Source: Oscillospiraceae bacterium
GTDB taxonomy: Bacteria; Bacillota; Clostridia; Oscillospirales; Acutalibacteraceae
NCBI GenBank assembly: GCA_015065505.1
Contig: SVQE01000021.1
Location: 1 to 38,285, forward strand
Direction: 5' to 3'
DNA: 38,285 nt
In this document: positions 1-38,285 of the stretch, in pieces
How positions within the stretch are numbered: the stretch's first letter is position 1
Layout of the letters: every line of letters starts with the position of its first letter
The notes under the pieces: generated by a model
Database searches by the model: none
Seen by the model: only the letters and a program-made list of their open reading frames with translations
What the model was told of the DNA's origin: nothing
Position numbers and translations under genes: made by a program

Positions 1-1096
1 TTTCAAGGCGAACAATTCTTTCGGGATAGAGCACCTTTGCAGCGGTTGCAAACTTATAGCCAACGGTTGAACGCTGGTCGAGCGGGTCTGCTGTTCCGCC
101 TGATCCCTTGCCCTTAACAATCATTTCCATACCTGCACCCTCGGGGTCTACAACGCCCCATGCATCCTTACCGAAGATATAGGTTGCATAAACGGCAACA
201 CCGCTGTTTGTTGAAGCATCGCTGCCGTCCCAAACCTTTGCGTTTGTGCTTTCAATGAAACGAACGCCGTGAAGCTTGCCGATTTCACCGTTATAGATTT
301 CCTCGGGCTGAGCATACTGATGGGCATTGAGCCATCCCTGGCTTTCCCTTAAATCCATTGCAACGGAAGGATGAATGATTGCAATATAGTCGCCGTTAAT
401 CTTCGGCGCCTTGTTTTTCTTGAGCATCGTTACGATGTGGTTAATGAGTGTGGGTGTTATTTTGCAATCGGAATCAATACCCTGAGTTGTTACTGTAGTA
501 ACACCTTCTGAGGTTGTTGAAACTGTTTTTCTTGCTGTTACGGCAGTTCCGTTTTCCTTGGGAGCATAAACAACGTTAATGCCCGTTGAAACGTCGGAAT
601 CAATAGCATCGCGGATAACAATATCCATTGTTTCTGCGCCTGCTGCAGCAAATTCCTCGGTTGCGCCGAGAATAACATCGTCAACATATGTAAGCTCGAG
701 AACATCCGAAATTTCGGCATAGTCACCGTACTGAGAAACAGAAGCGGTGATATTTGTCTGACCGAGCTTTCTTCCGTCGGGTGTTACGCCTTCCTGAAGG
801 GTTGCGGTTTCTGCCGGAATTGTGTCCCACTTTCTCCATTCAACAGTTTTACCCCTGCCCTTGGGAAGCGGTGTTTTCTTGCCGAACTGTGCAAAGAACT
901 GCTGACTTCTTGCATTTTCAAGAAGCTCATTATCATAGTAGGTTTTCATTCCGTGAGTGAGAACGTTATCGTAACCGCCGTTACCGTCGCTCACCTGCTG
1001 ATTTGTTGTGTTTGTGTTGCCAACACCTGTTGCGCCTGCTGAATAGGAATTTCCGCCGTAGGTGTGAGCAAAAAGCTGTGTGTTGAGTTTAAGCAT
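1..1096 (-). CDS. Phage major capsid protein, N4-gp56 family (3' end beyond window)
   Basis: Builds the phage head shell. I translated 365 residues by hand from the ATG at 1096, which is preceded by an AGGAGG ribosome site at about 1102-1107; the frame stays open to base 1, so the C-terminus lies outside the window. The N-terminus MLKLNTQLFA is a hallmark of N4-gp56-type capsid proteins of clostridial phages. It continues with a Gly/Asn-rich stretch, then VLTHGMKTYYDNELLENA and a P-K-G-R-G-K-T-V-E-W-R segment, as expected for this family. It lies downstream of scaffold, portal and terminase on the same strand, the normal head-gene order. A palindromic repeat element fills the 184-bp gap to the scaffold gene, which is unusual in a phage structural operon. 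Confidence 0.85.
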   Translation of the reverse strand, partial: MLKLNTQLFAHTYGGNSYSAGATGVGNTNTTNQQVSDGNGGYDNVLTHGMKTYYDNELLENARSQQFFAQFGKKTPLPKGRGKTVEWRKWDTIPAETATLQEGVTPDGRKLGQTNITASVSQYGDYAEISDVLELTYVDDVILGATEEFAAAGAETMDIVIRDAIDSDVSTGINVVYAPKENGTAVTARKTVSTTSEGVTTVTTQGIDSDCKITPTLINHIVTMLKKNKAPKINGDYIAIIHPSVAMDLRESQGWLNAHQYAQPEEIYNGEIGKLHGVRFIESTNAKVWDGSDASTNSGVAVYATYIFGKDAWGVVDPEGAGMEMIVKGKGSGGTADPLDQRSTVGYKFATAAKVLYPERIVRLE

Positions 1097-1116
1097 AATA
1101 TTCCTCCTTAATTCTA

Positions 1117-1273
1117 ACACCTTCCCCTCGAGGGGAAGGGGGACCGCTTGCGGTGGATGAGGTGTGTTACCATCACGAAACACTTATCTGCAACTATCTA
1201 AAACTGCTCAAAAGCAGTAAGACACCTCATCAGTCACCTGCGGTGACAGCTTCCCCTCAAGTGGAAGCTGTGA
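1117..1273. repeat. CCTCATC-type palindromic element, copy 1
   Basis: The left end holds the self-complementary motif CCTTCCCCTCGAGGGGAAGG. Inside are the inward-facing motifs GGATGAGGTGTG and ACACCTCATC, and the right end carries CAGCTTCCCCTCAAGTGGAAGCTG-like arms. It shares these blocks with 9258, 18641, 21161, 33741 and 35471. It sits between the scaffold and capsid genes of the prophage and encodes no protein of its own. It is probably a non-autonomous (MITE-like) repeat. Confidence 0.8.
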
Positions 1274-1280
1274 GAATGTT

Positions 1281-2072
1281 TTATAAAAATCTTCTGAAAT
1301 TATCTGCCGAAACCTTTTCTCCCCTGCTGACAGCAGCTTTGATTTTTTTGCGTTCAAGAGTGCTGAGCTTTGCCATATCATCATAAAAGCCTGCGCTTTG
1401 ATTTGATGAAACGCCGTTTTCATCGGGACGCTGTGAGCGCGCTGTTCTTGCATCCGCCATCTCCTGCTTTGCGGTTTTATATGCATACTGCATTGCACCG
1501 CCCATAATTTCGTTTTTATGGATAACAGTAAATGCGCTTTCAACATCAACTCCGCTGTTGAGAAGCCTTCTGAAGCTTTCGCCCGTTTTTTCGTTTGTTG
1601 ATTCATATTCAAAATCAAATGACGGATATTTCTGCCTGAGTTCTTCCGCCTGTGCAAGCCAGCCGTTGAACTGATTCTGAAATTCGAGCTCAATTCTTTG
1701 CTCTTCGGGCATTCTTTCGTTTTGCGCTGCGCTGATTATTGCATCTATATCCGTTGAATCCTCAATAGCATACTTATCTGCAAGTATTTCAAAAACGGGC
1801 TGAAGTCTGTTTCTGAATTCCTCGCTTTGAGCAAGCTTTTTATTGCTTGTTTTCAGTCTTTTAGAAAGAGCGTTTTCAAGGGATGAGCGGTATTCGTCCT
1901 TGTATTCACCCCTGATAAGCTCAGCAAATTCACTGCTCTTGTTTCTCTCTTCGGTTTCGGTGTTTGCGCCAGCGGCGAGCTGACTGTTTTCCGATGCAGC
2001 ATTGACTGCATCACTGCCGTTGAGCGCCGTTTCTGATGAAAGCTGCGGCGCGGTTGTTCTTTCCTGTGTCAT
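1281..2072 (-). CDS. Phage capsid scaffold protein (putative)
   Basis: 263 residues. The ATG follows TAAGGAGTCAGT. It is highly charged, Glu/Gln/Lys/Ala-rich and predicted helical, with a low-complexity N-terminus (TQERTTAPQLSSETALNG) and a basic C-terminus ending ADNFRRFL. This fits phage scaffolds, which assist prohead assembly and bind the capsid through a basic C-terminal helix. Its position between portal and capsid is the standard scaffold position. The family was assigned from composition and position, not from a recognised motif. It could also be a head-fibre or DUF4355-like protein; clostridial scaffolds before N4-gp56 capsids are often labelled DUF4355. Confidence 0.65.
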   Translation of the reverse strand: MTQERTTAPQLSSETALNGSDAVNAASENSQLAAGANTETEERNKSSEFAELIRGEYKDEYRSSLENALSKRLKTSNKKLAQSEEFRNRLQPVFEILADKYAIEDSTDIDAIISAAQNERMPEEQRIELEFQNQFNGWLAQAEELRQKYPSFDFEYESTNEKTGESFRRLLNSGVDVESAFTVIHKNEIMGGAMQYAYKTAKQEMADARTARSQRPDENGVSSNQSAGFYDDMAKLSTLERKKIKAAVSRGEKVSADNFRRFL

Positions 2073-2216
2073 ACTGACTCCTTATCTGTATTATCTTTCT
2101 CTATAAGGCAATTCTCCAAACCCTTTTCAATAACTTATCTGATGATTATTTGAGTTTGCCTTTTTTGAAAGTTATACGCATTGTGTTTCCCTCCATACCC
2201 TCCCTCAAATCAAAGA

Positions 2217-3887
2217 TTAATAGGTTTGTATCTGCGTTTGTGCAAGCGCCTGCACGGCGGCAACAACATCCTGCTTGTGCTCAAAATCCATCATACTTAA
2301 GCAGGCAAGAGTTTTCTGAGCATTCATCGGGTCAAAGAAGCCGTTTGAATAAAACTGCAGTGCAAGCTCATTTTGCGAAAGCTTACTGTAAGGCGATGAT
2401 TTCTGAGCCGAAACCTCAATATCAAACTGAGGCAGACGGTAAATAACCTCGCCGTTTAAGCCTTCTATCTTCTGCTTTGACAAGTGAGCATTATCATAGG
2501 TATCAAATTCCTCGCTGCCGTCCTCACCGGTTATGCGAACATAGCGGGGCTCGGTGTAAAACTGGCGCATACGCTCGATTATCATATAAATAATCTTGCG
2601 GTATGCTCGGTAGGTGCCTTTTATTGCAAGACGGCTGCCCTTTGAGCCCGTTTCTATAAGCTGGGAAATTGCCGATGCAGCCGTTACTCCGTTTGCAGTG
2701 CTTCCAGTGCTAACATCGCTGTTGCCGCTTGTTTGTTTAAGCTCGGTTATCTTGCCTTCACGGGCGCTGTATACGCCTGCATCCAGCTGTTTAACAACTA
2801 TCTGACGCAAATCATCCTCACCGAGATTGCCGTTTGTTTTAACAAGCGGATTCTTCCAGTTGAGAAATTCCTCGGTGTTTATTGAAGCATCGTTTCTGAT
2901 GAAATAGCGAGGTCTTGCACACATAAATGCATTCTGAATTATTGCCTGGTCAAGCTTATCAATATATTCCTGCGGCGACTTGCAAACATCAATATATCCA
3001 AAGCCTGCAACAGTTCCCTCCATTTTGAAAAGCGTGTCAACAACAAAGGGATAATTGCCGTCGTCATAGAGTCCGTTAGGATAGGTTTCGGGCTCGTTTT
3101 CCGTAGACATAATTATCGATGTGCCAACAAATTTGCAAAAATGAAGCAAGCCGTTTTTCTTGTAGTACCAATCAACGATGGTGCTCTTTTTGCTTGTGTC
3201 GGGCTTATCCTCATACTGATATTTGGATGTTGAAACCTCGGAGGAATCCTCAAGCTTTAAATCTGGATATTTCTCTTTAAGCACATCATTATCAACAAGC
3301 TGTGTTGTGAAAACATTGCGCGAAAGCTGAATATCCTTAACCCCGGGTTCCCAGAAGATTGATAAAACATCAATGGGCTGAATATCAATATCATCCTTTT
3401 CCCTGTTCCAGAAAACGCCCGTAATACCCGTTCCGTTCTTGATTTTACTCAGGCAGGTTTCCATATATGTTCCTTCAAAATCATTCGCCTCAGTTATCAT
3501 CGGAAGAACATTCTTAATTCTCTGCGCCTCATCAACATCATCGGCATTTCTTGCCCGTATATTGGGCTCGGGGAAATTATCGCTGTAATCGGCAAGCTTG
3601 TTCATTATTGAGTTAAACAGCCAAGCCGACGCAGGCTCGGTGCTCTGCTCGGTTGTTCTTATCTGATTCCAGTGGCGCATCTTCCACCATTCCTCATTTT
3701 CAACAACCCTTTTATCAAAATTTGCCTTGCCCTTTTTGTATTCGCTGAGCGTCTGAATGGCTTTCTGAATTTCGCTTTCACCGATAATGCTCTGCTTTGC
3801 AGGCTGCTTTTCCTTTACCTCCTGCACTTCGGTTTCAACACCGTTTTTACTTAAAAAATCATTGTTTTCAGTAGCTTTCTTTTCCAT
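2217..3887 (-). CDS. Phage portal protein
   Basis: 556 residues, within the usual portal size. The start ATG follows AAGGAGATGAATT. The portal forms the dodecameric ring at the head vertex through which DNA is packaged. Portal-like features are the N-terminal region with WWKMRHWNQI, the segment NGTGITGVFWNREKDDIDI followed by DVLSIFWEPG, a helical region YIDKLDQAIIQNAFM, and an acidic central part with tandem Gly/Ser (NSDVSTGSTANGVTAASAIS), typical of P22-type portals. The C-terminal helices end in a Gln-rich tail. It is followed by the scaffold and preceded by the large terminase, with a 322-bp repeat-filled spacer in between where phage genes normally abut. The portal call is secure from context; the subfamily is an inference. 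Confidence 0.8.
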   Translation of the reverse strand: MEKKATENNDFLSKNGVETEVQEVKEKQPAKQSIIGESEIQKAIQTLSEYKKGKANFDKRVVENEEWWKMRHWNQIRTTEQSTEPASAWLFNSIMNKLADYSDNFPEPNIRARNADDVDEAQRIKNVLPMITEANDFEGTYMETCLSKIKNGTGITGVFWNREKDDIDIQPIDVLSIFWEPGVKDIQLSRNVFTTQLVDNDVLKEKYPDLKLEDSSEVSTSKYQYEDKPDTSKKSTIVDWYYKKNGLLHFCKFVGTSIIMSTENEPETYPNGLYDDGNYPFVVDTLFKMEGTVAGFGYIDVCKSPQEYIDKLDQAIIQNAFMCARPRYFIRNDASINTEEFLNWKNPLVKTNGNLGEDDLRQIVVKQLDAGVYSAREGKITELKQTSGNSDVSTGSTANGVTAASAISQLIETGSKGSRLAIKGTYRAYRKIIYMIIERMRQFYTEPRYVRITGEDGSEEFDTYDNAHLSKQKIEGLNGEVIYRLPQFDIEVSAQKSSPYSKLSQNELALQFYSNGFFDPMNAQKTLACLSMMDFEHKQDVVAAVQALAQTQIQTY

Positions 3888-3922
3888 AATTCATCTCCTT
3901 GAATTAATAATCGTTGTAATTC

Positions 3923-4028
3923 GTAGGGTGCAATCCCCGGATGCACCGCTGAGAAGTGTTCGTTTCATTCATCCGTTGTTGTAACAAAAGTATTGTTTTG
4001 ACGGCGCGTCGAGGTCGTCGCGCCCTAC
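3923..4028. repeat. GTAGGG...CCCTAC hairpin-chain element, copy 1
   Basis: 106 bp bounded by GTAGGG at 3923 and its inverse CCCTAC ending at 4028. The first hairpin has arms GGTGCA and TGCACC. Then comes the core GTTCGTTTCATTCATCCGTT (3958-3977), shared with copies at 16049 and 23427. Last is a hairpin with arms GGCGCG and CGCGCC. AATTCGT heptamers lie on both sides of this element plus the next one (3918-3924 and 4193-4209). The 322-bp terminase-portal spacer holds only these repeats. Confidence 0.75.
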
Positions 4029-4076
4029 AAATTCGATAAATGAAACAAATGTTAAACCTTCGGCGCATTTTCGCAA

Positions 4077-4187
4077 CGACCAACGGTTCCCAAAATTTGT
4101 TTCGGCTTGGAGCGCCGACAAATTTTGACCGTTCGGCAGTTCTTTTTGTTCGCTTCATCTGCCACCGGCAGCGCTCGCAAACGAACC
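4077..4187 (-). repeat. 111-bp perfect repeat, inverted copy of 23195-23305
   Basis: All 111 bases match the reverse complement of 23195-23305. The segment can fold into two hairpins: one with arms AACGGT/ACCGTT and CAAAATTTGT/ACAAATTTTG at about 4083-4135, and one with arms CTGCC/GGCAG near 4159-4171. No convincing gene is present; an open frame across it follows the repeat sequence. At both loci it sits next to a GTAGGG element in the same relative order and orientation, so the two move or are copied together. Confidence 0.9.
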
Positions 4188-4192
4188 CCAAA

Positions 4193-4209
4193 AATTCGTA
4201 ATTCGTAAT
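4193..4209. repeat. Heptamer tandem repeat, AATTCGT class
   Basis: Two full AATTCGT units (4193-4199 and 4200-4206) plus a partial one. They run into the stop codon of the large terminase gene at 4210. The same unit recurs at 3918, 7416, 23567 and, inverted, at 23174. Confidence 0.7.
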
Positions 4210-5622
4210 TTAGCCTTGCACTAAATTAAGCGGGTCGTTCCTGCAATCCTTAATTGCTTTAGGTTTTCGCGGTGCTACTGTGTATTCCATAAGCCCGTAT
4301 CTGATTGCATCATAGATATGGTCCTCGCCCTCTGTATTAATATCCTCAACCTTCTTTTCATCGTAAACAAGCGCAGGCAGCGTGCGGATGGTTTGCTTGC
4401 AGGTGTTGAAAACCTGAAACAGACATTCACCGTTTTCATCAAAATGCATTCTGTAATGGAACTGCATAAGTCCGCTTAGTCTGTCGTTCTTGCCGGGCTT
4501 GAAATGGATATAATAAGGGTGTTTTTCCATAACACGCGCAATGCTTTCGCCCCTCGATTTATCCCATATTGACGGGTCGGCAACACCTGAAATATCGCGC
4601 CCCTTAAGCTCGGGCGAGGTATCCTCTATCTCGCGTATGTTCTGCGCTATAGCAGAAGGCTCGAGGCGTATTCCCTGATTTGCAGTTCCGTTGAAGCCGT
4701 AGTATTCCTTGATAACATAGCACTTGCCTTCCTCATTAAACGCCAGCCACAGCACCGCAAACGGTCGCGAATATCCGAAATCAAAAACACGCAATATTTT
4801 CCAGTTATACGGAATTTCAAAGGGCTCTATAACATGGCTCCATTTGCCGTCCTCATAGTGGGCGGAATCGTTCTGCCATTCAGAGAACACCTGACCGTCG
4901 AAGCCGTCCCACGAGCCGAGCAGAAGTGCATTCTTCTCCGCTTCGGGAAGTGAGGAAAGTGTTGCAAGATATTCGGGGTCATTTTCGAGCAGAGCCTTGT
5001 TATCAAAAACAGTTGCAGGCACGAACACCCTTTCCTTTTTAATCTGAATTATCTTTTTATCGGGCGTCTGAATGTTATATGTAGTTTCAATCGGGGTCAG
5101 CGGCGGCGCAGGAGTTATAAATCTTTCCTTAACCCACGCGTGCCCTATTCCGCCGGGATTTGCAGTTGCTCTTATATACACTCTTGTGTTAGGACCTGTC
5201 GGGCGGTTTCGGCTCATTAAATACATATACTGTGAATATGTAAAGTGGGTCAGCTCGTCAAAGGCTATGAAATCATAGGGCTTTCCCTGATAGTTATATT
5301 TATCCTGTTCGTGCTGCATATAGCCGAAAAAGATTTTCGCGCCAGATTCAAAGAGCCATCTTTTCTCGCTGCTGTTATACTTCGCTTTCGGGAACGCCTT
5401 GGGATAAAGCTCAAGCGAACGCGAAATAAGCGCTTCAAGCTGAGGATATGTTCTTCTGAAAATAATCGCCCTGTAGTTCGGAATTTCAACCTGCCTCAGC
5501 GCCTCAATAAGCAGCGCATCGCTTTTTCCGCCGCCTGCAGCACCGCCGTATAAGCATTCATATTCTTTTCTTTTCATAAACTCAAGCTGCTTTGCCTGCG
5601 GCTTCCAGATTATCTCGGACAT
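4210..5622 (-). CDS. terL: Phage terminase large subunit
   Basis: 470 residues, the usual length. It is the ATPase/nuclease motor that cuts and packages phage DNA into the prohead. The Walker A motif GGAAGGGKS lies at residues 26-34 and the Walker B-like YDFIAFDELTHF follows near 115. The coupling region has RATANPGGIGHAWV. The C-terminal RNase H-like nuclease shows FDFGYSRPFAVLWLA (first acidic cluster), ISGVADPSIWD and EDHIYDAIRYGLMEY. The start ATG follows GAAAGGAGAATT. It lies downstream of the small terminase, separated by 118 bp holding a strong hairpin and a CGTGGTT heptamer array. Downstream is the repeat-filled gap before the portal. All key residues are present, so the protein looks functional. 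Confidence 0.93.
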   Translation of the reverse strand: MSEIIWKPQAKQLEFMKRKEYECLYGGAAGGGKSDALLIEALRQVEIPNYRAIIFRRTYPQLEALISRSLELYPKAFPKAKYNSSEKRWLFESGAKIFFGYMQHEQDKYNYQGKPYDFIAFDELTHFTYSQYMYLMSRNRPTGPNTRVYIRATANPGGIGHAWVKERFITPAPPLTPIETTYNIQTPDKKIIQIKKERVFVPATVFDNKALLENDPEYLATLSSLPEAEKNALLLGSWDGFDGQVFSEWQNDSAHYEDGKWSHVIEPFEIPYNWKILRVFDFGYSRPFAVLWLAFNEEGKCYVIKEYYGFNGTANQGIRLEPSAIAQNIREIEDTSPELKGRDISGVADPSIWDKSRGESIARVMEKHPYYIHFKPGKNDRLSGLMQFHYRMHFDENGECLFQVFNTCKQTIRTLPALVYDEKKVEDINTEGEDHIYDAIRYGLMEYTVAPRKPKAIKDCRNDPLNLVQG

Positions 5623-5634
5623 AATTCTCCTTTC

Positions 5635-5677
5635 AAATTGCTATTTGATGAGCCAGAAGGCTCACAAATAGCAATTT
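5635..5677 (-). promoter_or_regulatory. Strong leader hairpin just 5' of terL
   Basis: The arms AAATTGCTATTTG (5635-5647) and CAAATAGCAATTT (5665-5677) are perfectly complementary over 13 bp. After a one-base bulge, TGAGCC and GGCTCA add 6 bp around an AGAA loop. On the minus-strand transcript the hairpin ends directly before the terL ribosome site. It could limit terL translation or be a repeat hairpin of the type seen elsewhere here. No U-run follows it, so it is not a typical terminator. Confidence 0.55.
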
Positions 5678-5705
5678 CGTGGTTCGTGGCTCGTGGTTCG
5701 TGATA
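5678..5705. repeat. Heptamer tandem repeat, CGTGGTT class
   Basis: Four contiguous 7-nt units: CGTGGTT, CGTGGCT, CGTGGTT and the decayed CGTGATA. They abut the terL leader hairpin. Confidence 0.75.
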
Positions 5706-5740
5706 AGAAAAACACGGTTCATAGAAAAATGATTTTAAAA

Positions 5741-6223
5741 TCATTCTTCTTCCTCTTCCTCATCAAGCCAGGGAATCAGAACAATTCCGGTTTCGCTTTC
5801 TTCCTCATCACACTTAACGCCTGTGCGAACAAGCTTAAGCCTTTCGTTTGAAATGCGGATTGTGTTTTCCTCTTTAAATGTCGGAAGATAATTCAAATCG
5901 CGCTGAACGGCTGTTAAGGTTTTAAGAACTGAGGATATATTTTTTAAATCATTTATACTCGGCTCGCCCTCCCACAGCTTGCCATATAGCATTTCAATCG
6001 CAGTATCGGCTGTTTTCTTAAGAATGCAAAGTTTATCGTTATTGTCTGACGATTCAAGCTTTTTTCTGATTTCACCCTGTTTTCTTTTCTTTATCCATTC
6101 GCCCTGCTTTGCCGCTTTAGCTATTGTTGAATATGAAACAGAATACTTTTTTGCAAGCCTTCTGTAGCTCATAGTTTCATCCTTTATGTAATCTGCCATT
6201 GCACTTTCGGCATTAAAGCTCAT
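5741..6223 (-). CDS. terS: Phage terminase small subunit (putative)
   Basis: 160 residues. It would recognise the packaging site and load the large subunit onto phage DNA. The N-terminal helix-turn-helix is MSYRRLAKKYSVSYSTIAKA (about residues 18-37), followed by EWIKKRKQGEIRKKL, matching the HTH and basic linker of many Firmicute small terminases. The middle part is helical, and the C-terminus is a run of acidic residues (WLDEEEEEE). The start ATG follows GGGGAGTGATATAA; its ribosome site overlaps the stop of the upstream small gene, so the two are probably translationally coupled. It lies immediately before terL. Confidence 0.75.
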   Translation of the reverse strand: MSFNAESAMADYIKDETMSYRRLAKKYSVSYSTIAKAAKQGEWIKKRKQGEIRKKLESSDNNDKLCILKKTADTAIEMLYGKLWEGEPSINDLKNISSVLKTLTAVQRDLNYLPTFKEENTIRISNERLKLVRTGVKCDEEESETGIVLIPWLDEEEEEE

Positions 6224-6228
6224 TTATA

Positions 6229-6468
6229 TCACTCCCCGTTTTCATACTTCAAATCAACCGCCTTGAATATCGGGCATGATTTATATTGACTAAGCTCCAT
6301 ACAGTATTTCTTTTGCCAGTTGTTTTTATCGAACTTGCTTTCAAACGCCTGACGGATATATGAATGCTGTGTGCAGCCCTCGCAGTTAAGTGAATTGAAG
6401 CTATCGTTTTTAAAATACGGGCACTTGATTTTGTACCAATGCGTATGCGGATTTAATGTTTTATCCAT
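6229..6468 (-). CDS. Small Cys-rich phage protein of unknown function
   Basis: 79 residues starting at an ATG after GAAGGAGGGAAT. I do not recognise the family. It has five cysteines in a roughly symmetrical layout: CPYF near residue 17, CEGC near 30-33, YC near 56 and CPIF near 68. This suggests a small zinc-binding fold. The rest is polar and Lys/Asn-rich. Its stop lies five bases upstream of the terS start region, so it is the first gene of the packaging operon, behind an apparent repressor-controlled promoter (6571-6599). A role in packaging or host takeover is possible but nothing in the sequence proves it. Confidence 0.7.
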   Translation of the reverse strand: MDKTLNPHTHWYKIKCPYFKNDSFNSLNCEGCTQHSYIRQAFESKFDKNNWQKKYCMELSQYKSCPIFKAVDLKYENGE

Positions 6469-6500
6469 ATTCCCTCCTTCGTCAAATAGTGATTAATTAC

Positions 6501-6537
6501 GCAGCGGATAAAGTGTATAATAGTTTTAAACCGCTGC
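6501..6537 (-). promoter_or_regulatory. Inverted repeat in the leader of the packaging operon
   Basis: Perfect 7-bp arms GCAGCGG (6501-6507) and CCGCTGC (6531-6537) are separated by 23 A/T-rich bases. On the minus strand it lies between the promoter at 6571-6599 and the first gene. The wide loop makes a terminator unlikely; it may be a protein-binding site or a weak leader stem. Confidence 0.4.
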
Positions 6538-6570
6538 TGATTTTTAGCGATACACAATATTTTCGATTTG

Positions 6571-6616
6571 CTTATACAAAATAAACTCTTTTTCGACAAA
6601 AACTGCGTTTCGCATT
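6571..6616 (-). promoter_or_regulatory. Packaging-operon promoter with operator O2
   Basis: On the minus strand, TTGTCG (6594-6599) and TATAAG (6571-6576) are separated by 17 bp. Just upstream of the -35, TGCGTTTCGCA (6604-6614) repeats 11 bases of the palindromic operator O1 (6849-6859). The shared operator suggests the phage repressor or the cro-like protein controls the packaging and head genes directly. Confidence 0.5.
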
Positions 6617-6619
6617 GTT

Positions 6620-6820
6620 TTAGGTAAAAAAATTTATAACTTCTTCGGGAGAAATGTCGAGAATTGACGAAAGTCTGGAAGCTTCAATGATATCAAAGCT
6701 GCTTCTGCCGTTAATCTTATTATTTAGCGCTGATACTGAAATTCCGATGGCTTTTGAGAGCGAAGCATAGCTTTGATTTTTCTCTTTTATTCTTCCCTTG
6801 AGTTTTGCAAGCTTGGGCAT
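6620..6820 (-). CDS. Cro-like helix-turn-helix regulator
   Basis: 66 residues from the ATG at 6820. An upstream GTG at 6829 overlaps the ribosome site (AAAGGCGG), so the ATG is preferred. It is a single XRE/Cro-type HTH domain: LKGRIKEKNQSYASLSKAIG, ISVSALNNKINGRSSFD as the recognition region, then LSSILDISPEEVINFF. It is divergent from the repressor at 7064 across a 243-bp control region. This arrangement is that of a lysis-lysogeny switch in which this protein opposes the repressor. Its promoter (6865-6893) is overlapped by palindrome O1. Confidence 0.8.
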   Translation of the reverse strand: MPKLAKLKGRIKEKNQSYASLSKAIGISVSALNNKINGRSSFDIIEASRLSSILDISPEEVINFFT

Positions 6821-6845
6821 AATTATCACCGCCTTTCTCTACTCT

Positions 6846-6906
6846 GATTGCGTTTCGCAATCGTATAGTAGCACATCAAAATTCATTTGTCAATACTTTT
6901 CGCAAT
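6846..6906 (-). promoter_or_regulatory. Promoter of the cro-like gene with operators O1 and O3
   Basis: On the minus strand, TTGACA (6888-6893) and TACTAT (6865-6870) are 17 bp apart. O1 (6846-6862) is a perfect palindrome, GATTGCG-TTT-CGCAATC, covering the expected start of transcription. A half-site TTTCGCAAT (O3, 6898-6906) lies just upstream of the -35. Together with O2 this gives three related sites, as in temperate phage switches. Confidence 0.7.
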
Positions 6907-6933
6907 ATTTTTTAGAATTTTTTTATCTTTTCG

Positions 6934-6962
6934 TTGCATTTTGCATTTTGATATGTTATATT
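6934..6962 (+). promoter_or_regulatory. Promoter of the repressor gene
   Basis: TTGCAT (6934-6939) and TATATT (6957-6962) with exactly 17 bp between them, on the plus strand. It diverges from the cro promoter. O3 lies 28 bp upstream of its -35. Confidence 0.6.
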
Positions 6963-6997
6963 ATTAACAGAAAGTGATTAAAGAGCAAAACATATTG

Positions 6998-7042
6998 CAT
7001 TCCTTTTACCGCCCCTGAAAGGAATGTATAAAAACAAGGGGC
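6998..7042 (+). promoter_or_regulatory. Mutually exclusive hairpins in the repressor leader
   Basis: Hairpin 1 pairs CATTCCTTT (6998-7006) with AAAGGAATG (7018-7026). Hairpin 2 pairs GCCCCT (7011-7016) with AGGGGC (7037-7042). The two interleave and cannot both form. The leader ends 21 bases before the repressor ATG, so switching could affect repressor expression. Confidence 0.35.
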
Positions 7043-7063
7043 AGAAAGGCTAAGGCTGATTAT

Positions 7064-7417
7064 ATGAAAAACACAGTTGACCTTAAAGTATTCGCACAAA
7101 GACTTTCATATCTTATTGACACAACGGATGAAACAACCTATTCCCTTGCAGATAAGCTCGGTTTGAATCCTGCAACAATAAGCAGATATGCAAACGGACT
7201 TATGAAGCCGAAGGTTCCAACCGTTGCTTCCATGGCGCAGATATTCGATGTTAACGAAGCGTGGCTTATGGGATATGATGTTGAAATGAAGAAGGATAAG
7301 GAGCATCAAAAGGCAATAAGCGATAAAGAGCTTATGTTTGCGCTCTTCGGCGGCGATGTTTCCGCAGATAAGCTTGAAGAGGTTAAAAAGTTCGCGGAAT
7401 TCGTTAAAAATAAATAA
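7064..7417 (+). CDS. Phage repressor, XRE-type HTH (ImmR/cI-like)
   Basis: 117 residues. The N-terminal XRE HTH is FAQRLSYLIDTTDETTYSL followed by ADKLGLNPATISRYANG and LMKPKVPTVASMAQIF (residues about 8-65). A short C-terminal part has LMFALFGGDVSADKLEEVKK and FAEFVKNK. There is no S24 peptidase domain, so it would not self-cleave. The neighbouring ImmA/IrrE-type protease at 7711 suggests the ImmR/ImmA mode of induction, in which the protease inactivates the repressor after DNA damage. It is divergent from the cro-like gene. The ribosome site is probably TAAGG eight bases before the ATG. A heptamer array begins within its stop codon. Confidence 0.85.
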   Translation: MKNTVDLKVFAQRLSYLIDTTDETTYSLADKLGLNPATISRYANGLMKPKVPTVASMAQIFDVNEAWLMGYDVEMKKDKEHQKAISDKELMFALFGGDVSADKLEEVKKFAEFVKNK

Positions 7418-7457
7418 TTCGTTATGCGTTATGCGTAATACGTTAAGCGTAATTCGG
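7416..7457. repeat. Heptamer tandem repeat, AATTCGT / TATGCGT class
   Basis: Six contiguous 7-nt units, starting in the repressor stop codon: AATTCGT, TATGCGT twice, AATACGT, TAAGCGT and AATTCGG. Most share the ending CGT, so the period is exactly seven. Confidence 0.8.
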
Positions 7458-7470
7458 CGAACGAAAGGGG

Positions 7471-7576
7471 CGTTCCCTCCACAGCACACGGGGACGTTCC
7501 TCCACCGAACCGTTGCCTTTTGAATTGCGCTCGGAGGTGCGTCCCCATGGCGCACGAATAGACGCGTCCTCTTTAC
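7471..7576 (+). repeat. 106-bp element, copy 1 (inverse of 24103-24208)
   Basis: The outer parts match the reverse complement of 24103-24208 with about three differences: the first 39 bases, containing ACACGGGGACGTTCCTCC, and the last 43, containing GTGCGTCCCCATGGCGCAC. The central 23 or so bases are unrelated. The right half contains a hairpin with arms GTGCG/CGCAC and the palindrome GACGCGTC. No gene. It lies between the repressor and the metallopeptidase. Confidence 0.85.
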
Positions 7577-7710
7577 TTCACTAACGGCAACTAAAGTTTT
7601 ATACAGAAACGGATTTTCCACTCATCCGATTTATTGTACAGTTAAATTATTTATATTGTAAATTGAATAAGTATGCTATACATTAAAAGCATATAAAAGG
7701 AGTGGTGGAT

Positions 7711-8106
7711 ATGACAAAACAGATTGTGAATGACATAGCGGCGAAAAATAATATCCAAATTATTGATTACCCCTTTGAAAAAACAAAAGCCTGTTCGCTT
7801 GAAAGCGAAAACAGGTACTATATCGGTATTAACGAAAAACAGTTTGAAACGCAGGCTCAAAGAAACACGGCAAAGGCACACGAGCTCGGACACTGTATGA
7901 CCGGGGCGCTTTACTGCGCCGCATCTCCCCTGTTTACTCAGGAGAAATGCGAATACAGAGCCAACCGCTGGGCAATAAAGAAGTTTGTGCCCAGGGAAAC
8001 ATTGATAAACTATCTGAAAAAAGGATTTCAGATGTGGGATATTGCCGAGGAAATGGAACTGACTGAGGAGTTTTTATGGATGGCGTATCATTACTATTTT
8101 AGTTGA
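7711..8106 (+). CDS. ImmA/IrrE-type metallopeptidase
   Basis: 131 residues from the ATG at 7711, eight bases after AAAGGAG. A GTG at 7702 would overlap that ribosome site, so it is not chosen. The zinc motif HELGH is at residues 57-61 and the likely third ligand Glu81 is in CEYRANRWA, the ImmA/IrrE (DUF955) signature. Such proteases cleave or derepress a cognate HTH repressor during element induction, and the gene lies just downstream of such a repressor on the same strand. The 293-bp gap between the two holds a heptamer array and a 106-bp palindromic element, and an A/T-rich region that could carry a separate promoter. Confidence 0.88.
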   Translation: MTKQIVNDIAAKNNIQIIDYPFEKTKACSLESENRYYIGINEKQFETQAQRNTAKAHELGHCMTGALYCAASPLFTQEKCEYRANRWAIKKFVPRETLINYLKKGFQMWDIAEEMELTEEFLWMAYHYYFS

Positions 8107-8110
8107 GATA

Positions 8111-8281
8111 GTCGAGCGTTTGCGCTCGACAATGAATTGCGTGAACGCATGAATTGCATAAATGCATGAATTGACCTACGGTCATGAATTGCCTGTCGGC
8201 ATTATTATTCAGCAATTCAATTCATGGAGCAAAGCGAGAATTCATGGCGCAGCCTATTCATGATGCATCGCATCAATTCAT
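8111..8281. repeat. Hairpin array B: heptamer ATGAATT alternating with short palindromes
   Basis: It starts with an 8-bp hairpin (8111-8130, arms GTCGAGCG/CGCTCGAC). Four ATGAATT copies follow at 8132, 8149, 8166 and 8184. They alternate with four different short palindromes: GCGT-GA-ACGC, GCAT-AA-ATGC, GACC-TAC-GGTC and GCC-TGTC-GGC. The right half holds the inverse heptamer AATTCAT at 8219, 8239 and 8275 with the variant TATTCAT at 8255, and the palindromes GGC-GCA-GCC and GATGC-ATC-GCATC. No coding potential. It fills the gap between the metallopeptidase and the SHOCT protein. Confidence 0.85.
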
Positions 8282-8308
8282 TAAATCGCAATTTTGAAAG
8301 GAGTCATT

Positions 8309-9247
8309 ATGGACAACACCTCCCCTGCTCAGGTTCAGGATAATAATCAGAAAGTATACAGAATTGTTTCGCTTGCACTGCTTGCAGTGAATATAGTATA
8401 TACGCTTTACAGCAACATCAAAACCATAGTTACCAACGTTAACGGCATTAATCCTGATATCAGGGATGCTGAAATGCTTTTTTTCACTGTTGCACCTACG
8501 ATTATTGCGTTTATCTTTAGCTTAATCGTTTTTGCAATAATTCTGCTTTTTGTTCTGGCGAAAAAGCCGCTCGGTGCAGTTAATACACTGACCGTCAGCA
8601 TTTCTCTTGATTTAATCGCTACTGTTATAACACTTATATTAAACGTAATTGTTGCTAAAGATTCTTATTTTGATATATCCCCATGGCTTTATGTCAACGC
8701 TGCAAACAGCTTCCTTGCGTTACTCGCGCTTCTGATAGGGCTGAACTTATCAAGACGAAGAAGCATTATTCCGATGATTATTGCCTCGGTTGCATATTTT
8801 GTTTTAAGCAGATGGGGATTGGTTTATACGATTATAACAGACCCGAAATCATTAACTGATATATTCGGCATAATTATTTACACAATAAGTCTGATTCTTT
8901 TCCCGTTGATGATTATCTTCATTACGCTCTATTATAATTCAACGCCAAAAAAGATTAAGCCTCCTAAGCCCGTTTATGCAGCACCTCAGCCGCAGTACAG
9001 ACCTCAGCCGACTGTTCAGCCTCAACCTCAGCAGTACAGACCTCAGCCGACTGTTCAGCCGCAACCAACTGTTCAACAACAGTACAGACCTCAGCCGCAA
9101 CAGCAGCAGGCGCCGCGTCCCATCGTACAGCCTCAAACCAATTATGACGAAACGGACAAGCTCAGAAAATACAAAAATCTGCTTGATGACGGCGTGATAA
9201 CGCAGGAGGAGTTTGAGAAAAAGAAGAAGGAATTGCTGAATTTATAA
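8309..9247 (+). CDS. Multi-pass membrane protein with C-terminal SHOCT domain
   Basis: 312 residues from the ATG at 8309, five bases after AAGGAG; an upstream TTG is not needed. About six hydrophobic segments span residues 15-200, including FFTVAPTIIAFIFSLIVFAI and IIIYTISLILFPLMIIFITL. A Pro/Gln-rich linker (about residues 213-275) repeats YRPQPTVQPQPQ-like units. The C-terminus (KYKNLLDDGVITQEEFEKKK) is a clear SHOCT domain, a short helical oligomerisation module. Function unknown. It sits just right of the phage lysogeny genes and may be outside the prophage. It converges on the surface protein gene at 9355 and shares a bidirectional terminator with it. Confidence 0.75.
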   Translation: MDNTSPAQVQDNNQKVYRIVSLALLAVNIVYTLYSNIKTIVTNVNGINPDIRDAEMLFFTVAPTIIAFIFSLIVFAIILLFVLAKKPLGAVNTLTVSISLDLIATVITLILNVIVAKDSYFDISPWLYVNAANSFLALLALLIGLNLSRRRSIIPMIIASVAYFVLSRWGLVYTIITDPKSLTDIFGIIIYTISLILFPLMIIFITLYYNSTPKKIKPPKPVYAAPQPQYRPQPTVQPQPQQYRPQPTVQPQPTVQQQYRPQPQQQQAPRPIVQPQTNYDETDKLRKYKNLLDDGVITQEEFEKKKKELLNL

Positions 9248-9257
9248 GTTTCGAGTT

Positions 9258-9291
9258 TCTCACACCTTCCCCTTAAGGGGAAGGTGTGAGA
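9258..9291. repeat. 34-bp perfect palindrome, solo CCTCATC-element end
   Basis: Two 17-nt perfectly inverted arms (starting TCTCACACCTTCCCC) meet at 9274/9275. The sequence equals the terminal arms of the larger elements at 18641 and 35471, without their interior. It is preceded by two 7-nt units (AAGTTTC, GAGTTTC). Confidence 0.8.
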
Positions 9292-9296
9292 ATCTG

Positions 9297-9317
9297 ACCA
9301 CTAACCACTGACAACTA
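9297..9317. repeat. Heptamer tandem repeat, ACCACTA class
   Basis: Three 7-nt units: ACCACTA, ACCACTG and ACAACTA, directly before the terminator at 9319. Related arrays lie at 14471 and 30074. Confidence 0.6.
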
Positions 9318-9318
9318 T

Positions 9319-9346
9319 AAAAGGGGGCTGAAAACAGCCCCCTTTT
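9319..9346. terminator. Bidirectional terminator between convergent genes
   Basis: A 12-bp stem (AAAAGGGGGCTG / CAGCCCCCTTTT) with an AAAA loop. It has A/T tracts on both sides, so it can serve both the SHOCT gene and the surface protein gene. Confidence 0.9.
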
Positions 9347-9354
9347 ATATGATG

Positions 9355-12300
9355 TTATTTCTTGGTCGTTACAGTCTTCGATGCTGACCATGCTGAGTAA
9401 TACTTTGTCTTTCCTACTGTCTTGTAGGTTCTGATTCTTACATAGTATTTCTTCTTGCCGGTAAGCTTGGTTACCTTCTTGCTTGCTGTGCTGTTCTTTG
9501 TTACAATTACTGTCTTCTTGTTCTTTGTGAACTTTGCATCTGTTGCATACTGAATTTCATAACCTGTTGTCTGAGCTGTAACCTTGCTCCATTTTGCCGT
9601 GAAGCCCTTTGATGCTGCTGTTACGCCTGTAAGCTTTGTTGCCTTCGGGTTGATTACAAAGGTCTTTGTAATTGTTCCCGAGTATGCATTCTTACCGGTA
9701 ATTGTTACCGTTGCCTTGCCGACGTTCTTATTGTTCTTATACGCTACCGTATAATCGGTACCGTTCTTAAGTGTCTTGCTGCCGAGCTTAACGGTTATGC
9801 TCTGCGTTAATGCCTTGCCGGTATATACCTTTGCCTTGATTCCGCTTACTGTTGCCTTTGCAAGTGAGGTCTTCTTAAGCTTTGCAATCTTAACTGTTGT
9901 TCTCTTGAGCTCTGCGCCGCATCTCTCACAGTATACAACGCTGTCATATGAGCCTTCCTTATCGTAGGTTGCTTTTACATAGTTTTCGGTAACTGCTGCC
10001 TTCTCTGAATGTCCGAGTGCGTCAACATAATCGCTCACATATGAATCAGAACAGCCTGAGCAGGTGTAGGTTGTATATCCCTTATCCGTGCAGGTTGCAG
10101 GGGTAACAGTTTTTGAATAATTATGTGTTTTGTTCCATACTCGGCTTGTTCCCTCAAGAATTGCAGGCACCAAAGGATGATTGCAGCTTGCCGTTACGGT
10201 TAAGGTATCGCTGACATATAAGAACGCTTTTTCTCCGATGACGCTTACACTATCGGGAATATTGATATTTGCAAGCCTTTCACAAATGCTGAAAGCATAT
10301 GTTTCTATGGTTGTAACGCCTTCGGGGATTTCAACGCTCTCTAAGTTATCGCAATGAGCGAAAGCTCTGTAGCCGATTACAACCACGCTTTCGGGAACAG
10401 AATAGCTTGTGCCCGTTTTTGCACAGGGATACTGAATCAATATTGTTTTATCCTTATTAAAGAGAACGCCGTCAAGCGATGAATAATTAGGATTTGCTAT
10501 GTCTACATTGATGCCTGAAAGGCTGTTACACCTGCCAAACGCATCCTCACCGATAACGGTTAAATCAGCGCTGATACTAACACTTGTTAAAGAAATGCAG
10601 CTATCGAAAGCGGATTCACCGATTTCGGTTACGGTGTTTGCAATCGAAACAAACGTTGCGTTTGCAAACATATAAAAAGCATATTTGCCGATATAGGTTA
10701 CACCGTTTTCAATAATTATCTTTTTGACATCAGTTTTAGATGAATAGTATTCCGGATTGCTATCCTCAAAGTCATCCATAGCGCCTGTTCCGCTGATGAT
10801 TAAGGTGCCGTCCGATTTTAAGGTATAATTAACGGCAGTGCCGCAGGTGCCCGAAATATCGTGGGGCTTAATTGCGGTAACGGAGCCATTGCCCAAGCCT
10901 AAATCAATGCTTTGCCACTGCTCATCGGTTCCGCTGTAATTCACTTCTGTTAACGCGGTGCAGTTATTGAAAGCGCCTTCGCCGATGGCTGTTACACTCT
11001 CGGGAATGGTTACGCTTGTTAACGAGGAGCAACTATTGAAAGCATCGCCTTCAATAATTGAAACGCCGTTTGGAAGAACTGCGCTTGTTAAACCGATGCA
11101 GCCGCTGAAAGCAGAACTTCCGATAGTGGTAACAGTAGCAGCAATGGAAACGGAAGCAACATTTTCATATTCATAAAAAGCATAAGCGCCGATAAGAGTT
11201 ACCCCGTTTTCAATAACAATGCCGGTTATGCTGTCTTTATAATCTTCATATCCCGGATATTCAACAAGGAAATCCGACATAGCACCCGTTCCGCTTATTG
11301 TTAAAACGCCGGTTGCTGTATCCAGACTCCAGTTAACGCTTTCACCGCAGGAGCCGTTGAAAGCCGTGGCATAATGCTTTGTTGCATTTACAACAACTGT
11401 ATTTCCCGTTTTACTGACGGCTACCGCGCTCCACTGTGTTTCGGTTCCCATATAATTAATATCGGTTAAACCGCTGCCGTAAAATGCGTAAACATTAATT
11501 TTTGTTACACTTGCAGGAATAGTTATGTTTGTTAATGCACTGCAGCTTCTGAAAGCATTTTTGCCTATACTCGTAACTCCGTTTTCAATCACAACGCTTT
11601 GAATTTCGGTTTTGTTAAAGAACGGCGATTCCGTGGCTTCATAATCTGTCATTGCGCCTGTTCCGCTGATTGTAAGAGTTCCGGTTGAGGAATCAAAGCT
11701 GTAGTTAACATTTTCTCCGCAGGTGCCGTTTTTGATATTCGGGTCGTTAAAATGCTTTGCTGCACCCATAAGCACAGTGTTTGATTCATCAATGGTGATG
11801 GCATTCCACTGCTCCTCGGTGCCGTTAAAATAAATATCTGCAAGATTATTATCGTTTTGGAAAACCTGTGTTCCGATAGTTGTAACACCGTTTCCGATAT
11901 AAGCCTTTGTTAAAGCCGTGCAGCCTCCGAAGGCTCTCTGCGAAAGGGTTGTAACGCTGTCGGGAATATTAATAACAGATAAGCCCGTGCACTGCCTGAA
12001 TGCGTAATCGCCGATAGTCTGAACGCCGTCGGAAATAGTTACATCGGTTAATCCAATGCAGCCTTTGAAGGCATTTGCACCTATGGTCTGAACGCTTGCG
12101 GGAACAGTTACATTATCAAGCTTCGTACAGCCGTCAAAGGTGTTGTTGCTGATTGAAGGAAGCGTGTTTGATAATGTTATTGCTGCAAGATTGGAGCAGC
12201 CCGCAAAAGCAAGGCTTTCAAGCTCGGTTACACTGTTGGGCATTGTGAAGCTTGAAAGAGCCGTGCACCCTCTGAAAGCATTCATTCCGATTCTTTCAAC

Positions 12301-14385
12301 CGTGTTTGGAAGCGAAACGGAAGCGATATTCGAACAGTCGTTAAAGCACATATCTCCAATGGATGTGATACCATCTTCAACAACAACCGACTGAATCAGG
12401 CTGTTCCCGTCAAAGGGTGAATCCGAGGTATAATCCTTTATTGCGCCTGTTCCGCTTATGGTTAAAACGCCCGTGTTAGTGTTGAGGCTCCAGGTTGCTT
12501 CTGCGCCGCAGGTTCCGAATCTGGTATCGGGACCTGTGAAATGCTTTTCGGCATTATTTAGGACGGTGTTGCTTGAGTCAATGGTGATGACATTCCACTC
12601 ATTCTCGGTGCCGTTAAAATAAATATCCGTCAGCTTACTATCGTTTTGGAAAACCTGAGCGCAGATGGTTGTAACGCCTGCGCCGATATACGCCGCCGTT
12701 AAACTTGTACAACCGGCAAAAGCTCTTGATGAAATAGTTGTAACGCTGTCGGGAATTTCTATAACCTTCAACCCTGTGCATTGCCTGAATGCATATTCGC
12801 CGATGGTCTGAACGCCGTTGGAAATCGTTACATCATGTATTCCGGAGCAGCCTTTGAAGGCATTTGCGCCGATGGTCTGAACGCTTGCGGGAATAACAAC
12901 ATTATCAAGCTGCGAGCAGCTATCAAACGCATTGTTGCCGATGGCGGAAAGAGTATTTGAAAAATTAATTGTTTTCAGCGCGTAGCAAGCCGAAAAAGCA
13001 AGACTGTCAAGCTCGGTTACGCTGTTTGGCATTGTGAATTTTTCAAGCTGAGCACAATGCTTGAAGGAATTCATACCGATTCTTGTTACAGTATCTGCAA
13101 GCGAAACGTTTCTGATTGAAGTGCACTCCTCAAAGCACAAATCGCCGATTGAGGTTATTCCTTCTTCAACTATAACGGTCTGAATATCGCTGTTGTTATA
13201 AAACGGCGATGCCCCGCTGTCATAATCGGTTATCGCGCCCGTTCCGCTGATTTTCAGCGTACGGCTATCGTCAATAGTATAAGTTGCATTTTCGCCGCAG
13301 CTTCCGCTGTCAACAGTTATTCCGGAAAGATAATGAACCGTTCCTTGTTCAAGATTCGGGGAATAATTTATAGTATTCCACCTTGATTCAGTGGAACCAA
13401 AATAAACATCTGTTATTGCATTACAAAGATTAAAAGCAGTTCCGTCAATTCTGCTTACGGAAGAAGAAATCCAGACGGTTTTAAGATCATAGGTGCCCAT
13501 AAACGCAAGCTGACCGATTTTTGTAACACCGTTTTTAACAACAAGATTAGTGATTCTTCTTTCGCAGTATTGGTCCCAAGGCGGGTCTTTGCCGAGGTCA
13601 TAGTCATATGTTGCGCCCGTGCCGCTCAAGGTCATAGTGCCCGTGTTGAAATCCATATGATAGTTAACATTTGCACCGCAGGAGCCCTCTTCATAATGAT
13701 GAATGTCGGCGCCCGTGAGGCAGGTGTTATCTTCACCGATGTTCATAGCGTCCCATTCTGCGTCCGAGCCGAGATAATAAACATCTGTAAGCTTGGTGCA
13801 GTTTATAAAAGCGCCCTTCTCAATCGTTTTAATATTAGCCGAAATTGTGACAGTTTCTAAAGCGGCGCAATCAGAGAAGGCATATTTCCTGATAACTGTC
13901 ATATTCTTAAGGAGTTTGACATCTGTAATATTCAAACAGCCTGAAAATGCATTTTCACCAATAACGCCAATTCCTTTTGGAAGCTCAATATCGGCAAGCT
14001 TTGAGCAGTCGTAAAAAGCGCCGTCGCCGATATTAGCATTACTGCTTGCCAGAACAACGGTTTCAAGATTAGAACACTTAGCAAAGGCATAATTGCCGAT
14101 TTTATGAACATAGCCCGATATGCCATAGGGAATATTTTTGGTATATTTATCAACAACAATGACTTTTTTAATATCTGTGTTGCCGTGAAACGGAGATTCG
14201 CCATATTCGTAATCATACATATCGCCTCCGCCGTCGAGCGTCAGCGTTCCTGTTGACGAATCAAAGGTGTATTCAACATATTCTCCGCATTTGCCGCTGT
14301 CAAGCGCCTTAGCCGTAAACGGCAATGCAGTAATTGTTGCTGTTATCATCAAAACGGATAACAGAATTGATAGTGTTTTTTTCAT
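9355..14385 (-). CDS. BspA-like leucine-rich repeat surface protein with Fn3-like C-terminus
   Basis: 1676 residues from the ATG at 14385 (MKKTLSILLSVLMITATITA); an ATG nine bases upstream abuts the ribosome site GAAAGGA. A signal peptide is followed by seven modules near residues 32, 233, 358, 623, 886, 1010 and 1179. Each opens with a CGxxxxY...GTLTISGTGAM-type box and continues with LRR_5 (BspA/TpLRR) repeats such as IGxxAFxxCxxLxxVxIPxSV. After about 1400 comes a Cys-rich segment (CTDKGYTTYTCSGCSDSYV), then a region with VYTGKALTQ and GTDYTVAYKNNKNVGKATVT, and a final Fn3-like domain ending YYSAWSASKTVTTKK. Modules 3 and 4 are near-duplicates. BspA-type proteins mediate adhesion and binding to host or matrix proteins. 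No sortase motif is visible; the C-terminal module recurs in the transglutaminase protein at 30132. Confidence 0.88.
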   Translation of the reverse strand: MKKTLSILLSVLMITATITALPFTAKALDSGKCGEYVEYTFDSSTGTLTLDGGGDMYDYEYGESPFHGNTDIKKVIVVDKYTKNIPYGISGYVHKIGNYAFAKCSNLETVVLASSNANIGDGAFYDCSKLADIELPKGIGVIGENAFSGCLNITDVKLLKNMTVIRKYAFSDCAALETVTISANIKTIEKGAFINCTKLTDVYYLGSDAEWDAMNIGEDNTCLTGADIHHYEEGSCGANVNYHMDFNTGTMTLSGTGATYDYDLGKDPPWDQYCERRITNLVVKNGVTKIGQLAFMGTYDLKTVWISSSVSRIDGTAFNLCNAITDVYFGSTESRWNTINYSPNLEQGTVHYLSGITVDSGSCGENATYTIDDSRTLKISGTGAITDYDSGASPFYNNSDIQTVIVEEGITSIGDLCFEECTSIRNVSLADTVTRIGMNSFKHCAQLEKFTMPNSVTELDSLAFSACYALKTINFSNTLSAIGNNAFDSCSQLDNVVIPASVQTIGANAFKGCSGIHDVTISNGVQTIGEYAFRQCTGLKVIEIPDSVTTISSRAFAGCTSLTAAYIGAGVTTICAQVFQNDSKLTDIYFNGTENEWNVITIDSSNTVLNNAEKHFTGPDTRFGTCGAEATWSLNTNTGVLTISGTGAIKDYTSDSPFDGNSLIQSVVVEDGITSIGDMCFNDCSNIASVSLPNTVERIGMNAFRGCTALSSFTMPNSVTELESLAFAGCSNLAAITLSNTLPSISNNTFDGCTKLDNVTVPASVQTIGANAFKGCIGLTDVTISDGVQTIGDYAFRQCTGLSVINIPDSVTTLSQRAFGGCTALTKAYIGNGVTTIGTQVFQNDNNLADIYFNGTEEQWNAITIDESNTVLMGAAKHFNDPNIKNGTCGENVNYSFDSSTGTLTISGTGAMTDYEATESPFFNKTEIQSVVIENGVTSIGKNAFRSCSALTNITIPASVTKINVYAFYGSGLTDINYMGTETQWSAVAVSKTGNTVVVNATKHYATAFNGSCGESVNWSLDTATGVLTISGTGAMSDFLVEYPGYEDYKDSITGIVIENGVTLIGAYAFYEYENVASVSIAATVTTIGSSAFSGCIGLTSAVLPNGVSIIEGDAFNSCSSLTSVTIPESVTAIGEGAFNNCTALTEVNYSGTDEQWQSIDLGLGNGSVTAIKPHDISGTCGTAVNYTLKSDGTLIISGTGAMDDFEDSNPEYYSSKTDVKKIIIENGVTYIGKYAFYMFANATFVSIANTVTEIGESAFDSCISLTSVSISADLTVIGEDAFGRCNSLSGINVDIANPNYSSLDGVLFNKDKTILIQYPCAKTGTSYSVPESVVVIGYRAFAHCDNLESVEIPEGVTTIETYAFSICERLANINIPDSVSVIGEKAFLYVSDTLTVTASCNHPLVPAILEGTSRVWNKTHNYSKTVTPATCTDKGYTTYTCSGCSDSYVSDYVDALGHSEKAAVTENYVKATYDKEGSYDSVVYCERCGAELKRTTVKIAKLKKTSLAKATVSGIKAKVYTGKALTQSITVKLGSKTLKNGTDYTVAYKNNKNVGKATVTITGKNAYSGTITKTFVINPKATKLTGVTAASKGFTAKWSKVTAQTTGYEIQYATDAKFTKNKKTVIVTKNSTASKKVTKLTGKKKYYVRIRTYKTVGKTKYYSAWSASKTVTTKK

Positions 14386-14420
14386 AAAAATCATCCTTTC
14401 AAATAGATTTCTTCATTTTA

Positions 14421-14449
14421 ATTATAACAATTAATAATACATTTGTATA
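14421..14449 (-). promoter_or_regulatory. Probable promoter of the BspA-like gene
   Basis: On the minus strand TATAAT (14421-14426) lies 17 bp from a weak -35, TATACA (14444-14449), 36 bases upstream of the start codon. Confidence 0.45.
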
Positions 14450-14470
14450 TCAGCCAAAAGAATGATTTTT

Positions 14471-14509
14471 ACTACCCACTACCCACTACTCACTACCCAC
14501 TACCCACTT
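14471..14509. repeat. Heptamer tandem repeat, ACTACCC class
   Basis: Five contiguous units of ACTACCC (the third reads ACTACTC) plus a partial ACTT, just downstream of the glnA terminator. It is one of the cleanest arrays in the window. Confidence 0.9.
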
Positions 14510-14520
14510 ACAAATTATTA

Positions 14521-14542
14521 AAAGGTGCCTTTCGGCACCTTT
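14521..14542 (-). terminator. Terminator of glnA
   Basis: A 9-bp stem (AAAGGTGCC / GGCACCTTT) with a 4-nt loop, overlapping the glnA stop codon. On the minus strand it is followed by a T-rich stretch. Confidence 0.85.
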
Positions 14543-15876
14543 TAATAGTTTATCATATACTTATCAATTTCCCACTGTGAAACAGTGCGTCTGTATTCGT
14601 TCCATTCAGCTTTTTTACCTGCGATATAGTTATTATAAACATGGTCGCCGAGAACTTCGCGGATGAACGGGTCTGCCTCTGCTTCCTTAATTGCTTCTTT
14701 AAGCGTTGTGGGAAGATGCTCGATTTTCTTTTTCTCCGTTTTTGAAAGGGCGTAGATGTTTTCATCGTTGGGATTCTGCGGAGTGAGACCGCGTTTAATT
14801 CCGTCGAGTCCTGCTGCAAGGCAGAGCGCCATTTCAAGATAGGGATTACATGTCGGGTCGGGGCTTCTGAGCTCAATTCTTGTTCCCTTGCCTCTTGATG
14901 CAGGGATTCTTACAAGCACGCTTCTGTTTGAAGTTGACCATGTAAGATAGCTCGGTGCCTCATAGCCAGGAACAAGTCTTTTATATGAGTTAACAGTCGG
15001 GTTTGCAAAGACGGTTAAGCCCTTAACATGCTCAAGTGTTCCTGCGATAAAGCCGAAAGCTTCTTTTGACAAGCCGAGCTCGCCGTTGGGGTCATCAAAA
15101 ACATTCTTGCCCGTTTTAAGGTCGTAAAGGCTCATATTTGTGTGCATACCGCTTCCGTTGATACCGCAGATTGGCTTTGGCATAAAGGTTGCGTGAAGCC
15201 CGTGCTTTGTTGCATAGGTTTTAACAACATGCTTAAAGGTCATAACTCTGTCCGCAGTGGTCATAACATCGCCGAATTTGAAGTCGATTTCGTGCTGACC
15301 GGGAGCAGCCTCGTGGTGAGCTGCTTCAACGGTGTAGCCCATTTCTTCAAGCGCAAGGCAGATATCCCTTCTGCAGTTTTCGCCGTGGTCAATAGGATTA
15401 AGGTCGAAATAGCCTGCCTCATCGTTAAGCTCGGGAAGGGGCTTGCCGTTTTCATCGGTTTTGAAAAGGAAGAACTCGCACTCAGGACCAACATTGAAGC
15501 CATAGCCCATTTCAGCTGCCATATCAATAACCTTCTGAAGAACATTTCTCGGGTCGCCTTCAAATGGGGTTTCATTATCTGCTTTATAAACCGAGCAGAT
15601 AAGTCTTGCTGTCTGCGAATTCTGATGCTTTCTCCACGGGAACAAGGTCCATGTATCAAAATCGGGATGAAGATACATATCACTTTCATCAATACGAACA
15701 AAGCCGTCTATTGATGAACCGTCGAACATACATTCATTGTTAAGCGCTTTTTCAAGCTGAGATACGGGCATAGCAATATTTTTCATAATGCCGAATAAGT
15801 CGGTAAACTGTAATCTGACAAATTCTACTCCGTTTTCTTTAGCTTCTTTAAGTATGGACTCTTTTGTTTTTGCCAT
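14542..15876 (-). CDS. glnA: Glutamine synthetase, type I
   Basis: 444 residues, the Gram-positive GSI-alpha length. It makes glutamine from glutamate, ammonia and ATP in the cytoplasm. Visible signatures are FDGSSIDGF, the metal-site segment [24 protein letters not shown], the ATP loop [25 protein letters not shown], and [20 protein letters not shown] then [14 protein letters not shown]. The C-terminus ([18 protein letters not shown]) matches clostridial GlnA. The start follows GAAAGGAGCGCGAAAT. It is monocistronic, with its own terminator and a repeat-filled upstream region (15877-16144). No GlnR-type site was recognised, so its regulation is not visible. Confidence 0.96.
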
Positions 15877-15906
15877 ATTTCGCGCTCCTTTCGATTAGTC
15901 TGGTTT

Positions 15907-16119
15907 GTAGGGGCAATTCACAAATCGCCCGTCAACAATCAAAATTATTTTTGATTATATCGCTTTTTGCTGTGCAAAAAATATCGCTCACAAATATCTT
16001 TGTGAATATCGCATTGCGCATCGCGCAATATATCGCCGAACGAGAATGGTTCGTTTCATTCATCTGTTATTGAAACGGATATGTTGTCGCAACGGCGCGT
16101 CCGGGTGGTCGCGCCCTAC
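15907..16119. repeat. GTAGGG...CCCTAC element, copy 2, with embedded hairpin array A
   Basis: 213 bp bounded by GTAGGG (15907) and CCCTAC (ending 16119), with the shared core GTTCGTTTCATTCATCTGTT at 16049-16068 and a terminal GGCGCG...CGCGCC hairpin. Inserted between the left hairpin and the core (15937-16036) is a four-unit array. Each unit is a perfect hairpin with a 7-8 bp stem and a 3-4 nt loop, followed by an exact ATATCGC at 15957, 15981, 16006 and 16030. The stems are AATCAAAA, TTTTTGC, TCACAAA and ATTGCGC with their complements. The element lies upstream of glnA. Confidence 0.9.
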
Positions 16120-16144
16120 ACATTCGAAGCTCCGCCCCAATGTA

Positions 16145-17347
16145 TTAATTCAAATCAAGAAACTCCTCACTGATGTATTCTTTTGCGAGGTTTTCTGCAT
16201 ATTTAACAGATAAATCGTCCCTTGACTGCGAGTTTGCAAGCTCGCTTGTGTAATCGCTGAACTTATAAACTGTGAACTTATATTTGCCGCTTGGTCTGTT
16301 AAAGAAAGTAACAACGGGCGCAAGCTTTGCATTTGTTATCTGAATTTCACCGTCAACGCGTTCAACGGTTATTTCTGCCATACCGCCCACAAGCTCGTTT
16401 GCGTGCGCCTGGTGGCTTATGAAATTACCGAGTGAATAGTAAACAAGCATTTTCTTGCCGGTTTCTTCGTTTTTAACCCACTCAACGGGTTCAAGAACAT
16501 GGGGATGTGTTCCGATAACTATATCAACGCCGAGTTCTGAGAATATTTTAACATATTTCTTCTGCTGGGCATTTATGCCGTGGCTGTCCTCAGTTCCCCA
16601 GTGCGGGAAAACGATAACAACATCCGCATTCTTGCGAGCCTCGGTTACATCCTTTCTAACCTTATCTTCACGAAGAAGAGTAACGCTGTAATACTTATTC
16701 TCGGGAATTGAAATACCGTTTGTGCCGTATGTGTAGTTAAGAAGCGCAAAGGTTATGCCGTTCTTCTCGTAATAAGTTATTGCATTATAATCCTCTTCAC
16801 TGCCGTATGTTCCGATATGGGTTACCTCGGGATGCTTTGAAAAGAATTCAAGCTCTTTTTCAATACCTGCTGTTCTTTCAACATCCATTGAATGGTTTGT
16901 TGCACAGGTGAAAACATCAAAGCCTGCATCTATTGCAGCTTCGCCAACCTCCCACGGAGTGTTGAAGCAGGGATATCCCTTAAACGGAAAGCTGTCTCCG
17001 CCGAGCATTGTTTCCTGATTAATAACAGCAATATCGGCAGCCTTGATATACGGGCTGATATTTTCGTAAAACGCCTCGTAGTTCCTTGTTCCGTTGTCGT
17101 TCATACCTGCGGCAATAAGCGTATCGTGAATAAGGTTATCGCCAACTGCAACAATGGTAACCTTTGAGTCTTCAATCTTCTTCTCGGTTTCGGTAACCTC
17201 GGACTGAGTGAAGGTTGCACTCGGCGAGGCTTCATCCTTGTTTTTTGCAATCTTTCCCGAAATTGCAAGAGTGCTTACAACAAGCACAGCGGCAATAAGC
17301 GGAATTAAAACAGGAAGAAGGGTTTTAATATCTATCTTCTTTTTCAT
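16145..17347 (-). CDS. CapA/PGA_cap family membrane-anchored metallophosphatase-like protein
   Basis: 400 residues. An N-terminal membrane anchor (LLPVLIPLIAAVLVVSTLAI) places the rest outside the cell. The PGA_cap domain shows the usual order VAVGDNLIHDTLIA, INQETMLGG, CATNHSMD, FALLNYTYGTNG, VIVFPHWGTE, IGTHPHVLEPVEWV and YYSLGNFISHQ, with the His/Asp metal ligands present. CapA proteins take part in poly-gamma-glutamate capsule export or related envelope functions, but many clostridial homologues lack capBC, and none is seen here. It is therefore safer to call it a CapA-like envelope protein. A terminator separates it from the upstream zinc-ribbon gene. Confidence 0.88.
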   Translation of the reverse strand: MKKKIDIKTLLPVLIPLIAAVLVVSTLAISGKIAKNKDEASPSATFTQSEVTETEKKIEDSKVTIVAVGDNLIHDTLIAAGMNDNGTRNYEAFYENISPYIKAADIAVINQETMLGGDSFPFKGYPCFNTPWEVGEAAIDAGFDVFTCATNHSMDVERTAGIEKELEFFSKHPEVTHIGTYGSEEDYNAITYYEKNGITFALLNYTYGTNGISIPENKYYSVTLLREDKVRKDVTEARKNADVVIVFPHWGTEDSHGINAQQKKYVKIFSELGVDIVIGTHPHVLEPVEWVKNEETGKKMLVYYSLGNFISHQAHANELVGGMAEITVERVDGEIQITNAKLAPVVTFFNRPSGKYKFTVYKFSDYTSELANSQSRDDLSVKYAENLAKEYISEEFLDLN

Positions 17348-17368
17348 AATACACCTGATATAAAATTA

Positions 17369-17405
17369 GAGTTGAGAGCCGAAAGTTATATTCGGCTCTT
17401 AACTC
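17369..17405 (-). terminator. Terminator of the zinc-ribbon gene
   Basis: A 15-bp stem (17369-17383 with 17391-17405) containing one G-U pair and a 7-nt loop. It lies just past the stop at 17415 and is followed by TAATTTTATA on the minus strand. Confidence 0.8.
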
Positions 17406-17414
17406 TTGGCTTAA

Positions 17415-17822
17415 TTATTCGTCGTCCTCGTCTTCTTCGTATTCTACTTCGAATTCAAGTTCTTCACCGCAGTTGGGACATTCTATTGAATCGCCGCTTA
17501 AAACGGTGTCTTCGTCAACTGAAATGATTTCGCCGCAATTCGGGCATTCAACTTCGAAATCCTCGAAATCCTCATCATCCCAGTAATCATCGTCGTCATC
17601 ATCGTCATAGAAATCTTCTTCAAGCTCTGCAAGGTCCTCATCGATTGCATCAATGGTTTCACCCTGGAACTCAAGCTCATCATAAACCTCGTCAAATTCT
17701 TCGCTGAGGTTTTCAAGAACATCCAAAATTGCTTTGAAAACTTTTGTTTCCTTGCTGTTTTCGTCTAAATCAAGACCGTCGATTAAGCCTTTAAGATAGC
17801 CTAAGCTTTCGATAGTATTCAT
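17415..17822 (-). CDS. CD1247-type acidic protein with zinc ribbon
   Basis: 135 residues from the ATG at 17822, after AAAGGAG. The N-terminal part (MNTIESLGYLKGLIDGLDLD then VFKAILDVLENLSEEFDEV) matches the CD1247 N-terminal domain of Clostridia. A very acidic Asp/Glu linker follows, then a zinc ribbon with CPNCGEIIS and CPNCGEELEFEVEYEEDEDD. Function unknown. The gene commonly lies next to efp in Clostridia, as here; the family assignment is from memory of that neighbourhood and the N-terminal pattern. Confidence 0.75.
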   Translation of the reverse strand: MNTIESLGYLKGLIDGLDLDENSKETKVFKAILDVLENLSEEFDEVYDELEFQGETIDAIDEDLAELEEDFYDDDDDDDYWDDEDFEDFEVECPNCGEIISVDEDTVLSGDSIECPNCGEELEFEVEYEEDEDDE

Positions 17823-17844
17823 ATTTTTTCTCCTTTCAATCGAA

Positions 17845-17961
17845 GCAAGTTGCAAGCTGCAAGTACCGAGTTGCGAGTTTCAGGTTACTCGCTTCGCTCA
17901 AACAATTATTTATAGCCGTGCGCAGCACCCAATAACTCGGAGCTCGGGGCTCGGAACCCGA
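17845..17961. repeat. Two inverted heptamer arrays in the efp spacer
   Basis: The left array (17845-17886) has six 7-nt units of the GCAAGTT / CCGAGTT type. The right array (17934-17961) has four units of the AACTCGG / AGCTCGG type, which are reverse complements of the left class: AACTCGG is the inverse of CCGAGTT. About 47 bases lie between them. The same class is found at 18619 and 38178. Confidence 0.85.
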
Positions 17962-17968
17962 AACTTAT

Positions 17969-18526
17969 TTATGCTCTTTCCATATATTCGCAGGTTCTTG
18001 TGTCGATTCTTATCATATCGCCTTCGTTGATGAAAAGCGGAACACGAATCTCTGCGCCTGTTTCAACAGTTGCGGGCTTAAGAGTGTTTGTTGCTGTGTT
18101 GCCCTTAACGCCGGGTTCTGTGTGGGTTACTTCAAGAGTTACGAATGTCGGGGGCTCAACGCCGAAAACCTTGCCCTTATATGAAAGGATTTTGCAGATA
18201 TCGTTTTCCTTAACGAATCTGAAGTTATCGGGAAGGTCGCTTTCTGATACGGGAGTCATTTCAAAGGTTTCGTTATCCATGAAATAATAAAGTCCGTCAT
18301 CATTATATGAATATGCCATATCCTTTCTCTCTATGAAAGCTGTTGGATATTTTGCCGAAGGATTGTAGCTCTTTTCGGTTACTGCTCCGGTTATAACATT
18401 CTTTGTTTTAGTTCTTACAAAAGCTGCGCCCTTTCCGGGTTTTACATGCTGGAATTCAATAACCTGTAAAACGTTTCCGTCTTCCTCAAAGGTTACGCCG
18501 TTTCTGAAATCACCTGCTGAAATCAT
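17969..18526 (-). CDS. efp: Elongation factor P
   Basis: 185 residues, the standard length, from the ATG at 18526 eight bases after GGAGG. EF-P binds the ribosome between the P and E sites and relieves stalling at polyproline stretches. The KOW-like N-domain starts [20 protein letters not shown] and carries the functional loop KPGKGAAF with Lys32 at its tip. The OB domains follow, with [30 protein letters not shown] and [19 protein letters not shown] ending in [13 protein letters not shown]. Two proline-rich membrane proteins (8309, 19684) in this window are plausible clients. No EpmA or YmfI modification gene is in view. Its own promoter is at 18570-18598. Confidence 0.97.
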
Positions 18527-18569
18527 AATATTTTCCTCCATTGAATATGAATAATATTTTTACCGATAT

Positions 18570-18598
18570 ATTTTACTATATTTTAAATAATAAATCAA
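18570..18598 (-). promoter_or_regulatory. Promoter of efp
   Basis: On the minus strand TTGATT (18593-18598) and TAAAAT (18570-18575) are 17 bp apart, 43 bases upstream of the efp start. Confidence 0.6.
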
Positions 18599-18618
18599 GA
18601 GTTATTATTAATATAGTT

Positions 18619-18639
18619 GCAAGTTACAAGTTGCGAGTT
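18619..18639. repeat. Heptamer tandem repeat, GCAAGTT class
   Basis: Three units, GCAAGTT, ACAAGTT and GCGAGTT, directly touching the terminal inverted repeat of the element at 18641. Confidence 0.75.
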
Positions 18640-18640
18640 T

Positions 18641-18860
18641 CTCACACCTTCCCCTTGAGGGGAAGGTGGCGGCGAATACTTGGAGCCGACGGATGAGGTG
18701 TCTTTCGTCTTTGATTGCTTTAAGTAACTGTGCTGAAACATAAACACACCTCATCCACCGCAAGCGGTCCCCCTTTTGCTCGCCGCAGACGGCTAACCCC
18801 TTTGTCTGCTGCGCAGACATTTCCCCTGTCAAAGGGAATGCCTCAAGGGGAAGGTGTGAG
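18641..18860. repeat. CCTCATC-type palindromic element, longest copy
   Basis: 220 bp with perfect 20-bp terminal inverted repeats (18641-18660 and 18841-18860, starting CTCACACCTTCCCC). The right 114 bases differ from 33810-33924 at about two positions. There is no transposase, so it is non-autonomous (MITE-like). It occupies the position between aroQ and efp where many Firmicutes carry a pepP-type peptidase gene. Confidence 0.85.
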
Positions 18861-18868
18861 GTTTTAAA

Positions 18869-19303
18869 CTATACCTTATGAGCTAATAAATCGATTCCCA
18901 TTTTATATGATTCCTTGCCGAAGCCGGAAATCTGCTTGATGCAAACATCGGTTATAACAGAAATATGGCGGAAGCCCTCGCGCTTATGGATGTCGCTCAT
19001 ATGCACCTCAACAAACGGGGTGAACTCGTTAACACATTCAATCGCGTCACGGATTGCATATGAATAGTGGGTATAAGCGCCTGCGTTGATAACAACGCCG
19101 TCGTATTCATCCTTAGATTTATGAATAATATCTATCAATGCGCCTTCGTGGTTTGACTGATAGAAAAACATTTCAGCACCGATGCTTTCACCGTATTCTC
19201 TGAGGTAATTATTTATATCCTCAAGGGTTTCAGCGCCGTAAACATCCTTTTTTCTGATGCCCGTCATATTAAGATTAGGTCCATTTAAAACTAAAATTTT
19301 CAT
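18869..19303 (-). CDS. aroQ: 3-dehydroquinate dehydratase, type II
   Basis: 144 residues from the ATG at 19303 (an upstream ATG has no ribosome site). It dehydrates 3-dehydroquinate in the shikimate pathway as a cytoplasmic dodecamer. Key parts are NGPNLNMTGIRKKDVYG, with the flexible-lid Arg and the catalytic Tyr, then FYQSNHEGALID, VINAGAYTHYSYAIRDAIE (Asn and catalytic-region His), and VEVHMSDIHKREGFRHIS with the catalytic-side His. Length and motif order are normal. It is followed by the palindromic element and efp; in Bacillus subtilis yqhS-yqhT-efp a peptidase gene lies between them, which is missing here. Confidence 0.93.
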   Translation of the reverse strand: MKILVLNGPNLNMTGIRKKDVYGAETLEDINNYLREYGESIGAEMFFYQSNHEGALIDIIHKSKDEYDGVVINAGAYTHYSYAIRDAIECVNEFTPFVEVHMSDIHKREGFRHISVITDVCIKQISGFGKESYKMGIDLLAHKV

Positions 19304-19333
19304 AATAATCACCATATATTAATCATTGTATAT

Positions 19334-19362
19334 ATAATAAAAGATAACTGTCTATAAGTCAA
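19334..19362 (-). promoter_or_regulatory. Promoter of aroQ
   Basis: On the minus strand TTGACT (19357-19362) and TATTAT (19334-19339) with a 17-bp spacer, about 30 bases upstream of the start codon. Confidence 0.65.
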
Positions 19363-19378
19363 TACGCACAAAAAGAAA

Positions 19379-19677
19379 TCCGCATAACGGGTGGGCGATT
19401 TAGGGATTTAATAGATTTTGAAATGCTCTTTTCCGCTATAACAGCTTCAAAACAAGGGTTAAGGCGCCAGCCTTAACCCTTGTTTGTTCATTGTTCTAAC
19501 GAAAAATACCTATTTCAAAATTGCTTTGCACCTAAAAATAGCAGATTTTTGTGAAAGACAAGGCAAAAAGCACAGGAATAATTTGTTTATTCCGAGCATT
19601 TTTAACGCAGTATTTCGCTAAAAGATGCATTTTTAGGCTATCAAATCCCTAAGTTGCCCACCCTAACGGTATGCGGA
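19379..19677. mobile_element. 299-bp MITE-like element
   Basis: Imperfect terminal inverted repeats of about 36-40 nt: the left end starts TCCGCATAAC at 19379 and the right end finishes GGTATGCGGA at 19677. Both contain GGGTGGGC and TAGGGATTT blocks. Inside is a perfect 16-bp hairpin (19450-19465 with 19470-19485, loop GCCA). No convincing open frame. It fills most of the 380-bp gap between the aroQ start and the zinc-ribbon gene. A target-site duplication could not be fixed because the ends are uncertain. Confidence 0.65.
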
Positions 19678-19683
19678 AGATTT

Positions 19684-20286
19684 TTAATACATTTCGCTAA
19701 AAGCAACCAAGCCGACAATAAATACGAAATAAAGTATGATGCCGATAATTTCAAGCACAATAAACACGCCTGAAAGAATTGCGCCTATTTTGCAAAGCTT
19801 TTTGTTTTCCGGCTTTTTACAGCTGCTGTTTCCGACTAAACCGATAATTAAACCGATAAGTCTCATTCCGGGAATGCATCCAAAAACAATTGATAAAATT
19901 CCGAGTGCGCTGCTTTCATTATCAGGAACCGGACGAACCGGCGGATTATACTGCGGCTGATATTGAGGCTGCGGCAGAGGCTGCTGATACTGAGGTTGCT
20001 GATATTGAGGCTGCTGATACTGGGGCTGGAACTGAGGTTCCGGCTGATAGTATTCAGGCTGCGGCTCAGCATACTGCGGCTCAGGCTGATAATAATCAGG
20101 CTCGGGCTGCGACTCTGCATACTTAGGCTCGGGTTGTTCTTCAACCTCGGGCTGCGGTTCGGGTTCTGTCAGAACAGTTGTTTCATCATAGGACTGTTCC
20201 TCCTGAACATCATCAATCTTTGCTCCGCAAAGAGGGCAAAATTTATCATCATTGGTTATCTCTGCTCCGCAAACTGGACAATTCAT
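19684..20286 (-). CDS. Zinc-ribbon, Pro/Gln-rich membrane protein
   Basis: 200 residues from the ATG at 20286, eight bases after AGGAG. The N-terminal zinc ribbon is MNCPVCGAEITNDDKFCPLC (two CxxC pairs). A long Pro/Glu/Gln/Tyr linker has repeated YQPEPQYAEPQPE and QYQQPQYQQPQYQQP units (about residues 45-120). The C-terminal DUF4190-like region has two membrane segments, LGILSIVFGCIPGMRLIGL and SGVFIVLEIIGIILYFVFIV. Function unknown; such proteins occur widely in gut Clostridia. The polyproline-rich linker resembles that of the SHOCT protein at 8309. Confidence 0.75.
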   Translation of the reverse strand: MNCPVCGAEITNDDKFCPLCGAKIDDVQEEQSYDETTVLTEPEPQPEVEEQPEPKYAESQPEPDYYQPEPQYAEPQPEYYQPEPQFQPQYQQPQYQQPQYQQPLPQPQYQPQYNPPVRPVPDNESSALGILSIVFGCIPGMRLIGLIIGLVGNSSCKKPENKKLCKIGAILSGVFIVLEIIGIILYFVFIVGLVAFSEMY

Positions 20287-20382
20287 AAACATATCTCCTT
20301 TTTTCAAACTACTGGATATTATAACATATATATAAATTTAAAGTCAACAAAATTAATATTTAATACACACAAAAGCTGAATT

Positions 20383-21147
20383 TTATAAAAACAGCTTTTT
20401 TGCATTCTGATTTGTTATATCAAGAATCTCCTGCGCGCTCATTCCCAAAACCTCTCCGATTCTTTCGGCAATAAAAGGAATAAGCGATGAATCGTTTCGC
20501 TTTCCCCTGTTCGGCACAGGCGCAAGATAGGGGCAATCGGTTTCAATCAATAGCCTTTCGAGCGGTATTTCCTTAACAACCTCAAGGCTTTTTCTTGCAT
20601 TTTTGAAGGTAACAACCCCGTTCATTCCTATATACATTCCGAGCTTTATTATCTCCTTTGCCATTTCGGCAGAGCCCGAAAAGCAGTGCATAACGCCCTT
20701 TGGCTTATATTCCTTGAGCAGCTCAAGCGAATCGCCGTGCGCTTCTCTGTCGTGTACTATAACAGGAAGATTCAGCTCGTTTGCAAGCTCCATCTGTGCG
20801 ACAAAGAATTTCTTTTGCACCTCTTTTGTTGAGCTCATCCAGTGGTAATCAAGACCGATTTCACCGATTGCAACGCATTTTTCGTCAGCTGCAAGGCGTA
20901 TTATTTCGCTTAAATCATCAAGAGAAAAGCCTTCAAGATTTTCGGGATGAAAGCCTGCTGCAAAATACATATATTCATATTTATGAGCAAGTGCCTGATT
21001 GGCTTTGCTTGACGATAAATCACATCCGCAGCTTATGATGTTTGTTATCCCCTTCTCCTCAAGAGAAGATAAGAGCAGTTCTCTGTCTGCATCGAACTGC
21101 TCGTCATCATAGTGGCTATGTGTATCAAAAATGTTTGAATAATTCAT
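20383..21147 (-). CDS. TatD family metal-dependent DNase
   Basis: 254 residues, the full family length. TatD proteins are TIM-barrel nucleases (3'-5' exonuclease or DNA-repair-related). The ligands are visible in order: DTHSHYDDEQFD (HxH), IGEIGLDYHW (Glu), VIVHDREAHGD (His), GVMHCFSGS (His) and IETDCPYLAP (Asp). The start ATG at 21147 has only a distant GAGGGG, part of the palindromic element just upstream. It lies 69 bp after metG on the same strand, the common metG-tatD (yabD) order of Firmicutes, so the two are probably cotranscribed. Confidence 0.92.
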   Translation of the reverse strand: MNYSNIFDTHSHYDDEQFDADRELLLSSLEEKGITNIISCGCDLSSSKANQALAHKYEYMYFAAGFHPENLEGFSLDDLSEIIRLAADEKCVAIGEIGLDYHWMSSTKEVQKKFFVAQMELANELNLPVIVHDREAHGDSLELLKEYKPKGVMHCFSGSAEMAKEIIKLGMYIGMNGVVTFKNARKSLEVVKEIPLERLLIETDCPYLAPVPNRGKRNDSSLIPFIAERIGEVLGMSAQEILDITNQNAKKLFL

Positions 21148-21160
21148 AATAATGTTTTAC

Positions 21161-21208
21161 CCCTCATCAGTCAGCTTACGCTGACAGCTTCCCCCCAGGG
21201 GGAAGCCT
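21161..21208. repeat. Truncated CCTCATC-type element
   Basis: It contains CCCTCATCAGTCAGC, a hairpin GTCAGC...GCTGAC and the arms GCTTCCCCC/GGGGGAAGC. It fills the metG-tatD spacer. Only one end of the larger element is present. Confidence 0.75.
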
Positions 21209-21216
21209 TGATAGGT

Positions 21217-23154
21217 TTATCTGATTTTAGTGCCTTCGGGCATATCAACAAAAATAACCTTAACATCGTTTTCGCCGATATCGCCTGCAAGAAGCATTCC
21301 CTGAGAAAGCTCTCCGCAGAGCTTAGCCGGCTTAAGGTTTGCAACAATGATAACGTTTTTGCCTATTAAATCCTCGGGCTTATACCACGGCGCAATACCC
21401 GAAACAATCTGTCTCGGCTTGCCGCTGCCGTCGTCAACGCTGAGTTTAAGAAGCTTCTTAGCCCTTTTAATCGGCTCGCAATCCTTAATCTTTGCAACTT
21501 TGAGCTTAACCTTTGCAAAATCGTCTATGGAAATCTCGGCAACTCCCTCAATCTCCTTAGGCTTTGCAGCGGCAGCCTCTTTTGCGGCTTCCTCCTGCTG
21601 CTTTGCAATTTCTTCAAGGGTTTTCTGAGCGTCTATTCTGTTGAAAAGCGGAACGGGCTCGTTTACGCACTTACCTGCCTCGAGTGCTCCGAAGGAGGAA
21701 AGTGAATCATAGCTCTTTTTATCACTGCCAATCTGAGCAAAAATCTTTTCGCTTGTTTCGGGCATATAGGGTGAAAGAAGAACTGCAAGGAAACGGATTC
21801 CCTCAAGAAGATTATATAAAACAGTTCCGAGTCTTTCTTTTTTGCTTTCGTCCTTTGCAAGCGCCCAGGGCATTGTTTCATCAATATATTTGTTGCATCT
21901 CTTTGCAAGATTTAATACTGCCTCAACAGAATCAGACATTCTGTAGGAGGTTATGCATTTTTCAACCTTGCCGACTGTTTCAAGTGCAAGGGTTTTAAGC
22001 TCATCATCAACGCTCTCTGCAGCACACGGACTCTGAATAACTCCGCCGAAATACTTTTTCTGCATTGCAACGGTTCTGTTAACAAGGTTTCCGATTGTGT
22101 TTGCAAGGTCTGAATTATATCTTTCAATGATGGTTTCGTATGAAATTGAGCCGTCGTTTGTGTAGGGCATTTCGGAAAGAAGATAATATCTGACAGCGTC
22201 AACGCCGAGAAGATTAACAAGGTCGTCCGCATAGATAATATTGCCCTTTGACTTGCTCATTTTATCCTCGCCGAAAAGCAGCCACGGATGACCGAAAACC
22301 TGCTTGGGAAGCGGCTCACCGAGAGCCATAAGCATAATCGGCCAGTAAATCGTGTGGAAACGAACAATATCCTTGCCTATGATATGAACATCGGCAGGCC
22401 AGTATTTTTTATATAAATCAGAGCTTCCGTCGGGGTCATAGCCGATAGCGGTTATATAGTTGGAAAGCGCATCAATCCATACATAAACAACATGGTCGGG
22501 GTCGAAATCAACGGGAATTCCCCATTTGAAAGAGGTTCTTGAAACGCATAAATCCTGAAGTCCGGGTTTAATGAAGTTGTTAAGCATCTCTTTCTTTCTG
22601 AGCTCGGGATAAATGAAGTCCTCATTGCTTTCAATGAACTCCTCAAGCTGCTTCTGATATTTTGAAAGACGCAGGAAATAAGCCTCCTCTTTCGCAGGCT
22701 TAACCTTTCCGCCGCAGTCGGGGCATTTGCCGTCAACAAGCTGACTTTCGGTCCAGAAGCTTTCACAAGGAGTGCAATATAAACCTTCATATTCGCCCTT
22801 ATAGATATCATCCTGCTCATAGAGCTTTTTGAATATCTTCTGAATAACCCTCATATGGTCGGGGTCGGTTGTTCTTATGAATTTATCGTAGCTTGTGTTA
22901 AGAAGGTCGCATATATCCCTTATTTCGCCTGCAACCTTATCAACATACTGCTGCGGCTCAACACCTGCTGCCTTTGCATATTCCTCTATCTTAACGCCGT
23001 GCTCATCGGTTCCGGTAAGGAAGAAAACATCCTTGCCCTGCATTCTTTTATACCTTGCAATAGCATCGGTTAAAACAATTTCATAGCTGTTTCCGATATG
23101 GGGCTTTCTTGAAGTATATGCTATGGCGGTTGTTATATAAAACTTATCTGACAT
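21217..23154 (-). CDS. metG: Methionyl-tRNA synthetase
   Basis: 645 residues, including the fused C-terminal tRNA-binding domain. It charges tRNA-Met in the cytoplasm. The HIGH-type motif is PHIGNSYE near residue 18. The zinc knuckle is CTPCESFW...CPDCGGKV, and the KMSKS loop is EDKMSKSKGN near 310. The anticodon-binding helical domain follows. The C-terminal EMAPII/OB domain starts ISIDDFAKVKLKVAKIKDCE and has GIAPWYKPEDLIGKNVI. The start ATG follows GGAGATGATAAA. It precedes tatD. Upstream is a 452-bp spacer filled with repeats. Confidence 0.97.
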   Translation of the reverse strand: MSDKFYITTAIAYTSRKPHIGNSYEIVLTDAIARYKRMQGKDVFFLTGTDEHGVKIEEYAKAAGVEPQQYVDKVAGEIRDICDLLNTSYDKFIRTTDPDHMRVIQKIFKKLYEQDDIYKGEYEGLYCTPCESFWTESQLVDGKCPDCGGKVKPAKEEAYFLRLSKYQKQLEEFIESNEDFIYPELRKKEMLNNFIKPGLQDLCVSRTSFKWGIPVDFDPDHVVYVWIDALSNYITAIGYDPDGSSDLYKKYWPADVHIIGKDIVRFHTIYWPIMLMALGEPLPKQVFGHPWLLFGEDKMSKSKGNIIYADDLVNLLGVDAVRYYLLSEMPYTNDGSISYETIIERYNSDLANTIGNLVNRTVAMQKKYFGGVIQSPCAAESVDDELKTLALETVGKVEKCITSYRMSDSVEAVLNLAKRCNKYIDETMPWALAKDESKKERLGTVLYNLLEGIRFLAVLLSPYMPETSEKIFAQIGSDKKSYDSLSSFGALEAGKCVNEPVPLFNRIDAQKTLEEIAKQQEEAAKEAAAAKPKEIEGVAEISIDDFAKVKLKVAKIKDCEPIKRAKKLLKLSVDDGSGKPRQIVSGIAPWYKPEDLIGKNVIIVANLKPAKLCGELSQGMLLAGDIGENDVKVIFVDMPEGTKIR

Positions 23155-23173
23155 TTTATCATCTCCAATTATT

Positions 23174-23194
23174 GAATTACGAGTTACGAATGAC
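23174..23194. repeat. Heptamer array, inverted AATTCGT class
   Basis: Three 7-nt units: GAATTAC, GAGTTAC and GAATGAC. They equal the reverse complement of the AATTCGT/AACTCGT units at 23567, so the two arrays bracket the repeats between them. Confidence 0.65.
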
Positions 23195-23305
23195 GGTTCG
23201 TTTGCGAGCGCTGCCGGTGGCAGATGAAGCGAACAAAAAGAACTGCCGAACGGTCAAAATTTGTCGGCGCTCCAAGCCGAAACAAATTTTGGGAACCGTT
23301 GGTCG
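23195..23305 (+). repeat. 111-bp perfect repeat, inverse of 4077-4187
   Basis: Identical over 111 bases to the reverse complement of the prophage copy at 4077-4187. It folds into the same two hairpins. The identity suggests recent copying or transfer between the prophage and this spacer. Confidence 0.9.
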
Positions 23306-23390
23306 AGATTACGAATTGAGGTTACTCGCTTCGCTCGGGCAATAAGTTCACATTTACTTTTATAAACGGATACTTTCATTTGACGAACAT

Positions 23391-23497
23391 GTAGGGTCGG
23401 GTTTCCACACCCGACCTTTGAGAGTGGTTCGTTTCATTTATCCGTATTTGCAACAGTTGCGCTGTTGCTGTGGGAGGCTCGGGAGAGCCTCCCCTAC
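23391..23497. repeat. GTAGGG...CCCTAC hairpin-chain element, copy 3
   Basis: 107 bp. The hairpins in order are GGTCGGGT/ACCCGACC, then the shared core GTTCGTTTCATTTATCCGTA (23427-23446), then CAACAG/CTGTTG, then GGAGGCTC/GAGCCTCC. The hairpin sequences differ from copies 1 and 2 but their positions are kept. It lies 85 bp from the 111-bp repeat, as in the prophage (49 bp). Confidence 0.8.
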
Positions 23498-23566
23498 AAA
23501 AATACTTTAAATGAAAACATCCGTTCATTTTTCGGCACCCAAAACTTATTGACCGGCAGATACCAA

Positions 23567-23599
23567 AATTCGTAATTCGTAACTCGTAATTCGTAATTA
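23567..23599. repeat. Heptamer tandem repeat, AATTCGT class
   Basis: Four units (AATTCGT twice, AACTCGT, AATTCGT) and a partial one, ending eight bases before the stop codon of the lipoprotein gene. Confidence 0.85.
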
Positions 23600-23606
23600 T
23601 TTTTAT

Positions 23607-24077
23607 TTATACTAATAAATTAAAAGTATTAACTTCGCCCGAATGCTCAACGGTTTCCTTGGCATCCGAGGTTTTAAGGTTTACTTCAACCTTTGCATAA
23701 AGGTTGCCGAGATTATCGCGAACCTCATAATACATAACCGATTCCTTTTCTTCTTTTTCTTCAACATGGTAAGCGCTTCCGTAGAACTTGGAAAGCCTTA
23801 ATGTTGCATCATCAATAGAAATCGGAATAGCGTCCTTTGCCTCTGTTGAAGGCATCGGGGTTGTTGTTGAAGGAAGACTTACATCCTTTTCCTCGCTGTC
23901 CGACTTTGCAGCTGTTGTGCTCTTGCTTTCAGCCTTGGAGGTTTCTGATGAGGCTTCTCCGCTCTGCTGGGAAACACCGCCTGAATCGGTTTTAATACCC
24001 TCGGTTTCATCATTCTTGCATGCCGCAAATGCAAACGCAATCACAGCACACAGCATTATTGCTAATAGTTTTTTCAT
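23607..24077 (-). CDS. Small secreted lipoprotein of unknown function
   Basis: 156 residues. The lipoprotein signal MKKLLAIMLCAVIAFAFAAC has the acceptor Cys at residue 20. A Ser/Thr/Glu-rich linker (about residues 25-80) follows, then a small folded part with RLSKFYGSAYHVEEKE, MYYEVRDNLGNLYAKVEVN and a C-terminal segment ending NTFNLLV. I do not recognise the fold; the linker-plus-small-domain layout is common in clostridial surface lipoproteins. The ribosome site is weak (GGAATGA). It is separated from nagB upstream by 163 bp with a palindromic element. Confidence 0.75.
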   Translation of the reverse strand: MKKLLAIMLCAVIAFAFAACKNDETEGIKTDSGGVSQQSGEASSETSKAESKSTTAAKSDSEEKDVSLPSTTTPMPSTEAKDAIPISIDDATLRLSKFYGSAYHVEEKEEKESVMYYEVRDNLGNLYAKVEVNLKTSDAKETVEHSGEVNTFNLLV

Positions 24078-24102
24078 TTAATCATTCCAATCAACTACTG
24101 AT

Positions 24103-24208
24103 GTAAAGAGAACGCGTCTATTCGTGCGCCATGGGGACGCACCTCAGAACGCGCAACAAATAAGAATGGTTCGGTGGAGGAACGTCCCCGTGTGCTGTTA
24201 AGGGAACG
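24103..24208 (-). repeat. 106-bp element, copy 2 (inverse of 7471-7576)
   Basis: Same length as copy 1. The ends are conserved in inverse orientation, including GTGCGCCATGGGGACGCAC and GGAGGAACGTCCCCGTGTG, with an unrelated centre. Two ACTATGC heptamers (24226-24239) follow, up to the nagB stop. Confidence 0.85.
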
Positions 24209-24240
24209 CTCACAGTCGTCCGCCGACTATGCACTATGCC

Positions 24241-24966
24241 TTATATAAGAGAGGCTGCGCCTTTATCAAGCATAAGTGTAACATCGGTGTGGAACTGCAA
24301 AACTGATGCAGGGCAGCTCGGGGTAACATTACCGTCGATAAGCTGTTTAATTGCCTTTGCCTTATGCTCGCCGAGTGCGATAATAAGAATTTTCTTAGCC
24401 TGCATTATTGAGCCGATACCCATTGTTACGGCACGGGTCGGAACCTCTTCAATATTATCAAAGAATCTGCTGTTATCCTTAATGGTTGATTCCTTAAGCT
24501 CAACAACATGGCTCCAGCGCTGGAAGGAATCGGCAGGCTCATTAAATGCAATATGACCGTTTGAGCCGATACCGAGAAGCTGAATATCAATTCCGCCTGC
24601 CCTCTTTATTCTTCTTTCATATGCACGGCACTCCTCTTCCAGATCAGGTGCATTACCGTCGAGGAAATTGATATTTCTGTCGGGAATGTTGATGTGGTCG
24701 AAAAGGTTTTCATACATAAAGGTGTGGTATGAATTTCTGTCTCTTACATCAAGATTAACATATTCATCAAGGTTGAAGGTTGTAACCTTTGAAAAATCGA
24801 CAGCCTTCTGATTATAAAGCTCAATCATATGCTTATATGCTTTAACGGGGGTTGAGCCCGTTGCAAGACCTAAAACGGAATCGGGCTTCTGAAGCACCTG
24901 ACCGCACATATAATATCCGGCAGCAACGCCGATTTGCTCTTCATTTTCAAATTTAATAACGTTCAT
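24241..24966 (-). CDS. nagB: Glucosamine-6-phosphate deaminase
   Basis: 241 residues, the Firmicute (non-allosteric) length. It converts glucosamine-6-phosphate to fructose-6-phosphate and ammonia. Motifs are LGLATGSTPVKAYKHMIEL (phosphate loop), FNLDEYVNLD (general base Asp), LGIGSNGHIAFNEPADSF with the catalytic His, and TRAVTMGIGSIMQAKKILII then ALGEHKAKAI. The start follows GAGAGGAAAAAAT. It is 36 bp downstream of the VanZ-like gene on the same strand, so it may be cotranscribed with it and the solute-binding protein. No nagA is in view. Confidence 0.95.
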   Translation of the reverse strand: MNVIKFENEEQIGVAAGYYMCGQVLQKPDSVLGLATGSTPVKAYKHMIELYNQKAVDFSKVTTFNLDEYVNLDVRDRNSYHTFMYENLFDHINIPDRNINFLDGNAPDLEEECRAYERRIKRAGGIDIQLLGIGSNGHIAFNEPADSFQRWSHVVELKESTIKDNSRFFDNIEEVPTRAVTMGIGSIMQAKKILIIALGEHKAKAIKQLIDGNVTPSCPASVLQFHTDVTLMLDKGAASLI

Positions 24967-25002
24967 ATTTTTTCCTCTCTGGATTTGATTTATATATTAG
25001 AA

Positions 25003-25458
25003 CTATTGTTTTTTTCTGTCAACAATTTTCTTAACTATCAGTAAAAGCACTATGAATGCAAACAAGCCTGCTGCAGCGCCCGAGGTATCTATTGCCCAGT
25101 CTTTGATTTCGCAGGCACGCCCCTCAACAAACATCTGATGAAATTCATCGCTTGCGGCATAAGCCGAGGTTAAACAGAGCGAGAGTATTCTTTTTGTTTT
25201 GCCGCAGGTGAAATAAAACGACCAGTTAAACAAAAAGCAAAGAAGTGCAAATTCAGAAAAATGCGCGCCTTTTCTCACTATGTAATCAGAAAGCTCAACA
25301 TCGCCGAAAAGCTTAGTCAGCAAATCAAGAACAAAATTGCTCTGCATCGCGGATTCATCCGCAGGGCGTGAAGAGAAGTAAAACACTAGCCCCATAACTG
25401 CGGCAGTAAGAATCCAAAAGACTATTGACGCTTTTTTAGATTTATTCCCTGTCTGCAT
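25003..25458 (-). CDS. VanZ-like membrane protein
   Basis: 151 residues. VanZ family features are FYFSSRPADES after the first membrane segment, VRKGAHFSEFALLCFLFNW, and SDEFHQMFVEGRACEIKDWA followed by DTSGAAAGLFAFIVLLLIV. About four membrane helices. VanZ proteins are linked to low-level teicoplanin resistance in Enterococcus, but the chromosomal family is broad and its role is unclear. The start overlaps the last 17 bases of the solute-binding protein gene, indicating translational coupling. Confidence 0.88.
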   Translation of the reverse strand: MQTGNKSKKASIVFWILTAAVMGLVFYFSSRPADESAMQSNFVLDLLTKLFGDVELSDYIVRKGAHFSEFALLCFLFNWSFYFTCGKTKRILSLCLTSAYAASDEFHQMFVEGRACEIKDWAIDTSGAAAGLFAFIVLLLIVKKIVDRKKQ

Positions 25459-27133
25459 TTATAAAACTAACCCTTCCCGTTCCTGCATGGAACTGAACTG
25501 AGCTTACGCCCTTTGCCTGAGCAAAATAATTGGTTTCCCAGATAACGGGGCAAACGGAATAAGATTCAATTATAATGCTTTCCGCTTGTTTGATATGCTC
25601 GGCTTTTTTATTAAGCGTATCTGCTTTTTCGGCGTTTTCAAGCTCTTTATCAAGCTTATCGGAATCAAAGCCGCTCTTGCCCGAAAATGAATTATGCAGG
25701 AAGAAAATTGCAGAATCGTTTGTTGCCTTGTATTCAACAAACGCCATATCGTATTCGCCCTTCGCCATTGCAGTTTTCATTTCAGAGGATTCAAGGGTTT
25801 TAACCTTTAATGTAAAAGTTATCGCCTCGCCCTTGTTATTTCTTGTCTGAGCGCCTATACCGCTTTGAATGCCCTGAATTAAGAATTTAACACATTCCTC
25901 ATACTCGGGTGTTGTTAAAACGGTTACGGTTATTTCATTTACTGCAAGAACATCAACAGCCTTTTTGAAAAGCTCGCAGCTCTTTTCCTGATTCTGTTTC
26001 TTAATCGTTGTTCCCATTGCCTTTGAGGCGTTGTTTGCGCCAATCTTGGAGGACGACGGAACAAGATTTAATGCAGGAACAAAATAGTCCTTCAGGTTTT
26101 CGCCGTCTCTTGAAAAACCGAGACAGAACGCCTGACGCATTGTTTTGCTCTGGAATATCTCGCCGTTTGTGTTGAAAACAAAGGCAAGCGTTGTATCGTT
26201 ATAAGGCGTAAAGGTTAAACTATCGTCGTTTGCAAGCTGTTCGCTTTCTTTAAACGAAATATAAGCCGCGTCATAATAGCCGTTTGCAATTCTTTCAACG
26301 GTTTTATCCTTATCCTCATCAGTAGGGATTTTTAAAGTGAGCTCGCCTGCCTTTGCAGGAAATTCGCCCGTGTAATAGTCATTCTTTTTCAGAAGATATG
26401 AGCTTTCAAGAATCTGATTAACATAGAACTGTCCGTTAAACAGAGTGTAAGTTGTTGAAAGTCCGTATCTGCCCTTTGTTGCATTAAAGAATTCTTCATT
26501 GCACGGCATTGCTGCGGCGCTTGTGAGTGCTTCCATAAATGCTTCATCGGGGCTTTTAAGTCTGATTTCAAGAGTATAGGTATCAACGGCTTTAACGCCG
26601 AGGGTATCGCGCTTTTTCTTGCCGCTGTTTATTTCAATGGCATTTTCAATCGACGAAAGCGAAGAAAACAGCGGGCATTTTGTTTCGGGACTTACTGCTC
26701 TTTGAAGCGCAAACACAAAATCAGCAGCGGTTATATCGGGGTTGAACTCATATCCGAGCATTTCAAGTCTGCTGTCTTTGAACTTGCCCTTGTTATCGCC
26801 CTGGGTGTATTTTTCAACATTGATATCCCATTTAAGCCCTTTTCTTATTTTGAAGGTGTAGGTTAAGCCGTCATCGGAAATATTCCAGCTCTCAGCGCAG
26901 CCGCTTTGAATATTGCCCTCATCATCAATTCTGATAAGACCTTCAAAGGTGTTTTCAATAATTAAATACTCATCAGAGGTTGAAGCAACCTGAGGGTCGT
27001 AGGAATTAACATCACCCGAAAACGGATAAATGAAATCAATATATTTATCTTTCTTCGAGCACGATGAAAAAACGCTTGCCGCCAAACAAACGCAGAGAAT
27101 AAGCAAAGCACTTTTTCTCAGAAAGCTTTTCAT
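25442..27133 (-). CDS. ABC transporter solute-binding lipoprotein, family 5 (oligopeptide type)
   Basis: 563 residues from the ATG at 27133, after AAGGGGTGCAGT; a longer frame upstream lacks a ribosome site. The lipoprotein signal is LLILCVCLAASVFSSC. The SBP_bac_5 domain shows NSYDPQVASTSDEYLIIENT, FEGLIRIDDEGNI, AESWNISDDGLTYTFKIRKG and, near the end, AQTRNNKGEAITFTLKVKT and FVEYKATNDSAIFFLHN. It captures peptides or similar solutes for an ABC importer, but no permease or ATPase genes flank it, so the partner must be elsewhere. It heads an apparent operon with the VanZ-like gene and nagB. Confidence 0.88.
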   Translation of the reverse strand: MKSFLRKSALLILCVCLAASVFSSCSKKDKYIDFIYPFSGDVNSYDPQVASTSDEYLIIENTFEGLIRIDDEGNIQSGCAESWNISDDGLTYTFKIRKGLKWDINVEKYTQGDNKGKFKDSRLEMLGYEFNPDITAADFVFALQRAVSPETKCPLFSSLSSIENAIEINSGKKKRDTLGVKAVDTYTLEIRLKSPDEAFMEALTSAAAMPCNEEFFNATKGRYGLSTTYTLFNGQFYVNQILESSYLLKKNDYYTGEFPAKAGELTLKIPTDEDKDKTVERIANGYYDAAYISFKESEQLANDDSLTFTPYNDTTLAFVFNTNGEIFQSKTMRQAFCLGFSRDGENLKDYFVPALNLVPSSSKIGANNASKAMGTTIKKQNQEKSCELFKKAVDVLAVNEITVTVLTTPEYEECVKFLIQGIQSGIGAQTRNNKGEAITFTLKVKTLESSEMKTAMAKGEYDMAFVEYKATNDSAIFFLHNSFSGKSGFDSDKLDKELENAEKADTLNKKAEHIKQAESIIIESYSVCPVIWETNYFAQAKGVSSVQFHAGTGRVSFINADRE

Positions 27134-27161
27134 ACTGCACCCCTTAAATTTATTGGATAAT

Positions 27162-27190
27162 ATTATAACAGAATATAAATTATAAATCAA
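27162..27190 (-). promoter_or_regulatory. Promoter of the solute-binding protein operon
   Basis: On the minus strand TTGATT (27185-27190) and TATAAT (27162-27167) with a 17-bp spacer and a TGT extended -10 context. Confidence 0.7.
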
Positions 27191-27288
27191 TAATCAAATT
27201 ATGATTTTTAAGTGCGGAGGGTGGATAGTTGAGAGTGAAGTTTTATGTTGCTTCGCTCCGATTATAACAACGCGCCACGCACAGCAAT

Positions 27289-27317
27289 TTGACCTCACGG
27301 GCGAATTGTGGTATAAT
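27289..27317 (+). promoter_or_regulatory. Promoter of the secreted Fn3 protein
   Basis: TTGACC (27289-27294) and TATAAT (27312-27317), 17 bp apart, 31 bases before the start codon. It is divergent from the promoter at 27162. Confidence 0.75.
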
Positions 27318-27347
27318 AATAGCCGTTTTGATGAGAGGGGTGGAAAA

Positions 27348-29669
27348 ATGAAAAGGATTTTATCTTTATTTCTTGCATTTTTAATGCTTTTTTCCGTCTG
27401 CACTGTCTCTGCCTCAAACAGCTTTGCGGAATCCAAAGCATATGCTGAGGACAGGCTTATTGAAATAGAAAAAACAACGGGCTTTATTCCCGGGAAAAAC
27501 GCAGCTGTTTTATATAACTGCTACGGCTTTGTTTCAGCAGTTTGCGAAAAGCTTTTCGGCGTTGGCTATAACGGCGAGGGTTTATATTCAAACTATAAGG
27601 CAAAGCACGCTTCGGGCAATTACTACACCGTTGCAACCTTTGAAACGGCGAATAAAACGCCGACGAGCGCCGATGTTGAAAACATTATTTCATTCTTTGT
27701 TAAATACGCCGCTCCGGGTGATGTTGTTCACTACGGCGCATATAATACGGGCGTTAACAAAACGCACACCTTTATGGTTCAGAGCATCAGCGACAAAAAA
27801 CTGAGCATACTTCATTCAAACTACAATGTTCCGCCCTATGACAGAGCTTCCTGCCATATTGACGATATATACTGGGACAGCTTCCGCAAGAATCCCACTC
27901 AGACCGAAAGAAATTCCGATGGCTCGCTTTATTCGCTTAACGCAATGTTTTATTCAACAATGAAGGCAGGCGGAGTCGGAATAACAATAAACCGCTATTC
28001 AAAATATGAAAGCAAATTCTATCTTGTCGGCGCGGCAATACCCACTATCAGCACTGAAAGAAGTTCAACAAATTCAATTAAAATCAGCTGGGATAAAATA
28101 ATCGGCGCAACGAAATACAAGCTTCAATACAAGGAAGCAAGCGCCTCGAAATACATAACTGCAAGCGACAGCTTAACTTCACTTTCATATGATGTTAAAT
28201 ATCTGACCGTTGGCAAGAAATATGATTTCCGCGTTGCGGCATATGTTGGCTCAAAGTGGATGAATTACAGCGATGTTGTTACAAAGCAGGTGCTTCCCCC
28301 AACCCTTACGGTTATTAAGTTCACACCCGAAAGCAGCGGCTTAACCTTAAGCTGGACAAAGCGCAGCGATATTACGGGAATAAGAATTTATAAAAGCGAA
28401 AGCTCATCAAAAGATTTTTCAAAAATTAAAACCATAACCGATAATTCAACGGGAACATATCTCGATAAAAAAATAACCTACGGTAAAACTTATTATTATA
28501 AAATTGAAAGATATATTAAAACCGACAGCGGTGAATATTCAACAACCTCAAAGGCAATCAGCGGCGCGTACACTCTGCAAAAGCCCGAGGTTACATACAG
28601 AAACATTCACTCAACAGAGGTTGAAGTCAGCCTTTCGGCAAAGGGCAAAAACGACACTTTCAATTACTATGTAACCGATTCAAAAAACAAGAACTTTATT
28701 CCGCTTACAAAAACAACGGATAATACTGTTATTATTAAAAATCTTACAGCCGGCGCTTCGTATAACTTCTATTGCCGTCAGTCAACCTCACTCGGCAGCG
28801 GAGACTACACAGAGATTAAGTTCACGGCAATTCCAAAGCAGGAAAGCATAACCTCGGTTGCTGCAAGCGCAAAAGGAATAGTTGTTTCATATTCGCCCTG
28901 CAGCGATGTTGACGGCTATATGATTTACAGAAGCCTCGATAAGAACGGAGTTTACGCGCTTGCAGGCTGTGTGGATGATGAAAAGCTCGGCAAATTCACC
29001 GATATTGATGTTGCATATAACACCGAATATTACTACAAGGTTAAAAGCTTTGTAAAATCGGGCAGCAAATTAGTTTATTCAGAGTATTCCTTCCCGTCAA
29101 AAGCAGTTAAGGTTACTGTTGCAAAGCCTACTGAACTTACTGCAACAAGAAAAACCCCAACTTCAATGACGGTTAAATGGAAGGCAGTTAAAAACGCTAA
29201 TAAATACATTGTTCAGTATAAGGCTGATGGCGATAAGAAATGGAGCGAAGCCTCAGCAACGAGCTCAACAAGCAAGGTTATTTCAAAGCTCACCCTCGGT
29301 GTTAACTACACCTTCAGGGTTAAGGCTGCAAACGATATAGGAAGCGGCTCATATTCAGCTCAAATCAGCAAAAAGGCGCTTCCCCCCACCCCCGGCGCTC
29401 CGACTCTGAAAAACAAGTCAACGGGTATCAGAGTCAGCTGGACAGCAAAGGACTATGCAAGCGGCTATAACATTTACAGAGCAACCTCTGAAAACGGAAC
29501 ATACACGCTTGTTAAAACAATCAGCAATCCAGAAACATCCTCGTGGACGGATAAGAATGTTGGCAAAAACAAAACTTATTATTACAAAACTGTTTGTTTT
29601 GTCACAAAGAAAAGCAAAACATATAACAGCCCGAAATCAAAAGCATCATCGATAAAACATAGTATTTAA
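27348..29669 (+). CDS. Secreted NlpC/P60-like cysteine hydrolase with six Fn3 domains
   Basis: 773 residues from the ATG at 27348 (MKRILSLFLAFLMLFSVCTV), after GAGAGGGGTGG; longer upstream starts would run through the promoter. After the signal peptide, residues about 30-180 look like a papain-fold peptidase: YNCYGFVSAV with Cys58, PGDVVHYGAY, KTHTFMVQS with His140, then LHSNYN. The best match is NlpC/P60 or a related amidase; the pattern is diverged. Six fibronectin type III domains start near residues 231, 314, 411, 494, 592 and 678, each with a W or Y core and YxxxVxA-type strands. It could cleave peptidoglycan or peptides while the Fn3 array binds glycans or spaces the domain. It is the only long plus-strand gene in the right half apart from rpsU. 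Confidence 0.75.
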   Translation: MKRILSLFLAFLMLFSVCTVSASNSFAESKAYAEDRLIEIEKTTGFIPGKNAAVLYNCYGFVSAVCEKLFGVGYNGEGLYSNYKAKHASGNYYTVATFETANKTPTSADVENIISFFVKYAAPGDVVHYGAYNTGVNKTHTFMVQSISDKKLSILHSNYNVPPYDRASCHIDDIYWDSFRKNPTQTERNSDGSLYSLNAMFYSTMKAGGVGITINRYSKYESKFYLVGAAIPTISTERSSTNSIKISWDKIIGATKYKLQYKEASASKYITASDSLTSLSYDVKYLTVGKKYDFRVAAYVGSKWMNYSDVVTKQVLPPTLTVIKFTPESSGLTLSWTKRSDITGIRIYKSESSSKDFSKIKTITDNSTGTYLDKKITYGKTYYYKIERYIKTDSGEYSTTSKAISGAYTLQKPEVTYRNIHSTEVEVSLSAKGKNDTFNYYVTDSKNKNFIPLTKTTDNTVIIKNLTAGASYNFYCRQSTSLGSGDYTEIKFTAIPKQESITSVAASAKGIVVSYSPCSDVDGYMIYRSLDKNGVYALAGCVDDEKLGKFTDIDVAYNTEYYYKVKSFVKSGSKLVYSEYSFPSKAVKVTVAKPTELTATRKTPTSMTVKWKAVKNANKYIVQYKADGDKKWSEASATSSTSKVISKLTLGVNYTFRVKAANDIGSGSYSAQISKKALPPTPGAPTLKNKSTGIRVSWTAKDYASGYNIYRATSENGTYTLVKTISNPETSSWTDKNVGKNKTYYYKTVCFVTKKSKTYNSPKSKASSIKHSI

Positions 29670-29763
29670 GCGGTTTTCGCCGTTATAATTGCCAAATAGA
29701 ATCGACAAATATTGTCAGCAAAAAAATAAATTTTTATATTTTTAACATAATTTGATAAAACGC

Positions 29764-29792
29764 TTGACAACCACTGTCTATTTGTATATAAT
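29764..29792 (+). promoter_or_regulatory. Consensus promoter of rpsU
   Basis: A perfect -35 TTGACA (29764-29769) and a perfect -10 TATAAT (29787-29792) with 17 bp between them: a strong sigma-A promoter, as expected for a ribosomal protein gene. Confidence 0.9.
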
Positions 29793-29828
29793 CTATGCGA
29801 AAACTGTAAAGAGCAAGGAGGGAAAACA

Positions 29829-30005
29829 GTGAGTCAGGTTAAAGTTAAAGAGAATGAATCTCTTGATAGCGCACTCAGAAGATTTAAGCGCCAGACTTCT
29901 CGTGATGGCATCATCCAGGAAGTTAGAAAAAGAGAGCATTACGAAAAACCTTCCGTTGCTCGTAAGAAAAAGTCTGAAGCAGCACGTAAAAGAAAGTATA
30001 AATAA
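29829..30005 (+). CDS. rpsU: 30S ribosomal protein S21
   Basis: 58 residues, starting at a GTG seven bases after AAGGAGGG. I translated it by hand: [20 protein letters not shown], then [20 protein letters not shown], then a basic tail [18 protein letters not shown]. This is typical S21, which lies near the mRNA exit of the 30S subunit and helps initiation. It is monocistronic, between a consensus promoter and a strong terminator. It lacks the usual yqeY neighbour of many Firmicutes. It is short and easily missed. Confidence 0.97.
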
Positions 30006-30006
30006 G

Positions 30007-30032
30007 AAAATCGCAGGTTAGCCTGCGATTTT
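30007..30032 (+). terminator. Terminator of rpsU
   Basis: An 11-bp stem (AAAATCGCAGG / CCTGCGATTTT) with a TTAG loop, followed by more Ts. Confidence 0.92.
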
Positions 30033-30050
30033 TTATTTGTATTTTCAGCG

Positions 30051-30105
30051 GTAGGCTCGGGAGAGCCTCCCCTACTACCCACTAACCACTATCCACTAAC
30101 CACTA
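30051..30105. repeat. Solo end of a GTAGGG element plus heptamer array
   Basis: 30051-30075 holds a GTAGG...CCCTAC hairpin that repeats 23 bases of the terminal hairpin of copy 3 (23475-23497). It is followed by four 7-nt units (30074-30101: ACTACCC, ACTAACC, ACTATCC, ACTAACC) and a partial one, ending just before the next terminator. Confidence 0.8.
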
Positions 30106-30109
30106 AAAG

Positions 30110-30136
30110 AATAAGGCAGGCGCCGCCTGCCTTATT
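30110..30136 (-). terminator. Terminator of the transglutaminase-like gene
   Basis: A 12-bp stem (AATAAGGCAGGC / GCCTGCCTTATT) with a GCC loop, overlapping the stop codon at 30132. Confidence 0.75.
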
Positions 30137-33100
30137 TTGTTTTAACAGTTTTTGCCGATGTCCAGCCCGAGTAGTATTTCTTGCCCGAAACCGTTTTATA
30201 TGTTCTTAATCGAACATAATAGGTTTTCTTGGCTTTGAGTCCTGTTACCTTCTTTGAGGTTGTTGAATTGCTCGTTACGGTAACGGTCTTTTTATTCTTT
30301 GTAAACTTGGAATCCGTTGCACACTGAATTTCATAACCCGTGGTCTGCGTTGCCTGCTTCTTCCACTTAACGGTAAAAGCCTTGCTTGCGGCGCTTACGC
30401 TTGAAATGGTTGTTCCCTTCGGATTTATTACGAAGGTATAGGTCATAGTGCCGCTGTAGCCGTTTTTAAATTTAACAGTTGCCTTGCCCGTTCCTACATT
30501 CTTGTTTGCCGAATAAGTAACTGTGTAGTAATTCGGGTTAATCGCTTTCTTGTTTTTGTTGTAAACGGTAACAGCAGGTTTCTTCACCTTGCCGTCATAT
30601 GTGTATTTGGTTGTTGCAAGCTTTGCATAGTTGCCGCTTGATGTGGGCTTAATAAGAGTTCCCTTAACATTAATTGTGTAGGTTCCGCTGAAATTGTTAA
30701 TGCCCGTTACAAGAATCTTATATCCGCCGGTTATTGTTTTAACTTCTTCTTTATAATCTTTATCCTTAACAAGATTTGTGCCGTTATAGGTTATGCTGTT
30801 AAGCTTGCCGCCCGTTGCGTCAATAACGCACTTGCTAAGGCTTGCAGGATTTATGCGGAAGTGCATAGTAACGGTGCCTGTGCAGCCGTTTATACCCTTA
30901 ATCTTAACGCTTGCCTCGCCTGCATCTGTGTTGTTTGAATAGCCGTCAATAATATAATCCTCACCCTGAATAAGGAATTTATCAAGGTTATCGAATTTAA
31001 CGGGTTTAATTGCTCGCCCATTATTATATGTATATTGATTGGTTTTGTTGCTGTCGGCATATGCGCCGTCAAGACCAACCTTGGTTATATCGTATTTTTC
31101 GGATACGGTATACTTGATTTCCTTCTTGCTTCCGGTTGCGATAGTTTCGCTTGATGAAAGCCCTGTGAAGATAAGTCTTCCGCTTTCGCCCCAGCTTAAA
31201 CCGCCTATGGAAGAAACGCTGTAATCAGTATCAACTCTGACGCTGTGGTCGCCGATTTTCATATTCAGCGCACCTGCTTTATAGTAAAGCGCAGGAGTTG
31301 TATAGCCATTCTGTTCCCTTATGGATTCGGGCAGATACGGGAATTCAAATTCGCTGATTTCAAGCTGGTCCATACCAACCTTTTCAACAACAAAGGTCAG
31401 ATAGTAGTGACCCGAATAGTTATTACCTGCATCATAGTTGATATCAACATAATAGGTTCCTATATCCTGAATAACCGTCTTTTTAGTGTGGTTTGCATCG
31501 GAATATGCATCTATTCTGTAATCAACGCCCTCGGTGAGCTTGTTTTTATAACCGTCAACAATATTTGTTTGCGGAACAACAACATTTCCCGTAAAAACAG
31601 CGCTGTTCTGAATAACAACGGATTCATCGTCGTAGTTATCCTCATGCGAATTATCCATATCCATCGGAATAACCTTGAACGAAACCGTAGCCGAAGTATT
31701 GTTTGCGCCTTTTAAGGTCATTTCGTATGTGCCTGCATCAATAATGTCGCTTCGCTTGGGCACATCATATTCCTTTATATCAAGATACGGAATAACAACC
31801 TCATAGACCGACTGCGCTTTGCCGTTATAGATAAAGCCGTGAATATCGGTTGGAAGCGTGTGACCGTCATCATCCCTGTTTATGATATACTGGTCGTCCT
31901 TAGTTGAATAAATAAGCGCAACCCTGACTATATCCTCGCCCTCATAAACGGTTGAACGGCGAACAACATATCCGTTTTCAAGTGCATCAACATTTGAAAA
32001 GTTTATCTTTCTGAACTGATAGTCCTTAAGCGACGAAACATAGTCAGCCTCGCCGTTATCGCCCCAGTAGTCATAGATAACATACGCCTCTTCAATCGGG
32101 GTGTTGTCAATATGGAAGGGCTGCTGATGGTTCATATAACCGAAGTTAATGTTTTCGCGTCCGCAAAGGAAGTAGTTATAATCGTTTATATCAACATCCT
32201 TCAGGGATTTCTGTGCAGCAAAGGTTGTGTCAACCTCAAACCATTTATATCCGTCGCCGCTGCCGTCATCAAGCCATACATAGTTCCATTCGTGGGGGTC
32301 CGCGCCCTTGCCCGATTCCTCAACATAGTCGCCGTCAACAATTCGGCAAGGAATTCCGTTCATAACGCAGAGATAATAGAACAGCTTTGAATAGCCCTCG
32401 CAGACTGCAAGACCCTGGTCTGCATTACTGATAACGGTCAGCCCCGTAACGGTTTCCTTTCTGCTCCAGCTGTAATTATCCGGGTTAGAAAGATTGCCGA
32501 CAATCGCGCCGTAAGCTGAGTGAGAAACAGTGTATCTTTCGCTTGAAACAGGATAGCGCTCGCGGTCAGTGAAAACATCGTAGTCATACTTTGTGTTGCG
32601 AACAACATAGTCGTAGATAGTTTTAACCTTTTCATAATCGCTTGCGCCGGGCTTGATAAATCTCTCTGAGAAATCAGAGCAATATACCGCAATTTTTTCT
32701 TCCTGCTCAATAGTTGTGAAATAAGAGATATTGCTCATCGTAAAGCGGTATACATAATACCTTTTACCGCCGTTAACAGGGTCATCAAGATTGCTTGTGT
32801 ATGTTGTATAGCCGTGTGAGCCGATATTCTTTATGGATTTAAACAGATAGTCACCGCCCGATGCATTGGACGGCAAATCGCTGTCTTTTTTATAAACATC
32901 GGTGAAAACCTTACGCACGAAGTTTTCGCATGCTTCGGTAGAATCGTTAACTTCGTCGTTTTTAGTGTATTTAAACTGTTCGTCCGTTGTTGCAAAATAA
33001 TATGTTATAGTATTTCTTCTTGCTTTAAGCCTTGACTGGATATATGAAATCATTTCATCATAATCGGTGTTAAAAGCAAGCGGTGCATTATTTGAAATAC

Positions 33101-33635
33101 GGTAGTAATTGCCGTTATTTTCATTATAATACGGATAATAATCATACTCCGTGTCGGTGTATTCTATCGAGCTGAGAATGATTGTAAAGGGATAGTATCT
33201 CGGGTTCGTCTGATAGGGATAGTCGGTATCGTTTGGATAGCCGTATGTTGTGTGTGCGCCGATTGTATAGTTTTCGGTGCCGATAAGCTCGGCAACATCC
33301 GCCATAATCTCGGCATAAATTTCTGCACCGGGAACATGCGCATAGTCAACCTTTGAATTGCAGATATATGCGTAGCTTTCGTCCTTGGTTGCATATTCAA
33401 TGGTTATGCTTTTCTTGCGCGCCTGAATTTCGGTTGCAACATAATCAACTACTGAATCCCAGTCGGTATTAAACGGCTTGGGCTCGCTGTTATAAATACG
33501 GTAGTAATATCCGTCCTCATCAAGATAAGGATAATACGGGAATTTATCCGCTGCCTGAACTAAAGAAGTTACGGGCGCAAAGGAAGAAATGAGCATAACT
33601 ATTGTAAGTAATGCCGAAAAAAATCGTTTTTTCAT
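30132..33635 (-). CDS. Large secreted transglutaminase-like protein with Fn3-type C-terminus
   Basis: 1167 residues. The signal peptide is MKKRFFSALLTIVMLISSFA. Two related N-terminal modules follow (about residues 30-150 and 165-300), with FNTDWDSVVDYV and FNTDYDEMISYI at matching places. The transglutaminase core is next: GLAVCEGYSKLFYYLCVMNG with Cys412, ADPHEWNYVWL with His448 and WFEVDTTFA with Asp469, a complete triad. In bacteria such domains are usually peptidases or crosslinkers of surface proteins. Further beta-rich modules follow, then a C-terminal region (NYAKLATTKYTYDG, YYTVTYSANKNVGTGKATV and an Fn3-like end) nearly matching the end of the BspA-like protein at 9355. The ribosome site is GAGGGGGTG, seven bases before the ATG. 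It is separated by an element from the lipase gene upstream. Confidence 0.85.
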   Translation of the reverse strand: MKKRFFSALLTIVMLISSFAPVTSLVQAADKFPYYPYLDEDGYYYRIYNSEPKPFNTDWDSVVDYVATEIQARKKSITIEYATKDESYAYICNSKVDYAHVPGAEIYAEIMADVAELIGTENYTIGAHTTYGYPNDTDYPYQTNPRYYPFTIILSSIEYTDTEYDYYPYYNENNGNYYRISNNAPLAFNTDYDEMISYIQSRLKARRNTITYYFATTDEQFKYTKNDEVNDSTEACENFVRKVFTDVYKKDSDLPSNASGGDYLFKSIKNIGSHGYTTYTSNLDDPVNGGKRYYVYRFTMSNISYFTTIEQEEKIAVYCSDFSERFIKPGASDYEKVKTIYDYVVRNTKYDYDVFTDRERYPVSSERYTVSHSAYGAIVGNLSNPDNYSWSRKETVTGLTVISNADQGLAVCEGYSKLFYYLCVMNGIPCRIVDGDYVEESGKGADPHEWNYVWLDDGSGDGYKWFEVDTTFAAQKSLKDVDINDYNYFLCGRENINFGYMNHQQPFHIDNTPIEEAYVIYDYWGDNGEADYVSSLKDYQFRKINFSNVDALENGYVVRRSTVYEGEDIVRVALIYSTKDDQYIINRDDDGHTLPTDIHGFIYNGKAQSVYEVVIPYLDIKEYDVPKRSDIIDAGTYEMTLKGANNTSATVSFKVIPMDMDNSHEDNYDDESVVIQNSAVFTGNVVVPQTNIVDGYKNKLTEGVDYRIDAYSDANHTKKTVIQDIGTYYVDINYDAGNNYSGHYYLTFVVEKVGMDQLEISEFEFPYLPESIREQNGYTTPALYYKAGALNMKIGDHSVRVDTDYSVSSIGGLSWGESGRLIFTGLSSSETIATGSKKEIKYTVSEKYDITKVGLDGAYADSNKTNQYTYNNGRAIKPVKFDNLDKFLIQGEDYIIDGYSNNTDAGEASVKIKGINGCTGTVTMHFRINPASLSKCVIDATGGKLNSITYNGTNLVKDKDYKEEVKTITGGYKILVTGINNFSGTYTINVKGTLIKPTSSGNYAKLATTKYTYDGKVKKPAVTVYNKNKKAINPNYYTVTYSANKNVGTGKATVKFKNGYSGTMTYTFVINPKGTTISSVSAASKAFTVKWKKQATQTTGYEIQCATDSKFTKNKKTVTVTSNSTTSKKVTGLKAKKTYYVRLRTYKTVSGKKYYSGWTSAKTVKTK

Positions 33636-33740
33636 TCCTTTTCACCCCCTCTTTTTGGTAGTTCCTATTAATCCAACATTATAATAGCATAATTAATTTA
33701 ATTTGTAAACAGTTTATTAATAAAAGTTAATAAAGCTTAA

Positions 33741-33924
33741 CAGCTTCCCCTTGAGGGGAAGCTGTCACGAAGTGACTGATGAGGTGTCTATATGTTATGT
33801 CGATAAAAAAACACACCTCATCCACCGCAAGCGGTCCCCCTTTTGCTCGCCGCAGACGGCTAACCCCTTTGTCTGCTGCGCAGACATTTCCCCTGTCAAG
33901 GGGAATGCCTCGAGGGGAAGGTGT
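33741..33924. repeat. CCTCATC-type palindromic element
   Basis: 184 bp ending in CAGCTTCCCCTTGAGGGGAAGCTG-type arms on the left and CCTCGAGGGGAAGGTG on the right. The interior from 33810 matches 18744-18857 with about two differences. It occupies most of the 317-bp spacer between the transglutaminase start and the lipase stop. Small open frames inside it follow the repeat and are not genes. Confidence 0.85.
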
Positions 33925-33954
33925 AAAAAAAGCCCTCTTCCGAGGGCTTTTTTT
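33925..33954 (-). terminator. Terminator of the lipase-like gene
   Basis: A stem AGCCCTC/GAGGGCT with a TTCC loop, extended by A and T runs on both sides and overlapping the stop codon at 33953. Confidence 0.88.
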
Positions 33955-35449
33955 ATGCTTTAACAAGCTTATTGCTGCTGTTCTCCTTTGAGAACTGAGT
34001 TATTTTGTATTTCTTTTTAACTGCCGAAATATTGCATTTAACCTTGCCCGTTGCAAGTCTTGCAACAAGCTTTGTTGCATCGGAGTTATATTTGAAGCGC
34101 ATATGCTGAACGTCCTTCAAGAACCATGTGTTATCGGGAAGCGCGCAGGTTTTTGCATTAATAACCTTATCACCCGAAACATATTTGCCCTTTGCGTTCT
34201 TGCCTGTGAGCTTCTTGCCGTATTTAGCGGTTGTTGCGCCTGCCGAAGCATACTTTGTGTCGATAAGAACATCGGTCTGATTATATGCCTTCGAGGTTGC
34301 AGGAATGCCCATTGTGCCGTAGGAAGCAAGAATTGCAACCTCGGCGCCGCCTTTTTTAACAGCCTTAAGATTACTCTTAATTCTTCCCTGAACAGCGTGA
34401 TAATTCTTAATCTTCTTATAAAGACCGCTGCTCTTATCAAGGAAGCCGATAGCGCTCATTTCCTTAACGGCTTTATCAAAGCTGTCGTAAGGAATGCATT
34501 CCCAGAGTGATGGAATATTTCCAATCCACGGCTTAACAGCCTTGTTAAACAGCTTTTTAACATTTTTCTTGCTCTTAACAAACTCGTTAAGATAATCTGC
34601 TGCATAGCCGATTCTTACATCGCCGAGCGCATAAATCATTCTGAAAAGCGCTGCGGAAGAGCCGTTATTATAAGCGCCCTCCATACAGTCGAGATACTGA
34701 ATAATGCTCTTCTTATCAAACTTGATATCAAGCGCATATGCTCTTGAAACATCAACGCCCATAATTGCAGGGTTAACGAAAACATAACGGCTTACATCCT
34801 TATTTGATTTATAAGCATCAATATATGCAGAAAGCACTGCTCCTCCGAGCGAACAGCCAACAAGTGAAACCTTCTTGCAGCCCCTTTGTTTCTTTATCTT
34901 TTTGATATAGGAATTGAGGTCCTTCGCTGTTTTGCAGATATCCTGACGCCAGTCGTAATTAAAGCAATAAACATTCTTTGCGCCCACTTCCTTACAAAGC
35001 TGACGCGCAATGGCACTTTCGGCAACAGTTGCGTCCTTATAATAGCTTGTGTGCTTTGAAAGCGGCTCGGTCCAGTAGTTTATAACGCCCTGACCATCTT
35101 TAACATTGCCGTTTTTATCGCAGTTAAGATTTGTGTTTGCAGTCATTTTTGCAAGTGCGTTGATAAGCTTATCCTCATCAACATCTCTTTCGGGCTCCAT
35201 CATTTTAAGCACTTCGCAAACAAGGTCGTTATTTGAGAGAATTGCTGTAACAAGATTATCGCCCAAGCCGAGATTAGCAATTTCCTTCTGATTATCTGTT
35301 CCTACATTCTCATAAACAGGGTTTGCACCGAGTCCATGAATAAGAATAACCGGAACAACCTCTTCCTTTGCAAATGCGATTGAAGCACTTGAGAACGCCA
35401 TAAGCGCTGTAAGCGCTATGCAAAGGATTGATTTAAATAGTTTTTTCAT
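33953..35449 (-). CDS. Secreted alpha/beta hydrolase, lipase/acyltransferase-like
   Basis: 498 residues from the ATG at 35449 (MKKLFKSILCIALTALMAFS), after AAGAGGTG. After the signal peptide comes the lipase-type oxyanion segment VVPVILIHGLGANPVYENVG. The nucleophile elbow is LVGCSLGGAVLSAY with Ser200. The segment CFNYDWRQDICKTAKDLNSY resembles LCAT-type phospholipid acyltransferase/lipases. An acidic residue and a late His (VQHMRF) could complete the triad, but I cannot assign them with certainty. Substrate unknown; lipids or esters outside the cell are likely. Its ribosome site lies next to a palindromic element at 35471. Confidence 0.8.
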   Translation of the reverse strand: MKKLFKSILCIALTALMAFSSASIAFAKEEVVPVILIHGLGANPVYENVGTDNQKEIANLGLGDNLVTAILSNNDLVCEVLKMMEPERDVDEDKLINALAKMTANTNLNCDKNGNVKDGQGVINYWTEPLSKHTSYYKDATVAESAIARQLCKEVGAKNVYCFNYDWRQDICKTAKDLNSYIKKIKKQRGCKKVSLVGCSLGGAVLSAYIDAYKSNKDVSRYVFVNPAIMGVDVSRAYALDIKFDKKSIIQYLDCMEGAYNNGSSAALFRMIYALGDVRIGYAADYLNEFVKSKKNVKKLFNKAVKPWIGNIPSLWECIPYDSFDKAVKEMSAIGFLDKSSGLYKKIKNYHAVQGRIKSNLKAVKKGGAEVAILASYGTMGIPATSKAYNQTDVLIDTKYASAGATTAKYGKKLTGKNAKGKYVSGDKVINAKTCALPDNTWFLKDVQHMRFKYNSDATKLVARLATGKVKCNISAVKKKYKITQFSKENSSNKLVKA

Positions 35450-35470
35450 AATGTCTACACCTCTTTTAAG

Positions 35471-35613
35471 CCTCACACCTTCTCCTTGAGGAGAAGGGGG
35501 ACCGCTTGCGGTGGATGAGGTGTGTTATCTCTTAAGCACAGTTTTTGAAAGCAATCAAAAACGAAAGACACCTCATCCGTCACTTCGTGACACCTTCCCC
35601 TCAAGGGGAAGGT
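35471..35613. repeat. CCTCATC-type palindromic element
   Basis: 143 bp. The left end is CCTCACACCTTCTCCTTGAGG, with compensating changes in its inverse GAGGAGAAGG (CTCC pairs with GGAG where other copies have CCCC/GGGG). Internal GGATGAGGTGTG and ACACCTCATC face each other, and the right end is CACCTTCCCCTCAAGGGGAAGG. It fills the spacer between the GH3 stop and the lipase start. Confidence 0.85.
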
Positions 35614-35621
35614 TTTAGATG

Positions 35622-38075
35622 TTATATTGACTTTAACAATTTCGGAAGTCTTGTAAGAGCTCCGCCGAGGCGCCAGAAAATCATATTGAAGCCTACAAAG
35701 CTTGATTCATCATCGTTGAGCATCTTAAGAAGTCCGTCAGCCATCTTTGGTGAGAAAACGCCCATACTCATTGCAATGAAGTTACGAATCGGAATCTGGG
35801 TTGCCATAGCGGCAAGCATCTTGCCGTCGCCGTTTTCTGCCGAGCCTGCCTTGCTCATAATCTTTTCAATCATTCTGCAAAGCTTGCCGCCCCACTTGGT
35901 GTGGCGTGCGTCGTTAAGACAGCAATATATATCAATCTTCTTGTTAACATCAATATCGGGGTTCGGAAGCTCGCCGTAAACTGCTGCAAAATCATCCCTT
36001 GTGATGCCTGCAACATTGTTATAGTAGTTAGGTGCGGTTGCTCTGTAATCGGGGATTTCGCATTCAACTGTTCCCTCAACCTTAACGGTTTCGCAAAGCT
36101 TGATGTCCCTGCTTGATGCGCCGACGAGAATATCAAATTCGCCTGTTTCAACGCACCAATCGTTGATATTAACATTATAGAATGCAAACGCTCTCTTGCC
36201 GAGTTCAAAGGTGATTTCGGTTTCTTCGCCTGCCTTAAGGAATACCTTTTTGAATTCACGAAGCTCTTTAACGGGACGGAAAATTGTTGATTCCTTATCC
36301 GCAACATAGAGCTGAGCAATTTCAGCGCCGTCAACATCGCCCGTATTCTTAACCTTGAACGAAACGGTTAGAGTATCTGTATCCTTAATGCTCTTTGCAG
36401 AAACCTTGAGGTCGCTGTATTCAAATGTTGTGTATGAAAGACCGAAGCCGAACGGGAAAACAACTTCCATATCAGCTGAATCATAGTATTTATAGCCGAT
36501 GAAAACGCTTTCTCTGTGTTCACTTGTAACAGGTCCGCCCGGATAGTTGCCGAAGGTCGGGTTATCCTCGAAGAAGCGCGGATATGTTTCGGTTGTTTTA
36601 CCCGAGGGGTTAACAGCACCGGTTAAAATTCTTGCAACGGCAATACCGCCAGCCTGTCCGCCAAGACCTGAGTTAAGAAGCGCCTTAACATTGTTGAGCC
36701 ACGGCATAAGAACAACCGAACCGCCTGCAAGAACAACAACTGTGTTTTCATTTGCAAGTGCAATTCTTTCAATAAGCGCATTGTGGCTTGAGGGCATTTC
36801 GATGGTTTCTCTGTCGTAGCCTTCGCCTTCGAATTCCTCTGTTAAGCCTGCGAATACGATTGCAACATCTGCATCCTTAGCAATGCTTTCAGCCTCATCA
36901 AAGAGCTGTGCGTCAATTTCATTCTTACTCTTATCGTAGCCCTTTGCATATGTAACATCAACGCCGAGAGCCTTAAGATTATCGAGCGCGTTATCAAGAT
37001 TTGAAGGATTGATAACAGATGAACCTGCGCCCTGGAAACGGGGAGACTCAGCCATCTCACCGATAACTGCAACCTTCTGACCTGCTTTAAGAGGAAGAAT
37101 GTTACCGTCATTTTTAAGAAGCTGCATTGAGCCCTCTGCAATTCTCGCAGCGATTTCATTATGCTCTTCAAAGCTGAAGGTGTGCTTTTCTTCAAGCGCA
37201 GGCTTTGATTTAACGATTAAGTCAACAACTGTGTCAACTCTTTCATCAAGAATTGCCTCGTCAAGCTCACCGTTCTTAACTGCTTCAATAATTTTCTTCT
37301 GATTAAGAGCACCCGAGGTTGGCATTTCAAGGTCTGTTCCGTTGATAAGTCCGGGAATACGGTCAACCGATGAACCCCAGTCTGTTACGAATAAGCCTTC
37401 AAAGCCCCACTCGCCTCTTGCGATTTCCTGCTGGGTGTGAGCATTCTGAGAAGCATATACGCCGTTAATCTTGTTATATGAATTCATAACTGTCCACGGC
37501 TGAGCTTCCTTAATTGCGATTTCAAATGCAGGAAGATATGTTTCGCGAAGAGTTCTTTCATCAATAATCTCGTCGATAACCATTCTGAAAGCTTCCTGTG
37601 AATTAGCGCAGAAATGCTTAAGTGAAGTACCAACGCCCTTGCTCTGAATACCCTTGATAACTGCTGCAGAGCACTTACCTGCAAGATACGGGTCCTCGCT
37701 GAAATACTCGAAGTTTCTTCCGCAAACGGGAGAACGCTTGATATTTGTTCCGGGTCCGAGAAGAACTGAAACCTGCTCTTTAAGGCATTCCTCGCCCATT
37801 GCCTCGCCTGCTTTTTCAAGAAGCTCGGGGTCCCATGAACAGGAGGAAGTTGCAGCAGGCGGAAAACAGGTTGCAGGAACCGAATTTCCAAGACCAATGC
37901 CGTTTGAAGTTTTCTTATCTGTGTTTTGCTTTCTGAGTCCGTGAGGGCCGTCTGTAACCATAATTTTCGGAAGTCCGAGTTCGGGTGCTTCCTCAAGATG
38001 CCAGTAGTCAAAGCCCGATACAAACGAAGCTTTTTGCTCAAGACTCATCTTTTTGATAATTTCAGGATGTTTCAC
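35622..38075 (-). CDS. Glycoside hydrolase family 3 (beta-glucosidase type)
   Basis: 817 residues from a GTG at 38075 after AAAGGAG; no better ATG upstream. The N-terminal TIM barrel has MVTDGPHGLRKQ, GPGTNIKRSPVCGRNFEYFS, SLKHFCANSQE and the nucleophile region GLFVTDWGSS with Asp232. The alpha/beta sandwich has VAVIGEMAESPRFQGAGSS and VVLAGGSVVLMPW. The C-terminal Fn3-like domain starts FGFGLSYTTFEYSDLKVSA. A further C-terminal extension (about residues 665-817) with LNDARHTKWGGKLCRMIEK is seen in some gut GH3 enzymes. No signal peptide, so it is probably cytoplasmic, hydrolysing imported oligosaccharides. The exact sugar cannot be told from sequence. Confidence 0.93.
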   Translation of the reverse strand: MKHPEIIKKMSLEQKASFVSGFDYWHLEEAPELGLPKIMVTDGPHGLRKQNTDKKTSNGIGLGNSVPATCFPPAATSSCSWDPELLEKAGEAMGEECLKEQVSVLLGPGTNIKRSPVCGRNFEYFSEDPYLAGKCSAAVIKGIQSKGVGTSLKHFCANSQEAFRMVIDEIIDERTLRETYLPAFEIAIKEAQPWTVMNSYNKINGVYASQNAHTQQEIARGEWGFEGLFVTDWGSSVDRIPGLINGTDLEMPTSGALNQKKIIEAVKNGELDEAILDERVDTVVDLIVKSKPALEEKHTFSFEEHNEIAARIAEGSMQLLKNDGNILPLKAGQKVAVIGEMAESPRFQGAGSSVINPSNLDNALDNLKALGVDVTYAKGYDKSKNEIDAQLFDEAESIAKDADVAIVFAGLTEEFEGEGYDRETIEMPSSHNALIERIALANENTVVVLAGGSVVLMPWLNNVKALLNSGLGGQAGGIAVARILTGAVNPSGKTTETYPRFFEDNPTFGNYPGGPVTSEHRESVFIGYKYYDSADMEVVFPFGFGLSYTTFEYSDLKVSAKSIKDTDTLTVSFKVKNTGDVDGAEIAQLYVADKESTIFRPVKELREFKKVFLKAGEETEITFELGKRAFAFYNVNINDWCVETGEFDILVGASSRDIKLCETVKVEGTVECEIPDYRATAPNYYNNVAGITRDDFAAVYGELPNPDIDVNKKIDIYCCLNDARHTKWGGKLCRMIEKIMSKAGSAENGDGKMLAAMATQIPIRNFIAMSMGVFSPKMADGLLKMLNDDESSFVGFNMIFWRLGGALTRLPKLLKSI

Positions 38076-38120
38076 TAAATAATACTCCTTTCGTTAATGA
38101 AAAATTTATTAACAGAAATA

Positions 38121-38149
38121 TTATACAATAACTTTTATCAATTTACAAT
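38121..38149 (-). promoter_or_regulatory. Promoter of the GH3 gene
   Basis: On the minus strand TTGTAA (38144-38149) and TATAAT (38121-38126) with 17 bp between them and a TTG extended -10 context. Confidence 0.65.
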
Positions 38150-38177
38150 ATTTTTTATGTAAATTATAAAATAAGTT

Positions 38178-38212
38178 GCGAGCTTCGAGCTCCGAGTTGC
38201 AAGTTTTCGGTT
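38178..38212. repeat. Heptamer tandem repeat, GCGAGCT / CCGAGTT class
   Basis: Five 7-nt units: GCGAGCT, TCGAGCT, CCGAGTT, GCAAGTT and the decayed TTCGGTT. Same class as 17845 and 18619. Nothing else is recognised from here to the window end apart from a T-arm-like 13-mer (see rejected items). Confidence 0.75.
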
Positions 38213-38285
38213 AGGCATTAGGGATTCGAACCCAGTAAGCCTTAAATTGCATATTTCACGCCCCTTTTTCCGCTTTTTGTCTTAC

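Follow-up and report, generated by a model that had tools for sequence, protein, structure and literature searches.

Arrays of mini-hairpins and short linkers in gut Clostridia as a candidate mobile element partnered with four-helix-bundle proteins

INTRODUCTION

MITEs and BIME-type palindromic repeats are short, multicopy, foldable and intergenic, and some of their copies are gene-less. REPtrons, as an excerpt of one account describes them (PMC6006769), consist of hairpins dispersed between genes and a TnpA-REP gene flanked by its own REP family, with several such pairs per genome. Homing in DGRs requires a hairpin with a free stem sequence and a GRNA loop, and Avd is a DGR accessory component (excerpt of PMC3240598). 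According to part of a DGR survey, PF05635 resembles Avd, and members of the PF05635 family are termed functionally uncharacterised (PMC10053308).

We analysed a stretch of 38,285 nt from an Oscillospiraceae genome (the window), which holds an array of four hairpins joined by a constant ATATCGC linker. From sequence, we describe such arrays, their multiplicity, their linkage to a gene for a four-helix-bundle protein (PF05635/TIGR02436), the agreement of linker with protein clade, the polarity of the loops and the absence of the window array from orthologous sites. In the open-licence PMC papers searched, neither hairpin arrays with PF05635 genes nor clade-specific linkers were found. The match between linker and protein clade points to a partnership of protein and repeat that is unrecognised in that literature.

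REPtrons (RAYT-REP systems) are nearest in design, likewise having dispersed intergenic hairpins, a gene with its own repeats and several gene-repeat pairs per genome. However, the partner here is a four-helix-bundle protein and there an HUH nuclease, the invariant segment joins sequence-free hairpins as a linker, where REP hairpins have a GT[AG]G foot, and the linker class follows the protein clade. In place of the GT[AG]G foot of REP/RAYT repeats, the elements have ATATCGC, ATATCGA, ATTCA and others as constant parts. DGRs share the need for a hairpin as structure, not as sequence, but they have one hairpin with the loop consensus GRNA where we see arrays with GNA and GNNA loops, and neither a reverse transcriptase nor a template repeat was seen on the elements as read, nor could a nuclease or recombinase be linked to them. 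Neither of two array-linked proteins scanned matched the Avd model NF033474, the only match among three scanned being a PRK12275-branch protein at 43.8 bits against a cut-off of 80, and we treat the likeness to Avd and DGRs as a lead by analogy. The 23S rRNA intervening-sequence protein belongs to the same family (PF05635/TIGR02436), but the scanned loci (nine loci and the window, with no rRNA by Rfam) lie outside 23S rRNA. Like MITEs and BIMEs, the array elements are short, multicopy, foldable, intergenic and partly gene-less; unlike them, they have no defined terminal inverted repeat with target duplication that we could find, and their palindrome sequence is not conserved between species.

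RESULTS

The ATATCGC array of the window

The first-pass annotation placed four ATATCGC copies at 15957, 15981, 16006 and 16030, exactly where they lie, each behind a perfect stem of 7-8 bp with a loop of 3-4 nt, and the sequence bears out all four stems:

15932..15936, + strand: TCAAC, left of hairpin 1
15937..15956, + strand: hairpin 1, AATCAAAA-TTAT-TTTTGATT, stem 8 bp, loop 4 nt, 100% complementary
15957..15963, + strand: linker 1, ATATCGC, exact match
15964..15980, + strand: hairpin 2, TTTTTGC-TGT-GCAAAAA, stem 7 bp, loop 3 nt
15981..15987, + strand: linker 2, ATATCGC, exact match
15988..16005, + strand: hairpin 3, TCACAAA-TATC-TTTGTGA, stem 7 bp, loop 4 nt
16006..16012, + strand: linker 3, ATATCGC, exact match
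16013..16029, + strand: hairpin 4, ATTGCGC-ATC-GCGCAAT, stem 7 bp, loop 3 nt; the slot most conserved among the genome's other copies
16030..16036, + strand: linker 4, ATATCGC, exact match; right end of the array by comparison of copies

Because TTAAC replaces TCAAC in four of the five full copies most like the window array (by eye), the left end of the element probably lies near 15932..15936. ATATCGC matches the window 12 times, against 5.24 expected, and none of 100 shuffles reached 12. When we searched for runs of at least two perfect hairpins (stem of at least 4 bp) with identical 5-, 6- or 7-mers between them, 200 dinucleotide shuffles of the window gave none and the real window two, namely the ATATCGC array and a run at 8133-8189. 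Folding z-scores of the array were -3.60 on the + strand and -3.41 on the - strand. An Rfam scan of the window found no family at gathering score and no rRNA.

Copies in the source genome

The source assembly (2.31 Mb, 95 contigs, 89% complete) contains 24 ATATCGC-to-ATATCGC unit pairs, compared with none for the reversed control pattern. One of these, on contig C81, is not a hairpin by eye, and the rest form nine loci, of which two are incomplete. In five full copies the stems agree slot by slot (TTTTTGC, TGTTTGC, TTTGAAC and ATTGCGC) apart from small changes. In the window copy the stems of slots 1-3 are unlike those of the five, with pairing kept; the C91 copy differs in slots 2-3, which are still paired, and has ATTTTTGC in slot 1 and a shortened ATTGC in slot 4. 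Thus, some copies keep their stems and more divergent ones only the structure. The claim of four unrelated stems therefore holds within the window array but does not extend to the five other full copies, which share stems slot by slot; stem conservation in sequence, named beforehand as a result that would speak against the annotation's reading, is seen among those five and not between species. Similar copies have common edges, (T)TAAC on the left and ATATCGCT on the right, and no clear target duplication by eye; an exact empty site could not be defined either.

In the assembly, at its 89% completeness, no gene belongs to the ATATCGC protein clade, the closest match reaching 51% identity. It does hold a further family of arrays, with 44 ATTCATG unit pairs against none for the reversed control, and the second run of the window belongs to an element of this type:

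8111..8280, + strand: ATTCA-type element, the second hairpin array of the window; an outer hairpin, then hairpins joined by TGAAT linkers, the core, and hairpins joined by ATTCA linkers

It ends 28 nt upstream of the start codon (ATG, 8309) of an ORF with a SHOCT domain. Contig C19 of the same genome has ATTCA-type four-helix-bundle genes preceded by elements with a similar core and arms, and ATTCA copies elsewhere in the genome precede other ORFs.

The site between capA and glnA

Among 60 genomes of the genus, 56 had a capA match; in the best 30 loci, which were read, capA and glnA are adjacent in 25 (the window and 24 relatives). All 24 readable relatives lack the array, and ATATCGC, between the two genes; the gap is 14-220 nt long in them, compared with 268 in the window. 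A lone ATATCG-like hexamer occurs at the site in five of these relatives, the array in none. Because of this absence from the orthologous site, the array is most simply an insertion of the window lineage, and with nine loci in the source genome it has the properties of a mobile repeat in general. The nearness of glnA, mentioned in the first-pass annotation, is incidental, given that none of the 24 readable relatives sharing this gene order has an array there, and a role in glnA regulation was rejected on this ground. As a separate observation, 13 of the 24 relatives (L342-L370, by eye) have a terminator-like hairpin with GAACGCC between capA and glnA, which is missing in the source genome where the array lies; the glnA-leader hairpin had no Rfam match in three scanned.

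Arrays in other genomes

Named genomes were scanned for three successive linkers, which gave at least 120 stretches, many of them hairpin arrays in gut Clostridia, with chance matches (coding repeats without hairpins in unrelated phyla) included in that count. The array carriers among the listed stretches are Oscillospiraceae, Ruminococcaceae, Christensenella and unnamed Clostridia, mostly from animal-gut assemblies; some genomes occur both with and without a name (for example, L317 and L147), so that locus counts are not species counts. Five relatives had 35, 25, 19, 17 and 11 matches to the linker pattern, not all of them hairpins, against 3 for the control over 61 genomes. No further arrays in any genome was the outcome that the first-pass annotation had set against its own reading when it proposed such a search, and this did not occur.

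A perfect stem of at least 4 bp anchored at the ends is present in 52.6% of 498 spacers, compared with 0.6% of random stretches from the same loci, and in 228 of 396 distinct spacers. Stem sequence is nearly free, with 176 distinct stems among 296 units and pairing kept, and the observation that structure persists while sequence changes holds far beyond the window array, in other copies and other genomes. The fuller elements are divergent, (GCGATAT-hairpin)n-core-(hairpin-ATATCGC)n, many loci consisting of a core with one of two divergent arrays on either side. Among 45 distinct divergent elements, 31 have an outermost hairpin with an arm that finds a 6-nt complement in the core (2.4% after core shuffling), so an alternative closing stem is common.

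By eye, elements at six loci (L303, L304, L307, L264, L290 and L273) start right after long terminator-like hairpins, and one of these sits behind the 3' end of a tRNA; a target preference is possible.

A four-helix-bundle gene beside the arrays

A profile of the four-helix-bundle gene (its starting set included some wrong-frame ORFs, and it was later rebuilt from its own matches) matched in 9 of the at least 120 listed stretches, and the gene abuts the array in all nine. The array-linked protein of L131 exceeds the curated cut-offs of both PF05635 and TIGR02436 (80.6 bits against 33.8 and 89.8 against 24), and a solved relative is 2rld, with five chains. In many cases the right array immediately precedes, in sense direction, the ribosome-binding site and start codon of this gene.

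To measure distance we used 80 stretches around PF05635 matches, a large part but not all of the list, and a strict detector for at least two consecutive perfect hairpins between identical 4- to 9-mers. It found 22 arrays within 200 bp of the gene (0.675 per kb), four at 200-500 bp, five at 500-1000 bp, three at 1-2 kb and two at 2-4.5 kb (0.008 per kb). Only 17 of the 80 loci have a strict array within 500 bp, and many of the remaining ones have arrays with varied linkers by eye. Applied to control loci, the detector found none at 29 capA loci, none at five Y1 transposase loci of relatives and none at five of the source genome, and it marked 1 of 29 pattern loci, that one being a true array. 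No strict array occurred in the 'YKDL.VWQKS' branch or at the 29 PF05635 loci with the best scores from the rest of the phylum, and the partnership therefore belongs to part of the PF05635 family.

Three kinds of arrangement were seen in passing. In L131:1150-2000, L172:360-950 and L213:1150-1900 a piece of the left array recurs behind the gene, so that direct repeats enclose core, array and gene; a circular or rolling intermediate might leave such a pattern. L141:3400-4342 holds four tandem copies of the array and the start of the four-helix-bundle gene, only the last of which reaches a full gene. At L174, L175, L249, L276, L283 and L288, four-helix-bundle genes without hairpin arrays lie next to inverted tandem copies of 7- to 8-mers, perhaps the same tag principle without hairpins.

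Agreement between linker and protein clade

On a tree of 79 proteins, of which 23 carried a linker label and 56 rows none, the 8 linker classes (three of them single rows) require 7 changes, which is the minimum, and 0 of 200 shuffles were as low; labels had been merged by hand, TTTCA with ATTTCAT, and AATCA and AATTCAT with ATTCA. Two genomes combine several classes, with a separate protein for each: G039 has ATATCGC, AATATAACT and ATTTACC, and G056 has ATATCGA and ATTCA. Host descent alone is thus not the cause of the agreement.

Eight of the nine ATATCGC rows came from loci fetched by the ATATCGC pattern, and a protein-based search was run to reduce this bias. Homologues of one ATATCGC-clade protein were sought in 295 genomes of the order, and 30 of the listed matches were taken as loci, five of them known from before (L312, L317, L319, L324 and L338). 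Linkers were assigned by motif in 25 and by reading in four, with L319, the G039 locus, read separately. All eight homologues at 68-75% identity (six new loci, two known from earlier ones) carry six to eight linkers of the ATATCGC type no further than 300 bp from the gene. Five at 56-59% identity, four of these loci being new, have ATATCGA; ATATCAC was found with one homologue at 64% and one at 56%, and ATTTCA-, ATTTAGC- and similar linkers with those of lower identity. By eye, arrays were present in all 30 loci; the strict detector found them in 17, in one case (L321) not beside the gene. The linker tag is thus likely to predict the clade of the neighbouring protein and, judged from sequence, to name its likely ligand.

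Loop polarity

Of 376 loops of 3-4 nt read on the linker strand, 189 are GNA or GNNA and one is of the reverse type. For ATATCGC, 103 of 226 loops are GN(N)A, one is TN(N)C and 122 are neither; for ten other linkers the corresponding counts are 86, 0 and 64 among 150, where linker sense was set by hand from likeness to ATATCGC after some loops had been viewed, and a wrong choice would turn n to 0 into 0 to n; unanimity of loop type within each linker stands, and a shared sense across linkers less so. In ATATCG-like arrays, GNA accounts for 78 of 167 triloops (TNC 0) and GNNA for 63 of 127 tetraloops (TNNC 1). GNYA and GNRA occur 33 and 30 times, showing no GNRA bias, and UNCG tetraloops are absent from these arrays. 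Among the ATATCGC copies of the source genome, few loops are GNA or GNNA and most are of other kinds. Sorted by distance from the gene, the loops have no polarity, which appears only when they are sorted by linker; we think that the mixing of left and right arrays at every distance accounts for this.

An excerpt of one study describes GNA and GNNA loops on G-C pairs as extraordinarily stable DNA mini-hairpins (PMC4686876). With about half of the loops of this mini-hairpin type, hardly any reversed and no GNRA bias, a folded single DNA strand is suggested. Single mismatches inside stems were G.T in 13 cases and A.C in 6 (p 0.17, not significant), a lean that would also suit RNA.

DISCUSSION

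We consider it fairly probable that the window array is a gene-less copy of an element dispersed in gut Clostridia, with linkers recognised by a four-helix-bundle protein and a single DNA strand as the folded form. A full element would comprise a left array (linker'-hairpin)n, a short core and a right array (hairpin-linker)n, followed in some copies by the gene at once. That the protein recognises the short linkers is, from the sequence comparisons, very likely. The protein-binding scaffold put forward in the first-pass annotation is accordingly the best-fitting of its suggestions in that linker type follows the clade of the gene carried by some copies, with binding itself deduced from that agreement. 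The hairpins would serve as spacers or scaffolds selected for folding and not for sequence, leaving stems to drift freely while paired. The folded form would be the DNA strand that reads hairpin-linker, and a single-stranded DNA of this kind seems somewhat more plausible than not. We think that an Avd-like ring of the protein could gather the linkers of the single-stranded copy and that borrowed enzymes, of the host or others, could carry out its copying or insertion. On this model the window copy was either mobilised in trans or is a remnant; mobility of gene-less copies in trans is likely, and a cDNA route as in DGRs, suggested by analogy, is unlikely.

The principal alternative is that the arrays are structured RNA leaders, with the protein bound to the unpaired linkers in its own mRNA, either for autoregulation or in an RNA-protein particle, and the dispersed copies as by-products. 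The frequent position of the right array just before the ribosome-binding site and start codon, in sense, agrees with this, as does the non-significant excess of G.T over A.C mismatches, and Avd, a distant homologue, works with an RNA. However, GNYA is about as frequent as GNRA, triloops outnumber tetraloops (167 to 127) and UNCG is missing, a usage from which RNA hairpins usually differ. In addition, many copies have no gene, and Rfam has no match on the arrays, a scan of nine further loci (six with arrays) returning one tRNA, no rRNA and nothing else. We regard RNA leaders as rather unlikely. A purely mutational origin, in which template switching between arms creates palindromes in a repeat without present function, would account for stems that are near perfect yet differ between copies, and for slot 2 of the C9 copy, where the loop is the reverse complement of that in sister copies (AAA to TTT). 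But the 189-to-1 loop polarity and the agreement of linker with protein need selection or recognition, and template switching, proposed by the first-pass annotation for the origin of the units, is a possible source of new stems that fails on these two points when taken alone; as the whole explanation it is improbable.

Movement of the arrays as REP/REPIN-like palindromes by Y1 (RAYT) transposases is about equally improbable. REP families are likewise dispersed hairpins, each with its own gene (excerpt of PMC6006769), and five PF01797 matches are present in the source genome, of which four lie in frames of ~250 aa. Yet G039, 98% complete and with 17 pattern matches, has no PF01797, G056 with 19 matches has only a weak fragment, the five PF01797 loci of the source genome have no strict array, and the linkers are not GT[AG]G. 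RAYT/Y1 is disfavoured as the mover, since Y1 genes do not track the arrays. We give next to no credence to a CRISPR-like adaptive array with self-complementary spacers, a comparison also drawn by the first-pass annotation: the alternation of constant and variable parts is a likeness of shape only, and the comparison fails on a constant part of 5-9 nt (7 nt here), mostly 3-4 units, divergent paired arrays, hairpins as spacers and PF05635 as the linked gene.

Returning to the element with protein-recognised linkers, a broader proposal is possible but more doubtful: Avd-like four-helix-bundle proteins would drive a whole class of mobile elements, in which clade-specific tags of 5-9 nt separate sequence-free DNA mini-hairpins on one strand and which would move via single-stranded DNA or cDNA with borrowed enzymes. 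If the mobile-element reading is true, it gives part of the 23S intervening-sequence protein family its role and connects that family with the need for a hairpin in DGR retrohoming; the resemblance to Avd and the DGR target hairpins would offer a common hypothesis for both. PF05635/TIGR02436 is widespread in bacteria, and the array linkers make the question of its ligand directly testable. Hairpins conserved in shape and free in sequence, with DNA-type loops nearly all on one strand, provide a case from nature of apparent selection on the folding of single-stranded DNA.

Other repeats accompany the arrays in the source genome. The flanks of the window array (15907-15930 and 16094-16121) contain repeat pieces, GTAGGGGC... 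and ...GCGCCCTAC, like repeats at other loci of the genome, which may also have a GTAG REP family. Three arrays (L006, L015 and L009) have a palindrome of the type GTATACAGGGGTC-GACCCCTGTATAC next to them or close by; repeats of different families cluster.
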